A stretch of DNA of 64,000 nt from Sphingopyxis panaciterrulae. Its GTDB lineage: Bacteria > Pseudomonadota > Alphaproteobacteria > Sphingomonadales > Sphingomonadaceae. Shown here one piece after another: positions 1-64,000 of this stretch. The position numbers and the translations under genes are program-made. The stretch is from positions 1-64,000 of the forward strand of contig NZ_JACIJH010000003.1 of the NCBI RefSeq assembly GCF_014199295.1, written 5' to 3'. Every line of letters starts with the position of its first letter. Position 1 is the first letter of the stretch. Below the pieces are notes generated by a model, which was not told where the DNA came from, did not search any database, and saw only the letters and a list, made by a program, of their open reading frames with translations.

Positions 1-514
1 GCACCAAACAGCTTTCCCCATAGCTCAGCCCATGACCACCGCGGTTCGGGCACCGAAGACTTTCCGACGCCTGGCGGCGTCCGAAACTCTAAACGTTAGG
101 AGATTTACCGCTTATGGGTGCCGAATGGTGAAAAGCGGCCCTTTCCGCTATGACGAGAATCAATGCGGTGAACCTCGCCGCCGCCTGCGCCGCATCACCG
201 CCCTTCGCAATGGCTCCGAGCCGTTCCCGTGTCCCGGCGAAGTCGAGAAAAGGCTCGACATTCTCCTTCTTGAGCACGGTGTATCGGCCTCGATCGCTAG
301 ATTCGATTCCTGAAGTTCTCCTCCATTTTTCACCATTCCCATATCTCGACCGCTCCCTGAAGGCCCGGGCTTCGGGAAGCTTCTCCCTATATGCCGCGGC
401 AATCGCGATCGGCCCTGCGCGTAGAGGCGCCAGCGCGGAAGAGTCTCTTTCGCAAGTGCAGCAAAAAGGCTAATCCCTCCCCCGACCTATCTTTCCCCAC
501 CGGAGTCTCATCCC
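1..514. other. Unassigned region upstream of the thiolase gene
   Basis: No gene here can be supported with confidence. Several short frames are open on both strands, as expected in GC-rich DNA. The most protein-like reading is on the minus strand. It is open from about 468 down to a stop at 89-91 and includes a stretch beginning VLKKENVEPFLDFAGTRERL. It has no ATG, only a GTG at 277 followed by 62 codons, and I recognise no family. It could be a small unannotated gene, the remnant of a decayed one, or chance. The last 30 bases before 515 should hold the thiolase ribosome-binding site. Confidence 0.4.
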
Positions 515-1702
515 ATGACCGCCACCGATCCCGTCGTCTTCCTCTCCTATGCCCGCACCCCGATGGGCGGCATGCAGGGCGTGCTGTCGGACGCGAGCGC
601 GACCGATCTGGGCGCCACCGCGGTCAAGGCGGCGGTCGAACGCGCGGGCGTCAAGGGCGACGATATCGAGCGCATCTATATGGGCTGCGTCCTTCCCGCC
701 GGGCTGGGCCAGGCGCCGGCGCGACAGGCGGCGATCAAGGCCGGCCTGCCCAAGTCGGTGCAGGCGACCACCGTCAACAAGGTCTGCGGGTCGGGCATGC
801 AGACCGTCATCATGGGCGCCGAGGCGCTCGCCGCCGGCAGCATCGACCTGGTCGTCGCGGGCGGCATGGAGTCGATGACCAACGCCCCCTATCTGCTCAA
901 GAAGCATCGGTCGGGCGCGCGTATCGGGCACGATACCGCCTATGACCATATGTTCCTCGACGGGCTGGAGGACGCCTATGAGGCGGGCCGCGCGATGGGC
1001 ACCTTCGCGCAGGAGACAGCCGACGCCTATCAACTCAGCCGGCAGGCGCAGGACGATTATTCGATCGAATCGCTGAAACGCGCGCAGGCGGCGATCGCCG
1101 ACGGCGCCTTCGCGGCCGAGATCACCCCGGTGACGCTGACCACGCGCAAGGGCGAGGTCGTCGTCGACACCGACGAACAGCCCGGCAAGGGCAATCCCGA
1201 CAAGATTCCGACGCTGCGCCCGGCCTTTGCCAAGGACGGCACGATCACCGCCGCGACCAGTTCGTCGATCTCCGACGGCGCCGCCGCGGTCGTGCTGACC
1301 CGCCAGTCGGTCGCCGAGGCCAAGGGCGCCAAGCCGGTCGCGAAGCTGGTCGCGCACGCCGCGCACGCACAGGAACCCAAGGATTTCACCGTCGCCCCCA
1401 TCGGCGCGATCAACAAGGTGCTGGCGAAGGCCGGCTGGTCGATCGGCGACGTCGATCTGTTCGAGGTCAACGAGGCCTTCGCCTGCGTCGCGATGTTCGC
1501 GATGCACGACCTGGGCATATCGCACGACAGGATCAACGTCCACGGCGGCGCGACCGCGCTCGGCCATCCGATCGGCGCCAGCGGCACGCGCATCATCACG
1601 ACGCTGATCGCCGCGCTCCAGCGCCACGGCAAGACGCGCGGCATCGCGAGCCTGTGCATCGGCGGCGGCGAAGCGACGGCGGTGGCGGTCGAACTGATCT
1701 GA
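515..1702 (+). CDS. Acetyl-CoA C-acetyltransferase (thiolase)
   Basis: This 395-residue protein has the usual length of the biosynthetic/degradative thiolase II family, which condenses two acetyl-CoA to acetoacetyl-CoA or cleaves it. The nucleophilic cysteine is C91 in NKVCGSGM. A NEAFA motif follows in the C-terminal half. The GHPIGASG box carries H351 and the second catalytic cysteine is C381 in LCIGGGEA, so the catalytic set is complete. It is monocistronic, with a strong hairpin just downstream. The sequence cannot tell a polyhydroxybutyrate (PhaA) role from fatty-acid or ketone (AtoB) use: no phaB, phaC or CoA-transferase gene lies nearby. Confidence 0.93.
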   Translation: MTATDPVVFLSYARTPMGGMQGVLSDASATDLGATAVKAAVERAGVKGDDIERIYMGCVLPAGLGQAPARQAAIKAGLPKSVQATTVNKVCGSGMQTVIMGAEALAAGSIDLVVAGGMESMTNAPYLLKKHRSGARIGHDTAYDHMFLDGLEDAYEAGRAMGTFAQETADAYQLSRQAQDDYSIESLKRAQAAIADGAFAAEITPVTLTTRKGEVVVDTDEQPGKGNPDKIPTLRPAFAKDGTITAATSSSISDGAAAVVLTRQSVAEAKGAKPVAKLVAHAAHAQEPKDFTVAPIGAINKVLAKAGWSIGDVDLFEVNEAFACVAMFAMHDLGISHDRINVHGGATALGHPIGASGTRIITTLIAALQRHGKTRGIASLCIGGGEATAVAVELI

Positions 1703-1710
1703 CGAACGCG

Positions 1711-1738
1711 CGTCGCCCCTGCACAGGCAGGGGCGACG
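1711..1738 (+). terminator. Hairpin after the thiolase gene
   Basis: An 11-bp perfect stem (cgtcgcccctg and its complement) closes a 6-base loop (cacagg), eight bases after the thiolase stop codon. No clear U-run follows, so it may be a repeat-type hairpin that protects the 3' end or a weak terminator. Confidence 0.6.
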
Positions 1739-1882
1739 GACGCCTTCGGACGCGACATTTCGCGACACTTATGTCTGCCGCATAAACGCGGCATTCCGCG
1801 TCCGTTCAAACGGCCGCGCCTATTCCTTTCCCTGTCATCGGGCAGATCCCCTCCCCCTGACGGCAAGACAAGGAATGGCAAA

Positions 1883-2341
1883 ATGAAGAAGATGCAATTT
1901 CTCACCGCCGGCCTGATCGCCGCGATGATGGTTCCCGCAGTGGCCCAGGCCCAGACCGGCGAACTTCGCCGCGACCGGCAGGAAGTTCGCGAACAGAAGC
2001 GCGACGTCCGCCAGGCGGTCCGTTACGGCAATCGCGGCGACGTCCGCGAACAGCGCCGCGACCTGCGCGATGCGCGCCAGGAATATCGCGAGGACCGGCG
2101 CGACTGGAAGCGCGACAAGCGCTATGCGAACTGGCGCGCGCCGTTCAAATATCACCGTTTCGCAGCCGGCAACCGGTTGAACAGCCGCTATTATACACCC
2201 GCCTATCGCCTCAACTACGATGCGCGCTGGCGTGTCCCGCGCGCGGGCGCCGGGCTGAGCTATGTCCGTCATTATAACGACCTGCTGCTGGTCAATGTGC
2301 GCAGCGGCGCGGTCGTCCGGGTCTATCGCGGCTTCTTCTGA
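1883..2341 (+). CDS. RcnB-family periplasmic protein
   Basis: This 152-residue exported protein has a signal peptide at residues 1-23 (cleavage near AQAQ). An Arg/Asp/Glu-rich coiled region covers roughly 25-80 (repeated RDxRQ-like units). The C-terminus, ending in a hydrophobic VVRVYRGFF block, is the RcnB signature (family of E. coli RcnB, a periplasmic factor in Ni/Co homeostasis). RcnB-like proteins are numerous in sphingomonads and mostly uncharacterised, so a metal role is only inferred from the family. A purine-rich AAGGAA lies about 8 bases before the ATG. No efflux gene (rcnA) is nearby. Confidence 0.8.
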   Translation: MKKMQFLTAGLIAAMMVPAVAQAQTGELRRDRQEVREQKRDVRQAVRYGNRGDVREQRRDLRDARQEYREDRRDWKRDKRYANWRAPFKYHRFAAGNRLNSRYYTPAYRLNYDARWRVPRAGAGLSYVRHYNDLLLVNVRSGAVVRVYRGFF

Positions 2342-2410
2342 TCCGCGGACGATCCAGCACCATTCAGGGGGCCGGGCGGGCGACCGTCCGGCCCTTTCGG
2401 CATACAGGCC

Positions 2411-2908
2411 TCAGTCGCCCCAGATATGGGCGGTTTCGATCCAGCCCTTGCGGCCCTTGACGTCGAACAGGCACCAGCCGGGCTTGCAATCGCTGATCCG
2501 CCCGACGACGCCGGGCTCGGCGCGATAGACGATCGCGGCGTTCGGACTCGCCGTCTTGCGCATCGAGCGGACACCGCCGGTGACGATCGCGGTGCGCGTG
2601 CGGCTGAGCAGCCGCGCCGCCATCCAGCCCTGCGCGCCGTCGGGATCTTCGACCTTGCGCCACAGATCGTGGCGCGCGATCACCCGCACCGGCAGGTCCT
2701 TGCGACGATATTCCCACAGCACCGGCACCTCCTGCGACGGCCCCTTGCGCATCCGCGCCCGGTCGACACTGATCGAGGCCCAGTAAGGCACCTGCACCTC
2801 CTCAGCCGCCTGCGCGGCGGCAGGGGCGAAATCGGCGACCGCCATGACGATGCCCGGCCCGGCAACGGCGACGGCCGCAAAGACGACAAGCAAGTGGCGG
2901 ATTTTCAT
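2411..2908 (-). CDS. Secreted SH3-domain protein
   Basis: This 165-residue protein has an N-terminal signal peptide (about residues 1-35, ending in an Ala-rich AAAQAAE stretch). Two bacterial SH3-like repeats follow. The first has the typical RMRKGPS and WRKVEDPDGAQGW segments, and the second has RSMRKTAS, WCLFDVKGRKGW and IETAHIWG. Proteins of this type are periplasmic or cell-wall-associated and are thought to bind peptidoglycan or protein ligands. The gene is convergent with rcnB-like and divergent from the dehydrogenase at 3035. The exact role is unknown. Confidence 0.82.
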   Translation of the reverse strand: MKIRHLLVVFAAVAVAGPGIVMAVADFAPAAAQAAEEVQVPYWASISVDRARMRKGPSQEVPVLWEYRRKDLPVRVIARHDLWRKVEDPDGAQGWMAARLLSRTRTAIVTGGVRSMRKTASPNAAIVYRAEPGVVGRISDCKPGWCLFDVKGRKGWIETAHIWGD

Positions 2909-3034
2909 GGCTTCCTCTTGTCAAACTCCGCAGGGCTTTTCAACTGGCCGAACGGGGGCAGCGGCGGTTCGTCCACAGGCTTTCCGGCAAGGCGCCCCTT
3001 GACCCTCGCGCGCGGGCGCGCTCTATCGGCGGCC

Positions 3035-4033
3035 ATGCCCGATTCCCCTCGCCCGAAGCGCCCGCGCGTCATCGTCACCCGCCAGTTGATGCCGCATGTC
3101 GAGGCGCGCATGGCCGAATTGTTCGAAGTGGTGCTGTCGGCGCGCGACCACGCCTTTTCGGAAGGCGAACTGAAGGCCGCGGTGCAGGATTGCGACGTGC
3201 TGGTCCCCACCGTCACCGACCGCATCGACGCCGATATCATCGCCGCGGCGGGCGAGCGGCTGAAGCTGATCGCCAATTTCGGCGCCGGGGTCGACCATAT
3301 CGACCTCGCCGCGGCGCGCGCGAAGGGCATCATGGTGTCGAACACGCCCAGCGTCTTCACCGAGGACACCGCCGACATGACGATGGCGCTGATCCTGTCG
3401 GTCCCGCGCCGCCTGGCCGAGGGCGAGAAGCTGATGCGCTCCGGCACATGGGAAGGCTGGGCGCCGAGCACGATGCTGGGCCGCCGGGTCGGCGGGAAAC
3501 TGCTCGGCATCATCGGCATGGGGCGCATCGGGCTGGCGGTCGCGCGCCGCGCGCGGGCGTTCGGCCTGTCGATCCACTATCACAATCGCAAGCGCCTGCC
3601 CGCCGCGATCGAGGAGGAACTGGGCGCGAACTATCACGCCAGCGTCGATACGCTGATGCGGATCAGCGACGTGGTGACGATCCACTGCCCGCATACCGGC
3701 GAGACGCACGAGATGGTGAACGCGGCGCGGATCGCGGCGATGAAGCCCACCGCCTATCTGATCAACACCGCGCGCGGCGAGATCGTCGACGAAAAGGCGC
3801 TGATCGCCGCGCTCAAGAGCAAGCGGATCGCCGGCGCGGGACTCGACGTCTATGCGCAGGAGCCGAAGGTCGATCCCGAACTGCTCGCGCTCGACAATGC
3901 GGTGCTGCTGCCCCACCTCGCCTCGGCGACGATCGAGGGGCGCGAGGCGTCGGGCGACAAGGTCGTCGCCAATATCCGCGCCTGGAGCGACGGGCACCGC
4001 CCGCCCGACCAGGTGCTGGAGGGGTGGGCCTGA
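3035..4033 (+). CDS. D-isomer 2-hydroxyacid dehydrogenase (glyoxylate/hydroxypyruvate reductase type)
   Basis: This 332-residue protein has both halves of the family. The N-terminal substrate domain contains NFGAGVDHID and NTPSVFTEDTADM. The Rossmann NAD(P) fold contains GIIGMGRIGLAVARR. The catalytic Arg is in NTARGEIVDE, the Glu in DVYAQEP and the His in LLPHLAS. It most resembles glyoxylate/hydroxypyruvate reductases (GyaR/GhrB-like), but related 2-keto acids are possible substrates. The frame is open further upstream, but the ATG at 3035 fits the family N-terminus. The open stretch before it runs antisense to the SH3 gene. Confidence 0.9.
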   Translation: MPDSPRPKRPRVIVTRQLMPHVEARMAELFEVVLSARDHAFSEGELKAAVQDCDVLVPTVTDRIDADIIAAAGERLKLIANFGAGVDHIDLAAARAKGIMVSNTPSVFTEDTADMTMALILSVPRRLAEGEKLMRSGTWEGWAPSTMLGRRVGGKLLGIIGMGRIGLAVARRARAFGLSIHYHNRKRLPAAIEEELGANYHASVDTLMRISDVVTIHCPHTGETHEMVNAARIAAMKPTAYLINTARGEIVDEKALIAALKSKRIAGAGLDVYAQEPKVDPELLALDNAVLLPHLASATIEGREASGDKVVANIRAWSDGHRPPDQVLEGWA

Positions 4034-4056
4034 ATCGTTGACGTTGCACGGAGCCG

Positions 4057-4140
4057 CTCTGGACTGCTTCGTCGCTGCGCTCCTCGCAATGACGGAACTT
4101 CATAAAGCCTCGTCATTGCGAGCGTAGCGAAGCAATCCAG
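4057..4140. repeat. REP-like inverted pair, family A
   Basis: Two copies of the family A unit (GTCATTGCGAGCG-N-AGCGAAGC followed by AATCCAG) face each other: a degenerate copy in reverse at 4057-4093 and a clean copy at 4112-4140. The same unit recurs at 18238, 20721, 28195 and 49713. The copy at 4112-4140 also forms the left arm of the GIY-YIG cassette. Confidence 0.85.
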
Positions 4141-4484
4141 AGCGTCATTCCGCTCCGTCGATTATATCGGGCCACAGATCCCGCCAGAGCGGATTTTCCG
4201 TTTCGATAAGCTTCAGCTTCTTCGCGCGACTCCCGGCCTTGATCTGTTTCTCGCGCACGATGGCCAGTTCCATCGTCCCGTGCATCTCAAACCAGACGAG
4301 CAACCTGCAATCATAGCGTTCGGAAAATCCGCCCGCCCCTTCGCGATGCTGCCACACACGCCGCGGCAGGTTCGACGTCACGCCCGTATAGAGCGTGCCG
4401 TTCCGCTTGCTCGCCATGATATAGACCGCCGGCTGACGTTGGCGCATGACCGCCCCTGGATTGCTTCGCTACGCTCGCAATGAC
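4112..4484. mobile_element. Inverted-repeat cassette carrying a GIY-YIG gene (cassette 1)
   Basis: A perfect 29-bp inverted repeat brackets a single gene. The left arm is 4112-4140 and the right arm 4456-4484. The gene fills almost all the space: its stop is 4 bases from the left arm and its start codon 8 bases from the right arm. The arms belong to REP-like family A and share the variant base T in GCGTAGCG, which other copies in the window lack. No target-site duplication is obvious. Calling it mobile is an inference from this architecture and from the matching second cassette at 57106-57469. Confidence 0.55.
4145..4447 (-). CDS. Small GIY-YIG nuclease-domain protein
   Basis: This 100-residue single-domain protein of the YhbQ/UPF0213-like GIY-YIG group has VYI at residues 8-10, YTG at 20-22, conserved Arg and His in LPRRVWQHR, and the metal-binding Glu of REKQIK at residue 66. 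The GIY-YIG fold cleaves or nicks DNA in homing enzymes, UvrC and some repair enzymes; free-standing members of this size are poorly characterised. It is roughly half identical to the protein at 57150-57434. It lies alone between perfect inverted repeats, so it is probably not part of either neighbouring operon. Confidence 0.85.
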   Translation of the reverse strand: MRQRQPAVYIMASKRNGTLYTGVTSNLPRRVWQHREGAGGFSERYDCRLLVWFEMHGTMELAIVREKQIKAGSRAKKLKLIETENPLWRDLWPDIIDGAE

Positions 4485-4492
4485 GGGGAACC

Positions 4493-5896
4493 TCAATCCC
4501 CCGTCAAAATCCGGTCGACGAGTTCCTTCACCGTCGGGGTGAAGTTGTTCGAATAGAAGGGGTCGGTCTTGAAATTGAACGCGGCGTGGCCCGCGAACAT
4601 CAGATTCTGTTCGGTGTCGCCGCCGTGCGCGATGTCCTGGAGCGTCTTCTGGATGCAGAAGCTGCGCGGGTCGGCGAGATAGCCGGTCGAATAATCGTCG
4701 TGGTCCTTCCAAGACGAAAAGCCGCAGTGCGACAGGCAGCCCATGCAGTCTGCCTGGTCCTTGCGGATCGTGCCCTTATCGGTTTCGGTGACGAAGACGA
4801 CGGTGTTGTCGGGGGTCTTCAGCGCCTCGGTATAGCCTTCGGCGAACCAGTCGCGCGCGCGGGCGCGGTCGTGCGGGGTGACCCAGAAATTCTTGCCCTT
4901 CACCCCGACGTCGAGCTGGACGACATGGTCGCCGGCCTGCTGTTTCGAATAGGGAATCTGGCGTTCCGAGCGCGCCTCGAGGTCGCGCAGGAAGGGGTTG
5001 CGCACCGCGCTCGAATAAAAACCGGTGGGCGAGAAGCGGTGGAGGAGCACATCGCCCTCGTCGAGCGTGCGCAGCCGGTCCTTCCACTCCTGCGGGATCG
5101 GGCTTTCCTGCGTCAGCAGCGGCCGCGTGCCGTACTGGAAGACGATCTGGCCAAGATCGGGATTGTCGATCCAATGTTCCCAGTCGCGCAGATACCAGAC
5201 GCCGCCCGCCATGACGATCGGCACCGTGTCGGCGATCCCTTCGGCGCGCATCGTGGCGCGCAGCGCCTTGACGCGCGGATAGGGATCTTCGGGGATCAGC
5301 GGATCCTCGGCATTCGACAGGCCGTTGTGGCCGCCGGCGAGCCACGGGTCCTCGTAGACCACGGCCGCCATCAGGTCGGCGACCTTGTGATAGGCGCGTT
5401 TCCACAGCGCGCGAAAGGCGCGCGCCGACGAGATGATCGGCAGATAATGGACATTGTAGCGCCCGGCGATCTCGCTGAGCTTGTAAGGCATGCCGGCGCC
5501 GCAGGTGACACCGGTGACCAGGCCACGGGTCTTTTCGAGCACGCCCTCAAGCACGCGCTGCGCGCCACCCATTTCCCACAGCACGTTGATGTTGATCGCG
5601 CCCTTGCCGCTCGCGACGTCATAGGCGCGCCGGACCTGTTCGACCGCACCGTCGATCGCGTACTGGACCAGTTCCTCATGGCGCTCGCGGCGCGTCAGGG
5701 CGCGATAGATTTGCGGGATGATCTTGCCTTCGGCGTCATAGCTGTCGGCATTGACCGCCGACACGGTGCCGATGCCACCCGCCGCCGCCCAGGCGCCGCT
5801 CGACATATGATTGGTCGCCGATACACCCTTACCCCCCTCGACCAGCGGCCAGACTTCGCGTCCGCCGTAAAGGATGGGCTTCAAACCTTTGAACAC
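4493..5896 (-). CDS. Nitronate monooxygenase-family flavoprotein
   Basis: This 467-residue TIM-barrel protein resembles the 2-nitropropane dioxygenase/nitronate monooxygenase family, which uses FMN. It has GGKGVSATNHMSSGAWAAAG near the N-terminus, then VTGVTCGAGMPYKLSEIA and IVMAGGVWYLRDW. It is longer than the classic enzyme (about 330-380 residues). A C-terminal segment contains DCMGCLSHCGFSSW and a further Cys, suggesting a bound metal or cluster. The frame is open well upstream, but the GTG at 5896 has an AAGAGG Shine-Dalgarno six bases before it and gives the expected MFKGLKPIL start. The substrate is unknown. Confidence 0.8.
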   Translation of the reverse strand: MFKGLKPILYGGREVWPLVEGGKGVSATNHMSSGAWAAAGGIGTVSAVNADSYDAEGKIIPQIYRALTRRERHEELVQYAIDGAVEQVRRAYDVASGKGAININVLWEMGGAQRVLEGVLEKTRGLVTGVTCGAGMPYKLSEIAGRYNVHYLPIISSARAFRALWKRAYHKVADLMAAVVYEDPWLAGGHNGLSNAEDPLIPEDPYPRVKALRATMRAEGIADTVPIVMAGGVWYLRDWEHWIDNPDLGQIVFQYGTRPLLTQESPIPQEWKDRLRTLDEGDVLLHRFSPTGFYSSAVRNPFLRDLEARSERQIPYSKQQAGDHVVQLDVGVKGKNFWVTPHDRARARDWFAEGYTEALKTPDNTVVFVTETDKGTIRKDQADCMGCLSHCGFSSWKDHDDYSTGYLADPRSFCIQKTLQDIAHGGDTEQNLMFAGHAAFNFKTDPFYSNNFTPTVKELVDRILTGD

Positions 5897-5981
5897 GTTC
5901 AACCTCTTTCTCTCCACCGGTCGCACCATCGCGCGCCGGCCCCCGATTGCCGTTTCCGTAAGCGGAAGACGGCGCGTTTTG

Positions 5982-7145
5982 TCAATCGAAGCCAATCCAG
6001 CGTCCGCTGAAAGGGCCATACCCCTGAAGCGCCCGAGCATAGAGCTTTTCATAGGAATCGACCATGGTAGATTCGTCGAAGCGTTGGGCGGCCGCGCGCC
6101 GGTTCGCCGCGCCGATCGCCGTGCGGAGCGCCGCATCGCCGGCCATGCGGGCGAGCGCGGCGCGGAAGGCGGCTTCGTCCGCCGCGATGAAGGGCCGGTT
6201 TTCGTCGGCGACCATTGCCGCGACGTCGCCGACGGCGGGGCTGACGACGGGCAGGCCCGCCGCCATCGCCTCGATCACCGAAATCGGCGCCTGTTCGCTG
6301 AGCGACGACAGGGCGAGCAGGTCGAAATGGCCGATCCAGCGCGCGGGCTGAGCCATGAAGCCGGGCAGGACCAGCCGATCGGCCATGCCGCACGCCGCCG
6401 CCTCGGCCGCGATCGCCGCGCGTTCGGGGCCCTCGCCGACGATCGCCAGCCGCACATGCGGCGGCAGTGTTGCGACCGCGCGGACGAGGCGCGGCAGATC
6501 CTTGACCTTGCGCAGCCCGGCCATGGTGCCGATCACCACCTCGCCCGGACGACGCTCGAAACCGGGGATCGGCACGTCGGGGCCGCGCGCATAGGCGGCG
6601 ATAGCGATGCCGTTGCAGATCAGATGGGTACGCGCACCGACCTTCCACTCGTCGGCGGCGATCCGTTGCAGCAGGGCCGATGGCACCACGACGCCCGCGA
6701 CATGGCGCAGCGCGTGGCGGCGGAACAGGTTGCGCTTCCAGTTGCGCCGGACGCTCTCATCCTCGTTGAACCCGTCCTCGTGATGGATCAGGCGCGCTGG
6801 GATGCGCCCGCGGTGGAGGCGATGCGCCATCACCCCGTCCATCGCGCCCCAATTATAGCTGAGCAGCAGGTCGAAACCGCGCATGTAGCGCGCGAGGTCG
6901 CGATAGCGCGGCAGCGACGGGCGGCCGTGGAGCGGCGGCGCATCCTTTGGGAAATCGACCCTTATCCCTGGCGCGATCGCGTCGCGCGCGCCCAGCGCGT
7001 CGGGCATGGCCGACAGGATGGTATGATGGGCGCGATCCTCCATCAGGTTCATCAGCCGTACCGCCCGCGCCTCCTTGCCGCCGAGCGAGAAGCTCGAATG
7101 CAGGTGCAGGATGCGGATCGGCCAGGGTGCGCCCGCTTCGCTCAC
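5982..7145 (-). CDS. Glycosyltransferase family 4 (GT-B fold)
   Basis: This 387-residue retaining GT-B glycosyltransferase begins with RILHLHSSFSLGGKEARAV, the acceptor-side glycine loop. The C-terminal donor domain has VIGTMAGLRKVKDLPRL, AIVGEGPERAA and the E-x7-E motif in EQAPISVIEAMAAGLPVV. The start is a GTG overlapping the stop of the upstream hydrolase gene (GTGA), so the two are translationally coupled. It probably adds a sugar to an envelope polysaccharide or lipid. No other polysaccharide gene is adjacent, so the acceptor is unknown. Confidence 0.88.
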   Translation of the reverse strand: MSEAGAPWPIRILHLHSSFSLGGKEARAVRLMNLMEDRAHHTILSAMPDALGARDAIAPGIRVDFPKDAPPLHGRPSLPRYRDLARYMRGFDLLLSYNWGAMDGVMAHRLHRGRIPARLIHHEDGFNEDESVRRNWKRNLFRRHALRHVAGVVVPSALLQRIAADEWKVGARTHLICNGIAIAAYARGPDVPIPGFERRPGEVVIGTMAGLRKVKDLPRLVRAVATLPPHVRLAIVGEGPERAAIAAEAAACGMADRLVLPGFMAQPARWIGHFDLLALSSLSEQAPISVIEAMAAGLPVVSPAVGDVAAMVADENRPFIAADEAAFRAALARMAGDAALRTAIGAANRRAAAQRFDESTMVDSYEKLYARALQGYGPFSGRWIGFD

Positions 7146-8119
7146 TGGGCCGGAAGCTCCGCGAGCCAGGCGTCGATGGCGACGAGCGCGTCGGGTTCGT
7201 CCATCGTCGGCGCATGGCCGACGCCTGCCACCTCGACCAGCCGGGCACGCGGCAGCTCGGCCGCCATCTTCGCCGCCGCCGGTTTCGCCAATATGTCCGA
7301 AAGCCGCCCACGCAGGATCAGCACCGGGCTGTCGCCGAAGGCGCGGAAGGCAGGCCACAGGTCGATGCCGGCGGCGTCGCCCGCGAGGCGCAGCGGCGCC
7401 GCGATCTGCTTGTCGTAATCGGCGATCACGCGCCCCTCGGGGGTCAGCCGATGCGTCCGCTTGGTCAGTCGCAGCCAATCGTGGATGCCATATGCAGGAT
7501 AGATGGCGCCGTTGAGCTCGGCATAGGCACGCGCGGCGTGCATCCACGTCGGCTGGCTGCCGCCGACGCCGATATAGTCGCGGATACGGTCGAGCCCCGC
7601 CTTCTCCAGTTCCGGCCCGACATCGTTGAGCACCGCGCCGACGATCCGGTCGGGCAGGCTCGCCGCGAGGAACATCGACACGAGCCCGCCGAGCGAGGTG
7701 CCGATGGTCGCGATGCGCGGGATCGCGAGCTCGTCGAGCAGGGCAACGACGTCCTGCACATAGGTGAGCGGGACATAGGTCATCGGGTCCTTGGCATAGG
7801 CGCTATCGCCGCGCCCGCGGAATTCGACGACGATGGTCTTGCGCGACCGCGCCACATGCGGCGCGAGCGCCTCGAAATCGCGGGCATTGCGCGCGAGGCC
7901 GGGCATGCAGAGCAGCGGCGGCGCATCGGCCGCCGCTGCGGGACCGGGATAGATGCGCGCGTGCAGCCGCACCCCGTCGGCGGACCACCAATAATGGTCG
8001 TCCCATTGGCCGTCTTGATGCGCGTTCGCGTCGCTGCCGATGTCTTCGCTGACCGAAATGCTCCGTCCCTTTCTTCGCGTGGCGCGCGCATCTATCGCCA
8101 AGGCGCGCGCGCGGCGCAA
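7142..8119 (-). CDS. Alpha/beta hydrolase
   Basis: This alpha/beta-hydrolase fold protein has up to 325 residues. It has the oxyanion region PLLCMPGLARNARDF, the nucleophile elbow GTSLGG with its Ser, an acid loop near VLILRGRLSDI, and the catalytic His in GVGHAPTMDEP. Such proteins hydrolyse esters, lactones or haloalkanes, and the substrate is not evident. The start is uncertain. No ATG precedes the domain; TTG codons at 8119 or 8101 are possible, and a purine-rich AAAGGGACGGAG lies just before an in-frame ATT near 8059. It is coupled to the downstream glycosyltransferase and divergent from astD. Confidence 0.82.
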   Translation of the reverse strand: MRRARALAIDARATRRKGRSISVSEDIGSDANAHQDGQWDDHYWWSADGVRLHARIYPGPAAAADAPPLLCMPGLARNARDFEALAPHVARSRKTIVVEFRGRGDSAYAKDPMTYVPLTYVQDVVALLDELAIPRIATIGTSLGGLVSMFLAASLPDRIVGAVLNDVGPELEKAGLDRIRDYIGVGGSQPTWMHAARAYAELNGAIYPAYGIHDWLRLTKRTHRLTPEGRVIADYDKQIAAPLRLAGDAAGIDLWPAFRAFGDSPVLILRGRLSDILAKPAAAKMAAELPRARLVEVAGVGHAPTMDEPDALVAIDAWLAELPAQ

Positions 8120-8247
8120 GCGATCCGTCGCGGCGGCGCGCGGCGGTTGCCGCGTCCCGCTTTCGCCGATAAGAGCGGGCGGATGGTCCGACCAGCCACA
8201 AACGCCCGCCTGTGCCCCGCCCGCTTCGATTACGGAAGAGCGCGGTC

Positions 8248-9693
8248 ATGAGCGAGGAGCTGGTTTCCCACGAACCCGCGACCGGCGCCGAACTGTGGCG
8301 CGGCCGGACGAGCGACGTCGATGCCGAGGTCGCGGCGGCGCGCGCCGCCTGGCTCGGCTGGGCCGCCCGGCCCTTCGCCTATCGTGCCGAAACGCTGCGC
8401 CGCTTCGTCGACCGAGTGAAGGCCGAGGCGGAGGGCTTTGCCGACCTGATCGCGCGCGAGACCGGCAAGCCGCTGTGGGAAGCGCGCACCGAGGTCGAAT
8501 CGGTGTGCAACAAGGTCGATATTTCGGTCACCGCCTATTCGGAGCGCACGCCGAACCGGCGCATCGAGGGCGCGATGGGGCTGCGCAACGCGGTGCGTCA
8601 CAAGCCCCACGGCGCGCTCGCGGTGCTCGGTCCCTATAATTTCCCCGCGCACCTGCCGAACGGCCATATCGTCCCGGCGCTGCTCGCGGGCAATTCGGTG
8701 CTGTTCAAGCCGTCCGAAAAGACCCCCGCGACGGGGGCGAAACTGGTCGACCTGTTCCACAGCGCGGGCGTGCCCGAAGAGGTGCTGCGCCTGATCGTCG
8801 GCGGGCCGGATACGGGCAAGGCGCTGGCCGCACACGACGGCCTCGACGGGCTGCTGTTCACCGGATCGGCGCGCACCGGGATCGCCCTCAACCGCCAGTT
8901 CGCCGCGCGGCCCGACAGGATTCTCGCGCTCGAAATGGGCGGAAACAACCCGATCGTCGTCTGGGACACCGCCGACATCCGCACCGCCGCGATTCTGGTC
9001 GTCCAGTCGGCTTTCCTGAGCGCGGGGCAGCGCTGCACCAACGCACGGCGCCTGATCGTCAAGCAGGCGATGGCGGAACCGCTGATCGAGGAGGTGCGAA
9101 CCCTGTCCGGCCGGCTGATCGTCGACCATCCGCACGCCGAACCCGCGCCCTATATGGGGCCGGTGATCGACAATGAGGCGGCCGACGGCCTGACCGAAAG
9201 CTTTCTGATCCTGATGTCGAATGGCGGACAGGTCATCCGCCACATGACGCGTCCGGTCGAAGGCCGGCCCTTTCTGACTCCCGGCATCATCGACGTCACC
9301 GCCATGCCCGAGCGCCCCGATATCGAGCTGTTCGGGCCACTGCTGCAGGTCGTCCGCGTCGAGAGCTTCGAGGCCGCGATCGCCGAGGCCAACAACACCG
9401 CCTTCGGCCTCTCCGCCGCGCTGATCGGCGGGACGCCCCAGCTCTACGACCAGTTTTGGGCCAATGCGCGCGCCGGCGTCATCAACTGGAACCGCCCGAC
9501 CAACGGTGCCTCCTCCGCCGCGCCCTTCGGCGGCATCGGCCTGTCGGGCAACCACCGGCCGAGCGCCTTCTACGCCGCCGACTATTGCGCCTATCCGGTG
9601 GCGAGCAGCGAGAGCGACGCCCTGCGCGCCTCGATCGGTGTCGGCCTGCACGACGACGAGGGGCCGAAGCTGGTGCGCAAGGGGTTTATATAG
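8248..9693 (+). CDS. astD: N-succinylglutamate 5-semialdehyde dehydrogenase
   Basis: This 481-residue NAD-dependent aldehyde dehydrogenase carries AstD marks. GPYNFPAHLPNGHIVPALLA is the typical AstD N-terminal signature, with general-base E229 in LEMGGNNP and nucleophile C263 in SAGQRCTNARR. The C-terminus ends with the family-typical IGVGLHDDE. AstD oxidises succinylglutamate semialdehyde in the arginine succinyltransferase catabolic pathway. The other ast genes are not in this window. The ATG at 8248 is preceded by GGAAGAG; an in-frame ATG 36 bases upstream looks less likely. Confidence 0.9.
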   Translation: MSEELVSHEPATGAELWRGRTSDVDAEVAAARAAWLGWAARPFAYRAETLRRFVDRVKAEAEGFADLIARETGKPLWEARTEVESVCNKVDISVTAYSERTPNRRIEGAMGLRNAVRHKPHGALAVLGPYNFPAHLPNGHIVPALLAGNSVLFKPSEKTPATGAKLVDLFHSAGVPEEVLRLIVGGPDTGKALAAHDGLDGLLFTGSARTGIALNRQFAARPDRILALEMGGNNPIVVWDTADIRTAAILVVQSAFLSAGQRCTNARRLIVKQAMAEPLIEEVRTLSGRLIVDHPHAEPAPYMGPVIDNEAADGLTESFLILMSNGGQVIRHMTRPVEGRPFLTPGIIDVTAMPERPDIELFGPLLQVVRVESFEAAIAEANNTAFGLSAALIGGTPQLYDQFWANARAGVINWNRPTNGASSAAPFGGIGLSGNHRPSAFYAADYCAYPVASSESDALRASIGVGLHDDEGPKLVRKGFI

Positions 9694-9706
9694 GCCGGGA
9701 GTCCAA

Positions 9707-9893
9707 CCCTTCCCCATTGATGGGGGAAGGATACGAAGCCTTGTCGCCTGGCGATTAGGCGTCGTTGGATGGAGGTGAGGGTGCGTCTCATGACACCCCG
9801 TCGGCTTCAGGCCGAGACCGCACCCCCTCCGCTGCGACTAGGCGGCAAGCCGCCAAGTCTCGCTGCCTCCCCCATCGAGGGGGAGGAAAGATT
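9707..9893. repeat. Dispersed repeat of about 185 bp (copy 1)
   Basis: This block starts with ttccccattgatgggggaag and ends with an inverted version (cccccatcgagggggagg). Between the ends are conserved pieces such as gatacgaagccttgtcgc and the palindrome gcggcaagccgc. A second diverged copy with the same order of pieces is at 61106-61290. Shorter relatives of the ends lie near 38900 and 40935. I see no coding potential. Confidence 0.75.
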
Positions 9894-9970
9894 TCCCCGC
9901 AAGTTTCGCTTCACCCGATCCAAAAAAGCCTGCTTTGCGATTTTTCCCGCGCCGCACCATTGTCGGCGCC

Positions 9971-10777
9971 ATGGAACATGCCCCCGCCTCCCTCCCCTCT
10001 GCGGGCAAGCTGTGGCTCGTCGGCGCCGGTCCCGGCGATCCCGAGCTGCTGACGCTGCGCGCGGCGCGGCTGCTGGCCAGCGCCGATCTGGTCGTTCACG
10101 ACGGATTGGTCGGCGCGGGCGTGCTCGCCTTGATCCCGTCGCACGTCGAACGGATCAGCGTCGCCAAGCAGCGCAGCCGCCACACGATGCGGCAGGACCG
10201 GATCAACGCGCTGATCGTCCGCGAGGCACAGGCCGGCAAGCAGGTCGTGCGCCTGAAGGGCGGCGATCCCTTCATCTTCGGGCGCGGCGGCGAGGAGCTC
10301 GAGGCCGCGCGCGAAGCCGGTGTCGCCTGCGAGGTCGTTCCCGGCATCACCGCCGCCGCCGGCTGCGCCGCGCAGGCGGGGCTCCCCCTCACCCACCGCG
10401 CCGATGCGAGCGCGGTCAGCTTCGTCGCCGGCCAGTGCAAGGATCTGACCGATCAGGACTGGTCGGGCCTCGCCGGGCACGGTCGCACGCTGGTCATCTA
10501 CATGGGCCTCGCTACCGCTTCGGCGATCGCCGACAAGCTGATCGCCGACGGCGTCTCGCCCGGCCTGCCAGTCGCGGTCGTCGAACGCGGCACCACCGCC
10601 GAAGCACGCGTTCTGCGGACCCTGCTCACCGACCTCGGCGACCTCGTCGCGCGCGAACGAGTGCAAAGCCCGGCGCTGATCGTCGTCGGCAAGGTCGCCG
10701 CCCGCGCCGACGCGCTCGACTGCCTCGGCGGGCCCGCCGCCGCCGCTTCATTGAAGGATATTTCATGCGATTACTGA
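9971..10777 (+). CDS. cobA: Uroporphyrinogen-III C-methyltransferase
   Basis: This 268-residue SAM-dependent methyltransferase makes precorrin-2, the precursor of siroheme and cobalamin. It shows KLWLVGAGPGDPELLTL at the N-terminus, VVRLKGGDPFIFGRGGEE, VPGITAAAGCAAQAGLPLTH and ERGTTAEARV. It lacks the CysG dehydrogenase/ferrochelatase domain. Its end overlaps the next gene by 13 bases and cysI follows, so its job here is to supply siroheme for the sulfite reductase. The ATG at 9971 is preferred over one 36 bases upstream because the family alignment begins shortly after it. Confidence 0.92.
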   Translation: MEHAPASLPSAGKLWLVGAGPGDPELLTLRAARLLASADLVVHDGLVGAGVLALIPSHVERISVAKQRSRHTMRQDRINALIVREAQAGKQVVRLKGGDPFIFGRGGEELEAAREAGVACEVVPGITAAAGCAAQAGLPLTHRADASAVSFVAGQCKDLTDQDWSGLAGHGRTLVIYMGLATASAIADKLIADGVSPGLPVAVVERGTTAEARVLRTLLTDLGDLVARERVQSPALIVVGKVAARADALDCLGGPAAAASLKDISCDY

Positions 10778-11061
10778 CCGGAAACGACCTGAAGACGGGG
10801 GCCGTGATCTGGTGGACCGGCCGCGACTGGTCGGTGCATGTCGAGGACGCCGCCGACGCCGGCGAGCATGGCGAGGCGATCCTCGCCGCCGAGGAAGGCG
10901 CGCGCCGCGTCAACGGCGGCTATATGATCGACGCCATCGACACGACGCAGGGACCGCGCCCCGCGCATATCAAGGACCGCATCCGCGCGCGCGGCCCGAC
11001 CGTGCGCCCCGACCTCAACCTGAAACCCGCCGACCCCGCGGCCGGCGACTGGGTGATCTGA
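10765..11061 (+). CDS. DUF2849 protein of the sulfite-reductase operon
   Basis: This 98-residue protein starts with an ATG inside the end of cobA. It begins MRLLTGNDLKTGAVIWW and continues with a conserved EDAADAGEHGEAIL block and an RAHIKDRIR-like tail. This matches the small DUF2849 family, commonly sited just before the sulfite/nitrite reductase gene in alphaproteobacteria. The function is unknown. A role in assembly or regulation of the reductase is inferred only from that synteny. cysI begins one base after its stop codon. Confidence 0.8.
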   Translation: MRLLTGNDLKTGAVIWWTGRDWSVHVEDAADAGEHGEAILAAEEGARRVNGGYMIDAIDTTQGPRPAHIKDRIRARGPTVRPDLNLKPADPAAGDWVI

Positions 11062-11062
11062 C

Positions 11063-12697
11063 ATGTACAAATATGACCAATATGACCAGGCGATGGTCGA
11101 CGCGCGCGTCGAGGATTTCCGCGACCAGGTGCGCCGCCGCATCGCCGGCGACATGAACGACGACCAGTTCAAGCCGCTGCGGCTGAAGAACGGGCTCTAT
11201 CTTCAGCTTCACGCCTATATGCTGCGCGTCGCCATTCCCTATGGCACGCTCAATTCGCGCCAGCTTCGCAAGCTGGCCGAGATCGCGCGCAAATATGATC
11301 GCGGCTATGGCCATTTCACGACGCGCCAGAACCTGCAATATCACTGGATCAAGCTGGAGGACGCGCCCGACATCCTCGCTGAGCTTGCGACGGTCGAGAT
11401 GCACGCGATCCAGACCAGCGGCGAGAGCATCCGCAACATCTCCGCCGACCAATATGCGGGCGCCGCCGCCGACGAAATCTGCGACCCGCGCCCCTGGGCC
11501 GAGTTGCTGCGCCAGGCGACCAGCTTTCACCCCGAATTCAGCTATCTGCCGCGCAAGTTCAAGATTTGCGTCATTTCGTCGCCCGCCGACCGCGCGGCGC
11601 TGCGCTGGCACGACTGCGCGCTGCGCATCGTGCGCAACGAAGCGGGCGAGGAAGGCTTCGAGGTCTATGCCGGCGGCGGCATGGGGCGCACCCCCTTCAT
11701 CGCGTACAAGATCCGCGATTTCTGCCCCGCGGCGCAGATATTCTCCTATATCCAGGCGATCCTGCGCGTGTGGAACCTCCACGCACGGCGCGACAATATC
11801 CACAAGCAGCGGATGAAGATCCTCGTCCACGATCTGGGCGAAGAGGAGTTCCGCCGTCAGGTCGAGGAAGCGTTTCAGCATTTCCTGACGCTGGACACCG
11901 ACTTCCCGCAGGCGGAATATGATCGCATCGCCGCCTATTTCACGCCGCCGCCGTTCGAGACCGGGCTGCCCGACGACATCGACCGGTCCGACCCCGACTT
12001 CGCGCTGTGGGTCGACCAGCAGGTCATCGCGCACAAGACGCCCGGCTATGCGATCGCCAACATCAGCCTCAAGCCCATCGGCGGCATCGGCGGCGACGCC
12101 ACCGCCGAGCAGATGGAGGTCGTGGCCGACCTTGCCGAGCGCTACAGCTTCGACGATGTGCGGGTGACCCACGCGCAGAATCTGGTGCTGCCCCACGTCC
12201 GCAAGCAGGACCTCTATGCGGTGTGGCAGGCACTGCACGAAGCGGGACTGGCCGATGCCAACCTCGACCTCGTCACCGACGTCATCGCCTGTCCCGGCCT
12301 CGACTATTGCACCCTCGCCAATGCGCGCTCGATCCCGGTCGCACAGAAGATCCAGCGGCGCTTCGCCGAGATGGAGCGTCAGCTCGACCTCGGCGAACTC
12401 AAGATCAAGATTTCGGGCTGCATCAACGCCTGTGGCCACCACCACGCGGGGCACATCGGTATCCTGGGCGTCGACCGCAAGGGCACCGAAAATTACCAGC
12501 TCCTGCTCGGCGGATCGGGCGCGGAGGACACGACGCAGGCCAAGATCACCGGCCCCGGCTTCGACGAGGACGGCGTCGTCGACGCGGTCGAGCGCGCGAT
12601 CGAGCGCTATCGCGAGCTGCGCGACCCCGGCGAGCGCTTCATCGACACCTATCGCCGCGTCGGCCTCGACGCCTTCAAGGAGGCTATTTATGGCTGA
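11063..12697 (+). CDS. cysI: Sulfite (nitrite/sulfite) reductase, siroheme/[4Fe-4S] subunit
   Basis: This 544-residue protein has the two-repeat siroheme reductase architecture. TTRQNLQYHWIKL marks the N-terminal ferredoxin-like half and GGMGRTPFIAYK the first siroheme region. The cluster ligands are C410 and C416 (CPGLDYC) with C453 and C457 (GCINACGHHH). It should reduce sulfite to sulfide in the cytoplasm. The neighbourhood (cobA, DUF934, cysH) argues for sulfite rather than nitrite. No flavoprotein CysJ gene is present, so electrons may come from ferredoxin or another partner. It overlaps the next gene by 8 bases. Confidence 0.92.
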   Translation: MYKYDQYDQAMVDARVEDFRDQVRRRIAGDMNDDQFKPLRLKNGLYLQLHAYMLRVAIPYGTLNSRQLRKLAEIARKYDRGYGHFTTRQNLQYHWIKLEDAPDILAELATVEMHAIQTSGESIRNISADQYAGAAADEICDPRPWAELLRQATSFHPEFSYLPRKFKICVISSPADRAALRWHDCALRIVRNEAGEEGFEVYAGGGMGRTPFIAYKIRDFCPAAQIFSYIQAILRVWNLHARRDNIHKQRMKILVHDLGEEEFRRQVEEAFQHFLTLDTDFPQAEYDRIAAYFTPPPFETGLPDDIDRSDPDFALWVDQQVIAHKTPGYAIANISLKPIGGIGGDATAEQMEVVADLAERYSFDDVRVTHAQNLVLPHVRKQDLYAVWQALHEAGLADANLDLVTDVIACPGLDYCTLANARSIPVAQKIQRRFAEMERQLDLGELKIKISGCINACGHHHAGHIGILGVDRKGTENYQLLLGGSGAEDTTQAKITGPGFDEDGVVDAVERAIERYRELRDPGERFIDTYRRVGLDAFKEAIYG

Positions 12698-13115
12698 TGT
12701 CCTGCGTTTCCGGAACGACGACCCGATCGAGGAGCCGGCGGTCACGCTCGACGCCTTCGTCGACCAGGAGGACGCCAGCGCGGTGCGGATCGAGGCGGGC
12801 GAGGACCCGCGGCGGCTGATCCCGGTGCTGGACCGCGTCAAGCTGGTCGAACTGGGCATCCCCCGGTTTCGCGACGGCCGCTGCTTCACCGCCGCGCGTA
12901 TCCTGCGCGAGGCGGGCTATGAGGGCGAAATCCGCGCCGAAGGCGACGTGCTGGTCGATTTGATCTTCTTCATGCGCCGCTGCGGTATCGACAGCTTCGC
13001 GCCGCAATCGCCGCTCAACCGTGCCGATGTCGATGCGTGCCTGAGCCGTTACGAGCATGTCTATCAGCATGCCGCCGACGGCGCCGTGCCGATCTGGAAG
13101 CTGAGGCATGGCTGA
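12690..13115 (+). CDS. DUF934 protein of the sulfate-assimilation operon
   Basis: This 141-residue protein contains VELGIPRFRDGRCFTAARIL, the typical DUF934 core, followed by a GDVLVDLIFFMRRCGIDSF segment. DUF934 genes almost always follow cysI in proteobacteria and have been proposed as accessory or electron-transfer partners of sulfite reductase; no activity is visible from sequence. The ATG lies within the last codons of cysI and the 3' end overlaps cysH by 8 bases, so translation along the cluster is likely coupled. Confidence 0.85.
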   Translation: MADVLRFRNDDPIEEPAVTLDAFVDQEDASAVRIEAGEDPRRLIPVLDRVKLVELGIPRFRDGRCFTAARILREAGYEGEIRAEGDVLVDLIFFMRRCGIDSFAPQSPLNRADVDACLSRYEHVYQHAADGAVPIWKLRHG

Positions 13116-13899
13116 GGTGAAGACCCCTCCCGAAGATCGTACCCGCGACCGGATCGACGTGGCGCCGCGCTTCACCCAGGCCGACGTCATCCGTCTCAAC
13201 AATCTCTTCCGCGGCCAGGACGCGGCGGAGACGGTCGCGAGCGTGCTCGGCGCGGGGCTGATCGGCGACACGGCGATCGTGTCGAGCTTCGGCGCCGAAA
13301 GCGCGGTGCTGCTGCACCTCGTCACCCGCGTCGCGCCTGATATCCCGGTGCTCTTCCTCGATACCGGCAAGCATTTCCCCGAAACGCTCGCCTATCGCGA
13401 CGCGCTCGCGGCGCGGCTGGGGCTGAATCTCGTCACGCTGACGCCCGATGCCGAGGAACTGGCGACGAAGGACGAAACCGGGCTGCGCTGGTCCTACGAC
13501 CCCGACGGTTGCTGCGAGATTCGCAAGGTCAAGCCGCTCGAAAAGGCGCTCGCTGATTTCGACACCTCCATCACCGGACGCAAGGGATTCCAGTCGTCTA
13601 CGCGCCAGGGCCTGCCGCGCTTCGAGCTCGACGGGAGCACGGGCCGGCTGAAGTTCAATCCGCTTGCCAACTGGACGCGCGATGCGCTCGATGCCTATTT
13701 CGCCGAACACGACCTGCCGCGCCATCCGCTCGAGGCCGAAGGCTATCCGTCGATCGGCTGCTCGCCGTGCACGTCGAAGGTCAAACCGGGCGAAGATCCG
13801 CGCGCGGGCCGCTGGCGCGGCTGGGACAAGACCGAATGCGGCATCCACGAAGCGGTGACGCCGCTGGGCGACGATCCGGCCAACGACCCGGCGTTTTGA
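13108..13899 (+). CDS. cysH: Assimilatory adenylylsulfate (APS/PAPS) reductase
   Basis: This 263-residue PAPS-reductase-family protein has SSFGAESAVLLHL (the nucleotide-binding SFGA loop), the FLDTGKHFPETL segment and the catalytic ECGIH motif (C244). It also has both extra cysteine pairs, CC at 135-136 and C218/C221, which bind a [4Fe-4S] cluster in enzymes that use APS. It therefore probably reduces APS to sulfite, using thioredoxin or glutathione. It is the last gene of the cobA-cysI cluster and converges on dnaB across a repeat hairpin. Confidence 0.92.
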   Translation: MAEVKTPPEDRTRDRIDVAPRFTQADVIRLNNLFRGQDAAETVASVLGAGLIGDTAIVSSFGAESAVLLHLVTRVAPDIPVLFLDTGKHFPETLAYRDALAARLGLNLVTLTPDAEELATKDETGLRWSYDPDGCCEIRKVKPLEKALADFDTSITGRKGFQSSTRQGLPRFELDGSTGRLKFNPLANWTRDALDAYFAEHDLPRHPLEAEGYPSIGCSPCTSKVKPGEDPRAGRWRGWDKTECGIHEAVTPLGDDPANDPAF

Positions 13900-13910
13900 T
13901 CGAGCAAGAT

Positions 13911-13983
13911 GTCGTCCCAGCGAAAGCTGGGACCGCTGGCATCCTTCTTGCCGATAGCGGCCCCAGCTTTCGCTGGGGCGACG
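13911..13983. repeat. Inverted repeat between convergent cysH and dnaB
   Basis: Two palindromic units (gtcgtcccagcgaaagctgg and its reverse near 13959-13983) lie head to head in the gap between the convergent cysH and dnaB genes. Each unit is itself a hairpin. It is a REP-like repeat and could also act as a bidirectional terminator. Confidence 0.7.
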
Positions 13984-13986
13984 TTT

Positions 13987-15498
13987 CTATTCATAATCCT
14001 CATACGCCCGGCTGTCGTCGGCGAGGTCGCTGAATTTCGTCGTCTTGGCCTCGAAGTGCAACCGCACCTTGCCGGTCGAGCCGTGGCGCGACTTGGCCAC
14101 GATGACTTCGGCGAGGCCGAAGACGCGCTCCATCTCGGCCGCCCATTCCTCGTGCGCGGCGTGGATCTTGACGTCGTCGCCCTCGATCGGCCGCTTGGGC
14201 TCGCGCGCGGCGACGTAATAATCCTCGCGGAACACGAACAGCACCATGTCGGCGTCCTGCTCGATCGACCCCGATTCACGAAGGTCGGAAAGCTGCGGTC
14301 GCTTGTCCTCGCGGCTTTCGACCTGGCGGCTGAGCTGCGACAGGGCCATGACCGGGACATTAAGCTCTTTCGCCAAAGTCTTGAGGCCACGGGAAATTTC
14401 GGAAATCTCCTGCACGCGATTGTCGCCGCTGCGCGAGCTGCCCTGCAAGAGCTGGAGATAGTCGACGACGATGAAGCCGATGCCATGGCGGCGCTGGAGC
14501 CGCCGGGCGCGGGTGCGCAGGCCGGCGATCGTCAGTCCCGGCGTATCGTCGATGAACAGGGGCAGGGTCTGGAGTTCCTGCGCGGCGCGCGAGAGCTGCT
14601 GGAACTGCTCCTTGCTGATCTTGCCCATGCGCAGCGCCTCGCCCGACACGCCCGACTGTTCGGCGAGCACGCGCGTCGCGAGCTGATCGGCCGACATTTC
14701 AAGGCTGAAGAAGGCGACCTTGGCGCCCATATTCTTCTCGGGCGGAATGCCGTCCTCTTCGTCGCGGCGGAAGCGTTCGGCGGCGTTGTAGGCGATGTTG
14801 GTGGCGAGCGAGGTCTTGCCCATGCCCGGACGGCCCGCAAGGATCATCAGGTCCGAATTGTGCATGCCGCCGATCTTGGCGTTCATGCTGCCGATGCCGG
14901 TGGTGATCCCCGACAGGTGACCGCCCGAGTTCAGCGCCCGCTCGGCCGCCTGCAGCGCGGTGAGGCTCGCGGCGTTGAAGCTCTTGACCGACCCCATTTC
15001 AGACTCGCCGCCCGCGACGCGATAGAGCGCCGTCTCGGCTTCCTCGATCTGCGCCTGCGGGTCGACGCTCTCGCTCGTGTCGAGCGCGCCCTCGACCATC
15101 GTGCGGCCGACGTCGACCAGTTCGCGCAACAGCGCGAGGTCGTAGATCTGCCGCGCGAAGTCGCGTGCGCCGATCAGCCCGGCGCCGCTGCCGGTAAGCT
15201 GCGCGAGATAGCCGACGCCGCCGACCGCCTTCATCGCCTCGTCATTCTCGAAATAGGGCTTCAGCGTCACCGGGGTCGCGATGCTGTTGCGCTCGATCAG
15301 CGCCATCGTCTGCGCGAAGATGCGCCCGTGCAGCGGCTCGAAGAAATGGGCGGCGTTCAACTGGACCGGCAGATCCTCGACGACTCGATTGTCGATCAGG
15401 ATCGCGCCCAGAAACGCGGCCTCGGCCTCGATATTGCGGGGCAATTGACGGTCGTCCCCGGACGAGACCGGGGCAGGAAAGCGGGCGACTTCGGACAT
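13987..15498 (-). CDS. dnaB: Replicative DNA helicase
   Basis: This 503-residue DnaB has the N-terminal helical domain (PRNIEAEAAFLGAILIDN), a linker and the RecA-like motor. Walker A is GRPGMGKTSLA. FFSLEMSADQLA is the H1a motif, IVVDYLQLL the Walker B, and LSQLSRQVESREDKRP and DLRESGSIEQDADMV are motifs H3/H4. It unwinds DNA at the replication fork and recruits primase. No intein or frameshift is visible. The gene is transcribed alone, away from the repeat-rich gap at 15499-15921. Confidence 0.96.
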   Translation of the reverse strand: MSEVARFPAPVSSGDDRQLPRNIEAEAAFLGAILIDNRVVEDLPVQLNAAHFFEPLHGRIFAQTMALIERNSIATPVTLKPYFENDEAMKAVGGVGYLAQLTGSGAGLIGARDFARQIYDLALLRELVDVGRTMVEGALDTSESVDPQAQIEEAETALYRVAGGESEMGSVKSFNAASLTALQAAERALNSGGHLSGITTGIGSMNAKIGGMHNSDLMILAGRPGMGKTSLATNIAYNAAERFRRDEEDGIPPEKNMGAKVAFFSLEMSADQLATRVLAEQSGVSGEALRMGKISKEQFQQLSRAAQELQTLPLFIDDTPGLTIAGLRTRARRLQRRHGIGFIVVDYLQLLQGSSRSGDNRVQEISEISRGLKTLAKELNVPVMALSQLSRQVESREDKRPQLSDLRESGSIEQDADMVLFVFREDYYVAAREPKRPIEGDDVKIHAAHEEWAAEMERVFGLAEVIVAKSRHGSTGKVRLHFEAKTTKFSDLADDSRAYEDYE

Positions 15499-15921
15499 GG
15501 CGAAGCATCATGCGCCGAACTGTGGGCGCGTGCAACGAATGTGTCGCATCATGCCATGTCATCACCGTGAACGCTTCTGGGGATAAGTCCGAATTTCCGG
15601 TCGTGTCGAAGGAGATCGAGACATAGTCGTGACACAGTTTGAAAGCAGGAGCGCATTTTGCTTTCTTCGTCACCCCGGATCAGGTCCGGGGTGACGAGAC
15701 AGGGAATGACCCCTTCCAAATCCAAACTGCATCACCACCCGAGACCCCATCAGCAGGGTGTGAAGCCGATGGGTGTCTCGACTTCGCTCGACATGAACGG
15801 GTTGAGAGGAATGAGGAAACGAACGGGGTTGAGGGAAATAGCGACACGAACGGGCTGAGGGGATGGGGACACGCCGCTCCCCCTTGCCCTTCGCACGCGC
15901 GCCTTTACAAGCGGCGCCATC
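15499..15921. repeat. Repeat-rich intergenic region upstream of dnaB and UPF0262
   Basis: This divergent gap should hold the promoters of dnaB (minus) and the UPF0262 gene (plus). A near-perfect family C palindrome lies at 15669-15695 (gtcaccccgg, gatc-containing centre, ccggggtgac). From 15774 comes a family F unit (tgtctcgacttcgctcgaca) and then three imperfect direct copies of a cgaacggg-ttgaggg-type unit, ending near 15865. I see no gene in it. Confidence 0.7.
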
Positions 15922-16419
15922 ATGGCCGAAGCCGACAGCAACCAGCAGCGCATCATCGCGGTCGAGCTCGACGAGGGCTCGATCGTCTGGCGCAATGCCG
16001 ATGTCGAGCAGGAGCGTCGCGTCGCCATTTTCGACCTGATCGAACAGAATCGCTTCGCGCCGCAGCGCGTGCACACCGACGGCTATGCCGGCCCCTATCG
16101 CCTGACGCTGCGCGTCGAAGAGGGGCGGCTGGTGTTCGATATCGGACGCGCGGACGGGGCGCCGCTCGAATCGGTCATCCTCGGCCTCGGGCGCTTTCGC
16201 CGGCCGATCCGCGACTATTTCGCGATCTGCGACAGCTATTATCAGGCGATCCGCACGGCGACCGCGCAGCAGATCGAGACCGTCGACATGGCGCGCCGCG
16301 CGCTGCACAACGAGGCGGCGGAGATGCTGGTCGAACGTCTCGACGGCAAGATCGAGGTCGATTTCGACACCGCGCGGCGCCTGTTCACGCTGATCTGCGT
16401 GCTCCACATCAAGAGCTGA
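15922..16419 (+). CDS. UPF0262 family protein
   Basis: This 165-residue protein is typical of UPF0262, a family largely limited to alphaproteobacteria and of unknown function. Recognisable segments are [59 protein letters not shown] and the highly conserved C-terminal [20 protein letters not shown]. It is probably cytoplasmic, with no signal peptide or membrane segment. The next gene starts three bases after its stop, so it likely shares a transcript with the GH25-like, cdd and dcd genes. Confidence 0.85.
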
Positions 16420-16421
16420 CG

Positions 16422-17183
16422 ATGGCGATGGGGGCGACATTTCCGAAGCGCAGGCGGTCCGGCAAGGCGCGCGACTGGCGCGCGCTTCTGCGCCGCTGGC
16501 TGTGGCGCGCCGCCGGCATCGCGGCGCTGCTGCTGCTCGCCGCCGGGGCGGCGCTGTGGTGGGCGGCACGCTGGACGCCGCCGCGCGACCGATATCCGCT
16601 GCAGGGGGTGACGATCGACGCGGGCAACGGCGTCGTCCACTGGGGTTCGATCGAGGCGGCAGGCGCCGACTTCGCCTATCTCTTCGCGACCGACGGCGAT
16701 GCACGCGTCGATCCCATCTATGCGCGCAACATGGCGGCGGCGCGCGAGGCCGGCATCCGCACCGGGCCGATCCACCGCTACAACCTGTGCAAGCTGGCGA
16801 CCGACCAGGCGGCCAATTTCATCCGCCACGTCCCGCGCCGCGCCGACGCGTTGCCGCCCGTGGTCTGGCTCGACTATGACGACCGCTGCCCCGACCGGCC
16901 GACGCGCGCGCTGCTGCTCAGCGAACTCGCGACTTTCCTCGCGCAGATCGAGGCGCATATGGGCAAGCGCAGCCTGATCGCGCCCGGCCCGAATTTCGAG
17001 GCCGACTATCAGGTGACGCGCGGCATCGCGCGCACGACCTGGCTGCGCCGCGACTTCTTTCCGCCCGACTATGGCGCGCACCCGTGGGCGATGTGGCAGG
17101 CCAATGATTATGTGCGACTGTCCGGCGCGGACGGCACCGTCGGCTGGAACGTCGTGCGGCCCGAAGGAATGAACGATGAGTGA
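16422..17183 (+). CDS. Membrane-anchored GH25 (lysozyme-like) protein
   Basis: This 253-residue protein has a basic N-terminus, one transmembrane anchor (about residues 31-49) and an exported GH25-type barrel: GVTIDAGNGVVHWGSIEAAG, FAYLFATDGDARVDPIYARN, VVWLDYDDRC and WAMWQANDYVRLSG. GH25 enzymes cut the glycan of peptidoglycan. The usual strand motif with an acidic D-x-E pair reads D151-Y-D153 here, and the usual N-terminal DVS/HxG element is altered, so activity is uncertain. It overlaps cdd by 8 bases. Confidence 0.72.
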   Translation: MAMGATFPKRRRSGKARDWRALLRRWLWRAAGIAALLLLAAGAALWWAARWTPPRDRYPLQGVTIDAGNGVVHWGSIEAAGADFAYLFATDGDARVDPIYARNMAAAREAGIRTGPIHRYNLCKLATDQAANFIRHVPRRADALPPVVWLDYDDRCPDRPTRALLLSELATFLAQIEAHMGKRSLIAPGPNFEADYQVTRGIARTTWLRRDFFPPDYGAHPWAMWQANDYVRLSGADGTVGWNVVRPEGMNDE

Positions 17184-17634
17184 GTTTGACGACCGCGACG
17201 CGCTGATCGCCGCCGCCCGCGATGCCGCGGCGCGCGCCTATGCCCCCTATTCGGGCTTTCATGTCGGCGCGGCGCTGCTGCTCCGGAACGGCGACGTGGT
17301 GACCGGCGCCAATGTCGAGAATGCCAGCTATGGCCTGACGCTGTGCGCCGAGACGGCGGCGATCGCCAAGATCGCCAACGAGGGCTGGATCGGTGAGTTG
17401 GCCGCGGTCGCGATCGTCGGCGGGCGGCCCGAGGGCAGTGCGCTGGTCGGCGGCGATCCGGTCCATCCCTGCGGCCGCTGCCGTCAGATATTGAACGAAG
17501 CGGCCGAGCGGTCGAAGACCGACATCCTCGTCCACTGCGCGTCAGGCGACGGCAGCGCGGTCAAGAGCTATCGGCTGAGCGAGTTGCTGCCCGCGGCGTT
17601 CGGGCCGAAGGATCTCGGCCTCATCCCCGACTGA
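17176..17634 (+). CDS. cdd: Cytidine deaminase
   Basis: This 152-residue homotetrameric-type deaminase converts (deoxy)cytidine to (deoxy)uridine in pyrimidine salvage. Motifs are [11 protein letters not shown], the substrate loop [14 protein letters not shown] with the catalytic C-A-E, and the zinc-binding PCGRCRQ. The ATG is embedded in the end of the GH25-like gene. The dCTP deaminase gene follows after 38 bases, so the two deamination routes to uracil nucleotides are side by side. Confidence 0.93.
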
Positions 17635-17672
17635 CCGCTTGCGCAACGCGCGCCGCGCCGACAAGAGAAGCC

Positions 17673-18227
17673 ATGGCCATTCTTTCCGACAAATGGATTC
17701 GCGACGCCGCCCGGACGCAGGGCATGATCGAGCCGTTCGTCGAGGCGCAGCGCCGCGACGGCTGTATCAGCTACGGCCTCTCCTCCTACGGCTATGACGC
17801 GCGCGTCGCGCCCGAATTCAAGATATTCACCAATGTCGACAGCGCGGTCGTCGATCCCAAGGATTTCGCGTCGAACAGCTTCGTCGACCGTAAGACCGAC
17901 GTGTGCATCATCCCGCCGAACAGCTTCGCGCTCGCCCGCACGGTCGAATATTTCCGTATCCCGAGGGACATACTCGTCATCTGCCTCGGAAAATCCACCT
18001 ATGCGCGCTGCGGCATCATCGTCAACGTCACCCCGCTCGAGCCCGGCTGGGAAGGTCATGTGACGCTGGAATTTTCGAACACCACCCCCCTGCCCGCGAA
18101 AATCTATGCCAATGAGGGCGCGTGCCAGTTCCTGTTCCTGCAAGGCAACGAGCCCTGCGAGACGAGCTACGCCGACCGCGCGGGCAAATATATGGGGCAG
18201 AAGGGCGTGACGCTGCCGAAGCTTTGA
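17673..18227 (+). CDS. dcd: dCTP deaminase
   Basis: This 184-residue trimeric dCTP deaminase makes dUTP for thymidylate synthesis. It shows [29 protein letters not shown], the signature [20 protein letters not shown], and [20 protein letters not shown] with the catalytic Glu. The C-terminus ([15 protein letters not shown]) closes over the nucleotide as in E. coli Dcd. Length is normal. It is the last gene before a family A REP pair. Confidence 0.95.
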
Positions 18228-18237
18228 CTTCAAATTC

Positions 18238-18333
18238 GTCATTGCGAGCGCAGCGAAGCAATCTCCAGCTATCGACATAAAACCAAGTCGATGGCTGGAG
18301 ATTGAGGCGTCGCCTTCGGCTCCTCGAAATGAC
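18238..18333. repeat. REP-like inverted pair, family A
   Basis: A family A unit (18238-18268, ending atctccag) faces a diverged reverse unit (18295-18333). They are separated by a short spacer with its own small palindrome (ctatcgacat / gtcgatgg). It lies between dcd and the GH5 gene. The two arms could form a long hairpin, as in REPIN-type doublets. Confidence 0.8.
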
Positions 18334-18397
18334 GAACATTGTTGCGTTCAGCATCGACAATGATAACGTTCTCATAAATTAGATCGGGAACGAGACC

Positions 18398-20119
18398 ATG
18401 ACATTCCGCGCGATCGCGCTCCTGTTGGCAGCGCTGCTTTCCGCCACCGCCGCCCGCGCCGAGGGTTTCCTGAAGGTCGACGGCACCCGGATCGTCAATG
18501 GCAGCGGCGAGCCCATCGTCCTCCGCGGCATGGGTCTCGGCGGATGGATGCTGCAGGAAGGCTATATGCTGCAGCTCGGCGAGATCGGACAGCAGCATCG
18601 CATCCGCGCCAGGCTCGTCGAACTGGTTGGAAAGAAGCGGACGGCGGACTTCTACCGCGCGTGGCTCGACAATCACACGACCGAGGCCGACATCGCGGCG
18701 ATGGCGACATGGGGTTTCAACTCGGTGCGGCTGCCGATCCATTTCGACCAGCTCACCCTCCCCGCCGACAGGGAAGCGGCGCCCGGCGAAGATACGTGGC
18801 TCGAAGAGGGCTTCCGGCGCATCGACCGGTTGCTTGCGTGGAGCAAGGCGAACCGCATCTATCTGATCCTCGACCTCCACGCCGCGCCGGGCGGGCAAGG
18901 CAACGACCTCGCGATTTCCGACCGTGATCCGGCGAAGCCCTCGCTGTGGGAAAGCGCGGAAAATCAGCGCAAGACGGTTGCCCTGTGGGAGAAGCTCGCA
19001 ACCCGCTACCGGGACGAGCCGTGGATCGGCGGCTACGACCTCATCAACGAACCCAACTGGAGCTTCGCGACGCCGGGCGAGGGCAATGGCTGCGACGAGA
19101 CGAAGAACAAGGCGGTCTGGGGCCTGCAGCAGCGCATCACCGCGGCGATCCGCGCGGTCGACAAGAAGCATGTCGTGATCGTCGAGGGCAATTGCTGGGG
19201 CAACAACTACAAGGGCCTGCCGCCCGCTTGGGACGCCAATATGGTGCTGAGCTTCCATAAATATTGGAACCGCAACGACGCTGCGAGCATCGCCGATATC
19301 GTCGCGCTGCGCGACAGCTATGGTCGCCCGATCTGGCTCGGCGAGTCCGGGGAGAACAGTAATGTCTGGTTCCGCGACGCGATCGCGCTGGTCGAGGGCG
19401 AAGGCATCGGCTGGGCCTTTTGGCCGCTCAAGAAGATCGGCTTCAACCAGCCGCTCGAAATCGACCCCGGCCCTGGCTGGGCGGCGGTCGTCGCCTGGAT
19501 GACCGGCAAGGGACCGAAACCCGACCCCGACGCCGCCTATGCCGCGATGATTAAACTCGCCGAGAACAGCCGGTTCGAGCGGAATATTCCGCATCCCGAC
19601 GTCGTCGACGCGATGCTGCGCCAGCCGCACGACGCGAGCGCGCGGCCGTTCGTCCGCCATCGGCTCGGTACCGCGCCGCTCACCATCCGCGCCGCCGACT
19701 ATGACCTCGGCCCGGCGGGCGTCGCCTATGCCGACACGGTCGACGCCAATTATCATGTCGCGACCGGTGGCGAGCGCGTGCTCTGGAACAATGGCGTGAC
19801 CTACCGCAACGACGGCGTCGACATCGCGCGAGAAGCCGATAGTCGCCCGGCTGTCGTCGACTTCGTGACCGGCGAGTGGATGCGCTACAGCGTCGAGGCG
19901 GCACAGGCCGGGCACTGGACCGCGACGATCCGCGCCCGGTCCGCGAAGGGCGGCACGATCGCGCTCGGCGAGCGGCGGATCGCCCTGCCCGCTTCGACCG
20001 AGTGGCAGGATGTGGCGATATCCGGCGTCGCGCTTCCCGCCGGAACGACGCCGCTGATCCTGCGCGCGGTCGCATGCGGCGACTGCGCGGTCGAAAGTCT
20101 CACCTTGGCGCCGCGCTGA
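18398..20119 (+). CDS. Secreted GH5 family endoglucanase-like protein with C-terminal CBM6-like domain
   Basis: This 573-residue protein has a signal peptide at residues 1-21. A GH5 (cellulase A) TIM barrel runs from about 25 to 385, with the acid/base E218 in INEPNW and the nucleophile E316 in IWLGESGEN. A beta-sandwich module from about 427 to the end (LTIRAADYDLG, VDIAREAD, GEWMRYSVEAAQAGHW) resembles CBM6/CBM35. It should hydrolyse a beta-glucan or mannan outside the inner membrane. No partner polysaccharide genes or TonB receptor are adjacent, so the substrate is unknown. Confidence 0.88.
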   Translation: MTFRAIALLLAALLSATAARAEGFLKVDGTRIVNGSGEPIVLRGMGLGGWMLQEGYMLQLGEIGQQHRIRARLVELVGKKRTADFYRAWLDNHTTEADIAAMATWGFNSVRLPIHFDQLTLPADREAAPGEDTWLEEGFRRIDRLLAWSKANRIYLILDLHAAPGGQGNDLAISDRDPAKPSLWESAENQRKTVALWEKLATRYRDEPWIGGYDLINEPNWSFATPGEGNGCDETKNKAVWGLQQRITAAIRAVDKKHVVIVEGNCWGNNYKGLPPAWDANMVLSFHKYWNRNDAASIADIVALRDSYGRPIWLGESGENSNVWFRDAIALVEGEGIGWAFWPLKKIGFNQPLEIDPGPGWAAVVAWMTGKGPKPDPDAAYAAMIKLAENSRFERNIPHPDVVDAMLRQPHDASARPFVRHRLGTAPLTIRAADYDLGPAGVAYADTVDANYHVATGGERVLWNNGVTYRNDGVDIAREADSRPAVVDFVTGEWMRYSVEAAQAGHWTATIRARSAKGGTIALGERRIALPASTEWQDVAISGVALPAGTTPLILRAVACGDCAVESLTLAPR

Positions 20120-20194
20120 CGGGCGGAACCTCCTCGCACCCTGCGCGTCCTGACTGGACAAGCGGACGGGGCGCGAACGAAGGAGGATGCCTCC

Positions 20195-20710
20195 ATGTCC
20201 ATGATCGCCGTCTTCATCGGCCGCCTGTTCATCGCCGTCATCTTTCTGGTGTCGGGGGTCAACAAGCTGATCCATGTCGCCGACACCAATGCGATGATCG
20301 TCGCCGCGGGCCTGCCCGCCGGCCTTGCCATACCGACCGGGCTGTTCGAACTGCTCGCCGGCGCCTGTCTCGCCCTGGGCGTCGCTACGCGGCTGTGGTC
20401 GATCCTGCTCGCGGTCTTCGTGCTGCTGACTATCCTGTTCTTCCACCGCGAATTCGCCGACCCGATGCAGGCGACGATGGCGATGAAGAATCTCGCGATC
20501 GCGGGCGGGCTGCTCTGCCTGTTCGGCTATGGCAACACCCGCTGGAGTTATGACGCGCTACGCCAGCGCCGCCGCGACGAACTCGCCAAACACGACGCCG
20601 AACGCCGCGCGAGCGAAGCCGAATTGCGCGCCGCGCGCGCCGAGGGCGGCGCCGAAGTCGCGGGCGAACCACCCGTCGTCGTCGAGAAGCGTCCCTTCTG
20701 GCGCCGCTAG
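20195..20710 (+). CDS. DoxX family membrane protein
   Basis: This 171-residue protein has four predicted transmembrane helices in its first 110 residues. It starts MSMIAVFIGRLFIAVIFLVSG and includes GLFELLAGACLALG and FFHREFADPMQATMAMKNLAIAGGL, the DoxX/DoxD-like core. A charged Arg/Ala/Glu-rich cytoplasmic tail follows, probably coiled coil, ending RPFWRR. DoxX proteins are linked to redox or thiol homeostasis in some bacteria, with no specific role here. A GGAGG motif lies upstream of the ATG. Confidence 0.87.
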   Translation: MSMIAVFIGRLFIAVIFLVSGVNKLIHVADTNAMIVAAGLPAGLAIPTGLFELLAGACLALGVATRLWSILLAVFVLLTILFFHREFADPMQATMAMKNLAIAGGLLCLFGYGNTRWSYDALRQRRRDELAKHDAERRASEAELRAARAEGGAEVAGEPPVVVEKRPFWRR

Positions 20711-20720
20711 AGCCTGAATC

Positions 20721-20795
20721 GTCATTGCGAGCGGAGCGAAGCAATCCAGAATGCGCGTAAACCGCTCTGGATTGCTTCGCTTCGCTCGCAATGAC
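20721..20795. repeat. REP-like inverted pair, family A
   Basis: Two almost perfect family A units point at each other (20721-20749 and 20767-20795) around a 17-base spacer. They lie directly after the DoxX gene. A stem of this length may also stabilise or terminate the doxX transcript. Confidence 0.88.
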
Positions 20796-20890
20796 GGGTA
20801 ATCATATCTGATCTCTCATAATCTCGCCGCTTGGCATCGCTCTCCGCCTGCGCTAGCCTCCACTTAACGTTTACGTAAAGGGAGGTTGGC

Positions 20891-22063
20891 GTGGTCGATA
20901 CGCGCGAGTTCGACATCATCGTCTATGGCGCCACGGGGTTCACCGGGCGCCTCGTCGCGGAGTATCTGGCCGAGCATTACGCCGGACGGAAGGACGCGCC
21001 CAAATGGGCGATGGCGGGACGCAGCGCCGACAAGCTCGCCGAGGTGCGTGACCTGATCGGCGCGCCCGCCGACACGCCGCTCGTCGTCGCCGACGCGAGC
21101 GATCCCGCGAGCCTCGACGCGATGGCCGCGCGGACCCGGGTCGTGCTCACCACCGTCGGTCCCTATCAGCTTTACGGCGACGCTCTCGTCGCGGCCTGCG
21201 CGAAGGCGGGCACGGCCTATGCCGATCTGTGCGGCGAACCCGGCTGGATGCGCGAGATGATCGACGCGCATCAGGACGCGGCGAAGGCGTCGGGCGCGCG
21301 CATCACCTTTTCATGCGGCTTCGATTCGATCCCCTTCGATCTCGGCGTGCTGTTCCTTCAGGCCGAGGCTGTGAAGCGTCACGGCAAGCCCGCGCCGCGC
21401 GTCAAGGGCCGGGTGCGCAAGATGCAGGGCGGCGCCTCGGGCGGCACGATCGCGAGCCTGACCGAGACCCTCAAGGCCGTGGCGAAGAAACCGTCGCTCG
21501 CGTTGCTGCTCAAGTCGAGCTTTGCGCTGACGCCCGGGTTCGAAGGACCGCACCAGCCGAGCGGGCTGGTTCCCGAATATGATCCCGCGACCGGCACCTG
21601 GACCGCACCCTTCGTGATGGCGCCGATCAACACCAAGAACGTCCACCGCACCAATTTCCTGCTCGGCCATCCATGGGGCGAGGATCTCGTCTATGACGAG
21701 ATGGTGATGACGACGATCGGCGACGCCGGCAAGGCGATGGCCGAAGCGATGGCGAAGGCCAATCCGTTCGGCGACGCGAAGCTTCAGCCCGGCGAAGGCC
21801 CGAGCAAGGAGCAGCGCGAAAAGGGGTTCTACGATATACTCTTCATCGGCGAATATCCCGATGGATCAACGGTCCGCGCCAGCGTGCAGGGCGACCGCGA
21901 CCCCGGCTATGGCTCGACGTCGAAGATGCTCGCCGAAACCGGCATGGCGCTGCTCGAAACCAAAGGCGAAGGCGGCGTGTGGACGCCGGGCGCGCTGCTC
22001 GGGCAGGCGTTGATCGACCGGCTGACGGCGAATGCAGGCCTGACGTTCCGGCTCGAGGATTGA
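20891..22063 (+). CDS. Saccharopine dehydrogenase-like / trans-acting enoyl reductase family protein
   Basis: This 390-residue protein has an N-terminal Rossmann fold (FDIIVYGATGFTGRLVAEYL), then WAMAGRSADKLAEVRD, VVLTTVGPYQLYGDALVAAC and YADLCGEPGWM. These are characteristic of the saccharopine-dehydrogenase-like/trans-acting enoyl reductase group, which acts on lipids or polyketides in mycobacteria. The substrate here is unknown. The start is a GTG preceded by GGGAGG. It is followed by a family E repeat and then a thioesterase gene, so a joint role in acyl metabolism is possible but unproven. Confidence 0.82.
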   Translation: MVDTREFDIIVYGATGFTGRLVAEYLAEHYAGRKDAPKWAMAGRSADKLAEVRDLIGAPADTPLVVADASDPASLDAMAARTRVVLTTVGPYQLYGDALVAACAKAGTAYADLCGEPGWMREMIDAHQDAAKASGARITFSCGFDSIPFDLGVLFLQAEAVKRHGKPAPRVKGRVRKMQGGASGGTIASLTETLKAVAKKPSLALLLKSSFALTPGFEGPHQPSGLVPEYDPATGTWTAPFVMAPINTKNVHRTNFLLGHPWGEDLVYDEMVMTTIGDAGKAMAEAMAKANPFGDAKLQPGEGPSKEQREKGFYDILFIGEYPDGSTVRASVQGDRDPGYGSTSKMLAETGMALLETKGEGGVWTPGALLGQALIDRLTANAGLTFRLED

Positions 22064-22071
22064 CCCCTCAA

Positions 22072-22155
22072 CCGTTCGTGCTGAGCTTGTCGAAGCACCG
22101 TTCTTCCTTTGATATCCAAGACAGAACGGCTCTTCGACAAGCTCAGGGCGAACGG
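22072..22155. repeat. REP-like inverted pair, family E
   Basis: Two facing copies of the unit cgttcgtgctgagcttgtcg-aag (22072-22101 and reversed at 22124-22155) flank a 22-base spacer. Related copies lie at 33912, 37622/37680 and 41038-41105. The right arm reaches to within 20 bases of the next start codon. Confidence 0.85.
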
Positions 22156-22174
22156 ATTTATGGTGAATGACACT

Positions 22175-22978
22175 ATGACTGCCCCTTTCCCCTCGGCCCT
22201 CGACACCCTCCTCGCCACCCTGCGCACCGAAAACGGCACCGCGACCGCGCATATCGACGAAGGCTGGATGCAGGGCCGCACGGCCTATGGCGGGATCAGT
22301 TCGGCGGTCGCGCTCGCCGCGACTTTGGCGCTGCGTCCGACCGAAACGCCGCTGCGCTATGCCCAGATCAGTTTCGTCGGCCCGGTCGGCGGCGATTGCA
22401 CGGTGACGACGCGCGAGCTTCGCCGCTCGAAATCGAGCCTGTTCGTCGATGCCGGCGTGATGAGCGACATGGGCTTCGGCACCGCGGCCCTCTTCGCCTT
22501 CTCCGGCGACCGAGCGAGCCATCTCGATCATAACCGCCTGGCGATACCCGACGTCCCTGCCCCCGAAACGCTGAAGCCCGTCCCCGACCACAAGGTGCGG
22601 CCCAGCTTCACGCGCCATTTCGACATGCGCCCGACCACCGGCCCGCGCTTCGACTGGAAGAGCGAGGTCGGCGAATATCTGACCTGGGTGCGCTTCGTCG
22701 AGGAACCCGTCTGTCATCCGATGATCGCGCTGCTCGCGATGGGCGACGCACTGCCGCCCGCGGCGATGGCGCTGTTCACCGAATTCGGGCCGATCAGTTC
22801 GATGAACTGGACGGTCAACATGCTGACCGGCACCCCACGCACCGACGACGGCTGGTGGCTGCTGTCGGCCAGGACCGGCTATGCGCGCGCCGGTTTTTCG
22901 GTGCAGGACATGATGATCTGGAACCGCGCCGGTGAGCCGGTGATGAGCGGCAGCCAGGGGATCGCGATCTACGCCTGA
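22175..22978 (+). CDS. Acyl-CoA thioesterase family protein (double hotdog)
   Basis: This protein of about 267 residues has the TesB-like double-hotdog layout: GRTAYGGISSAVALAAT in the first hotdog, YAQISFVGPVGGDCTV, and a second hotdog with WTVNMLTGT, WWLLSARTGYARAGFSVQDM and SGSQGIAIYA at the end. It would hydrolyse acyl-CoAs. The start is ambiguous: the ATG at 22160 sits at the edge of the repeat, while the ATG at 22175 has GGTGA eight bases upstream and is preferred. Confidence 0.8.
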   Translation: MTAPFPSALDTLLATLRTENGTATAHIDEGWMQGRTAYGGISSAVALAATLALRPTETPLRYAQISFVGPVGGDCTVTTRELRRSKSSLFVDAGVMSDMGFGTAALFAFSGDRASHLDHNRLAIPDVPAPETLKPVPDHKVRPSFTRHFDMRPTTGPRFDWKSEVGEYLTWVRFVEEPVCHPMIALLAMGDALPPAAMALFTEFGPISSMNWTVNMLTGTPRTDDGWWLLSARTGYARAGFSVQDMMIWNRAGEPVMSGSQGIAIYA

Positions 22979-23014
22979 TCGCGCTCGACACCCCCGCGCA
23001 CGCTGGGGTGTCGA

Positions 23015-24358
23015 TCAAATCGCGGGTAGCGCGATCACCGCATCGAGTCCGCCCTCCGCGCGCCGCGCGAGCGTCAGCGTACCGCCCTCGCCCTCGGCGA
23101 TCTCGCGCGCGATCGACAGGCCGAGACCGACGCCTCCGGTCGCGCGGTTGCGCGATTCCTCGCCGCGCGCGAAGGGTTCAATCAGGTCGCGAATCTGCTC
23201 GGCGCTCAGCCCCGGCCCGTCGTCGGAGACGATGACCCGCGCCTCGCCGTCCCCGACCGCGACCGACAGCCGCGCGCGCACGCCATAGGCGACCGCATTG
23301 TCGATCAGGTTGCGCAGCGCGCGGCGCAGCAGCACCGGACGCGCCGTCACCACCGCGTCGGCGACCTCGGCCGTCACGACGTCCCGACCTTGCTCGCGAT
23401 AGTCGGCGGCAAGGCCCTCGACCAGCGCGCGCAGCGCCACCGGTTCGCGCGCCTCATTGCCCGAGCCCGACCGCGCGAGCGCCAATATGTCGGCGAGCAT
23501 CGCGGTCATCTCCTCGATCGAGGCGATCATCTTGTCGCGCAGCCGTTCGTCCTCGATCTGCTCGACGCGCACGCGCAGGCTGGCGAGCGGGGTGCGAAGA
23601 TCATGGCCGACCGCGCCGAGCATCCGGTCCTTGTCGCTCAACATCGCCGCGATCCGCGCGCGATAAGCGTTGAAGGCGGCGATCAGGTCGCGCACATCCG
23701 ACGGTCCCCGCTCGGCGAGCGGCGTGGTGTCGCGCAGCGCCGGATTGGCGCGCGCCGCGCGGGTCAGGTCGCGCAAGGGTCGCGCGGCGCGCCACGCGAT
23801 GAACAGGATCGGGATCAGCAGCAGCAGATAGAGCGACAGCGTCTGCCAGAGGAGAAAGCCCTGCAGCCGGACGCCCTCGGGCGGGAGCCGGCTGCGCACG
23901 GCATAATAGCGTCCATCGACCCGGGCCACGACGACAACCGTCTGCCCCGAAAAGTCCGTTCGTCGCTGCGCCCGCTCGCGCGGCGGCAGCGCCCATGCCT
24001 CGATCGAATCGGCGGGCACCTCGGCCTCCGCCATCAATCCGGCGACATAGTCCGCCAGATCGGCACGACGCACCGCGCGCCGCGGCTCGTGCGGTGGCGT
24101 TTCGGAGACGCGCAGCTTCTCGACCCGCGCGTGCCGCGCGTGACGGTCGTCCACGTCCTGCTCGGGCTCTCCGCGCCGGTCGCGTTCGACCGCGTCGACG
24201 ATGCGCGCCACCGCCATGCCGCCGCCATGCGCCAGCGCCTGCTGCTTCTGCCCGCGAACGAGCAGGGCGAAGTTGATCGCCTGCGCGACGAATAGCGTCG
24301 CCGCGACCGCGAAGACAAGCTGTCCGATCAGGCTTTTCGGCCACAGGCGCAGGGTCAC
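23015..24358 (-). CDS. Two-component sensor histidine kinase
   Basis: This 447-residue EnvZ-class kinase has TM1 at about 11-34, a periplasmic sensor region at about 35-166 (very Arg/Asp/Glu-rich), TM2 at about 167-190 and a HAMP linker. The HisKA domain has phospho-acceptor H252 in GHDLRTPLAS. The ATPase domain has the N-box NLIDNAVAYG (350-359), G1 DDGPGL and G2 GVGLGLSIAREI. The start is a GTG overlapping the TGA of the response-regulator gene, so the pair is translationally coupled. The signal is unknown; the charged periplasmic loop and the upstream EF-hand gene hint at cations or envelope stress. Confidence 0.92.
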   Translation of the reverse strand: MTLRLWPKSLIGQLVFAVAATLFVAQAINFALLVRGQKQQALAHGGGMAVARIVDAVERDRRGEPEQDVDDRHARHARVEKLRVSETPPHEPRRAVRRADLADYVAGLMAEAEVPADSIEAWALPPRERAQRRTDFSGQTVVVVARVDGRYYAVRSRLPPEGVRLQGFLLWQTLSLYLLLLIPILFIAWRAARPLRDLTRAARANPALRDTTPLAERGPSDVRDLIAAFNAYRARIAAMLSDKDRMLGAVGHDLRTPLASLRVRVEQIEDERLRDKMIASIEEMTAMLADILALARSGSGNEAREPVALRALVEGLAADYREQGRDVVTAEVADAVVTARPVLLRRALRNLIDNAVAYGVRARLSVAVGDGEARVIVSDDGPGLSAEQIRDLIEPFARGEESRNRATGGVGLGLSIAREIAEGEGGTLTLARRAEGGLDAVIALPAI

Positions 24359-25089
24359 GACGCCGGCCCCAGCCGCTTGACCTCGCACGCCAGCGTATAG
24401 CCGCCGCCCCACACGGTCTTGACGAACTGCGGCCGGGCCGGGTCCTCCTCGATCTTCTTGCGCAGGCGGCTCACCAGATTGTCGATTGCGCGATCGAAGA
24501 TGTCGGCCTCGCGCCCGCGCACCATGTCGAGCAGCCGGTCGCGGCTCATCACCTGACGCGGGTGGCGCACCAGCGCGTGCAGCAGATGATATTCGCCCGA
24601 GGACAGCGCGACCTCGCGCCCCGCCTCGTCGACCAGCACCCGCTCGACCTCGCGCAGCACCCACGGCCCGAAGGCATAGCTGGTGCCACCGGGGTCGAGC
24701 GCGCGCCCGTTCGCCTGCGTCCGGCGCAGCACGGTGCGGATGCGCGCGACCAGTTCGCGCGGGTTGAAGGGTTTGACGACATAGTCGTCGGCGCCGATCT
24801 CCAGCCCGATGATCCGTTCGGTATCCTCGGCGCGCGCGGTCAGCAGGATGACGGGAATGCTGCTCGTCTCGCGCAGGTGGCGGGTCAGCGACAGTCCGTC
24901 CTCGCCGGGCATCATGATGTCGCTGACGACCAGGTCGACGCCCTGCGCGCGCAGGATCGAGCGCGCCTCCGCAGCGCTTTCCGCCGCGCTCACCGCAAAG
25001 CCCTGCGCCTCGAGATATTCGCCCAGCGGCTCGCGGATCGACGGCTCGTCGTCGATCAGCAGGATGCGCGGGGTGTCGCTGTCGGTCAT
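24355..25089 (-). CDS. OmpR-family response regulator
   Basis: This 244-residue regulator has a receiver domain (RILLIDDEPSI with the acidic pair, phospho-acceptor D57 in VSDIMMPGEDG, and Lys in YVVKPFNPREL). The C-terminal winged helix has SSGEYHLLHALVRHPRQVMSRDRL and SRLRKKIEEDPARPQFVKTV. It should bind direct-repeat DNA sites as a dimer. The ATG at 25089 gives the standard N-terminus; a longer reading upstream overlaps a hairpin leader. It is followed by its kinase with a 4-base overlap. Confidence 0.93.
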   Translation of the reverse strand: MTDSDTPRILLIDDEPSIREPLGEYLEAQGFAVSAAESAAEARSILRAQGVDLVVSDIMMPGEDGLSLTRHLRETSSIPVILLTARAEDTERIIGLEIGADDYVVKPFNPRELVARIRTVLRRTQANGRALDPGGTSYAFGPWVLREVERVLVDEAGREVALSSGEYHLLHALVRHPRQVMSRDRLLDMVRGREADIFDRAIDNLVSRLRKKIEEDPARPQFVKTVWGGGYTLACEVKRLGPAS

Positions 25090-25105
25090 CTCATCACCAA
25101 TAGTT

Positions 25106-25202
25106 CGCCCACCGGTCTCGTCGACCGGTGGGCGATAGCTGGCAGGGGACGGCGGCAAAGGCAATGCCGGGTGGAAGGGGGAGAGCCTGCCCGTTGCCGC
25201 CG
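25106..25202 (-). promoter_or_regulatory. Hairpin pair between the EF-hand gene and the response regulator
   Basis: Two stems lie in the 126-base gap. One is cgcccaccggt / accggtgggcg with a 7-base loop (25106-25134). The other is cggcggcaa / ttgccgccg around a longer loop (25150-25202). Neither has a U-run. They may attenuate read-through from the EF-hand gene into the two-component genes. Confidence 0.5.
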
Positions 25203-25215
25203 CCCGCCCGTCAGA

Positions 25216-25881
25216 TCAGTTCGCGGGCGCGGTCGGCGGCGCGGCGGCGCGCTGCGCCTTCCGTTCGGCGCGCTTGGCCTGCCACTCGGCGCGCTTCGCC
25301 TCGCGGGTCGCCTTGCGTTCCTCGGCCGTCACCTGCCCGTCCCTGTTCGCGTCCTGCGCGTCGAAACGCGCGAGGGCGGCGGTCTGGAATTCGGCCTGGC
25401 TGATCGCCTTGTCGCCGTCGGTGTCGGCCTTCATCATCATGCCGTGGCCGCCGCGCATGCCGTGATGCCCACCGCGCATGCCGCGATGGCCGCGCATCCC
25501 GTGGCGTTTGCCCTTTTCGGCATCCCCCGCCTCGGGGGTCGCGGCGGCGCGCTTCTGCTTCCATTCGGCGCGCTTCGCCTGGCGGTCGGCGCCATGCTGG
25601 TCCCATTCGGCCTTGCTGATGCTGCCGTCGCTGTTCGCGTCGAACGAAGCGAAGCGCTTGGCCTGCATCGCGGCGCGCGCGGCCTCGCGGTCGGCGGCGT
25701 CGACCTTGCCGTCCTTGTTCGCGTCCATCCTGGCGAACATGGCATCCGCATGCGCCTGCGCCTCGGCGCGGGTCAGCACGCCATTGCCGTCGGCGTTGCC
25801 CATCTTGCCGCCGGGGGCAGCGAACACCGGCGCGGCGATCATCGCGGCGCCCAGCGTCAGAAAGATCATGCTCTTCTTCAC
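25216..25881 (-). CDS. Exported EF-hand protein upstream of a two-component system
   Basis: This 221-residue protein has a signal peptide (residues 1-21, cleavage after VFA-A). It has four canonical 12-residue EF loops at about 53-64, 81-92, 153-164 and 177-188 (for example DANKDGKVDAAD), and a degenerate one near 29-40. Between loops 2 and 3 is a Met/His/Gly/Arg-rich stretch (about 127-150) resembling metal-binding linkers. The C-terminus is a basic coiled KRAEWQAKRAER region. It likely binds Ca2+ or other divalent metals in the periplasm. Its position upstream of the RR/HK pair suggests it is a target or modulator of that system. Confidence 0.85.
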   Translation of the reverse strand: MKKSMIFLTLGAAMIAAPVFAAPGGKMGNADGNGVLTRAEAQAHADAMFARMDANKDGKVDAADREAARAAMQAKRFASFDANSDGSISKAEWDQHGADRQAKRAEWKQKRAAATPEAGDAEKGKRHGMRGHRGMRGGHHGMRGGHGMMMKADTDGDKAISQAEFQTAALARFDAQDANRDGQVTAEERKATREAKRAEWQAKRAERKAQRAAAPPTAPAN

Positions 25882-25982
25882 GTAACGAACTCCTTGTCAG
25901 GGGACCGTCGCAGCGCAAGCGCCGGGTCCCGATGACGGCGTTCTAGGGGGCGTTTGTCCCAGTCCGTTGCCGTGTGGACGAA

Positions 25983-26002
25983 AAATTGTCGCAAATTGTC
26001 GC
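25983..26002 (-). promoter_or_regulatory. Tandem 10-bp direct repeat upstream of the EF-hand gene
   Basis: Two exact head-to-tail copies of a 10-mer (GCGACAATTT on the minus strand) sit about 100-120 bases before the EF-hand start codon and abut an A/T-rich run. A 10-bp spacing is the pattern bound by OmpR-type dimers, so this may be the operator of the adjacent regulator. That link is inference. Confidence 0.45.
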
Positions 26003-26046
26003 AAAAAGGCCGCGCCGTTCATCCGGGCGCAAGCGCAGCGCGCCGG

Positions 26047-26919
26047 TCAGGCCTTCAGCTTCCATCCCGTGGCGAGCAGGCGATAGGTGATCGCTCCCAG
26101 CACTATGTTGACCGCGACGAGGAAGGCGACGGCAGTCGCCACCGGATGCGCCATCGTCGAATCCACCGACCCGATGAAGCCATAGCGAAAGCCCATGATC
26201 GCGTGATAGACGGGGTTGGCGTGCGCGACCGACTGGAACCAGGGCGCAAGCCGGTCGACCGAGTAGAAGGTGCCCGACAGCAGCGCGAGCGGCGTCACGA
26301 CGAAATTGGTCACCGCGGCGGCATGGTCGAATTTCTCGGCCCAGACCGAGGTGATGAGCCCCAGGAAGCCGATCATCGCGGCCCCCAGCAACCCGAACAC
26401 CGCCACCGCCCACGGATGCTGCGGCATCACATGGACGCCGGGCCACAGCAGCATCGCGGCCCACAGCGCGAGCCCGACGAGCACCGCGCGGCTGATCGCG
26501 GCGCCGATCAGCGCGATGATGAGCTCGCCGACCGCGAGCGGCGGCATCAGATAGTCGACGATCGTGCCCTGGATCTTGCCGACGAGCAGCGAAAAGCTCG
26601 CATTGGCGAAGCTGTTCTGCAGCATCGCCATCATGATGAGCCCCGGCGCGACGAAATCGGCGAAGGGAACCCCGATGACCTTGCGCCCCGCCCCGCCCAG
26701 CGCGACGGTGAAAATCACAAGAAACAGCAAGGTCGTGACCGCCGGCGCCCAGATAGTTTGGAGCTGGACCTTGAAAAAGCGCCGCACCTCCTTGACATAG
26801 AGGGCCTGCAAGCCGGGAATGTTGAGCGTGCGGATATGTGGCACGCCGGGCTCCGCAAAGGGCGGCGGCGCGGCGGCTTTTCCCGAGTCGGGGCGTGCAA
26901 TTTGGGGCTGGTCGTTCAT
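26047..26919 (-). CDS. ABC-2 type transporter permease
   Basis: This 290-residue protein has a cytoplasmic N-terminus of about 45 residues and six hydrophobic segments in the ABC-2 layout. LQALYVKEVRRFFKVQLQT leads into TM1, FVAPGLIMMAMLQNSF is the signature after TM2, and PLALLSGTFYSVDRLAPW is the conserved loop before TM6. It resembles permeases for drug, polysaccharide or lipid export (NodJ/YadH-like). No ATP-binding-cassette gene lies on either side, so its ATPase must be encoded elsewhere or beyond this locus. The substrate is unknown. Confidence 0.87.
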   Translation of the reverse strand: MNDQPQIARPDSGKAAAPPPFAEPGVPHIRTLNIPGLQALYVKEVRRFFKVQLQTIWAPAVTTLLFLVIFTVALGGAGRKVIGVPFADFVAPGLIMMAMLQNSFANASFSLLVGKIQGTIVDYLMPPLAVGELIIALIGAAISRAVLVGLALWAAMLLWPGVHVMPQHPWAVAVFGLLGAAMIGFLGLITSVWAEKFDHAAAVTNFVVTPLALLSGTFYSVDRLAPWFQSVAHANPVYHAIMGFRYGFIGSVDSTMAHPVATAVAFLVAVNIVLGAITYRLLATGWKLKA

Positions 26920-27041
26920 GGCGATCTCGCCTATCGCCTCCCCGACTTTACCGCAAGCAGGGCCAGCGGCGGCGGCGATCCGTCCGGGTCGCGCGCAAGG
27001 CGCCGCAGCCCCGCGCTCGCGCGAAAGATGAGGAATAAGGA

Positions 27042-27725
27042 ATGTCTTGGACTGACGAGCGCATCGAACAATTGCGCAGCATGTGGGAAAAGGGGCTGAC
27101 CGCCAGCCAGATCGCCGATGAACTCGGCGGGGTCAGCCGCAACGCGGTGATCGGCAAGGCGCACCGCCTCGGCCTCAAGTCGCGCCCCTCGCCGGTGAAG
27201 GCGACCGACGCCAAGCTCGCGAAACCCGCAAAAAGCCCCGCCGCACCCAAGCCCGCCGCCGCGCCTCCGCGCGCTGCCGTCCCGGCCGCGCCGCGCCCCG
27301 CCGCGCCGCCGCCGAAGCCCGAGCCCCGGCCCGCCGTGGCCGCGCCTCCGACGCCAGACGGCGCCGCGCCGGTTCCCAAGCCCGACGCGCCGCGCATCGT
27401 TTCGATCGGCCCCGGCGGCTTCATCCGTCAGGGGCCCGGCGACCAGCAGGCGCCGATCCCGCCCGCGCCGCCGCGCCGCCTCGTGCCCGCGAAGCCAAGC
27501 CCGGAGATCGCCGACAAGACGAGCCTGCTCGACCTCAACGACCGCATCTGCCGCTGGCCGATGGGGCACCCGGGCGAGCCCGACTTCCATTTCTGCGGCG
27601 AGGCGGTGAATCCCGGCTTCCCCTATTGCGTCGAGCATTGCGGCCGCGCCTATCAGGCGCAATTGCCGCGCGGCACGCGCCGCCCGCCCCCGCCGCCGCC
27701 CTTCGGCGGCCCTCGCGTTCGTTAA
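27042..27725 (+). CDS. gcrA: GcrA cell-cycle regulator
   Basis: This 227-residue GcrA-family protein begins MSWTDERIEQLRSMWEKGLT and SRNAVIGKAHRLGLKSR, the N-terminal DNA-binding helix-turn-helix that recognises GANTC sites methylated by CcrM. The middle (about 50-140) is a low-complexity Pro/Ala/Lys linker. The C-terminal domain has SLLDLNDRICRWPMGHPGEPDFHFCGE, with paired Cys/His, which contacts sigma-70 in Caulobacter. It is a master S-phase transcription factor in alphaproteobacteria. The gene is divergent from the ABC permease and followed nine bases later by a thioesterase gene. Confidence 0.95.
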   Translation: MSWTDERIEQLRSMWEKGLTASQIADELGGVSRNAVIGKAHRLGLKSRPSPVKATDAKLAKPAKSPAAPKPAAAPPRAAVPAAPRPAAPPPKPEPRPAVAAPPTPDGAAPVPKPDAPRIVSIGPGGFIRQGPGDQQAPIPPAPPRRLVPAKPSPEIADKTSLLDLNDRICRWPMGHPGEPDFHFCGEAVNPGFPYCVEHCGRAYQAQLPRGTRRPPPPPPFGGPRVR

Positions 27726-27734
27726 GGGCGTCCG

Positions 27735-28133
27735 GTGAGGCCGTTCGGGCAGGAGTTCGAGTTCGCGCGCTTCCTCGGCTTCCAGATGGTCGCGCGCGGC
27801 GACGGCCGCTGCACCATGGCGATCGACGTCGACCGCGACCGCCATTTCAACCCGCAAGGGGTCGCGCATGGCGGCGTCGCCTATTCGCTCGCGGACACCG
27901 CGATGGGCGGCGCGCTGCACAGCCTGCTGCCCGACGGCCAGTGGTGCGCGACGCTGGAAATCAAGTTCAACTATCATGTCCGCGTCGGCGAAGGCCGCCT
28001 GACCTGCGAAGCCGAAGTGCGCCACCGCGGCAAGCGCGTCGCCAACATCGACGCGCGCCTTTATCAGGACGGTCACCTGGTCGGCAGCGCCAACGGCAAT
28101 TTCGCGATCTTCGCGGCGCCGGGCGGGGAATAG
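27735..28133 (+). CDS. PaaI-family hotdog thioesterase
   Basis: This 132-residue single-hotdog protein has FNPQGVAHGGVAYSLADTAMGG, the PaaI/4HBT signature with the HGG turn and catalytic Asp, then FNYHVRVGEGRLTCEAEV and GSANGNFAIF. It likely hydrolyses aryl- or acyl-CoA thioesters. The start is GTG at 27735, nine bases after gcrA, so co-transcription with the cell-cycle regulator is likely. The functional link, if any, is unclear. Confidence 0.85.
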   Translation: MRPFGQEFEFARFLGFQMVARGDGRCTMAIDVDRDRHFNPQGVAHGGVAYSLADTAMGGALHSLLPDGQWCATLEIKFNYHVRVGEGRLTCEAEVRHRGKRVANIDARLYQDGHLVGSANGNFAIFAAPGGE

Positions 28134-28146
28134 ATAGTCCCATTTT

Positions 28147-28285
28147 CGTCATGCTGAACTTGTTTCAGCATGTATCCCCTCCGCATCCGTAGACGTCATT
28201 GCGAGCGGAGCGAAGCAATCTCCAGCAGGCATCCTACCTTGTCGATGGCTGGAGATGGCTTCGTCGCACCGCTCCTCGCAAGGAC
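28147..28285. repeat. Repeats between the thioesterase and the outer-membrane barrel genes
   Basis: The gap 28134-28427 holds a family H palindrome (catgctgaac-ttgtttcagcatg) at 28147-28171. A family A pair follows: the left arm at 28195-28225 and a diverged reverse arm at 28249-28285. No gene is visible before the terminator at 28374-28416. Confidence 0.78.
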
Positions 28286-28373
28286 GAAGGGGGCTACGGA
28301 TGTCGCGGGGATAATCGCCAAACAGTTTCAGGGTGACGCGATAAGAAGAGGTTGGCGGTCAGCCGCAACCATG

Positions 28374-28416
28374 AAAAAAGGCGCCGGCCCCTTGCAGGTC
28401 CGGCGCCTCCTTTTCG
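28374..28416 (-). terminator. Intrinsic terminator of the outer-membrane barrel gene
   Basis: The stem ggcgccgg / ccggcgcc (28380-28387 and 28400-28407) is flanked by an A-run at 28374-28379, which reads as a U-run on the minus-strand transcript, and by cctttt on the other side. It lies about 12 bases after the stop of the barrel gene. This is the clearest rho-independent structure in the first half of the window. Confidence 0.85.
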
Positions 28417-28427
28417 CCTCCGACGGA

Positions 28428-29246
28428 TCAGAAGCGATAGCCCAGCGTTCCGCGTACGCTGTGCGTCTTGAACGACTGCGAATCGCGGATGATGTTCGTC
28501 CCGATCAGGGGATCGCTGGCCGGCGCCGTACCCTGCCCGGCCTCGACCCGATAATCGTTGTCCTTGAGGTCGGTGTAGAGATATTCGAGGCCCAGCGACA
28601 GCTTGTTGGTCACCATCACCTCGGCCCCGCCCCCGACGCTATAGCCCCAGGCGTTGCTTTTACCCGTGTCGGCAAAGCTGTTGGCGACGTTGGTGGTCGC
28701 GAAGCTGTTCTTCATCTTCGCATAGGCGCCGCCGCCCGTGACATAGAAAAGCGCGCCGCCGCCCGGCGTGTAGCCGGCGCGCAGCCGGGCACCGGCCTGA
28801 TACTGACCGCGGCGGGTCAGCATATAGCTGTCGCCATCGGTCGAGAAGCCGGACACGCTGTCCTTGGCTTCGCTGCGGCCGCCTTCGATCAGCGCGCCGA
28901 CGACGAAATTGCCCATGCGGCGGTCCATGCCGATCCGTCCGAAATATTCGGCGCCGTCGCGGTCGTTGGCGCAGCCGCGATTGGCGGTGCCGGTGGCGCG
29001 GCCACCACAGAATCCCGGCGAAAAGACGTCGGCGCCATTCGCGTCGCGAACGGTGTCGCCATAATTGCCGTCGCCGTCGGCATCGAACAGCAGGGTTTCG
29101 CCGCTGTCGTTCGGTTGCAGCGAAGCGCCGCCGCCGATCGCGATATAGGGGCCGTTGAAATCCTCCGCGGGGTCGCGGTCCTGAGCCATGGCCGGCGCGG
29201 TGATCGAGCCGGCAGCCACGGCGGCGAGGAGAGTTGCGAACTTCAT
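28428..29246 (-). CDS. Outer-membrane beta-barrel protein
   Basis: This 272-residue protein has a signal peptide at 1-21 (cleavage after AMA). Alternating amphipathic strands and Gly-rich turns include GPYIAIGGGASLQ, RLRAGYTPGGGALFYVTGGGAYAK, YSVGGGAEVMVTNKLSLGLEYLYTD and the terminal HSVRGTLGYRF. Ending in a Phe-terminated strand is the BAM recognition signal. It belongs to the small 8-stranded OmpA-like/Omp25-type group. Asp/Asn-rich loops (DADGDGNYGDT) may bind cations. It has its own terminator and is monocistronic. Confidence 0.86.
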   Translation of the reverse strand: MKFATLLAAVAAGSITAPAMAQDRDPAEDFNGPYIAIGGGASLQPNDSGETLLFDADGDGNYGDTVRDANGADVFSPGFCGGRATGTANRGCANDRDGAEYFGRIGMDRRMGNFVVGALIEGGRSEAKDSVSGFSTDGDSYMLTRRGQYQAGARLRAGYTPGGGALFYVTGGGAYAKMKNSFATTNVANSFADTGKSNAWGYSVGGGAEVMVTNKLSLGLEYLYTDLKDNDYRVEAGQGTAPASDPLIGTNIIRDSQSFKTHSVRGTLGYRF

Positions 29247-29417
29247 TTGTTTTACTCCATATTTTGACTGGCTTTGCAGCCTCCTGCAAAACCCGCAGCC
29301 TTTTGACGGGGTTCCGTTTCATGACGGAAATGAGACGAACTGGGCCGCGACGCTGATGGACGGAGGTGCCGAAAACCGCCCTTGCCAGCGGGGTTTCCGC
29401 CCTCCTATAGCCGGAGC

Positions 29418-31397
29418 ATGAGTCACGATTTGTTCGACAGCTCCGCGCCCGCGACCGACAGCTACAACGCCTCGCAGATCGAGGTTCTCGAGGGGCTCGA
29501 ACCCGTTCGCCGCCGCCCCGGCATGTATATCGGCGGCACCGACGAACGCGCGCTCCACCACCTCGCCGCCGAGGTGATCGACAACAGCATGGACGAAGCG
29601 GTCGCAGGCCATGCGAGCCGTATCGAGGTCGTTCTCGACACCGGCAACCGGCTGACCGTCATCGACAACGGCCGCGGCATGCCGGTCGACCCGCACCCGA
29701 AATTCCCCGGCAAGTCGGCGCTCGAAGTCATCATGACCATGCTCCACTCGGGCGGCAAGTTCGAGGGCAAGGCCTATGCGACCTCGGGCGGCCTCCACGG
29801 CGTCGGCGTCAGCGTCGTCAACGCGCTGTCGGTCGAGACCGAGATCGAGGTGGCGCGCGGCAAGCAGCTCTATCGCCAGCGTTTTTCGCGCGGGCTTCCG
29901 CTCGGGGGGCTTGAAGAACTCGGCCCGACGCCCAATCGCCGCGGCACCAGCGTTTCCTTCGTCCCCGATCCCGAAATTTTCGGCGAGCACGGCCGTTTCA
30001 AGCCGCAGCGCCTGTTTCGCATGGCGCGGGCAAAGGCCTATCTGTTCGCCGGGGTCGAGATTCGCTGGAAATGCGCGCCCGAGCTGATCGGCGACGACAC
30101 CCCCGCCGAGGCGGTATTCCAGTTCCCCGGCGGCCTTGCCGATCATCTGAAGGAACAGATCGGCAGCCGCGAATGCGCGACCGCCGAACCCTTCACCGGG
30201 CGGCAGGACTTTCCCGGCGACCAGGGCCGCGCCGAATGGGCGATCGCCTGGCCGCTGTGGTCCGACGGCAGCTACTCCTGGTATTGCAACACCATCCCGA
30301 CCCCCGCCGGCGGCACCCACGAGGCGGGGCTGCGTGCCGCGCTGACCAGGGGATTGCGCGCGTTCGGCGAATTGATCGGGCAGAAGAAGGCGGCGCAGAT
30401 CACCGCCGACGACGTGTTCAACGGCGGCGAGATGATGCTGTCGGTCTTCATCCGCGATCCCCAGTTCCAGAGCCAGACCAAGGACCGTCTGTCGAGCCCC
30501 GAGGCCGCGCGGCTGACCGAGAACGCCATTCGCGATCATTTCGACCACTTCCTCTCCGACAATATGGACCGCGGCCGCGCGCTGCTCGGCCTGATCCTCG
30601 AACGGATGGAAGAGCGGCTCAAGCGCAAGGCCGAGCGCGAGGTGAAGCGCAAGACCGCGACCAGCGCGCGCAAGCTGCGCCTGCCCGGCAAGCTCACGGA
30701 CTGTGCGAACGACGGCCCCGAAGGCACGGAATTGTTTATCGTCGAGGGCGACAGCGCCGGCGGCAGCGCCAAGCAGGCGCGCGACCGCAAGACGCAGGCG
30801 ATCCTGCCGATCCGCGGCAAGATCTTGAACGTCGCGAGCGCCAGCGCCGACAAGATCCGCGCCAATCAGGAAATCGCCGACCTCGCGCTCGCGCTCGGCT
30901 GCGGGATGCGCAAGGACTGCGATGCCGACCGGCTGCGTTACGAGAAGATCGTCATCATGACCGACGCGGATGTCGACGGCGCACATATCGCAACGCTGCT
31001 GATGACCTTCTTCTTTCAGGAAATGCCCGACATCGTGCGCGAGGGGCATGTCTATCTGGCGCAGCCGCCGCTCTATCGCCTCACTGCCGGCGCGACATCG
31101 GCCTACGCTCGCGACGACGCGCACCGCGCCGAACTGGAAGCCAGCGTCTTCAAGGGCAAGAAGGTCGAGGTCGGCCGTTTCAAGGGCCTTGGGGAAATGA
31201 ACCCCAATCAGCTCAAGGAAACGACGATGGACCCTGCGACCCGCTCGATGCTGCGCGTCACCCTGCCGCAGGAATATGAGGAGCGTCATCTCGTCAAGGA
31301 TCTGGTCGACCGGCTGATGGGCAAGCACCCCGAGCACCGCTTCCAATTCATCCAGGCCAATGCCGCAACGCTCGACGAGGCCGCGATCGACGCCTGA
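29418..31397 (+). CDS. parE: DNA topoisomerase IV subunit B
   Basis: This 659-residue type IIA topoisomerase ATPase subunit has the GHKL motifs HHLAAEVIDNSMDEAVAGH and VIDNGRGMPVDPHPK, and the GGLHGVGVSVVNALS loop. The TOPRIM domain has FIVEGDSAGGSAKQARDRKT, ILPIRGKILNV and MTDADVDGAHIATLL. The C-terminus ends GEMNPNQLKETTMDP. PHPK after DNGRGMPVD and overall length favour ParE over GyrB. It works with ParC (not in this window) to decatenate chromosomes. The ATG at 29418 gives MSHDLFD; a 12-codon longer reading is less likely. Confidence 0.93.
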   Translation: MSHDLFDSSAPATDSYNASQIEVLEGLEPVRRRPGMYIGGTDERALHHLAAEVIDNSMDEAVAGHASRIEVVLDTGNRLTVIDNGRGMPVDPHPKFPGKSALEVIMTMLHSGGKFEGKAYATSGGLHGVGVSVVNALSVETEIEVARGKQLYRQRFSRGLPLGGLEELGPTPNRRGTSVSFVPDPEIFGEHGRFKPQRLFRMARAKAYLFAGVEIRWKCAPELIGDDTPAEAVFQFPGGLADHLKEQIGSRECATAEPFTGRQDFPGDQGRAEWAIAWPLWSDGSYSWYCNTIPTPAGGTHEAGLRAALTRGLRAFGELIGQKKAAQITADDVFNGGEMMLSVFIRDPQFQSQTKDRLSSPEAARLTENAIRDHFDHFLSDNMDRGRALLGLILERMEERLKRKAEREVKRKTATSARKLRLPGKLTDCANDGPEGTELFIVEGDSAGGSAKQARDRKTQAILPIRGKILNVASASADKIRANQEIADLALALGCGMRKDCDADRLRYEKIVIMTDADVDGAHIATLLMTFFFQEMPDIVREGHVYLAQPPLYRLTAGATSAYARDDAHRAELEASVFKGKKVEVGRFKGLGEMNPNQLKETTMDPATRSMLRVTLPQEYEERHLVKDLVDRLMGKHPEHRFQFIQANAATLDEAAIDA

Positions 31398-31451
31398 GGA
31401 AAAAATTCGCGCTGCCTGTCAGAAATTTCCGTCGCCGCCGACTAAAAGGGC

Positions 31452-32003
31452 ATGCGACACGAAATTCCGGAGCGCGATGTGGACGAACGCGAACAGGACC
31501 GCGCCTTTGCGGACGCCATCGGACGCTTCGGCCCCGCCCTCGCCCGCATGGCGCGCGGCTATGAAGCCGACCCCGATCTGCGCCGCGACCTCGAACAGGA
31601 TATCCAGATCGCGCTGTGGCAGAGTTTCGCGCGGTTCGATGGCCGCTGTGCGCTGAGCACCTGGGTCTGGCGCGTCGCGCACAACCGCGCGACCTCGCAC
31701 ATGATTGCCCATCGCCGCCGGAACGCCGCCGGCTGGACCAGCCTCGACGAAATCGACCTCGCCGACGACGCCCCCTCCCCCTTCGATGCCGCCGAAAGCG
31801 GCCAGGCGATGGACCTGATCCTGTCGATCGTCGACCGCCTCGACCCGCCCGACCGCCAGATATTGCTCCTCTATCTCGAAGGCGTGGCAGGGGCGGAGAT
31901 CGGAGCGATCACCGGCGTCTCCGCCGATATCGTCGCAACGAAAATTCACCGTTTCAAGGCGAAATTGGCGCGCCGCTTCGCGCCGGAAGGATCCGCAGCA
32001 TGA
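31452..32003 (+). CDS. ECF-type RNA polymerase sigma factor
   Basis: This 183-residue protein has sigma-70 region 2 (DLRRDLEQDIQIALWQSFARFDGRCALSTWVWRVAHNRA) and region 4 (LDPPDRQILLLYLEGVAGAEIGAITGVSADIVATKIHRFKAKL). It lacks regions 1 and 3, as in extracytoplasmic-function sigma factors. Its stop overlaps the start of the next gene (ATGA). The membrane protein and exported hydrolase downstream are likely its regulator and a target. The promoter it uses is not known. Confidence 0.9.
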   Translation: MRHEIPERDVDEREQDRAFADAIGRFGPALARMARGYEADPDLRRDLEQDIQIALWQSFARFDGRCALSTWVWRVAHNRATSHMIAHRRRNAAGWTSLDEIDLADDAPSPFDAAESGQAMDLILSIVDRLDPPDRQILLLYLEGVAGAEIGAITGVSADIVATKIHRFKAKLARRFAPEGSAA

Positions 32004-32581
32004 CCGACGACAAAGACCTGCATCGCCTGTGGCAGAGCGGCGACGCGGCGCTCGCCCCGCTGCCGCTCGCCGAGGTCAAGCGCCGCGCCGCTATCCTCGA
32101 CGACAGGATCGCTCGCCGCAACCGCCGCGAATATATCGCGGTCGGCGCCGTGGTCGCCATCTTCGCCCTCTACGCGATCATCCTCCCCGAACCGCTGCTC
32201 AAAATCGGCAGCCTGCTCGCCATCGCCGGCGCGCTCGTCGTGGCCTGGCAGCTCGCCTGCCGCACCTCGCGCGCGGACCCGGTCGCCGAGACCGCCGACG
32301 TCCGCGCCTTCTATCGCGCCCGGCTCGTGACCGAGGAGCATATGCTGGCGCGGGTCGGCCGCTGGTATCTCGCGCCGCTGGTCCCGGGCCTCGCGACCTT
32401 CCTCGCCGGAACGGCCGTCGCCTCGGGCCTCGCCAACCCGATCGGCTTCGCGGCGGTCGTCGCCCTTCCCACCCTGCTTTTCGCCGGCGTCTGGTTGCTC
32501 AACTGCCGCGCCGCCGCCATGCTGCGCGACCGGATCGCCCGGCTCGACGCGGCTTCGCCTTCCGAAGGAGAGAATGGATGA
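32000..32581 (+). CDS. Four-helix membrane protein downstream of the ECF sigma factor (possible anti-sigma)
   Basis: This 193-residue protein starts MTDDKDLHRLWQSGDAALAP with a basic/amphipathic cytoplasmic stretch (about 1-45). Two hydrophobic segments follow (about 46-83), a hydrophilic middle, then two more (about 125-170), and a charged tail. There is no zinc-binding HxxxCxxC anti-sigma motif and no resemblance to a known transporter. Its position between the sigma gene and a secreted hydrolase, with ATGA overlaps on both sides, makes an anti-sigma or sensor role plausible. That is inference from gene order. Confidence 0.7.
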   Translation: MTDDKDLHRLWQSGDAALAPLPLAEVKRRAAILDDRIARRNRREYIAVGAVVAIFALYAIILPEPLLKIGSLLAIAGALVVAWQLACRTSRADPVAETADVRAFYRARLVTEEHMLARVGRWYLAPLVPGLATFLAGTAVASGLANPIGFAAVVALPTLLFAGVWLLNCRAAAMLRDRIARLDAASPSEGENG

Positions 32582-33894
32582 CCCGCTTCCTGACCGCTTT
32601 TGCCCTCGCCGCCGTAACCGCGATGCCAAATCCCGCCGCGTTGGCGCAGCAGCCCCCCGCGACCGTCGCACCCGCCGCGGCGACCCCGTTCGACACGCGC
32701 GCCGCGCAGCTCGTCGATCTGATGACCGGAAAGCTCGCCTTTGCCGACTATTTCGCGCCGGCGTTCCAGCAGGCGGTGCCGGAGGCGCAGTTCAAGACGA
32801 TCACCGCCAATCTGGTCGCGCAATATGGTCAGCCGGTAGCGGTCGAATCGGCCAGCTCGACCGACGGTCGGCAAGGCACGGTGAAGCTGCGCTTCGAAAA
32901 GGGAGTCGGCACGATCGCGCTCGCCGTCGGTGCAGGCCCGGATCAGCGCGTCGAGGGACTGCGCATCCAGAATGTCGTCATGGCCGACGACAGCTTCGAT
33001 CGCGTCGCCGCCGAACTCGCCGCACTTCCCGGCGCGACGGGGTTCCTGGTGGCGGAGGTCGACGGAGACGCGATCAGGCCGATTGCTGCCGCCAACGCCG
33101 ACCGGCAATTTGCGATCGGATCGACCTTCAAACTCTATATTCTCGACGAGCTGGCGGCCGAAGTCGCCGCCGGCAAGCGCCACTGGTCCGATGTCGTGCC
33201 GCTTTCGCATCTCAGCTTTTCCTCTGCGGCCACGGCGAACTGGCCGAAGGACACCCCCGTCACGCTGCAGGCGCTGGCGAACTGGATGATCTCGGTCAGC
33301 GACAATGGCGCGACCGACACGCTGATCCACCTGCTCGGCCGCGACGCGATCGAGGCGCGGATGCGCGCCGCGGGCCACAGCGACCCGTCGCGCAACATCC
33401 CCTTCCTCACCACCGTCGAGGCCTTCGCGCTCAAGGGCAATAATTTCGCCGACCTGCGCACGAAATTCATCGCAGCCGACGACCGCGCGCAGCGCGGACT
33501 GCTCGACGCGAACGCGGACCGACTCGTACTCGCCAATGTCGACGGCGTGAGCTTCGGCGGCAAGCCGCGCTTCATCGACAGCCTCGAATGGTTCGCGACG
33601 CCGAGCGACCTCGCGCGCGTGCTGGTCGATTTGAAAGCCCGGAACTCGCCGCAGGCGATGGCGGCGCTCGCGATCAACAACGGCGTCGGCCCCATCGCGG
33701 CCGCCGACTGGCGCTACCTCGGCTACAAGGGCGGCTCCGAACTCGGCGTCCTCTCGATGAGCCTGTTCGGACAGCGCAAATCGGACGGCCAATATGTCGT
33801 CGTCACTGCAAGCTGGAACAACCCCGATACCGATGTCGCGGCGGAAACGCTGAACGGTATGGTCACCCGTCTGTTGGCGCTCGCGGCGAAATAG
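32578..33894 (+). CDS. Secreted class A beta-lactamase-fold serine hydrolase with N-terminal DUF3887-like domain
   Basis: This 438-residue protein has a signal peptide at 1-23. A DUF3887-like domain covers about 36-130 (FAPAFQQAVPEAQFKTITANL). A penicillin-recognising serine hydrolase domain follows. The nucleophile motif is S182-T-F-K185 in IGSTFKLY, SDN is at 241-243, and K384-G-G takes the place of the KTG triad. A clear Glu166-type omega-loop residue is not visible, so beta-lactam hydrolysis is doubtful. It may be a peptidase or esterase acting on the envelope. It is the last gene of the ECF sigma operon. Confidence 0.84.
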   Translation: MTRFLTAFALAAVTAMPNPAALAQQPPATVAPAAATPFDTRAAQLVDLMTGKLAFADYFAPAFQQAVPEAQFKTITANLVAQYGQPVAVESASSTDGRQGTVKLRFEKGVGTIALAVGAGPDQRVEGLRIQNVVMADDSFDRVAAELAALPGATGFLVAEVDGDAIRPIAAANADRQFAIGSTFKLYILDELAAEVAAGKRHWSDVVPLSHLSFSSAATANWPKDTPVTLQALANWMISVSDNGATDTLIHLLGRDAIEARMRAAGHSDPSRNIPFLTTVEAFALKGNNFADLRTKFIAADDRAQRGLLDANADRLVLANVDGVSFGGKPRFIDSLEWFATPSDLARVLVDLKARNSPQAMAALAINNGVGPIAAADWRYLGYKGGSELGVLSMSLFGQRKSDGQYVVVTASWNNPDTDVAAETLNGMVTRLLALAAK

Positions 33895-33911
33895 CAGCGC
33901 CGCTATCAATT

Positions 33912-33996
33912 CCGTTCGCCCTGAGCTTGTCGAAGGGCCGTTCTTTCTTTTGGGCGCCGCAAGGACAGTGCTTCCCCCGGACTTGATCCGGAGTCA
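33912..33996. repeat. Mixed REP-like units (families E and C)
   Basis: A family E half-unit (gttcgccctgagcttgtcga, 33910-33940) is followed by a degenerate family C unit (cccggacttgatccgg, about 33970-33996) in the gap between the convergent hydrolase and LysR genes. No gene is visible. Confidence 0.7.
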
Positions 33997-34026
33997 GCAC
34001 GAACGGAATAAGAGGGAGGGGGTTTC

Positions 34027-34824
34027 TCAGCCAGCCGCCGTCAGCGCCGCGACCAGCGCCTTGACCTTCGCCTGCCGCCATTGTGGGGTCGGCGCGACCA
34101 GCCAATAGCCGCGCTTCGTAGCCAGCAGTTCGCCAAGCTGCCGGACGCGGCCGGCGGCCAGGTCGGCCTCGGCGAGCATTGCCGGAACGCATGCCTGTCC
34201 CAATCCGTTCGCCGCCGCGTCGATCGCCAGCCCCGCATCGCCAAGGCGCAGCGCCGGTTCGCCGTCCTCGACCGGGCATCCGGGCCACGCGATGCGCGTG
34301 TCGCTCTCGCTCCCCGGTCCCGCGACGGTGACCATCGCCGCCTCGGACAGTTGCACGCCCTCATGCTCGCCGGCGCCGTCGGTCCAGAAGATGGCAAGGT
34401 CGAGGTTCGCCTCGGTGAAATCGATACCGCCGTCGGCCGACACCAGTGTGAAGCGCACATCGGGCGCCTGCTGGCTGTAGCGCGCGAGCCGTGGTGCCAG
34501 CCATTTGGCGGTCAGGTCGCGCGGCGCGGCGATGGTCAGCGACTGCGAGGACTGCCCCGCCTGCATCGCCCGCACCGATTCCTCGAACTGCAGAAAGCCC
34601 TGCCGCAGCGCGTCGAGCCCGGCGGTCGCCTCGCCGGTCAGTTCCAGCCCCTTGGGCGTGCGGCGGAACAGCACGACGCCCAGCATATCCTCGAGCGCGC
34701 GGATCTGCTGACCGACCGCGGCGGGGGTCACCGCCAGTTCGTCGGCGGCGCGCGTGAAGCTCAGGTGCCGGGCAGCGGCATCGAGGACGCGCAGCGCGTT
34801 CAGGGGCAGATGGGTACGCTTCAT
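34027..34824 (-). CDS. LysR-type transcriptional regulator (GcvA-like)
   Basis: This 265-residue protein begins MKRTHLPLNALRVLDAAARH with the winged HTH SFTRAADELAVTPAAVGQQI and RALEDMLGVVLFRRTPKGLELT. The periplasmic-binding-like effector domain includes LTIAAPRDLTAKWLAPRLARY. This set is typical of GcvA-like regulators. The ATG overlaps the apaG stop (ATGA), placing it in a leuB/metZ/apaG/lysR cluster on the same strand. The effector and targets are unknown. Confidence 0.9.
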   Translation of the reverse strand: MKRTHLPLNALRVLDAAARHLSFTRAADELAVTPAAVGQQIRALEDMLGVVLFRRTPKGLELTGEATAGLDALRQGFLQFEESVRAMQAGQSSQSLTIAAPRDLTAKWLAPRLARYSQQAPDVRFTLVSADGGIDFTEANLDLAIFWTDGAGEHEGVQLSEAAMVTVAGPGSESDTRIAWPGCPVEDGEPALRLGDAGLAIDAAANGLGQACVPAMLAEADLAAGRVRQLGELLATKRGYWLVAPTPQWRQAKVKALVAALTAAG

Positions 34825-35231
34825 GACGCGGTCGCGGGCGCCACGAGCGGGAATTGCGGGATCGCGACCAGCATCTGCGACCCGTCGCCCATCTCCATCA
34901 TATAGCTGCCGACCATCGCCCCCTCGGGCGTCGCCAGCGGACAGCCGGACACATAGTCGAACGACCCGCCCGGCGCGATCAGCGGCTGTTCGCCGACGAC
35001 GCCTTCGCCCTCGACCTCGCTGACCTGGCCGTGCCCGTCGCTGATCCGCCAATGACGGCTGATGAGCTGCGCGGCGACGTCGCCCTCATTCTCCACCCGC
35101 ACATGATAGGCCCAGAACCAGCGCCCGAGCGCCGGGTGCGATTGTTCGGGCAGATAGCTGACCGAGACGCGCACGGTGATCGGCCCGGTCGTCGCCGCGA
35201 AGGGGAAGAAGGAGTCGATCATCACACCCAT
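34821..35231 (-). CDS. apaG: ApaG-domain protein
   Basis: This 136-residue (or 133 from the second ATG) protein has the fibronectin-like ApaG fold: ITVRVSVSYLPEQSHPALGRWFWAYHVRVEN, LISRHWRISDGHG, VEGEGVVGEQPLIAPGGSFDYVSG and GSYMMEMGDG. ApaG is a small phosphate-binding protein of unclear function in bacteria. The gene follows metZ closely and is coupled to the lysR gene by a 4-base overlap. Confidence 0.9.
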   Translation of the reverse strand: MGVMIDSFFPFAATTGPITVRVSVSYLPEQSHPALGRWFWAYHVRVENEGDVAAQLISRHWRISDGHGQVSEVEGEGVVGEQPLIAPGGSFDYVSGCPLATPEGAMVGSYMMEMGDGSQMLVAIPQFPLVAPATAS

Positions 35232-35239
35232 AAGGTCGC

Positions 35240-36448
35240 CTATAGCCCCACGCTGGTCAATGCCCGGTCGAGGTCGGCGATGACATCGCGCGGGTCCTCC
35301 AGGCCGATGTTGATCCGCAGCAGGCCCTCGTCGACCCCCATGTCGCGCCGCACATCGGGGCTGACGCCATAATGGGTCGTGGTCCACGGGTGGCAGCACA
35401 GGCTGCGCGCGTCGCCGATATTGTTGCTGATATCGACCAGTTCCAGCGCGTTGAGGAAGGCCATCGCCTGCTCGGAGCCGCCCGGCAGCTCGAAGGCGAA
35501 GATCGGCCCGGCGGCCTCCATCTGGCGCATCGCCAGCTCGTGCTGCGGGTGGCTGGCGAGCCCCGGGTGCAGCATCCGCGCGACGCGCCCCTCGATCGCC
35601 TTGCCGACCGCCAGCGCATTCTCCGACTGGCGCCGCGCGCGCAGATCGAGCGTTTCGAGGCCCTTGAGCACCACCCACGCGTTGAACGGCGACAGATTCG
35701 GCCCGGTGTTGCGCTGAAAGGGCAGCAGCACGTCGTTGATGAACGTCGCGCTGCCGCACACCGCGCCGGCGAGCACCCGGCCCTGCCCGTCCATCAGCTT
35801 GGTCGCCGAATAGGCAACGACGTCGGCGCCGAAATCGAGCGGGCGCTGAAGCACCGCGGTCGCAAAGGCATTGTCGACGACGCTGGTGATCCCATGCGCG
35901 CGCGCGAGGCCGCAAACATGCTGCAAATCGACGATATCCAGCGTCGGATTGGCCGGCGTCTCGAAGAAGAAGACCTTGGTATTGGGCCGGATCGCCTTTT
36001 CCCAGGCGTCATTATCGCGGCCGTCGACCACGGTCGATTCGATCCCGAAGCGCGGGCACAGCGTATCGACCAGCCAGCGGCACGACCCGAACGCCGCCTT
36101 CGCCGCGACGACATGGTCGCCGACGGAAAGCTGACACAGCAGCGCCGCGGTCATCGCCGCCATGCCGCTCGCCTGTACCCGGCACGCCTCGGCGCCCTCG
36201 ATCAGCGCGATCCGTTCCTCGAGCATCTGGACGGTCGGGTTCTGGAGCCGCGAATAGGTCATGCCGACCTCGTCGCCGCTGAAGCGCGCCGCGACGCTCT
36301 CGGCGCTGTCATAGCTGTAGCCGGAGGTCAGGAACAGCGCCTCCGACGTCTCGCCATGCTCGCTGCGCCATGTCCCGCCGCGCACCGCCCGCGTCGCGGG
36401 GTGCCAGTTACGCGTCGTGTCGCGATCGAAACCCGTCTTTTTCTTCAT
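35240..36448 (-). CDS. metZ: O-succinylhomoserine sulfhydrylase
   Basis: This 402-residue PLP enzyme of the Cys/Met metabolism family has SGYSYDSAESVAARFSG, NPTVQMLEERIALIEGAE, FFFETPANPTLDIVDL, the PLP lysine in YSATKLMDGQGR and NTGPNLSPFNAWVVLKGLETL. It makes homocysteine from O-succinylhomoserine and sulfide. It thus uses the sulfide produced by the cys cluster at 10-14 kb. The ATG at 36448 has ACAGGA upstream; a TTG seven codons earlier is less likely. apaG starts nine bases after its stop. I saw no SAM-II or other riboswitch in the 75-base leader. Confidence 0.92.
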   Translation of the reverse strand: MKKKTGFDRDTTRNWHPATRAVRGGTWRSEHGETSEALFLTSGYSYDSAESVAARFSGDEVGMTYSRLQNPTVQMLEERIALIEGAEACRVQASGMAAMTAALLCQLSVGDHVVAAKAAFGSCRWLVDTLCPRFGIESTVVDGRDNDAWEKAIRPNTKVFFFETPANPTLDIVDLQHVCGLARAHGITSVVDNAFATAVLQRPLDFGADVVAYSATKLMDGQGRVLAGAVCGSATFINDVLLPFQRNTGPNLSPFNAWVVLKGLETLDLRARRQSENALAVGKAIEGRVARMLHPGLASHPQHELAMRQMEAAGPIFAFELPGGSEQAMAFLNALELVDISNNIGDARSLCCHPWTTTHYGVSPDVRRDMGVDEGLLRINIGLEDPRDVIADLDRALTSVGL

Positions 36449-36523
36449 GATCCTGTCCGTGTCCTGCAAATCACCATCGGAAACCTACCGTAGCCTGCGA
36501 GCCTGTCGAAGGGCTGACGGTAG

Positions 36524-37579
36524 TCAGGGATCATTCTGGCCCAGCGCCTCCACCACCGCATCGCCCAGCGCCGCGGTGCCCATGGTGCCGCCCAGGTCGG
36601 CGCCGCGGCACCCGTCGGCCAGCACCTTGGCCACCGCCGCCTCGATCCGCGCCGCGCTCGCCTCGTCGCCGCCCGAATGGCGCAGCAGCATGGCGAGCGA
36701 CAGGATCATGGCGAGCGGATTGGCGATGCCCTTGCCCGCGATATCGGGCGCGCTGCCGTGGATCGGCTCGTATAGCCCCAGCCGCCCCTCGCCCAGCGAG
36801 GCCGACGCGAGCAGCCCGATCGACCCGACGCACATCGATGCCTGATCCGACAGGATGTCGCCGAACAGATTGCCGGTGACGACGACGTCGAACTGGCCGG
36901 GGTTGCGGACAAGCTGCATCGCGGCATTGTCGACATACATATGGGTCAGCGCGACGTCGGGATAATCCTTCGCCACCTCGATCACCACGTCACGCCAGAG
37001 CTGCGACGTCTCCAGCACATTCGCCTTGTCGACCGAGCACAGCCGCTTCGCCCGTCCCTGCGCCGCCTGGAAAGCGACATGGGCGATCCGCCGCACCTCG
37101 CTTTCGCTGTAGGACATGACGTCAAAGCCCTCACGCTCGCCGCCCGGCGTCGTGCGGGTGCCCTTCTCGCCGAAATAGACGTCGCCGTTCAGCTCGCGGA
37201 CGATCAGCAGGTCGATCGCCGACGCGACCTCGGGGCGCAGCGCCGAGCTGTCCTCCAGCCCCGCGAACAGCTTGGCGGGCCGTAGATTGGCGAACAGGCC
37301 AAGTTCGGCGCGTAGCCCCAGGATCGCCTGCTCGGGCCGCAGATGCCGCTCGACATTGTCGAAGCGCGGATCTCCGACCGCCCCGAACAGCAGCGCATCG
37401 GTCGCCTTCGCCTTGGCAAGCGTCTCGGGGGGAAGCGGGTGCCCGGTCGCTTCATAGGCTGCCCCGCCGACCAGCGCGCGGTCGAGCGTCACCGGCAGCG
37501 CGAGCGCGCCCAGCACCTTCTCCGCCTCCGCCATGATTTCGGGACCGATGCCGTCGCCGGCCAGCAGCAGGATATTCAA
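36524..37579 (-). CDS. leuB: 3-isopropylmalate dehydrogenase
   Basis: This 351-residue enzyme carries out the oxidative decarboxylation step of leucine biosynthesis. It has [37 protein letters not shown], the catalytic Tyr/Lys regions and [21 protein letters not shown], the signature with Asp ligands. The start is best placed at a TTG (37579) with AAGGTGAAAAGG before it, since the open frame further upstream runs through a family E repeat. No leuC or leuD gene is nearby. Confidence 0.93.
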
Positions 37580-37621
37580 CGCTTCGCCCTTTTCACCTTC
37601 AAGCGCCACGGGACTAAATGC

Positions 37622-37708
37622 CCGTTCGCCCTGAGCTTGTCGAAGGGCCGCTCTTGTCTCCAACGCCGCCAGGGTAGGACGGTGCTTCGACAAGCTCAGC
37701 ACAAACGG
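37622..37708. repeat. REP-like inverted pair, family E
   Basis: Two facing family E units (37622-37650, cgttcgccctgagcttgtcg, and reversed 37680-37708) lie between recO and leuB. They overlap the region upstream of leuB and could form part of its leader. Confidence 0.85.
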
Positions 37709-37760
37709 AAAGGACGGATGGCCTTGGTTTGACGCTGCCCCTCTAGGCAGCCCGACCGAG

Positions 37761-38498
37761 TCACGCAACCGCCCTGTTGAGCCGATCGACCAATCTTTCC
37801 CTCGCGGCGAACAAGTCCCGGTTGCGCCCGTCGAGCAGGTCGCGGCCCAGGAAATGCCCGGTGACGACCAGCCCGTCGAGCACGTCGCCCAGCGTCGGAT
37901 CGGCGTCTGCCCCGCGCAGAAAGGGCGGCAGGTGGAACAGGCGCGGCTCGTAACCCGCAGCCGCCGCGCGGCTCACCGCACCCCCCGAACGCGGGCTGAC
38001 AAAGGCGAGATCGTCGGTCCCGCCCGTCGCTACGCAGGCGTCGAGCGCCAGCCCGAAGCCCAGATCGGCGAGCAGCAGCAGCTCGTAACGCGCCAGTGCG
38101 GCCGCCCACAACCGCGCCGCGGGCGCCACCGCAATCGCATCGAGCAGCGCCGACAGCGCGGTGTAAAGCGCCGGATAGGGCTGCCCCTCGGGCAGCGTCG
38201 CGGCTGTCAGGCTTGCCGCCCAGTCGATCGCCGCCGCGGGCAGCGGCTCCGCAAGCAACGGCGCGCGGCTCGCCAGCAGTTCGGCCGTCGCTCCGCCGAG
38301 TTGCTCCTCGGTCCGCACCCGCAGTTCCAGCGCGACCAGATTACCCGGCATCAGGATCGGCCGCAGCCGCCGCGATCGCCCGCCGCGCACATAGCCCGCG
38401 ACCAGCCCCGCCTCGCGGGTCAGCGCGCGCAGGATCGCGCCATGCTCGCCATGCGGGCGCACCGCGCAGACGATCGCCTCGGCATTCAGGACGGCCAA
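37761..38498 (-). CDS. recO: DNA repair protein RecO
   Basis: This protein of about 245 residues has an N-terminal OB fold ([21 protein letters not shown] and [30 protein letters not shown]) and a helical C-terminus ending [15 protein letters not shown]. These are typical alphaproteobacterial RecO features. RecO loads RecA on SSB-coated gaps in the RecFOR pathway. No ATG fits; TTG at 38498, overlapping the end of the thioesterase gene, is the best start, with CTG at 38489 as an alternative. The zinc-cysteine cluster of some RecO proteins is not seen. Confidence 0.87.
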
Positions 38499-38878
38499 AG
38501 CACCATCTGCGTTTGGGTGACCAGCGCGACCTCGGCTCCTTCTTCGGTGCGGATGCGCGTCTGCCAGACCGACAGCCTTTTGCCGACCTTCACCGGCGTG
38601 GCTTCGCCGACCAGCACCGATCCCACCGGCCCGGCGCCCAGGAAATTGGTCTTGCTCTCGACCGTCGTCGTACCGCTGGCTCCCTCTGGCAGCGTCAGGA
38701 AGGCCCCGACCGCGCCCAGGCAGTCGGCAAAGGCCATGATCGCGCCGCCGTGGACGATGTTTCCCGCGGTGCAGATGTCGACCCGCACGGGAAGCTTGCC
38801 GGCGACACATTCCTTGCTGCCCTCGTGGATGGTCACGCCCAGCGTCCCGGCCAGCGGCATCATGGCGGCGAAGTCCAT
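38486..38878 (-). CDS. PaaI-family hotdog thioesterase
   Basis: This 130-residue hotdog protein has [22 protein letters not shown] (the HGG motif and acidic residue) and [20 protein letters not shown]. It ends [10 protein letters not shown]. It resembles ComA/MenI-like and phenylacetate-type thioesterases. It lies between uvrC and recO and overlaps recO, probably as a passenger in a DNA-repair transcript. Confidence 0.86.
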
Positions 38879-38932
38879 AAGCTATCCTTCCCTTTTTGCC
38901 CCCTCCTCTGAAGAGGAGGGGCTTAACCGTTC

Positions 38933-40867
38933 TCATCCCCCCGCATGATAATAATCATACACCGCCTGCGCGACGCCCGCGCTCACCCCCGGCGCACGCT
39001 TCAGATCCTCCAGGCTTGCCCCGCGCACCGCGCGCGCGGTGCCGAAATGCATCAGCAGCGCCTTCTTGCGCGCCGGGCCGATCCCCGGCACCTCGTCGAG
39101 CGGTGAGGATCCCATCGCCTTCGCGCGCTTCTGCCGGTGCGCGCCGATCGCGAAGCGGTGCGCCTCGTCGCGCAGCCGCTGGATATAGAAGAGCACCGCA
39201 TTGTTCGGCGGCAGCGTGAACTCGCGCCCGTCGGGCAGATAGAAAGTCTCGCGCCCGGCGTTGCGGTCGGGGCCCTTGGCGACCCCGACATAAGGAAGAT
39301 CGTCGATCCCCAGCTCGGCGAACACCGCCGACACCGCCGACACCTGCCCCTTGCCGCCGTCAATCAGCACCAGATCGGGCCATTCGCCCTTCGTCCGTTC
39401 GGGATCTTCCTCCAGCGCGCGTGCGAAGCGGCGCTGGAACACCTCGCGCATCATCGCGAAATCGTCGCCGGGCTGCGTCTCGGCGCGCTTGATGTTGAAC
39501 TTGCGATAGGCGCCCTTGATCCAGCCCTCCGGCCCCGCGACGACCATCGCGCCCAACGCATTGGTGCCCTGGATATGGCTGTTGTCATATATCTCGATGC
39601 GCTGCGGCGCCTCGTCGAGATCGAACAGCTCGGCCAGCTCGCGCCCCAGCTTCGCCTGACTGCTGCTCTCCGCGAGCCGCCGGTCGAGCTCCTCGCCCGC
39701 GTTGCGCACCGCCTGTTCGAGCAGGCGGCGCCGGTTGCCGCGCTGCGGCACGCTGATCTCGACCCGGCGCCCCGCCGTCTCGCCCAGCGCCTCGGCGAGC
39801 AGCGCGCATTCGGCGGGCTCGCGGTCGACGAGGATCAGCTTCGGCGGCGGCACGCCTTCATAGAATTGCATCAGGAAGCTCGCCATCACCTCGTCCTCGG
39901 GCACCCCGGCGATATGCGCGGGGAAAAAGCTGCGATGCCCCCAATTCTGTCCCCCGCGGATGAAGAAGCCCGCGACGCAAAGCTGCCCGCCCTTCGCCGC
40001 CAGCGCGAAAACATCGGCGTCGCCCAGCCCGTCCGCGTGGACCGACTGGCTGCCCTGGATGAAGGTCAGCGCCTTCAACCGGTCGCGCAGCACCGCCGCC
40101 AGCTCATAATCCATCGCCTCGGCCGCGCGGGTCATCGCATCGCCGAGCCGCTTCTGCACCGCGGTCGAGCGCCCTTCGAGGAAATCCTGCGCGTCGCTCA
40201 CCAGTTCGGCATACTCATCCTTGCCGATCCGCCCGACGCACGGCGCCGAGCAGCGACGAATCTGGTAGAGCAGGCACGGCCGCGAGCGGTTGGCGAAGAA
40301 ACTGTCGGTGCAGCTTCGCAGCAGAAAGGTCTTCTGCAGCGCGTTGAGCGTCCGGTTCACCGACCCTGCGCTCGCAAACGGTCCATAATAGTGCCCCTTG
40401 GCGCGCCGCGCACCGCGATGCTTCTGGACGCGCGGAAAGTCATGGTCGGCGCGCAGCAGAATGAAGGGAAAGCTCTTGTCGTCGCGCAGCAGCACATTGT
40501 ATGGCGGGCGATAGCGCTTGATGAGCTGCGCCTCGAGCAGCAGCGCCTCCGCCTCGCTGTTCGTCGTGACGATCTCCATCGCCCGCGTCTGCGCGACCAT
40601 GCGCTGGAGCCGCTGCGGCAGCCGCGCGACCTGCGTATAATTGGTCACGCGATTCTTCAGCGCCCGCGCCTTGCCGACATAGAGCACATCGCCGCGCGCA
40701 TCGAGCATGCGATAGACGCCGGGCCGCACCGGCAGCTTCCGCACCACCCCGCGAATGACCCCCGCACCGCGCTCGAGGTCGGGCTTGTCCCCCTCCTCGC
40801 CGCTGCCGCGGATCACGTAGGTGGCCTTCTCTTCGTTGAACCGGTCGGGAGCATTGGGGCGAACCAT
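38933..40867 (-). CDS. uvrC: UvrABC system protein C
   Basis: This 644-residue excision nuclease subunit cuts on both sides of a UvrB-bound DNA lesion. The N-terminal GIY-YIG nuclease is [20 protein letters not shown] Cys cluster ([11 protein letters not shown]) and the UVR motif near [19 protein letters not shown] follow. The RNase H-like nuclease is [20 protein letters not shown] and [13 protein letters not shown]. Tandem HhH motifs ([13 protein letters not shown]) close the C-terminus. Length is normal. It is the head of the thioesterase/recO unit. It is a third, unrelated use of the GIY-YIG fold in this window. Confidence 0.96.
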
Positions 40868-41204
40868 GATGTCGCATGTAGGCGAAGCCGATGCGGGTCG
40901 CCATAGGGTCGAGGGATTTGAAACCAGTTAGCCCTCTCCCCTTCAGGGGAGAGGGTTGGGAGAGGGGGCCATGATGGCACCGCCTCCCCTCTCAACTGCG
41001 GCTAAAGTCTGTCCCGTTCAGGTTGAATCGGTCCTCACCGAAGCCCTGAGCCTGTCGAAGGGCGCTTCTCGTCGATAGGCGCCCTTCGACAAGCTCAGGG
41101 CTTCGGTTCAAGCCCATCAGGGGGGCCGCTCGGACAAGCCGACAAGCCTCCGTATCTCTCCCCTTCAAGGGAGAGAGGGTGAGCCCGGACTCCCAAAAAC
41201 AAAA
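40868..41204. repeat. Repeat-rich gap between atpF and uvrC
   Basis: The gap of about 400 bases holds no gene. It contains ccctctccccttcaggggag-type palindromes near 40932-40962 and 41157-41178, which resemble the ends of the 185-bp repeat. A complete family E pair lies at 41038-41105 (gaagccctgagcctgtcgaa, facing its complement across a 12-base spacer). Confidence 0.7.
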
Positions 41205-41226
41205 CGCCCGCGGAAATCCGCGGGCG
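41195..41226 (-). terminator. Terminator of the ATP synthase F0 operon
   Basis: A perfect 10-bp stem (cgcccgcgga / tccgcgggcg, 41205-41214 and 41217-41226) with an AA loop is followed on the minus strand by a U-run (A-rich 41195-41204). It lies about 40 bases after the atpF stop and is a textbook rho-independent terminator. Confidence 0.92.
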
Positions 41227-41267
41227 CCTGTGTCAGCAATATTTTCAGGCCGCGCCTGACGAGACGA

Positions 41268-41801
41268 TCAGCCCTTGGCAACCGCCGCGATCGCCTGATC
41301 GACCAGTGCCTTGTCGGCCTTGGCGTCATGCTTGTCGGCGATCAGCTTCGCCGCCGCGTCGGTCGCGGCTTTCGCAGCCGCGGTGCGGACTTCGCTCAGC
41401 GCCTGGGCTTCGGCCGCGGCGATGCGGTCCTCGGCCATCTGCTTGCGGCGCGCGATCAATGCGGTTGCGTCGTCCTTCGCCTTGGCGACGAGCGCCTCGG
41501 CCTCGGCTTCGGCACGGGCGCGCAGTTCGCCCGCTTCCTTCGCGGCGTCGGCCAGCTTCGCCTCATACTCGGCCTTCAGCGATTCGGCGTCGAGCCGAAG
41601 CTGCTCAGCCTCGCTGAGCTGCTGCTTGATCTCCGCGATGCGCTTGTCGAGCATCGCGCCCAGCGCGGCCGGCGCCTTCTTCCAGATCAGCACCGCAAGG
41701 AAGATGGTCATCGCCAACGCGACCCACCAGCTTGGCGACGACCACAGGGCGCCGCCGCCGTGCGCCGCGCCTGCGGCCTCGGACAGGATCAGTTCAACCA
41801 T
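41268..41801 (-). CDS. atpF: ATP synthase F0 subunit b
   Basis: This 177-residue peripheral-stalk subunit has a short N-terminus, one membrane helix (about residues 26-40, VALAMTIFLAVLIWKK) and a long Ala/Glu/Lys coiled coil (about 50-170, with SEAEQLRLDAESLKAEYEAKLADA). It is the b subunit of the heterodimeric b/b' stalk found in photosynthetic and many alphaproteobacteria. The gene is last in atpI-B-E-F'-F, and its start overlaps the b' gene by 8 bases. Confidence 0.92.
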   Translation of the reverse strand: MVELILSEAAGAAHGGGALWSSPSWWVALAMTIFLAVLIWKKAPAALGAMLDKRIAEIKQQLSEAEQLRLDAESLKAEYEAKLADAAKEAGELRARAEAEAEALVAKAKDDATALIARRKQMAEDRIAAAEAQALSEVRTAAAKAATDAAAKLIADKHDAKADKALVDQAIAAVAKG

Positions 41802-42291
41802 GAAGCACCGCCTTCACCGCCGCCTTGGCGTCCGTGGCTGCGACCGTCACGCCCGACAGCTTGGCGACGAGGTCGCCCGCTGCTTCGGCCGCGACCGATT
41901 CGATCTCGGCCATCGCCGACTTGCGCGCCGCCGCGACGTCGGCCTCGGCCGCCGCCATCTTGCCGCCAAGCTCGGCATCGATCTTCGCGAGGCGCTTTTC
42001 GGCGTCGCGCGCCGCCTTGTCCTTCGCGTCCTGCACTGCCTTCTGCGCCGCGGCTCGCGCGGCGTCGTTCTGCTGGCGATACTGGTCTTCCAGATGGTCC
42101 GCCGCCGCATGCGCCGCCTTGGCGGCAGCCAGATCGTCGGCGACCTTGCGATCGCGTGCGTCGACCGTCGCCTCGATCTTCGGATACATGCCGAGACCGA
42201 TCACCACGAAGACCGCGCCGAAAATCAGCGCGAGCCAGAAGAGCTGCGAGGCGAAATACCAGTTTTCCGCGAGCTGGTTGATCTGTGGCAT
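41794..42291 (-). CDS. atpF': ATP synthase F0 subunit b'
   Basis: This 165-residue protein begins MPQINQLAENWYFASQLFWL with one membrane helix (about 15-36) and then an Ala-rich coiled coil (VDARDRKVADDLAAAKAAHAAADHLEDQ). The N-terminal sequence and position before the b subunit gene identify b'. A 98-base gap with GC-rich dyad symmetry separates it from atpE upstream, perhaps to tune expression of c relative to b/b'. Confidence 0.92.
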   Translation of the reverse strand: MPQINQLAENWYFASQLFWLALIFGAVFVVIGLGMYPKIEATVDARDRKVADDLAAAKAAHAAADHLEDQYRQQNDAARAAAQKAVQDAKDKAARDAEKRLAKIDAELGGKMAAAEADVAAARKSAMAEIESVAAEAAGDLVAKLSGVTVAATDAKAAVKAVLHG

Positions 42292-42389
42292 TTGACTTCT
42301 TCCGATTGACGACGAACCGATGCGCGCAAGCGCGCATCGAACGGGCGGCGGCGCGCTTCCGGCGGAACCGGACGCGCGCGGCGCCAGCG

Positions 42390-42620
42390 TCAGGCCGCCT
42401 TCAGATAGAGAAGGATGGCGATCAGGAACGACAGCAGGCCCAGAAGCTCCGCCGCGGCGAAGCCGATGAACAGGCGGCCCTGCTGGCCGTCGGCCGCCGC
42501 CGGATTGCGCAGCGCGCTTTCCAGGAAGCTGCCGAAAACATTGCCCACGCCGATCGCGGCCATGCCGGCGCCGATCGCGGCGAGACCGGCACCGATGAGC
42601 GTCGCTGCTTGTGCGTCCAT
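42390..42620 (-). CDS. atpE: ATP synthase F0 subunit c
   Basis: This 76-residue hairpin of two membrane helices carries protons in the rotor ring. Helix 1 is Gly/Ala-rich ([21 protein letters not shown]) and the loop is [13 protein letters not shown]. Helix 2 contains the proton-carrying Glu in [13 protein letters not shown]. Length matches alphaproteobacterial c subunits. A strong AGGAG-type site precedes the ATG, in line with its need for high copy number. Confidence 0.95.
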
Positions 42621-42659
42621 GAACTTAACTCCTTGCGATAAAGATTGGATTTTAAACGA

Positions 42660-43451
42660 TTAGTGAAGGTTGACCGCGTCGTTGATATAGAGCGAGGTCA
42701 ACAGGGCGAAAACATAGGCCTGGATGCCGGCGACCAGCAGCTCCAGCGCGCTGATGCCGATCATCAGCGCCATGCTGGCAAGGCCGACGGGCAGGCCGAT
42801 CGCGACGCCGGCGGCCGAGCTCTGGACGATGAAGTTCGCGAACACCTCCATCAGCACATGCCCGGCGGTCATCGCGACGAACAGCCGCAGGCCAAGGCTG
42901 AACGGGCGCACCATGAAGGACACGAACTCGATCGGCGCGATGAAGGGGATCATCGGCCAGGGGGTGCCGTGCGGCACGAACAGCGAGAAGAAGTGCAGCC
43001 CGTGGCGCCAGAAGCCGACGACCAGCACGATCGAGAAGGACAGCACCGCGAGCACGCCGGTGATGGTGAAGTGGCTGGTGACGGTCAGCGGATGCACGCC
43101 GCCCAGCGCAAAAGGCACCATTCCCAGGATGTTGCAGAACAATATGAACATGAAGAGCGAAAAGACGTAGGGCGTGTACTTGCGTCCTTCCGGCCCGATG
43201 TTCGTCGCCATCATCGACGACACGAAGCCGGTGAAGCCTTCGACCGCCATCTGCCAGCGGCCGGGGACGAGCTGGCGCTTCATGCCGCCGAGCATGAACA
43301 GCCACAGGATGATCGCCGCCGCGCCCATCCACACCGCGCTGGTGGTCAGCCACACCTCGTTCCCGCCCGCCGCGAACAGCTTCGCGATCGGTTCGACGGT
43401 GAACTGGTGCATCGGGTCGAATTTACCGGCCTCAGCAGACACGCGCGTCAC
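42660..43451 (-). CDS. atpB: ATP synthase F0 subunit a
   Basis: This 263-residue membrane protein forms the proton half-channels beside the c ring. The essential Arg lies in SLGLRLFVAMTAGHVLMEVFANF. IPFIAPIEFVSFMVRPFSL and the C-terminal LLVAGIQAYVFALLTSLYINDA are conserved. Six or so hydrophobic segments match the family. It lies between atpI (45 bases upstream) and atpE. Confidence 0.95.
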   Translation of the reverse strand: MTRVSAEAGKFDPMHQFTVEPIAKLFAAGGNEVWLTTSAVWMGAAAIILWLFMLGGMKRQLVPGRWQMAVEGFTGFVSSMMATNIGPEGRKYTPYVFSLFMFILFCNILGMVPFALGGVHPLTVTSHFTITGVLAVLSFSIVLVVGFWRHGLHFFSLFVPHGTPWPMIPFIAPIEFVSFMVRPFSLGLRLFVAMTAGHVLMEVFANFIVQSSAAGVAIGLPVGLASMALMIGISALELLVAGIQAYVFALLTSLYINDAVNLH

Positions 43452-43496
43452 TCCAAACTATCCCTGGGGCCATCGCGCCGCCGGGCTGAACCTGAC

Positions 43497-43832
43497 CTAT
43501 TCCGAACCGTTCTTGCCGCGCGAGGCCGCATTGGCGATCCGGAAGATATTCCTGAAGGCGACGACGACCCCGAGGGCCAGCATCACCAACAAACCCCAGG
43601 GGGCGGTCCCTGCGAAGCGGTCGATCAGCCAGCCGATCAACGCCCCGCCGAGCATTCCGCCCAGCAATTCGGCCAGCACCCGGTTTCCGAGCCGGTAATT
43701 GGCATCGGATTCGGGCGCCTTGACCCCGCTCCGTTTCGCTTCTGCGGCTTCGGCCCGGTCCAATCGCTCTTCGAGCGAGACCAGGCGCGAATCCTCCGAA
43801 GCTGGTTCCGGATCGCTGCCATTCCCCGTCAT
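43497..43832 (-). CDS. atpI: ATP synthase AtpI/AtpZ protein
   Basis: This 111-residue protein has an acidic/charged N-terminus (about 1-50) and two membrane helices (VLAELLGGMLGGALIGWLIDRF and WGLLVMLALGVVVAFRNIF), the AtpI/AtpZ pattern. AtpI helps assemble the c ring or supplies Mg2+. It is the first gene of the F0 operon, whose promoter must lie in the gap above 43832. Confidence 0.9.
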   Translation of the reverse strand: MTGNGSDPEPASEDSRLVSLEERLDRAEAAEAKRSGVKAPESDANYRLGNRVLAELLGGMLGGALIGWLIDRFAGTAPWGLLVMLALGVVVAFRNIFRIANAASRGKNGSE

Positions 43833-44154
43833 CTTCCCGCCATCCTCCTGAAACGAAATCGGAATTACCCGATTCCGCCTGCGAAAAAAGGCCCGAAAAA
43901 TCGGGGGACCCCTAAGGCGCGGCCCGTTTAGGAATGCCGCCCCATGAAGTCAATGCTCTGCTGCGCTGCGGCAAGCCGTCGGCCGGAAGGCGCCGAATTG
44001 CGTGCAAAGACGCGAAGACGCAAAGAAAGGAACCCATCGTCACCCCGGACTTGATCCGGGGTCCCGCTCAGCAACGGTAGAAAGCGGGACCCCGGATCAA
44101 GTCCGGGGTGACGTAGATTTGCAGCCGGCTCTCCCCTTCGCACTCCACACGCCC
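43833..44154. repeat. Upstream region of atpI with a family C repeat pair
   Basis: This gap of nearly 400 bases (to the gene ending at 44228) contains the likely atp promoter near 43840-43930. It also holds a family C doublet: a unit at 44039-44063 (gtcaccccggacttgatccg) faces a reverse unit at 44086-44113 across a short spacer with its own palindrome (gtcccgct / agcgggac). No gene is visible. Confidence 0.72.
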
Positions 44155-44155
44155 A

Positions 44156-44193
44156 ACAAAAAATGCCGCCGCGTTTAGGGGCGCGGCGGCATT
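44156..44193 (-). terminator. Terminator of the YdbH-YnbE-YdbL operon
   Basis: The stem aatgccgccgc / gcggcggcatt (44162-44172 and 44183-44193) has a 10-base loop. An A-run at 44158-44163 becomes a U-run on the minus strand. It lies about 35 bases after the stop of the YdbL-like gene. Confidence 0.88.
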
Positions 44194-44227
44194 GACGCCC
44201 GCGGGCGTCCTTGAAAAACGATAAAGC

Positions 44228-44623
44228 TTAGGGACAGCGCGTGTCGCGGACCGGCGGAGCGCTGTCGCGGGTCAGCCAGCGTCCGTCGGGCGCCTTGTAT
44301 TTCTCGCCCGGCCTGGTCTTGGCGATCAGGTTGCAGCCGGTGGCGAACGCGAACTGCTCGACCGTGCTGCCTTGCGGCGCGCCCTTGGTATAGGCGGCCT
44401 TGCGCTTGATGTTGATGTCGGTGACGAGGGCGCGGACCTGCGCGTTCGGCGTCGTCACGAATCCCAGATAGCCGTCGGGCTGCTCCCCGACCTCGCCGCT
44501 CGCGCGCGCCTGCTCATAGGCGGGATCGCGCTGCGCCATTGCCGAGGGGACGGCCACCGCGGCGGTCGCTGCGACCGCGGCCATCGCCAGCCCGATATTT
44601 CCCTTGTTCCAACGCATCGTCAT
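44228..44623 (-). CDS. YdbL-family (DUF1318) periplasmic protein
   Basis: This protein of about 131 residues has a signal peptide (residues 1-30, ending SAMAQRD). The YdbL core follows: QARASGEVGEQPDGYLGFV, VRALVTDINIKRKAAYTKGA, STVEQFAFATGCNLI and a tail with GRWLTR. In E. coli, YdbL is encoded with YdbH and YnbE and is proposed to help their assembly. The same three-gene order is kept here, with a 22-base gap after YnbE. ATG at 44623 or 44617 could serve as the start. Confidence 0.85.
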   Translation of the reverse strand: MTMRWNKGNIGLAMAAVAATAAVAVPSAMAQRDPAYEQARASGEVGEQPDGYLGFVTTPNAQVRALVTDINIKRKAAYTKGAPQGSTVEQFAFATGCNLIAKTRPGEKYKAPDGRWLTRDSAPPVRDTRCP

Positions 44624-44645
44624 TCTACCCCATGGTCGCGATCGG

Positions 44646-44861
44646 TCAGAAAATGTCGCCATTCTGCTCGATCAGTTTCTTCGCATCGCCATCAAGCTTG
44701 TATACGATTTCCTGCTTGATGTTGATGTTGAGGTTGATCTCGATCGGCTTGTCGGGCGTATCGACCTGCACACAGGCGGACAGGCCCGCCGCGGCGCAGA
44801 GGATCGCCAGAGTTCGGCCACCGATGGTCAGCCTCCTTTCGTCCTTGTTCGATAAGATCAT
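44646..44861 (-). CDS. YnbE-like outer-membrane lipoprotein
   Basis: This 71-residue protein has a type II signal peptide ending in the lipobox LSAC (Cys about residue 30), and the mature part is about 40 residues: PIEINLNINIKQEIVYKLDG. This alternating Ile/Asn strand is the YnbE hallmark. In E. coli, YnbE oligomers extend the C-terminal beta structure of YdbH to the outer membrane. Its start overlaps the end of the YdbH-like gene (ATGA), as expected for stoichiometric partners. Confidence 0.88.
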   Translation of the reverse strand: MILSNKDERRLTIGGRTLAILCAAAGLSACVQVDTPDKPIEINLNINIKQEIVYKLDGDAKKLIEQNGDIF

Positions 44862-47800
44862 GGCACTGGCTCGCTTTCTGAAGGCTGAACGGGCGTTTCC
44901 GCGCCCGCCTTGGCGGCGTCGACCTGCTCCTGCACGCGCAGCAGGGTCGGCAAATTCTGTTCGATCACCACCGTCGGGTCGTAAAACCCCTTGGCCGAGG
45001 TGATGAGCTGACGGAAGGGGGCGTGGATCTTCACGTTGAAGACGAAGGGCAGTTTCGCGACCTGGTCGATCAGGAAATTGCGCGTCGCGCCTTCGCCCTG
45101 CCCCACGCCGCCAAAGCGGATATCGGTCACCATCTCGCCGTCGAGGTCCCCGTTCAGGAGGATCGACAGATCGTCATATTTCAGCGAGCGCAGCGCGCCG
45201 AATGCGAAATTGGCCATCGTCCCCAGGTCGTGATTCGACAATTCGCCAACATAGGCCAGCGTGCCGCCGCCGCGCGAATCGATGCGCCCGCCGACGATCC
45301 GTCCGCCCAGCCCGCCGAACTCGACCGGCAGCGTGCCGTCGAACTTGCCCGTCGCGTTGATATTCTCGAACCCGAATTGCTGCAGGAACACCGCGGCATC
45401 GACCCCGACCAGATCGAACGACAGGCGGCGCGGCTCGTCGGCGTTGAAGTCGAGCGTCGCCGGATGCAGGACCAGCTCGCCGCCCGCGAACGGCCAGCGC
45501 CCGCCCTCGATGCGGATGCGATTGTCGCCGAGCAGCCGATATTCGATCGTGCCGCCGGTCACCGGAACGCCGGGGTTGATCTCCGCCACCGTCGCGACCT
45601 GCGACGGGGCGCTGCGCAGATCGATCAGATCCTCGAAGGTCAGCGTCGTCGTCAGCCCCGTCACCGGGCCGAAGGCGGCAGCGAGATTGGCATCGGCGGT
45701 GGCAAAGGTGCCGCGGCTGGTCACGCCCTCGGGGGTCCAGTCGATCCGCCCGCTGCCGACGACTGCGCCCTGAACGTCGGCGACGACGCCGAGCGCGAGG
45801 CGGGTGAGCTGGTCGGGCTGAAACCCGTCGTCGAAGCGCAGCCCATCGACCTTCAGGTCGGCGAAGCCGGTCCCGGCGCCCAGTTCGTGGCGGATCACCG
45901 TGTCGAGCACCTTGCGGCCCGTCTTCTCTTCGCCGAAGCCTGCGATCGCGTCGATCGCGCCGTCCGCGAAGCGCAGATGCGCATCCTGGCCGACGAGCGG
46001 AAAGAAGCGCGGGTCGGCGGCGGTGTCGGTCAGCCGCAGTCCGCCGTCGAGCGTCAGCGCGCCGCCCGCCCAGCGCCAGTCGCCCGCGATTCGCGACAGA
46101 TTCAGCGGCACCGCGCCGATCTTTCCTTCGGCCTCGCTCAGCGTACCCGCCATGCCGCCCGCCGCCGCGCGCCCGTCGATCCGCCCGGCGGCGAAACGGG
46201 TGACGCTGTCGCCCTCGCCCAGCCGCACCTCGGCCTCCGCGAGCGCCCAGCGCATCGCGGCAAGGTCGATTTCGCCGCGTCCCGCGTCGAAGGCGAAGGG
46301 CGTCGTGCCGCTCGTTCCGCGCAGCGCGACACCCGGCACCCGGATCACGCCTTTCAGCCCCCCCGCACCGGCGCTGAGCAGCGGCGTGCCGGGCCGGCTG
46401 CACAGGTCGATGCGGCTTGGCGCGAGGCGAAAGCCGGCGACCGTGACCCGCGCCGCCGTCACCCGCGTGCAGCCGCTGGCGAGCGCGATATCGCCGGTCG
46501 GCGCAATCACGCCCGCCAGCGGCAAAGCCAGCCCCTCGACGCGGCCGTCCGCGAGCGGCCCTGACAGTTCGGCGCGCGTCGCGAAGCGCATCGCGCCGCC
46601 CTTGCCGCCCGAAAAGCGCACCGGATCGAGCGCCAGCCGCGCCCCGTCGGCGGTATAGGGGATAAAGCGTGCCTCGCCGCTCACACTTCCGTCGGCGCGC
46701 GCGGCGAGCGTCAGCGATCCGGTCGGCAGATCGCCGCCGCCGAAGCGCCAGCCGCCTGCGGCGACCATCGCGGGCCGGGATGCCGCGAACAGCCAGCCGA
46801 TACGGCTGTCGTCATCGCCGGTCACATAGGCGCCGCTCGCGCTCGTCAGCGCCGGCGCGATCAGGTCGAGCCGCGCCGCCTCGCCCGCCCCCGTCAGCGC
46901 GAATTTCGCCTCGCCGCCGGCGTCCGCGAACAGCCGCGCCGCCGCCTTCGCCGCCTTGTCCGCGAGCGGGCCGACCGGACTGCCCGCCAGCCCTTTCGCG
47001 CCGACCGCCAGCGAGCGCCGCCACGCTTCGCTCGCCCGCGCCCCTGCAAAGCGAACCTCGCCCGCGACGCTGGGCGCCGCGCGGCCGACAGTCGCCTTGG
47101 CGGTCAGGTCGACGCTGTCCGCCGCGAACGCGCCGGCGCCGAGCCGCGCCATGTGCGCCTCGACGTCGAGCGCGGTACGCTCGGCATCGCCCTCGAAGCG
47201 CGCCAGCACCCCCAGCCGCTCGGCCCCGGCGCTGCCCGCCGCCAGGCGCGCGATCGCGGCGTCGGCGCTACCGCGCCAGTTCGTCAGATCCTCGGACAGC
47301 GACAGGTCGAGCGCGATCTGCGGCAATGCCGCGGTCACGCCGCCATCGCCGCACGACAGGCTCGCCCCGCGCAGCGGGCCAGCGAGTTGCGGCCGCACAT
47401 CGCGTATCCGTACGTCGCCATAGAAGCTCACGCCTTCGGCGCTGCACCCCGCCGCACGCACCCGCGGCGCAACGAGCGCGAGCTTGCCGGCAAAGGCCTT
47501 GCGCAGATTACCGCGTCCGGTCAGCGCCGCGCCGACATCGCCCCACGGCGTCTCGACCCGCGCCCGCGCGTCGGTCAGCACCGCCGACAGGTCGGGCAAG
47601 GCGAAGGGCGTCGTGTCGGTGGGATCGCGGAATTTGTCGAGCGTGCCCAGCGAAAGCTGTCCATCGACGAAGCGCCCGTAAAGCCGCACCCCGTCGGCAC
47701 GAATCTCCGACACATAGGGGCCGGTGAAGCCATAGCCGATCGACACCTCGACGATCCGCGCGGTCAGGTCGGGCCGCTTCGGATCGCCGATCACGACATC

Positions 47801-48010
47801 GACCAGCCGTTCGGTGCGAAAGCCGATCGCGTCGATCGTATAGCGCGCCGGAATGTCGCGGCTGTCGAGTTGGTCCCGGATGAAGCGGTCGGCGAGCGGC
47901 ACGCGCCCCATCCACAGCCCGAGCGCGAGCACGCCGACCGCGCCGGCGGTCAGCCAGCGCTTCCTGAACAGCCGCTTCGGTCGCGGCCGGTCGGCGGCCT
48001 CGCTCACCAC
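44858..48010 (-). CDS. YdbH-family AsmA-like intermembrane lipid-transport protein
   Basis: This very large protein (1050 residues) has one N-terminal membrane anchor (about 19-35) and then repetitive beta-strand-rich periplasmic sequence typical of AsmA-like proteins that form a hydrophobic groove. The C-terminal part includes VATVAEINPGVPVTGGTIEYRL, FDLVGVDAAVFLQQFGFENINATGKF and FAFGALRSLKYDDLSILLNG, the YdbH/DUF3971-type end. In E. coli, YdbH, TamB and YhdP carry phospholipids to the outer membrane. Followed by YnbE- and YdbL-like genes, this is a complete set. The length is somewhat above the E. coli protein (about 880). Confidence 0.88.
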   Translation of the reverse strand: MVSEAADRPRPKRLFRKRWLTAGAVGVLALGLWMGRVPLADRFIRDQLDSRDIPARYTIDAIGFRTERLVDVVIGDPKRPDLTARIVEVSIGYGFTGPYVSEIRADGVRLYGRFVDGQLSLGTLDKFRDPTDTTPFALPDLSAVLTDARARVETPWGDVGAALTGRGNLRKAFAGKLALVAPRVRAAGCSAEGVSFYGDVRIRDVRPQLAGPLRGASLSCGDGGVTAALPQIALDLSLSEDLTNWRGSADAAIARLAAGSAGAERLGVLARFEGDAERTALDVEAHMARLGAGAFAADSVDLTAKATVGRAAPSVAGEVRFAGARASEAWRRSLAVGAKGLAGSPVGPLADKAAKAAARLFADAGGEAKFALTGAGEAARLDLIAPALTSASGAYVTGDDDSRIGWLFAASRPAMVAAGGWRFGGGDLPTGSLTLAARADGSVSGEARFIPYTADGARLALDPVRFSGGKGGAMRFATRAELSGPLADGRVEGLALPLAGVIAPTGDIALASGCTRVTAARVTVAGFRLAPSRIDLCSRPGTPLLSAGAGGLKGVIRVPGVALRGTSGTTPFAFDAGRGEIDLAAMRWALAEAEVRLGEGDSVTRFAAGRIDGRAAAGGMAGTLSEAEGKIGAVPLNLSRIAGDWRWAGGALTLDGGLRLTDTAADPRFFPLVGQDAHLRFADGAIDAIAGFGEEKTGRKVLDTVIRHELGAGTGFADLKVDGLRFDDGFQPDQLTRLALGVVADVQGAVVGSGRIDWTPEGVTSRGTFATADANLAAAFGPVTGLTTTLTFEDLIDLRSAPSQVATVAEINPGVPVTGGTIEYRLLGDNRIRIEGGRWPFAGGELVLHPATLDFNADEPRRLSFDLVGVDAAVFLQQFGFENINATGKFDGTLPVEFGGLGGRIVGGRIDSRGGGTLAYVGELSNHDLGTMANFAFGALRSLKYDDLSILLNGDLDGEMVTDIRFGGVGQGEGATRNFLIDQVAKLPFVFNVKIHAPFRQLITSAKGFYDPTVVIEQNLPTLLRVQEQVDAAKAGAETPVQPSESEPVP

Positions 48011-48210
48011 CGCGCCACCCTGCGATCGATCGGGCGAAAAATCGGGAAAAGGAAACGAAAAGCTGCCGATGACGTCATGAGGTGCAATCTGTCCGCCTTC
48101 GAAGCCCCGTTCGGGACGGCAACGCCGGGCGCCGGATTTCGCTGCACGAAATGGGTCCGCATTGCCGTCTTTCCTGTCTATGACCGTTGAGCGTCACCGA
48201 CAAGCTGGTT

Positions 48211-48918
48211 ATGCCCCGGACCATGGCCGACGCGCCCGACGCCCCTGCACCCGACCACGCCGGCCACCGCGCCCGGCTGCGCGCGCGGCTGCTCGGCGGC
48301 GACGCCGACGGCATGGCCGATTACGAACTCGTCGAATATCTGCTCGCCCTCGCCATCCCGCGCCGCGACACCAAGCCGCTGGCGAAAGCGCTGCTGCGCG
48401 AATTCGGCTCGCTCGCGCAGCTCGTCGCCGCCGACCCCGAATCGCTCCGCCGCGTCCCCGGCATGGGCGACACCGCGGTCGCGGCGCTCAAGATCGTCCA
48501 GGCCACCAGCCTGCGGATGCTGAAGGGCGAGTTCCGCGACAAGCCGCTGCTCTCAAGTTGGGATGCGCTGCTCGACTGGCTGCGCGCCGATATGGCGCCG
48601 ATCGAGGTCGAGCGGGTACGCGTCCTCTATCTGAACTCGCGCAACATGCTGATCCGCGACGAGCTGGTGAGCGAAGGTTCGATCGACCAGTCGGCCATCT
48701 ATGTCCGCGAGGTGGTGAAGCGCGCGCTCGAACTCGGCGCCGCCGCACTCATCCTCGTCCACAATCACCCCAGCGGCAATCCCGAACCGAGCCGCCAGGA
48801 CATCGCGATCACCCGCGACATCGCCGAGGCCGCGGCCAGGCTAGGCATCGCCGTCCACGACCATATCATCATCGGCGGCACCGGCTACCGCAGCCTCCGC
48901 GCCCTCGGCCTGCTCTGA
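48211..48918 (+). CDS. radC: RadC-family JAB/MPN-domain protein
   Basis: This protein of about 235 residues has a helix-hairpin-helix-like N-terminus (DYELVEYLLALAIPRRDTKPLAKALL and VPGMGDTAVAALK). The C-terminal JAMM metalloprotease-like fold has the zinc motif LVHNHPSGNPEPSRQD and the terminal DHIIIGGTGYRSLRALGLL. RadC was once linked to repair, but its true function is unsettled. The start is uncertain: ATG 48211, ATG 48223 or TTG 48187. It is divergent from the YdbH operon. Confidence 0.9.
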   Translation: MPRTMADAPDAPAPDHAGHRARLRARLLGGDADGMADYELVEYLLALAIPRRDTKPLAKALLREFGSLAQLVAADPESLRRVPGMGDTAVAALKIVQATSLRMLKGEFRDKPLLSSWDALLDWLRADMAPIEVERVRVLYLNSRNMLIRDELVSEGSIDQSAIYVREVVKRALELGAAALILVHNHPSGNPEPSRQDIAITRDIAEAAARLGIAVHDHIIIGGTGYRSLRALGLL

Positions 48919-49275
48919 CGCCTGTGGCGGCGGCAACGCCACGTGTTTGACCGGCATCGTCACCCCGGACTTGATCCGGGATTCCGCTCAGCGACGCCCG
49001 AAAAGCGGGACCCCGGATCAAGTTCGAGGTGACGAAGAAGTGAACGAGCCTTCGCGCGATCCGTTTGACTTGCCCTGCAAAGGCGCACATCATGCCGCGA
49101 TGCAGAGTCGCACTTCCTCCTCCCGCCTCCACTCGCATGCGGGTCAAATGCTCGCGGGCCTTTAGCCCCGGGTCCGGAGCGTTGCGCCCCGAACCCGGGG
49201 TCCGACTGCCACAGTATCTTCAGACATGTTCTTGATGCGGCAGCGCGTGCTGCCCTCGTTCGAAAGCCTTTTGCG
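48919..49275. repeat. Gap between radC and rnk with a family C repeat pair
   Basis: A family C doublet lies at 48959-48982 (gtcaccccggacttgatccg) and 49008-49034 (reverse). A further GC-rich palindrome is near 49166-49202 (ccccgggtccgg / gaacccgggg). The last 70 bases, with an A/T-richer stretch (cagtatcttcagacatgttc), may contain the rnk promoter. No gene is supported. Confidence 0.7.
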
Positions 49276-49689
49276 ATGACCAAGCGTGCCCCGGCCAAGC
49301 GGCCGCCCATCCACATGATCGACAGCGAAGCCGACACGCTGACCGACCTCGCGCTCGCTCGGCAGGACCAGTCGCCGGCGCTGGCCGAATTGCTGCTGCA
49401 GGAAATCGACCGGGCCAAAATCTATACGGCGGCCAAGATTCCAGCCGATATCGTGACCATGCACAGCCGCGTCGAGTTCGTCGACGAAGGCAATGGCCAG
49501 TCGCGCACGGTCGAACTCGTCTACCCTGTCGATGCCGATATCGCGGCCGGCCGTATCTCGATCATGACCCCGATCGGCGCCGGCCTGATCGGCATGCGCG
49601 AAGGTCAGTCGATCCTCTGGCCCGACCGCGACGGACAACAGCGCCGCCTGTCGATCGTCAAGGTAACCCGCTCCGCCATCGCGGGGTGA
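49276..49689 (+). CDS. rnk: Rnk-type nucleoside diphosphate kinase regulator (GreA/GreB family)
   Basis: This 137-residue protein has the Rnk layout: a short N-terminal helical part (DSEADTLTDLALARQDQSPALAELLLQEIDRA) and the GreA/B C-terminal FKBP-like domain (VTMHSRVEFVDEGNG, RTVELVYPVDADIAAGRISIMTPIGAGLIG and EGQSILWPDRDG). It lacks the long coiled coil of GreA. Rnk binds RNA polymerase in E. coli and influences nucleotide pools. Confidence 0.9.
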   Translation: MTKRAPAKRPPIHMIDSEADTLTDLALARQDQSPALAELLLQEIDRAKIYTAAKIPADIVTMHSRVEFVDEGNGQSRTVELVYPVDADIAAGRISIMTPIGAGLIGMREGQSILWPDRDGQQRRLSIVKVTRSAIAG

Positions 49690-49712
49690 GGTCCGGTCTG
49701 ACACACGGAAAC

Positions 49713-49786
49713 GTCATTGCGAGCGAAGCGAAGCAATCCAGGGTGGCGTAAACCGTGCCGGATTGCTTCGCTTCGCTCGCAATGAC
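49713..49786. repeat. REP-like inverted pair, family A
   Basis: Two facing family A units (49713-49741 and about 49758-49786) surround a 16-base spacer after rnk. The spacer (gtggcgtaaaccgtgc) resembles that of the pair at 20721-20795 (atgcgcgtaaaccgct), so the two doublets share a common ancestor as whole units. Confidence 0.88.
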
Positions 49787-49859
49787 ACAGGACTGAGGGC
49801 GAAACGCGGATGCAGCCGCCGGACCATGCCCGACGGCTGCACCACCCCGTCCAAGGCGC

Positions 49860-50429
49860 TTAAGCGCCCCGCGACAGGAAGCCGGTCAGCTCTTCCTTGC
49901 TCACCGCGCCCGACTTGTCGGCATCGGCGGCGGCAAAAGCCTGACCGATCCAGGTCTTGACCTGCTCCGACTGCGGATCGACCGTCGGGTCGGTGGCGGT
50001 GCGCAGCTTGGTCATCCAGGTCGCGAATTCGGTTTCGCTCAAATCGCCCGACGTATCGGCGTCATAGGTCGGGAATTCCTGGTTCACGATCTGCGCGACC
50101 TGTTCGGGCGTCGCGGCACCGCTCGACGAAGCACTGTCATCGGCCGGCGGCGTGGCCGTGTCGCCCGGGGGCGGCGCGGTCGGGTCGCTGGGCGGCGTGC
50201 TCGGATCGCTCGGCGGAGCCGTGGGATCGCTCGGCGGCATCGTCGGATCGGTGGGCGGCGTCGTCGGGTCCGTCGGCGGAGTCGTCGTCGGATCGCTCGG
50301 CGGCATGGTCGGGTCGGTCGGCACCGGCTGGCCCGGCGTCGTCATGTCGTCGCCGGCGGGCGGCGTTTCCTGCGCCAGTGCCGGAAAGCTCATCGCGGCC
50401 GCACCGATCAAAAGCATCTGTTTCAACAT
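49860..50429 (-). CDS. Exported EF-hand protein with Pro-rich repeat spacer
   Basis: This 189-residue protein has a signal peptide at 1-19. A low-complexity spacer (about 36-90) of tandem PPSDPT/PPTDPT hexapeptides is followed by a globular C-terminal part with two EF-hand loops: residues 123-134 (DADTSGDLSETE) and 169-180 (DADKSGAVSKEE). The repeat resembles cell-wall or outer-surface spacers. It likely binds Ca2+ outside the cytoplasm; the partner is unknown. A weak hairpin (tgcagccg / cggctgca, 49811-49841) follows its stop. Repeat number may vary between strains. Confidence 0.83.
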   Translation of the reverse strand: MLKQMLLIGAAAMSFPALAQETPPAGDDMTTPGQPVPTDPTMPPSDPTTTPPTDPTTPPTDPTMPPSDPTAPPSDPSTPPSDPTAPPPGDTATPPADDSASSSGAATPEQVAQIVNQEFPTYDADTSGDLSETEFATWMTKLRTATDPTVDPQSEQVKTWIGQAFAAADADKSGAVSKEELTGFLSRGA

Positions 50430-50635
50430 GGATAATCTCCTGATATCCGGCAGACGATCAATGCTGCGATCCGCCGCCGGCTCTGTTTATCGAAGGGGCA
50501 TGGGATCAACCGGACGGGCGCGGCAAAAGTTGCCTGCCACGCCCGATTGGAAAAACGCCTCGCCCCTGCTAGGGCGCGCCCTGCCGTGATCTGGTGCGAT
50601 TTTCCGGTAAAGCGCCACAGAAGGAAGGAAATTCA

Positions 50636-51952
50636 ATGGTTCCGCGTTACGCCCGACCGGACATGACCGCGATCTGGTCGGCCGAGAATCGCTATCGTAT
50701 CTGGTTCGAGATCGAGGCGCACGCGACCGACGCGCTCGCCGAACTGGGCACGGTGCCCCGATCCGCCGCCAGGGTGCTGTGGGACTGGTGGGCGACGAAT
50801 CCCGCGATCGACGTCGCCGCGATCGATGCGATCGAGGCGGTGACCAAGCACGACGTCATCGCCTTTCTGACCTGGGTGGCCGAAAATGTCGGCGAGGAAG
50901 CGCGCTTCATGCACCAGGGCATGACGTCGAGCGACGTGCTCGATACCTGCCTCGCGGTGCAATTGACGCAGGCGGCCGATATATTGCTTGCCGACCTCGA
51001 TGCGCTGCTCGCCGCGATCCGGCGCCGCGCTTACGAGCACAAGCTGACCCCGACGATCGGCCGCAGCCACGGCATCCACGCCGAACCCGTCACCTTCGGT
51101 CTCAAGCTCGCCGAGGCCTATGCCGAATTTTCGCGCTGCAAGACGCGCCTGATCGCCGCGCGCGCCGAGATCGCGACCTGCGCCATCTCGGGTGCGGTCG
51201 GCACCTTCGCCAACATCGACCCGCGCGTCGAGGCGCATGTCGCCGCAAAGCTGGGTCTCGCGATCGAACCCGTCTCGACCCAGGTCATCCCGCGCGATCG
51301 CCACGCGATGTTTTTCGCGACGCTGGGCGTCATCGCCTCGTCGATCGAGCGGCTCGCGGTCGAAATTCGCCACCTCCAGCGCACCGAGGTGCTCGAGGCG
51401 GAGGAATATTTCTCGCCCGGGCAGAAAGGCTCGTCGGCGATGCCGCACAAGCGCAACCCGGTGCTGACCGAGAATCTGACCGGCCTCGCGCGCATGGTCC
51501 GCAGCGCGGCCATCCCCGCGATGGAGAGTGTCGCGCTGTGGCACGAGCGCGACATCAGCCATTCGTCGGTCGAGCGCTTCATCGGCCCTGACGCGACGAT
51601 CACCCTCGACTTCGCGCTCGCGCGGCTCACCGGGGTCGTCGACAAGCTGCTCGTCTACCCCGCGCGGATGCAGAAGAATCTCGACCGTATGGGCGGCCTC
51701 GTCCACTCGCAGCGCGTCCTCCTCGCGCTGACGCAGGCGGGCGCGAGCCGCGAGGACAGCTATGCGCTGGTTCAGCGCAACGCGATGAAGGTGTGGGAAT
51801 CGGACGGCGAGCTGTCGCTGCTCGACCTGCTCAAGGCCGACCCCGACGTCACCGCCCGCCTGTCGGCCGACCAGCTCACCGATCTGTTCGACCTCGGCTA
51901 TCACATGAAACAGGTCGACACGATCTTCGCCCGCGTGTTCGGCGAAGAATAG
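50636..51952 (+). CDS. purB: Adenylosuccinate lyase
   Basis: This 438-residue fumarase/aspartase-superfamily enzyme acts twice in purine synthesis (SAICAR to AICAR, and adenylosuccinate to AMP). It has FMHQGMTSSDVLDTCLA with the catalytic region, IGRSHGIHAEPVTFGLK with the conserved His, and the flexible-loop signature GSSAMPHKRNPVLTENLTGL with the catalytic Ser. The ATG at 50636 follows AAGGAAGG and matches the MVPRYARPDM N-terminus; a start 42 bases upstream is unlikely. Length is normal. It is probably monocistronic. Confidence 0.96.
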   Translation: MVPRYARPDMTAIWSAENRYRIWFEIEAHATDALAELGTVPRSAARVLWDWWATNPAIDVAAIDAIEAVTKHDVIAFLTWVAENVGEEARFMHQGMTSSDVLDTCLAVQLTQAADILLADLDALLAAIRRRAYEHKLTPTIGRSHGIHAEPVTFGLKLAEAYAEFSRCKTRLIAARAEIATCAISGAVGTFANIDPRVEAHVAAKLGLAIEPVSTQVIPRDRHAMFFATLGVIASSIERLAVEIRHLQRTEVLEAEEYFSPGQKGSSAMPHKRNPVLTENLTGLARMVRSAAIPAMESVALWHERDISHSSVERFIGPDATITLDFALARLTGVVDKLLVYPARMQKNLDRMGGLVHSQRVLLALTQAGASREDSYALVQRNAMKVWESDGELSLLDLLKADPDVTARLSADQLTDLFDLGYHMKQVDTIFARVFGEE

Positions 51953-51975
51953 CAGGCGTTTGAATTTTTCCATTC

Positions 51976-52113
51976 GTCATTCCCGCGAAAGCGGGAGTCC
52001 CCCTGATTCTTCCGGTTCCTCTCGCGTATTCGTGCGTTTGTGCAGGATTCTCCGGTTCACACAAAAGCCCGAAGGCCCGAGAAGAGCGAGATTCCCGCTT
52101 TCGCGGGAACGAC
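51976..52113. repeat. REP-like inverted pair, family B (stand-alone)
   Basis: A family B unit (51976-52000, gtcattcccgcgaaagcggg) faces a reverse unit (52091-52113) around a 90-base noncoding spacer with inner palindromic bits. It follows purB. The same unit type, with a slightly different centre, forms the arms of the GIY-YIG cassette at 57106-57469. Confidence 0.85.
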
Positions 52114-52220
52114 GAGAGCTTGCTTGGCTCCGCCCGCCAGCGAAGCACCATTCACTCCGACTGGAAACGCACGAAAAACTCGCCTACTGACTAAAGCCGG
52201 GGCGACCGAGGAGCAACGAA

Positions 52221-52574
52221 GTGGGATATCTTCGCACGATCATCTGGGTCCTGGTGACCATCATCATCGTCATCTTCGCGATGGCGAACTGGAATCCGGT
52301 GACGGTCACCATCTGGCCCGGCCAGGTGCTCGACACCAAATTGCCGGTGCTGATCGTCGTCGCCTTCCTGCTCGGCAGCCTGCCGATGTGGATCGCGCTG
52401 CGCACGACGCGCTGGTCGCTCAAGCGGCGGCTCGACACCAGCGAGCGCCAGCTCGCCGACATGCGCGCCCTCGCCAACCGCCCCGCCGACCCGGTTCCCG
52501 CCCCGCCGCCGCCCGCACCGACGCAGGCCACGCCGGTCAACGATATTCCGCCTTCGCCCTTCGACACCCAATGA
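52221..52574 (+). CDS. LapA/DUF1049-family membrane protein
   Basis: This 117-residue protein has two membrane helices (about 5-25, IIWVLVTIIIVIFAMANWN, and about 42-62, LPVLIVVAFLLGSLPMWIAL). A basic coiled cytoplasmic part (TTRWSLKRRLDTSERQLADM) and a Pro-rich tail follow. This matches the LapA/YciS lipopolysaccharide-assembly family; in E. coli it pairs with LapB, which is not here. The start is GTG at 52221. It heads a co-directional run into pyrF and the trp genes. Confidence 0.85.
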   Translation: MGYLRTIIWVLVTIIIVIFAMANWNPVTVTIWPGQVLDTKLPVLIVVAFLLGSLPMWIALRTTRWSLKRRLDTSERQLADMRALANRPADPVPAPPPPAPTQATPVNDIPPSPFDTQ

Positions 52575-52584
52575 CGGACGCGCC

Positions 52585-53259
52585 ATGACATCGCCGCTCT
52601 ATCTCGCCATCGACACCCCGCACCTCGACGCCGCGCAGACGCTGGCGCAAAAGGTGCGCCATCACGTCGGCGGGCTCAAACTCGGGCTCGAATTCTTCTG
52701 CGCCAACGGCCATCACGGCGTCCATGAGATGGCGAAGCTCGGCCTGCCGATCTTCCTCGACCTCAAGCTCCACGACATTCCGAACACCGTCGCCAAGGCG
52801 ATTCAGGCGTTGCGCCCCCTCGAACCCGCAGTCCTCACCGTCCACGCCGCGGGCGGCCGTGCGATGCTCGAACAGGCGAAGGCGGCCGCGGGCCTCAATA
52901 CAAAGGTCGTCGCGGTCACGGTTCTAACCAGCCTCGACACACCCGACCTTCTGGACATCGGCGTCGGCGGCACCCCGCACGATCAGGTCGTCCGCCTCGC
53001 CGCCCTCGCCAATGACGCGGGGCTCGACGGCATCGTCTGTTCGGGGCAGGAGGTGAAGGCGGCGCGCGCGGCGTGGCCGGGCGGCTTCTTCGTCGTCCCC
53101 GGCGTCCGCCCGGCGAACGGCAAGGCCGGCGACCAGAAGCGCGTCGTCACTCCCGCGCAGGCGCTGTCCGACGGCGCCTCGATCCTCGTCGTCGGCCGCC
53201 CGATCAGCCAGTCCCAGGACCCCGACCTCGCCGCGCGCGAAATCGAAGCGACGCTTTAG
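52585..53259 (+). CDS. pyrF: Orotidine-5'-phosphate decarboxylase
   Basis: This 224-residue TIM-barrel enzyme makes UMP. It has LYLAIDTPHLDAAQTLA, the Lys of KLGLEF, and the signature IFLDLKLHDIPNTVAKAI with the D-K-x-x-D catalytic array. VVPGVRPANGKAGDQKRVVTPAQAL is the phosphate-binding end. Starts ten bases after the lapA-like gene. A family F repeat separates it from trpF. Confidence 0.94.
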   Translation: MTSPLYLAIDTPHLDAAQTLAQKVRHHVGGLKLGLEFFCANGHHGVHEMAKLGLPIFLDLKLHDIPNTVAKAIQALRPLEPAVLTVHAAGGRAMLEQAKAAAGLNTKVVAVTVLTSLDTPDLLDIGVGGTPHDQVVRLAALANDAGLDGIVCSGQEVKAARAAWPGGFFVVPGVRPANGKAGDQKRVVTPAQALSDGASILVVGRPISQSQDPDLAAREIEATL

Positions 53260-53284
53260 GACCGGAAAGCCGCCTCAAAACCCG

Positions 53285-53366
53285 TTCGCGTCGAGCGAAG
53301 TCGACACACCCGTCGGCCTTGCGCACCATCGATGGGCATCTCGACTTCGCCCGATGCGAACGGCAA
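53285..53366. repeat. REP-like inverted pair, family F
   Basis: The unit gttcgcgtcgagcgaagtcg (from about 53283) faces its complement (tcgacttcgcccgatgcgaa, ending about 53362) in the gap between pyrF and trpF. Related single units lie near 15774 and 63560. Confidence 0.75.
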
Positions 53367-53385
53367 AAGCAACCGTTGGAAACCT

Positions 53386-54011
53386 ATGCCTCCATTCGTG
53401 AAAATCTGCGGCCTCACCACCCCCGACGCGGTCGATGCCGCCATCCGCCTCGGCGCCACCCATATCGGCCTCGTTCACTATGAGCCGAGCCAGCGCCACG
53501 TCGACCTCGCCACCGCCGCGGCGCTGCGCCAGCGCGCGGGTTCGGCGGTCAAGGTCGCGCTGCTGCTCGTCAACGCTCAGCCCGAACTGACCGGCAATGC
53601 GATCACGACCGTGCGGCCCGACATCATCCAGTTCCACGGCAGCGAAACCCCCGAATGGATCGCCGCGGTCAAGCAGCGCCTGCCGATCGAGGCGTGGAAG
53701 GCGATTGGCCTCAAGGACGCGGGCACGCTCGACCGGATGCAGAAATATCGCGGCATCGCAGACCGCATCCTGTTCGACGCGCCCGCCCAGGCGCTTCCGG
53801 GCGGCACCGGCACCCGCTTCGACTGGTCGCTGCTGAAAAACCATCGCCACACGATGGATTGGGGCATCGCCGGCGGGCTCGATCCGTCCAATGTCGCCGC
53901 GGCGATCGCCGCCACCGGCGCGCCGCTGGTCGATGTCTCGACCGGCGTCGAAAGCGCGCCCGGCGTCAAGGATGTGGACAAGATGGCGGCTTTCCTTAAA
54001 GCGGCGGGGCG

Positions 54012-54015
<4 letters not shown>
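53386..54015 (+). CDS. trpF: Phosphoribosylanthranilate isomerase
   Basis: This 209-residue TIM barrel catalyses the third step from anthranilate in tryptophan synthesis. The catalytic Cys is in [15 protein letters not shown], the Asp in [15 protein letters not shown] and the C-terminal signature is [13 protein letters not shown]. The ATG at 53386 gives MPPFVKICG; an upstream ATG at 53332 lies within the repeat. The stop overlaps trpB by 4 bases (ATGA). Confidence 0.94.
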
Positions 54016-55240
<1,225 letters not shown>

Positions 55241-55244
<4 letters not shown>

Positions 55245-55447
55245 GCCGCAATATCCTTCGGTTCATTTTCAAAGTCGGCGTCGGGTTAGGGTTGGCTGTG
55301 CTCGTCTTCCTTCTTGCGAGCTTTGTAATACCGCATCTCTGGAGCAAATATCTCGGCATGATCGTGGGCATTGCTTTTGCTGTCATAAAGGCTGGCGCGA
55401 TATTCGATCGCCAATGGCCGAAACCCAACAAGGGATGGGCCGAATGA
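55241..55447 (+). CDS. Small two-helix membrane protein between trpB and trpA
   Basis: This 68-residue protein begins at a GTG that overlaps the trpB stop (GTGA), and its stop overlaps the trpA start (ATGA), so all three should be translationally coupled. It has two hydrophobic segments (about 9-31, [18 protein letters not shown], and about 37-51, [15 protein letters not shown]) and a polar tail ending NKGWAE. I recognise no family. Its codons are clearly more A/T-rich than those of trpB and trpA, suggesting a different origin or low selection. Confidence 0.72.
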
Positions 55448-56235
55448 CCCGCTTCGCCGCCACCTTCGCCAAGCCGCGCCCGGCGCTCGTCGCCTTCATC
55501 ACCGCGGGCGACGGCGACACCGCCGCGAACCTCGACGCGCTGGTCGCGGGGGGCGCCGATGTGATCGAGCTTGGCATGCCCTTCACCGATCCAATGGCCG
55601 ACGGCCCGGCGATCCAGGCCGCCAACCTGCGCGCGCTCGGCAAGGGCACGACGACCGCCGACATCTTCGCCCATGCCGCCGCCTTCCGCACCCGGCACCC
55701 CGATACCCCGCTCGTCCTGATGGGCTATGCCAACCCGATGACGATCCGCGGCGCCGACTGGTTCGCCGCCGAATGCGCGAAGGCTGGCGTCGACGGCGTC
55801 ATCTGCGTCGACATCCCGTCGGAGGAGGACGCCGAACTTGGGCCGAGCCTGCGCGCCGCGGGCGTCGCCCCGATCCGCCTCGCCACCCCGACCACCGACG
55901 CCGCGCGCCTGCCCGACGTGCTGAACGGCGCGGGCGGTTTCCTCTATTATGTCTCGGTCGCCGGCATCACCGGCCTCCAGCAGGCCGCGCAGGCGAGCAT
56001 CGAGGAAGCCGTGACGCGCCTGAAAGCCGCGACCGACCTGCCCGTCGCGGTCGGCTTCGGCGTTCGCACCCCCGAACAGGCCGCCGCGATCGCAAAGGTC
56101 GCCGACGGCGTGGTCGTCGGCTCGGCGCTGGTCGAGATCATCGCCGGGCATGGCGAGGCGGCGGCCGCCCCGCTCGAAGCCTTCACCCGCACCCTCGCCG
56201 ATGCTATCCACGGCGCAAAGGAGAACGCCGCATGA
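55444..56235 (+). CDS. trpA: Tryptophan synthase alpha subunit
   Basis: This 263-residue TIM barrel cleaves indole-glycerol phosphate. The catalytic Glu is in [17 protein letters not shown] and the Asp in [14 protein letters not shown]. The flexible loop is [15 protein letters not shown] and the phosphate-binding end is [15 protein letters not shown]. The ATG at 55444 is preferred over a frame open further upstream. It overlaps the small ORF on one side and accD on the other (ATGA). Confidence 0.95.
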
Positions 56236-57083
56236 GCTGGCTCGACCGCGTCCGCAACGCCCTGCCCTTCGCCGCCAAGCGCGACACCGCGGACAACCTC
56301 TGGCACAAGTGCCGTCAGTGCCAGCAGATGGTCTTCGTCAAGGAGTGGGAAGAGAATCTGAACGTCTGCCCGCGCTGCGACCATCATGACCGTATCGGCG
56401 CGAAACAGCGGTTCGCGCAGCTCTTCGACGGCGGCCTGCACGAAATCCTCCCCGCCCCGGCGGCGCCCGAGGACCCGCTGAAGTTCCGCGACACCAAGAA
56501 ATATGTCGACCGCATCAAGGCGGCGCGCGCCTCGACCGGCGACCGCGACGCCTGGCAGAACGGTTTCGGCCGCATCGACGGCCGCCCGGTCGTCATCGGC
56601 GTGCAGGATTTCGCCTTCATGGGCGGATCGATGGGCGTCGCGGTCGGCGAGGCGTTCGTCGCCGGGGTCGAGCAGGCGATCAAGCGCGGTTGCCCCTATG
56701 TCGCGATCACCGCCGCCGGCGGCGCGCGGATGCAGGAGGGCACGCTGTCGCTGATGCAGATGCCGCGCGCGACCGTCGCGCTCGCCCGCCTGCGCCGCGC
56801 CGGCCTGCCCTATATCGTTCTCCTGACCGATCCGACCACGGGCGGCGTCACCGCCAGCTATGCCATGCTCGGCGACGTGCAGATCAGCGAACCCAAGGCG
56901 CTGATCGGCTTTGCGGGCCAGCGCGTGATCGAGAACACGATCCGCGAAAAGCTCCCCGAAGGATTCCAGCGCGCCGAATATCTGCTCGAACACGGCATGA
57001 TCGACATGGTCGTCCATCGCAAGGACCTGCCCGCGACGCTCGGCCGCCTGATCGCCTATCTGGCGCCTGAAAAGGCGGCCTGA
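56232..57083 (+). CDS. accD: Acetyl-CoA carboxylase carboxyltransferase subunit beta
   Basis: This 283-residue subunit has an N-terminal zinc ribbon (CRQCQQM and CPRCDHH) and the crotonase-like carboxyltransferase core: [60 protein letters not shown] and [20 protein letters not shown]. It joins AccA to transfer CO2 from biotin to acetyl-CoA. Its location after trpA and before folC is a known alphaproteobacterial/proteobacterial order. A GIY-YIG cassette now separates it from folC. Confidence 0.96.
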
Positions 57084-57105
57084 CCCCGGACGTTCTCCTC
57101 ACCTT

Positions 57106-57469
57106 GTCATTCCCGCGAACGCGGGAATCCATGACCCGAGGTGCCGTGATTGTATTACGTCTATATCATGGCCAGCCAAAAGAACGGCACGATCTATATT
57201 GGCGTAACCAACGACCTCATCCGGCGAACCTGCGAACATCGCGAGGGGCAATTTGCCGGCTTTTCCCAAAAATACCGGGTGAAGCATCTCGTCCATTACG
57301 AACAATTTCAGGATATCCGCGATGCGATACAACGCGAAAAGCGGCTCAAGAAATGGAATCGCGCGTGGAAAATCGAACTGATCGAGACGCAGAATCCCGA
57401 TTGGCGCGATCTGTGGTTCGATCTCAACCGATGACATCGACCATGGATTCCCGCGTTCGCGGGAATGAC
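57106..57469. mobile_element. Inverted-repeat cassette carrying a GIY-YIG gene (cassette 2)
   Basis: A perfect 28-bp inverted repeat (57106-57133 and 57442-57469) brackets one GIY-YIG gene. Gaps are 16 bases on the start side and 7 on the stop side. The arms are REP-like family B (centre gcgaacgc), unlike the family A arms of cassette 1. The whole unit, 364 bp, fits exactly between accD and folC, two genes that usually adjoin in one operon. That supports insertion. No target duplication is plain. Confidence 0.55.
57150..57434 (+). CDS. Small GIY-YIG nuclease-domain protein
   Basis: This 94-residue single-domain protein has VYI at residues 4-6, YIG at 16-18 in IYIGVT, R25 and H30 in LIRRTCEHREG, and the Glu of QREKRLKKW at residue 63, so the full catalytic set is present. 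The only possible full-length start is TTG at 57150, since TGA precedes it directly and GAGGTG lies 7 bases upstream. It is similar throughout to the protein at 4145-4447 (shared YIMAS, NG-T-Y, HREG, LIET, WRDLW). Composition is more A/T-rich than accD or folC. It belongs to the UPF0213-like group, role unknown. Confidence 0.85.
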   Translation: MYYVYIMASQKNGTIYIGVTNDLIRRTCEHREGQFAGFSQKYRVKHLVHYEQFQDIRDAIQREKRLKKWNRAWKIELIETQNPDWRDLWFDLNR

Positions 57470-57480
57470 GAAGCTGTATA

Positions 57481-58797
57481 ATGCCCGACCACGCCCATAG
57501 CACCGACCCCGCCGTCCAGGCCCAGCTCGACCGTCTTGCCGCGCTGTCGCCGGGCCGCGACATCCTCGGGCTCGAACGCATCGCCGAACTGTGCGACCGT
57601 CTCGGCAATCCGCAGAACCGCCTGCCCCGCACCTTCCACGTCGCGGGCACCAACGGCAAGGGTTCGACCTGCGCCTATCTCCGCGCGATCCTCGAAGCGC
57701 AGGAGCGCCGCGTCCACGCCTACACCAGCCCCCACCTCGTCCGCTTCAACGAGCGCATCCGCCTCGCGGGCGAACTGATCGACGACACCCTCCTCGCCGC
57801 GCTCCTTGCCGAGGTGCTCGACAAGGCCGAAGACCTGCAAGCGAGTTTCTTCGAAGTCACCACCGCCGCCGCCTTCCTCGCCTTTACGCGCATTCCCGCC
57901 GACGATTGCATCATCGAGGTCGGGCTCGGCGGCCGCCTCGACGCGACCAACATCATCCCGCCGCCCGCGGTGTGCGGCATCGCCTCGCTCGGCATCGACC
58001 ACGAAGCCTTCCTGCTCGCGCCCGAAGACGGCACCCCGTCCGAGCCCGCGATGCGCATCGCATGGGAAAAGGCCGGCATCGTCAAGCCGGGCGCCGCGCT
58101 CGCCACCCTCGCCTATCCGCCGCCGCTCGGCCACGTCATCGCCGCGCGCGCCGAAGCCGCCGGCGTCGCCCCCTTCGTCGAGGGCGAGGCCTGGTCGGTC
58201 GAGCCGGTCGGCGACGCGTTCCGCTGGACCTCGATGGACGGCGCGCTGCCTGGCCTGCTGCGCCCCCGCATGGCCGGCGCGCATCAGATGCGCAACGCGG
58301 GTCTCGCGATCGCGATGCTCCACCTCGCGCCGGGCGACAAACCCGACGCCGAGGCGATCGCGCAGGGCGTCGCCGTCGCCTTCTGGCCCGCGCGCCTGCA
58401 ACGGCTGGCGCTAGGTCCGCTCACCGGTCTGCTTCCCCCCGCGACCGAGGTCTGGCTCGATGGCGCCCACAATGCCGACGCGGGCGTCCAGCTCGCCCGT
58501 CATTTCGCGACCGAGCCGCGCCGCATCCACCTCGTCACCGGCATGCTCGCCAACAAACATCCCGACGCGATTCTCGCCCCGCTCGCGCCCCGCCTCGCCT
58601 CGATCGCCGTCGTCCCGGTCCCCGGCCACGACCACCACGTCGCGACTGCCTTCGGCCCCGATGCGCGGCCGGCGGCGTCGGTCGAGGCGGCGCTAAGCGG
58701 CCTGACGGTCGATCCGGCCACGGAAATCGTCCTGATCGCCGGCTCGCTCTACCTCGCGGGCGCGGTGCTCGCCCTCAACGGGGAACTGCCGGAATAG
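57481..58797 (+). CDS. folC: Dihydrofolate synthase / folylpolyglutamate synthase
   Basis: This 438-residue Mur-ligase-family enzyme adds glutamate to dihydropteroate and tetrahydrofolate. The P-loop is HVAGTNGKGSTCAYL, and YTSPHLVRFNERIRL is the folate/ATP signature. VGLGGRLDATNII and SLGIDHEAFL are typical of the family, and WLDGAHNADAG is in the C-terminal domain. Its 3' end overlaps the convergent transporter gene by 23 bases. With the cassette upstream its expression may depend on read-through from accD or a promoter in the cassette. Confidence 0.94.
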   Translation: MPDHAHSTDPAVQAQLDRLAALSPGRDILGLERIAELCDRLGNPQNRLPRTFHVAGTNGKGSTCAYLRAILEAQERRVHAYTSPHLVRFNERIRLAGELIDDTLLAALLAEVLDKAEDLQASFFEVTTAAAFLAFTRIPADDCIIEVGLGGRLDATNIIPPPAVCGIASLGIDHEAFLLAPEDGTPSEPAMRIAWEKAGIVKPGAALATLAYPPPLGHVIAARAEAAGVAPFVEGEAWSVEPVGDAFRWTSMDGALPGLLRPRMAGAHQMRNAGLAIAMLHLAPGDKPDAEAIAQGVAVAFWPARLQRLALGPLTGLLPPATEVWLDGAHNADAGVQLARHFATEPRRIHLVTGMLANKHPDAILAPLAPRLASIAVVPVPGHDHHVATAFGPDARPAASVEAALSGLTVDPATEIVLIAGSLYLAGAVLALNGELPE

Positions 58798-60199
58798 GCT
58801 CGTTCTCGCCCGGCGCGATCTCGTGCCCGTCGTCTTCGGTGCTCGGCTGGCGCACCGTCTGGACGACGAAGCCGCGCTTCCACAGCAGCCACAGCAGGAC
58901 CATGCCCGGCGCGGCGATGGCGACGGTGAACAGCCAGAAGCCCACCCATCCCAGCGTCTCGGCGACATAGCCGCCCGGCGCCGCGAGCCACGTCCGCCCG
59001 ACCGCGGCAAAGGACGACAGCAGCGCGAACTGCGTCGCCGTATAGGCCAGGCTCGACAGGCCCGACAGATAGGTGACGAAGACGGTCAGCCCGATCCCGC
59101 TGGTGAAATTCTCGGTCCCCACCGCCAGCGCAAGCATCAGCGGCGAATGGCCGACCGACGCCAGCACCGCGAACAGCAGGTTGCTGAACATCATCAACAG
59201 TCCCGAAACGAGCAGCGCCCGCCCCATGCCCAGCCAGGCGATGAAGGGCGCGCCGCACGCCGAGCCGATGATCAGGGCAACAAAGCCGACGCCCTTGTTG
59301 ATCGCGACGAATTCGGTGTCGCTGAACCCCAGCTCGACGATCATCGGGTTGAGCATCCCCTGCCCCATCGCGTCGCCGACCTTGTAGATCAGGACGAAGA
59401 GCAGGATCAGCACCGCACCGTGCCGGCCCAGAAACTCGCGGAACGGGCTGATGACCGTTTCGTTGAGCCACGCGGCGAACCCCTGGGCGCCGCCGCGCGC
59501 CTGCGACGGGTGAAAGCGCCCCGGCCCCGCGAAAAGCGCGCCGATCACCGCGGGCAGCACGGCCAGCCCGGTAAAGGCATAGGCAGTCGCCCATCCCAAT
59601 CCGAACCCTTCGGGCGAGGCCAGCGCGATCGTGCCGACCCCCGCGATCAGGTTTCCGGTGCGATAGCCGAACTGGTTCATCGCCGTGCCGTGCGGCAGTT
59701 CGGCGTCGCTCAATATCTCGATGCGATAGGCGTCGATCACGATGTCCTGCGTCGCCGACAGAAAGGCGACGACGATCGCCCAGAGCGCAAAGGGCGCCAG
59801 ATGGTCGTTGGTCGGATTGCTCGCACCCAGTTGCCAGATCGCGAGGACCAGCAGCGCCTGGATCACGAACAACCAGCTTCGCCGCTGCCCGAACAGCCGG
59901 GTCAGCACGGGAATCGGCAGCCGGTCGACCAGCGGCGCCCACAGGAATTTCAGCGTATAGGGCGTAGTCAGCCCGATCGCGAAACCGATGGTCGATTTAT
60001 CGATCCCCACCTTCGACAGCCAATAGGCCATGGTGCCGAGCAGCAGCGTCAACGGAAAGCCGCTCGAAATGCCGAGCAGAAGCGCAACGATCGGCATCGG
60101 CTTGCGATAGGGTGCGAAGGACGGAATCACGAAGGCCAGGCCGACGATCGCCGCGATCACCGCCACCAGGATCAGGCTGTCGAGGCCAAGCTGCATCAT
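58775..60199 (-). CDS. AmpG-like MFS transporter (muropeptide permease family)
   Basis: This 474-residue protein has about twelve to fourteen membrane helices. The MFS/AmpG features include LLLGISSGFPLTLLLGTMAYWL, GLTTPYTLKFLWAPLVDRLPIPVLTRLFGQRRSW, ATQDIVIDAYRIEIL and MNQFGYRTGNLIAGVG. AmpG imports anhydro-muropeptides for cell-wall recycling and can influence beta-lactamase induction. Substrate assignment rests on family resemblance. It ends tail to tail with folC. Confidence 0.87.
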   Translation of the reverse strand: MMQLGLDSLILVAVIAAIVGLAFVIPSFAPYRKPMPIVALLLGISSGFPLTLLLGTMAYWLSKVGIDKSTIGFAIGLTTPYTLKFLWAPLVDRLPIPVLTRLFGQRRSWLFVIQALLVLAIWQLGASNPTNDHLAPFALWAIVVAFLSATQDIVIDAYRIEILSDAELPHGTAMNQFGYRTGNLIAGVGTIALASPEGFGLGWATAYAFTGLAVLPAVIGALFAGPGRFHPSQARGGAQGFAAWLNETVISPFREFLGRHGAVLILLFVLIYKVGDAMGQGMLNPMIVELGFSDTEFVAINKGVGFVALIIGSACGAPFIAWLGMGRALLVSGLLMMFSNLLFAVLASVGHSPLMLALAVGTENFTSGIGLTVFVTYLSGLSSLAYTATQFALLSSFAAVGRTWLAAPGGYVAETLGWVGFWLFTVAIAAPGMVLLWLLWKRGFVVQTVRQPSTEDDGHEIAPGENEPIPAVPR

Positions 60200-60280
60200 T
60201 CCTCCCTCGGCCGCGCCTTCGGGGCGGCTCTCCTCTGCACGGCAACCGGCCTAAAGCCCCGATCCCGAATTGGAAAGCCG

Positions 60281-61024
60281 CTATTCGGCGGCCGGGCGTA
60301 TCCAGCGCACGGCGCGCACCGCGCCGCCGTCGCGGTCCTGCAGCACGACCGCCCAGCGGTCGGCGGCGGTCTTGCGCGCGATCCATTGCGGAATCGGCGC
60401 GCGGCAGGCGAGCGACGGGTCGCACGGCCGGATCGCCTCGCCCAGAACGACATTGGTGTAACCGAGCGTCCGCCCGCGATTCTCGCCCTTTTCCACCGCC
60501 ACCGCGGCCTTGTGCGCGATGGCGAGAAAGCGCAGCTCGACATTGGCGCGCGCCGCCGAGGCGACGACCTCCCGGCCCTCCTGCGCCAGCGTCATCGCGC
60601 CCGCCTTGCGCTGCGCCGCGATCAGGCCGCGCAGCGCCGCCGCATCGGCGCCCGCCGCGGCGGCCGTCCCGCCGACGACCACTTCGGGCGTATAGGCGCC
60701 GCTGCCGGGAATATCGCGCGCCGCATAGTCGCGCTGCAACCGGTCGTTGCCCCCGCGCGCCAGCGTGTCGGTCCACCCCAGTTCGTCCCAGCTCGTCACC
60801 GGCCGGCTCAGCGCCACCACCTCGCCCGCCGCGTCGAGCCGGGCGAGCAGCGCGTCGGCGGGCGGGCAGGACGAACAGCCCTGGCTCGTGAACAGCTCGA
60901 CCAGCACCAGCCGCGGCGCCGCCGCGTGCGCATGATTCGCGGTCGCCGCGATATGCGAAAGGCCCAGGATCAGCACCGCCCCCGCCAGCAGCAGCAGGCC
61001 TCCCACGCCGAGCAGGACTCGCAT
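60281..61024 (-). CDS. DUF1223 thioredoxin-fold protein (exported)
   Basis: This protein of about 247 residues has an N-terminal signal anchor (about 1-37). The DUF1223 domain follows, with LVLVELFTSQGCSSCPPADALLARL (a Cys-Ser-Ser-Cys thioredoxin-like site), WDELGWTDTLARGGNDRLQRDYAAR, YTPEVVVGG and DRDGGAVRAV near the end. The CxxC suggests a redox or metal-related periplasmic role, but the family is uncharacterised. ATG at 61024 is preferred over one ten codons upstream. Confidence 0.86.
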   Translation of the reverse strand: MRVLLGVGGLLLLAGAVLILGLSHIAATANHAHAAAPRLVLVELFTSQGCSSCPPADALLARLDAAGEVVALSRPVTSWDELGWTDTLARGGNDRLQRDYAARDIPGSGAYTPEVVVGGTAAAAGADAAALRGLIAAQRKAGAMTLAQEGREVVASAARANVELRFLAIAHKAAVAVEKGENRGRTLGYTNVVLGEAIRPCDPSLACRAPIPQWIARKTAADRWAVVLQDRDGGAVRAVRWIRPAAE

Positions 61025-61105
61025 CCCCTCATCTCCCGTCCATCCCCGTCGCAAGCGGCGAATAACATCGCCCGCGCCCCCGAAACAAGCCGCGGGGACG
61101 AGAGC

Positions 61106-61290
61106 CTGTCCTTCCCCCTTGATGGGAGAAGGATACGAAGCCTTGTCGCGAAGCGATTAGGCGCAGTTGGATGGGGGTGAGGTGCGTCATCGCACCGTCG
61201 CTTCAGCCCGCGACCACACCCCCTCTGCTGCAACTAGCCAGCAAGCTGGCAAGTTTCGCTGTCTGCCCCATCAAGGGGGAGGGACAGGAC
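61106..61290. repeat. Dispersed repeat of about 185 bp (copy 2)
   Basis: This is a homologue of the block at 9707-9893. It has the same end palindromes (ttcccccttgatgggagaag and ccccatcaagggggag) and the same inner pieces (ggatacgaagccttgtcgcg, gcgattaggcg, gttggatgggggtgagg, accccctc, gcaagctggcaag). It abuts the left end of the MITE-like element after only five bases, so one insertion probably landed next to the other. No gene is visible. Confidence 0.75.
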
Positions 61291-61295
61291 CTATA

Positions 61296-61559
61296 GGCTC
61301 CGTACTCAATTGCAGCGTCGTCGAGGTTTGAAGCAAAATGGCCCAGTGCGAGGAGAGAAGGCGAAGACATATGTCGATATTTCAAGACTTCTCGACGAAG
61401 CAATGGGCCATTTTGATCAAATTCCTTCGGGACGCCCAAATGGCTTCCATCTCGGCCCGAAAGCCGCTTGCAAGGGCAACCAGCCCTCGCGGCGCGTCTT
61501 TCGGCCCGATCTGTTCGCCATTTGGGCGCCTCGACGCCGCTGCAATTGAGTACGGAGCC
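61296..61559. mobile_element. MITE-like element with 31-bp terminal inverted repeats
   Basis: The outer 31 bases of each end (61296-61326 and 61529-61559) are inverted copies with a single mismatch, starting ggctccgtactcaattgcag. TA dinucleotides flank both ends, consistent with a TA target duplication of IS630/Tc1-type or some IS5-type elements. At about 264 bp with no convincing gene, it looks like a nonautonomous miniature element. A second, inner inverted pair (aaaatggccca at 61335-61345 and its complement at 61402-61412) would fold the left half. Confidence 0.7.
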
Positions 61560-61996
61560 TAAGCCGCCTTCGGCTGCCAATAGGTCTGCAACCCCGCCAC
61601 CTTGCGCGGCGCCTTGTTCTTACAGATCATCGTCTCGATTGCGCGCAGCGCGCCGGTCAGCGCCGCGGGGCTGTGCGGCTTGTTCAGGCAGGCGAGCGCG
61701 ATCTCGCCCGCATCATCAGGACATTGGCCGGTGACGAGCAGCACCGCGACGCCGCGATCGCGCGCCAGCCGCGCCACTTCGCGCCCACTCAAATGGCCGG
61801 CGAGGCCCAGGTCGAGCACGATCGCGTCGACCGCCTCGGCCGCCATTACCGCCACCGCCGCCTCGCCCGAATCGACCGTCGCGACGACATCATAGCCGCC
61901 ATGTTGCAGCGTATGCTCGTAATCGAACGCGACCAGCGGATCATCCTCGATGACCAGCAGCCGCTTGATGCACGACGGGCGAGACGCAAAGAGCAT
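61559..61996 (-). CDS. Single-domain response regulator (receiver only)
   Basis: This 145-residue protein is a lone receiver: RLLVIEDDPLVAFDYEHTL (acidic pair), AIVLDLGLAGHLSG with the phospho-acceptor Asp, LLVTGQ with the Thr and ACLNKPHSPAALTGAL with the Lys. A short tail follows (GLQTYWQPKAA). No output domain is present. The ATG at 61996 has ACGGAG seven bases upstream. Its TAG stop is made of the TA target site plus the first base of the MITE-like element, so the original C-terminus may have been altered. Confidence 0.87.
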   Translation of the reverse strand: MLFASRPSCIKRLLVIEDDPLVAFDYEHTLQHGGYDVVATVDSGEAAVAVMAAEAVDAIVLDLGLAGHLSGREVARLARDRGVAVLLVTGQCPDDAGEIALACLNKPHSPAALTGALRAIETMICKNKAPRKVAGLQTYWQPKAA

Positions 61997-62151
61997 AGAA
62001 ACTCCGTTCCACCGCGCCATGACGCGCTCCCGCCGGTGGTGCAATATCGCTTCGACTTGCCATCGACGAAGCGATGCTTTTCCGGCTATGAGCGTGGCCT
62101 CAGCGCAACACCTTCTTCCCGAAAAACGACGCAGAAAGCCTTTCCGTTCCG

Positions 62152-62988
62152 ATGACGACCCGCCGCCCTCCCCGGATCGCGCCCGACCGCCCCGCCCCGC
62201 GCGGCCGCCGCGCCGCGCGCGCCGCCCAGCCTCCTCGCAAACCGCCCGCCGAGCCCGAAGCCGACGACGGCCCGCAACGCATCGCCAAGCTGCTCGCGCG
62301 CGCCGGCGTCGGCTCGCGCCGCGACGTCGAGCGGATGATCGAGGAGGGGCGCATCGCGCTCCACGGCGAAACCGTCGCCCAGCCCGCGCCGCTGCTCGCC
62401 TCGCTCGACGGCCTCACCGTCGACGGAAACCCGGTCGCCAAACCCGTCTCGACCCGTCTCTACCGCTTCCACAAGCCCGCCGGCTGCCTGACCGCCGCCC
62501 GCGACCCCAAGGGGCGCAAGACGATCTACGACATGCTGCCGAAGGGCCTGCCGCGCCTGATGCCGGTCGGTCGACTCGACTATAATACCGAAGGGCTGCT
62601 GCTCCTCACCAACGACGGCGCGTTCAAGCGCCAGCTCGAACTGCCCGCGAGCGGGGTCGAGCGCACCTATCGCGCGCGCGCCTTCGGCGACATCAGCCAG
62701 ACGCAGCTCGAGGATCTGGTCGAGGGCATCACCATCGACGGCATCCGCTACGGCAAGATCGACGCCAACCTCGAACGCCGTACCGGACGCAACCAGTGGA
62801 TCGAGCTGACGCTGACGGAAGGCAAGAACCGCGAGGTGCGCCGCGTCCTCGAACATCTCGGCCTCCAGGTCAGCCGCCTGATCCGCACTCGCTACGGCGA
62901 GTTCAGCATTGCCGGCCTCGACACGGGGCAGGTCGAGATCGTCCCACGCGACGCCTTGTTCCAGTTCCGCCGCCGGCTCGAAAAATGA
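62152..62988 (+). CDS. Pseudouridine synthase, RsuA/RluB/RluE family
   Basis: This 278-residue protein has a Pro/Arg-rich N-terminal extension (about 1-40) and then an S4 RNA-binding domain (QRIAKLLARAGVGSRRDVERMIEEGRIAL). The catalytic domain has YRFHKPAGCLT, the active-site motif PVGRLDYNTEGLLLLTNDG with its Asp, and LTEGKNREVRRVLEHLGLQVSRLIR. It isomerises a uridine in rRNA. Sequence favours the large-subunit enzyme RluB, but RsuA or RluE cannot be excluded. It overlaps rsmD by 4 bases. Confidence 0.9.
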   Translation: MTTRRPPRIAPDRPAPRGRRAARAAQPPRKPPAEPEADDGPQRIAKLLARAGVGSRRDVERMIEEGRIALHGETVAQPAPLLASLDGLTVDGNPVAKPVSTRLYRFHKPAGCLTAARDPKGRKTIYDMLPKGLPRLMPVGRLDYNTEGLLLLTNDGAFKRQLELPASGVERTYRARAFGDISQTQLEDLVEGITIDGIRYGKIDANLERRTGRNQWIELTLTEGKNREVRRVLEHLGLQVSRLIRTRYGEFSIAGLDTGQVEIVPRDALFQFRRRLEK

Positions 62989-63527
62989 GGGTGATTTCTG
63001 GCGAATGGCGCGGCCGCAAGCTGCTCGCGCCGAAAAACGACGCCACCCGTCCCACGGCCGACCGCACGCGCGAAACGCTCTTCTCGATGCTCGCGAGCCG
63101 GCTCGGCCACTTCGAGGGGCTGTATGTCGCCGATCTCTTCGCGGGGTCGGGCGCGCTCGGCATCGAGGCGCTGTCGCGCGGCGCCGCGCACTGCCTGTTC
63201 GGCGAGCAGGATCGCGACGCGCTCGACGCGCTCAGGAAAAATCTCGCCGCGCTCGGCGCCGCGAGCCGCGCCGACGTCCGCGCCGGCTCGGTCCTCGCCC
63301 TCGGCCCCGCGCCGCGCGCCTTCGACCTGCTGCTCCTCGACGCCCCCTATGGCACCGGCGCCGGCAGCGTCGCGCTCGACAAGCTCACCCGCCTCGGCTG
63401 GGTCGGCCCCGAAAGCTGGGTCTCGATCGAAACCGCCGACAGGGAAGCGGTCGCGGTCGCCGGCTTCGAAATCGACGCCGAACGCAAGGTCGGTAAAGCC
63501 CGCCTCACCCTGCTGCATCGCGTCTAG
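62985..63527 (+). CDS. rsmD: 16S rRNA (guanine966-N2)-methyltransferase
   Basis: This 180-residue SAM-dependent methyltransferase has MRVISGEWRGRKLLAP, RPTADRTRETLFSML, motif I DLFAGSGALGIEALSRGA and the catalytic LLLLDAPYGTG (here D-A-P-Y in place of the usual DPPY/F). It methylates G966 of 16S rRNA during 30S assembly. It starts within the stop of the pseudouridine synthase gene (ATGA), pairing two rRNA-modifying enzymes. Confidence 0.92.
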   Translation: MRVISGEWRGRKLLAPKNDATRPTADRTRETLFSMLASRLGHFEGLYVADLFAGSGALGIEALSRGAAHCLFGEQDRDALDALRKNLAALGAASRADVRAGSVLALGPAPRAFDLLLLDAPYGTGAGSVALDKLTRLGWVGPESWVSIETADREAVAVAGFEIDAERKVGKARLTLLHRV

Positions 63528-63864
63528 GGCAAGCACTCTCAATCCGACCCACCACGTTCGTGTCTCGACTTCGCTCGACACGAACGGAAGAGATGAACCT
63601 ATCGTTTGCAAATACAAAGCTGGCCGCAGGCAGCCCTTCCTCTCTGCCTTCGTCATGCTGAACTCGTTTCAGCATCCATGGCCAGGTCTCTCTTTGCACG
63701 CGGCGCCAAATTCGAGGGCAGGCCATGGACCCTGAAACAAGTTCAGGGTGACGAGTCATAGAAGACGGACCTTGTCCAAAGCAGGTGTTTGCAAACGACA
63801 TAATAGCCACGGAAGAGGAGGTAGTGTCGATGTAACGTCGCACCTCTTCGCCATTTTTGACGGA
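63528..63864. repeat. Repeat-rich gap downstream of rsmD
   Basis: It holds a family F unit (tgtctcgacttcgctcgaca, about 63560-63590) and an inverted pair of family H. The left part is at about 63651-63685 (catgctgaactcgtttcagc, then atccatggcc), and the reverse is at about 63720-63757 (ggccatgga, then ccctgaaacaagttcagg). No gene is supported. The convergent MFS gene ends at 63865. Confidence 0.7.
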
Positions 63865-64000
63865 TCAATCGACCCGCGCCCGGACCAGCAACAGCCCAAG
63901 CAGGCTAAGCAGCCCCGCCACCCCCAGATACAGCCCGACGAAGCTCGTCCCGCCCCGGTCGCTCAGCCACTGCGCCGCGATCGGCGCCCCCGCGCCGCCC
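63865..64000 (-). CDS. MFS transporter, C-terminal fragment (runs off the window)
   Basis: The 45 visible C-terminal codons read AGAPIAAQWLSDRGGTSFVG, LYLGVAGLLSLLGLLLV, RARVD. This is a cytoplasmic loop then a final membrane helix, typical of the metabolite:H+ symporter group of the major facilitator superfamily (PxxAQxLSDRxG before the last helix). The rest of the gene lies beyond the window, so the substrate cannot be judged. Confidence 0.7.
   Translation of the reverse strand, partial: GGAGAPIAAQWLSDRGGTSFVGLYLGVAGLLSLLGLLLVRARVD

Follow-up and report, generated by a model that had tools for sequence, protein, structure and literature searches.

Which enzyme, if any, serves the CGTC REPs? 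The question is raised by a small GIY-YIG nuclease gene that fills the space between two inverted copies of such a repeat in the window, the whole 64,000-nt stretch of Sphingopyxis panaciterrulae DNA analysed here. Passages of Di Nocera et al. 2013 (PMC3733652) define CGTC REPs in five phyla, mostly in alpha-Proteobacteria, as a superfamily with stems of 8–9 bp and loops of 4–5 nt, equate some of them with neisserial dRS3 (CGTC-1) and Rickettsia RPE-4/RPE-6, and describe them as seemingly without a dedicated transposase and not associated with transposase genes; REPs inside hypothetical proteins of <120 aa were excluded from the intragenic count. Passages of the same paper give the REPtron as a RAYT gene flanked by inverted REPs carrying a GTAG tag. 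Term searches found "GIY" neither in the text of PMC3733652 nor in the 2025 RepRanger paper, and among the papers listed by searches of open-licence PMC articles none linked GIY-YIG proteins to REPs. Stand-alone prokaryotic Slx1-like proteins are described in passages of the 2006 GIY-YIG review (PMC1564403), and the word "palindrome" does not occur there.

Cassette 1, the unit of REP arm, GIY-YIG gene and inverted REP arm, covers 375 bp (positions 4111–4485, minus strand). The left arm (4111–4140, plus strand), assigned by inverted-repeat search and recurrence count to the CGTC-tagged REP family A with its tag outward, is the 30-nt sequence CGTCATTGCGAGCGTAGCGAAGCAATCCAG (pattern CGTC...CCAG), and the right arm (4456–4485, minus strand) is its exact reverse complement. 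The exact inverted repeat that the sequence-only reading had reported around the gene is real, with arms one base longer than noted there, and the inverted-repeat search extended it to arms of 33 nt matching at 97% (4108–4140 and 4456–4488). The gene itself (4145–4447, minus strand, stop codon counted; ORF and Pfam) stands free between two other genes, its stop 4 nt from one arm and its start 8 nt from the other. It encodes a protein of 100 aa whose sole Pfam domain, GIY-YIG, scored 52.4 bits against a curated cut-off of 22.6. The inverted-repeat score of cassette 1 was 30; among 731 control windows of the same size one reached 15 and none 16, which rules out a chance inverted repeat.

Two further claims of that reading fared less well. 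For the rest of the window it had noted no copies of the REP-like family other than doublets, which does not hold, because a related third copy, an A′ variant REP of pattern GGAG...GACG (4059–4094, minus strand, from reading the sequence), lies just beyond the left arm; by eye, a REP outside the left arm, mostly of the A′ variant, is also present in the clade-A relatives inspected. It had also taken a variant base, a T common to both arms, as a sign of joint movement. None of the 21 exact A-doublets in this genome has the T, but several congeneric genomes do, and the two arms of a related cassette frequently differ in their bases, so that it is weak evidence of the arms having moved together.

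Flanking inverted repeats, which the same reading had proposed to look for beside homologues, were the rule. Our set comprised 169 distinct homologues from 183 loci and the window, 160 of them with 220 bp on both sides; genus members were chosen among the matches listed, mostly from genomes in few contigs, and the wider (named) set held the best 80 of the matches listed. A gene was called bracketed when an inverted repeat with a score of at least 15 joined its flanks, orthologues at one site being counted separately and kinship uncorrected. On this basis 135/160 homologues were bracketed against 1/731 control windows of the same size, taken at random positions of the same loci rather than around matched small genes. 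The genus gave 81/84 (controls 0/351) and the wider set 54/76 (controls 1/380), and 25/160 homologues had no matching inverted pair. Loci fetched later gave 15/22 bracketed genes and 7/22 without a matching inverted pair; one of these seven lies near a contig end, and at least three are clade-H genes, for which the automatic search placed its limits wrongly, so that they overlapped the arm (for the two G014 genes the arms were identified separately). Records titled Bradyrhizobium, Afipia, Pseudomonas, Dyella, Dechloromonas, Rhodanobacter, Bergeriella and Neisseria gonorrhoeae were among those bracketed.

We also considered all inverted repeats with 200–450 nt between their arms. A GIY-YIG gene was enclosed by 52/57 of them in 61 genus loci (1.264 Mb) and by 39/53 in 80 wider loci, all these loci having been selected for holding such a gene; 800 kb of this genome, unselected for the gene, contained only 5 repeats of that spacing and no CGTC-REP bracket among them. 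From the 52/57 and the 800-kb count, it is unlikely that REPs flank any small gene in this manner. Within fetched DNA of the same genome (median 80 kb), a further copy of the arm was found for 22/61 genes and none for 39/61 (control 0/61). Testing simply for a CGTC repeat motif in both flanks gave positives for 61/135 bracketed genes, 26/585 controls and 12/25 unbracketed genes, and is too loose to serve as a classifier. An automatic classification of arm orientation in the 135 bracketed genes (61 outward, 10 inward, 64 unsorted) was set aside, and the motif GGACGTTGC, repeated beside two cassettes, showed no excess over its reversed control. The Neisseria gonorrhoeae record (L108) has a small GIY-YIG gene with the inverted pair TTCCCGC..GCGGGAATGACG, score 18.

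Cassette 2 of the same window (57106–57469, plus strand) follows the plan of cassette 1 with a different REP family: family-B arms (57106–57133 and 57442–57469) surround a second GIY-YIG nuclease gene (57150–57434, plus strand, 94 aa, listed TTG start; ORF and Pfam), and the flanking genes, recognised by eye, are accD and folC. PF01541 has five matches in this genome, namely cassettes 1 and 2, L010, L012 and L013, the last in a 664-aa frame presumed to be UvrC. The GIY-YIG genes of L010 and L012 are also bracketed by inverted repeats, of families unlike those of cassettes 1 and 2; each of the four small genes found has a repeat family of its own, named A to D. The presumed UvrC, a negative control of a single locus, had an inverted-repeat score of 9. 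These arms recur. In a sample of 864 kb (19% of the genome: 800 kb taken regardless of the gene, plus the window), copies with up to about 12% mismatches, including those of cassettes lying inside the sample, numbered 20 for A, 13 for B (mostly head-to-head pairs), 20 and 29 for the two C arms and 9 and 6 for the two D arms; reversed-arm controls gave 0, one of them giving 1 at about 20% mismatches. The whole genome has 63 exact copies of family A and 21 exact doublets of 76–78 bp with tags outward (HH), as in CGTC REP dimers. Gene-less A doublets in the window lie at 20720–20796 (77 bp; inverted-repeat and exact doublet searches) and 49713–49786 (inverted-repeat search). Family A and B arms carry CGTC at one end and a CCA-type tail at the other; by eye, several other arm families have altered tags and a CCGTTCG class has no CGTC tag.

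The REP family follows the protein clade. Comparing arm similarity with protein identity over non-syntenic genus pairs, arms matched in 11/11 pairs at ≥80% identity (10 of these from one clade), in 5/13 at 70–80%, and in no more than about 1% of pairs under 50%. A Mantel-type test on the non-syntenic pairs (n = 3068) gave r 0.411, with 0/2000 permutations as high; the result was again 0/2000 when arms were shuffled only among genes of one genome, and the wider set alone gave r 0.419 (0/2000). In the sister clade of the cassette-1 protein (60–70% identity, seven loci), six loci carry, by eye, a sister REP of the form GGAG...GACG or its ...ATCTCCAGC variant, and the seventh a related variant.

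In the two clades tested, REP number likewise follows the gene. Exact REPs were counted in 60 congeneric genomes, kinship uncorrected. The median of exact A-REPs was 37 in the 12 clade-A carriers against 3.5 in the other 48 genomes (p 1.7e-6), with no excess of H-REPs in these carriers (p 0.73). H-REPs in turn had a median of 14.5 in the six clade-H carriers found against 2 in the others (p 0.0013), with no excess of A-REPs (p 0.68); the clade-H carriers were taken among the matches listed and the fetched loci and may be incomplete, and two subfamilies fall under the H pattern. A clade-A carrier was defined by a protein of ≥72% identity; the 12 include G022 with one stop codon and G016 with a damaged start, and G026 and G055, which have partial clade-A matches, were counted as non-carriers. 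Several genomes have many exact A-REPs and no full-length clade-A gene (G041 59, G005 41, G011 37, G056 27, G003 23 and G053 20).

Repetition of the whole unit was observed in clade H. Two cassettes of G024 (L177 and L178) are 99% identical over 416 bp and occupy different sites; their homology ends within 17 bp of the arms, the only shared sequence outside being 17 bp on the upstream side. In four genomes together, five clade-H cassettes can be aligned over 396–424 bp (78–99%), and over the 600 bp inspected to either side the alignment otherwise involves REP copies alone. G014 has two more, with proteins 88–89% identical. The H cassette has unlike ends, which can therefore be distinguished. 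When 10 of the 60 genomes were searched for exact H doublets, 7 of them yielded 12 distinct ones in total. Eight of the 12 (77–86 bp) have both unlike cassette ends, keeping 15–17 bases beyond the 5′ arm core and 10–16 within the 3′ core, and each of these stretches matches the closest of three cassettes with no more than one mismatch; the other four belong to another subfamily. Pairs of the MITE kind, short elements with both ends of a long one, are thus present in the H family. Three of the eight cassette-like doublets are in G036, together with a clade-H cassette, and no clade-H gene was found in G019, G032, G026 and G039, the hosts of the other five. The exact search gave no H doublet in the H-gene genomes G004, G052 and G014, and in G024 only one, of the other subfamily. 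Such an H doublet has the two cassette ends and lacks the gene, in either order of origin. As to L178 (G024:C1:1611112), its flanks are neighbours only in G024 among the matched genomes and carry GCGGACGT and ACGTCCGC as an inverted pair; in other genomes the two flanks are non-adjacent and no empty site was found for it. L178 may sit at a rearrangement joint.

The site of cassette 1 was compared across the genus. Of 54 loci fetched from 60 genomes (six genomes are outside the sample), 53 were readable, L212 being unread. Short spacers of 18–46 nt without a cassette were found in 14/53, six of them ≤21 nt and some of the longer ones holding a single REP-like stretch. The clade-A cassette is present in 13/53, its ORF apparently intact in ten and damaged in three (a stop in G022, truncation in G026, start lost in G016), and the other 26/53 hold remnants, other doublets or other DNA; at this position an A doublet stands in G037 and a remnant in G041. 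On the flank tree the cassette required 12 changes, 8 of them forced by well-supported branches. Its clustering was no greater than with shuffled labels (mean 11.6 changes), and the sister pairs G004/G035, G052/G054 and G048/G049 are unlike in cassette presence. Repeated loss or allele exchange fits this pattern better than fresh insertions. The sequence-only reading had set empty alleles against a fixed syntenic site: the empty alleles exist, but all clade-A cassettes found are at this one site, so that cassette 1 is presumably an old copy, retained, lost or exchanged at this position rather than newly arrived. At the accD–folC spacer (57084–57480 in the window; L214–L243), read in 30 of 59 matching genomes, 11/30 are bare (16–31 nt), 17/30 have doublets of various families (by eye) and 1/30 other DNA; the cassette is found in this genome only among the 30. 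The spacer looks like a hot spot. By eye, the spacers of relatives at both sites are too different to delimit a target-site duplication.

We then turn to the protein. Over 36 pairs among nine intact clade-A orthologues, dN/dS had a median of 0.079 and a maximum of 0.134, at a median dS of 1.5, near saturation; by this measure the clade-A gene is under strong purifying selection. The AlphaFold2 model of the 100-aa protein is a bare GIY-YIG domain (pLDDT 91, pTM 0.84). Its nearest solved structures, all four with modest scores, were Slx1 7cq3 (Z 7.0, 97 residues, 3.1 Å), UPF0213 1zg2 (Z 6.8, 74 residues, 4.2 Å), the UvrC domain 1yd6 (Z 5.9, 69 residues, 2.9 Å) and I-TevI 1ln0 (Z 5.7, 69 residues, 2.3 Å). 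Foldseek gave no match to the model below E 0.001, and the best PDB sequence match was of the UPF0213 type (1zg2, 1ywl). In 44 sequences Y9, Y20, R30 and N85 are invariant and E66 nearly so; we take the conserved Tyr, Arg and Glu (Y9, Y20, R30, E66) to be the catalytic residues. NCBIfam gave no match, and scans of defence and phage families at most weak ones, for protein 2. Slx1 acts on branched DNA, and a hairpin target would suit an Slx1-like preference of this kind. Among the matches listed, congeneric genomes have 1 to 12 PF01541 matches each.

Taken together, the architecture is general, protein clades go with REPs of their own and, in clade H, the whole unit is repeated. The cassette is probably a minimal mobile element of ~375–395 bp, in which inverted CGTC REPs with tags outward surround one gene for a GIY-YIG nuclease of ~100 residues, the partner of these REPs. 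Cleavage of the REP by the nuclease and a copying route are what we infer. The nuclease would recognise its own REP, probably as a hairpin or cruciform, and would cut at or beside it; host repair or replication would copy the cassette of 375–395 bp or the doublet of 75–86 bp, and the copy would land in another break or branched site of intergenic DNA. GIY-YIG enzymes hydrolyse DNA and are not known to form a covalent strand-transfer intermediate, so joining would be left to the host, unlike with the HUH RAYTs. Weighing against this reading are the single site of all clade-A cassettes found, the homologues without a matching inverted pair, the genomes rich in exact A-REPs but with no full-length clade-A gene, and the five cassette-like H doublets in genomes where no clade-H gene was found.

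The RAYT-like analogy drawn by the sequence-only reading is borne out wherever sequence can test it (flanking repeats, recurrence, match of clade and REP, gene-less doublets, empty sites). As in a REPtron, one gene lies between inverted REPs, gene-less doublets occur elsewhere, and the REPs are tied to their own enzyme; REP doublets of REPtron systems are the REPINs. The enzyme there is a Y1 HUH tyrosine transposase and here, according to Pfam, a GIY-YIG nuclease, and the tag is GTAG there and the CGTC that starts the arms of cassette 1 here. By its organisation the GIY-YIG cassette would thus work like a REPtron, yet it is not one. No Y1 transposase (PF01797) was found in 49/60 congeneric genomes, this genome among them, and the other 11 have one or two matches each; a RAYT as mover was rejected for want of a candidate in those 49. 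With the CGTC REPs, as passages of PMC3733652 describe them, the repeats share the CGTC tag, the CCA tail and the tags-outward dimers, but those were reported without transposase genes and here a nuclease gene lies between the repeats. Slx1-like and UPF0213 proteins (1zg2, 1ywl) are likewise minimal single domains, and are the best PDB sequence match and among the best fold matches. Passages of the 2006 review describe no repeat association for them, and have the C-terminal Asn absent from Slx1, whereas the cassette family keeps N85, a candidate counterpart. I-TevI-type homing endonucleases share the catalytic fold and selfish genetics, but in the cassette gene no second domain was found and no intron or intein was seen, and the cassette is bounded by inverted palindromes with MITE-like derivatives.

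Other accounts of the bracket have to be weighed. The GIY-YIG gene could be a homing passenger that cuts into pre-existing REP doublets while another agent spreads the REPs. It does occupy the position of a doublet's spacer, no cognate gene was found in some genomes rich in REPs or holding cassette-like doublets, and GIY-YIG enzymes are classic homing nucleases in passages of PMC1564403. This account nevertheless appears unlikely to us, given that REP number tracks the cognate gene and not that of another clade, that no Y1 transposase was found in those 49/60 genomes, and that near-identical cassettes occupy different sites in G024. Such near-identical copies in one genome also speak against a housekeeping Slx1-like nuclease that would trim or resolve REP hairpins, sit near REPs for regulation and have no role in spread, as do the clade-specific REPs, the 1 to 12 PF01541 matches per genome (among the matches listed) and the patchy occurrence at the orthologous site, with flank-tree clustering no greater than for shuffled labels. 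Slx1, a branched-DNA nuclease, is among the nearest folds and purifying selection is strong; even so we consider such a host gene improbable. It is most improbable of all that REPs simply gather at gene ends and bracket a small gene by accident, or are kept there for terminator function: REPs and gene are both small and intergenic and REP doublets are dense here, yet only 1/731 control windows (random positions, not matched small genes) was bracketed, only 5/57 inverted repeats with 200–450 nt between their arms in the genus loci surround anything other than this gene, the unselected 800 kb of this genome has no CGTC-REP bracket of that spacing, and the arm family depends on the protein clade within genomes.

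As for the mobile-element reading, no element that has palindromic ends and a GIY-YIG nuclease as its sole gene is known to us, the literature searched included. We incline, with less assurance than for the element itself, to see in it a new class of autonomous element (~375–395 bp), which would be moved by a single-domain hydrolytic GIY-YIG nuclease recognising its own palindromic ends and would be, with its gene-less derivatives, the source of CGTC REPs across Proteobacteria, neisserial dRS3 included. With CGTC REPs seen on both sides of a nuclease gene to which they are matched, the missing-transposase question, as passages of PMC3733652 pose it, becomes testable with one protein and one hairpin. 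If true, the proposal would add a mobile element whose sole gene is a hydrolytic nuclease and account for up to a dozen GIY-YIG genes per genome in the genus (among the matches listed); a GIY-YIG enzyme may be the missing spreader of a large orphan class of bacterial repeats.

Several minor observations concern other repeats. The arms CCGTTCG..CCTGAGCTTGTCGAAGG, without a CGTC tag, surround GIY-YIG genes of a more distant clade in L010 (1354–1762) and other genus loci, the L010 frame continuing through its own repeat; a separate name may be warranted for this arm class. Between 13911 and 63754 the window has some nine or ten additional inverted doublets from several REP-like families (examples at 13911, 22059, 37622, 41037, 44038, 48957, 51974, 53282 and 63650). 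Finally, five inverted repeats with arms of 33–35 nt, 202–203 nt apart and mutually unlike in arm sequence, enclose no GIY-YIG gene (61294–61326/61529–61561 in the window, L163 7045, L326 10973, L346 5563 and L349 5311), and are perhaps another small element of fixed length.
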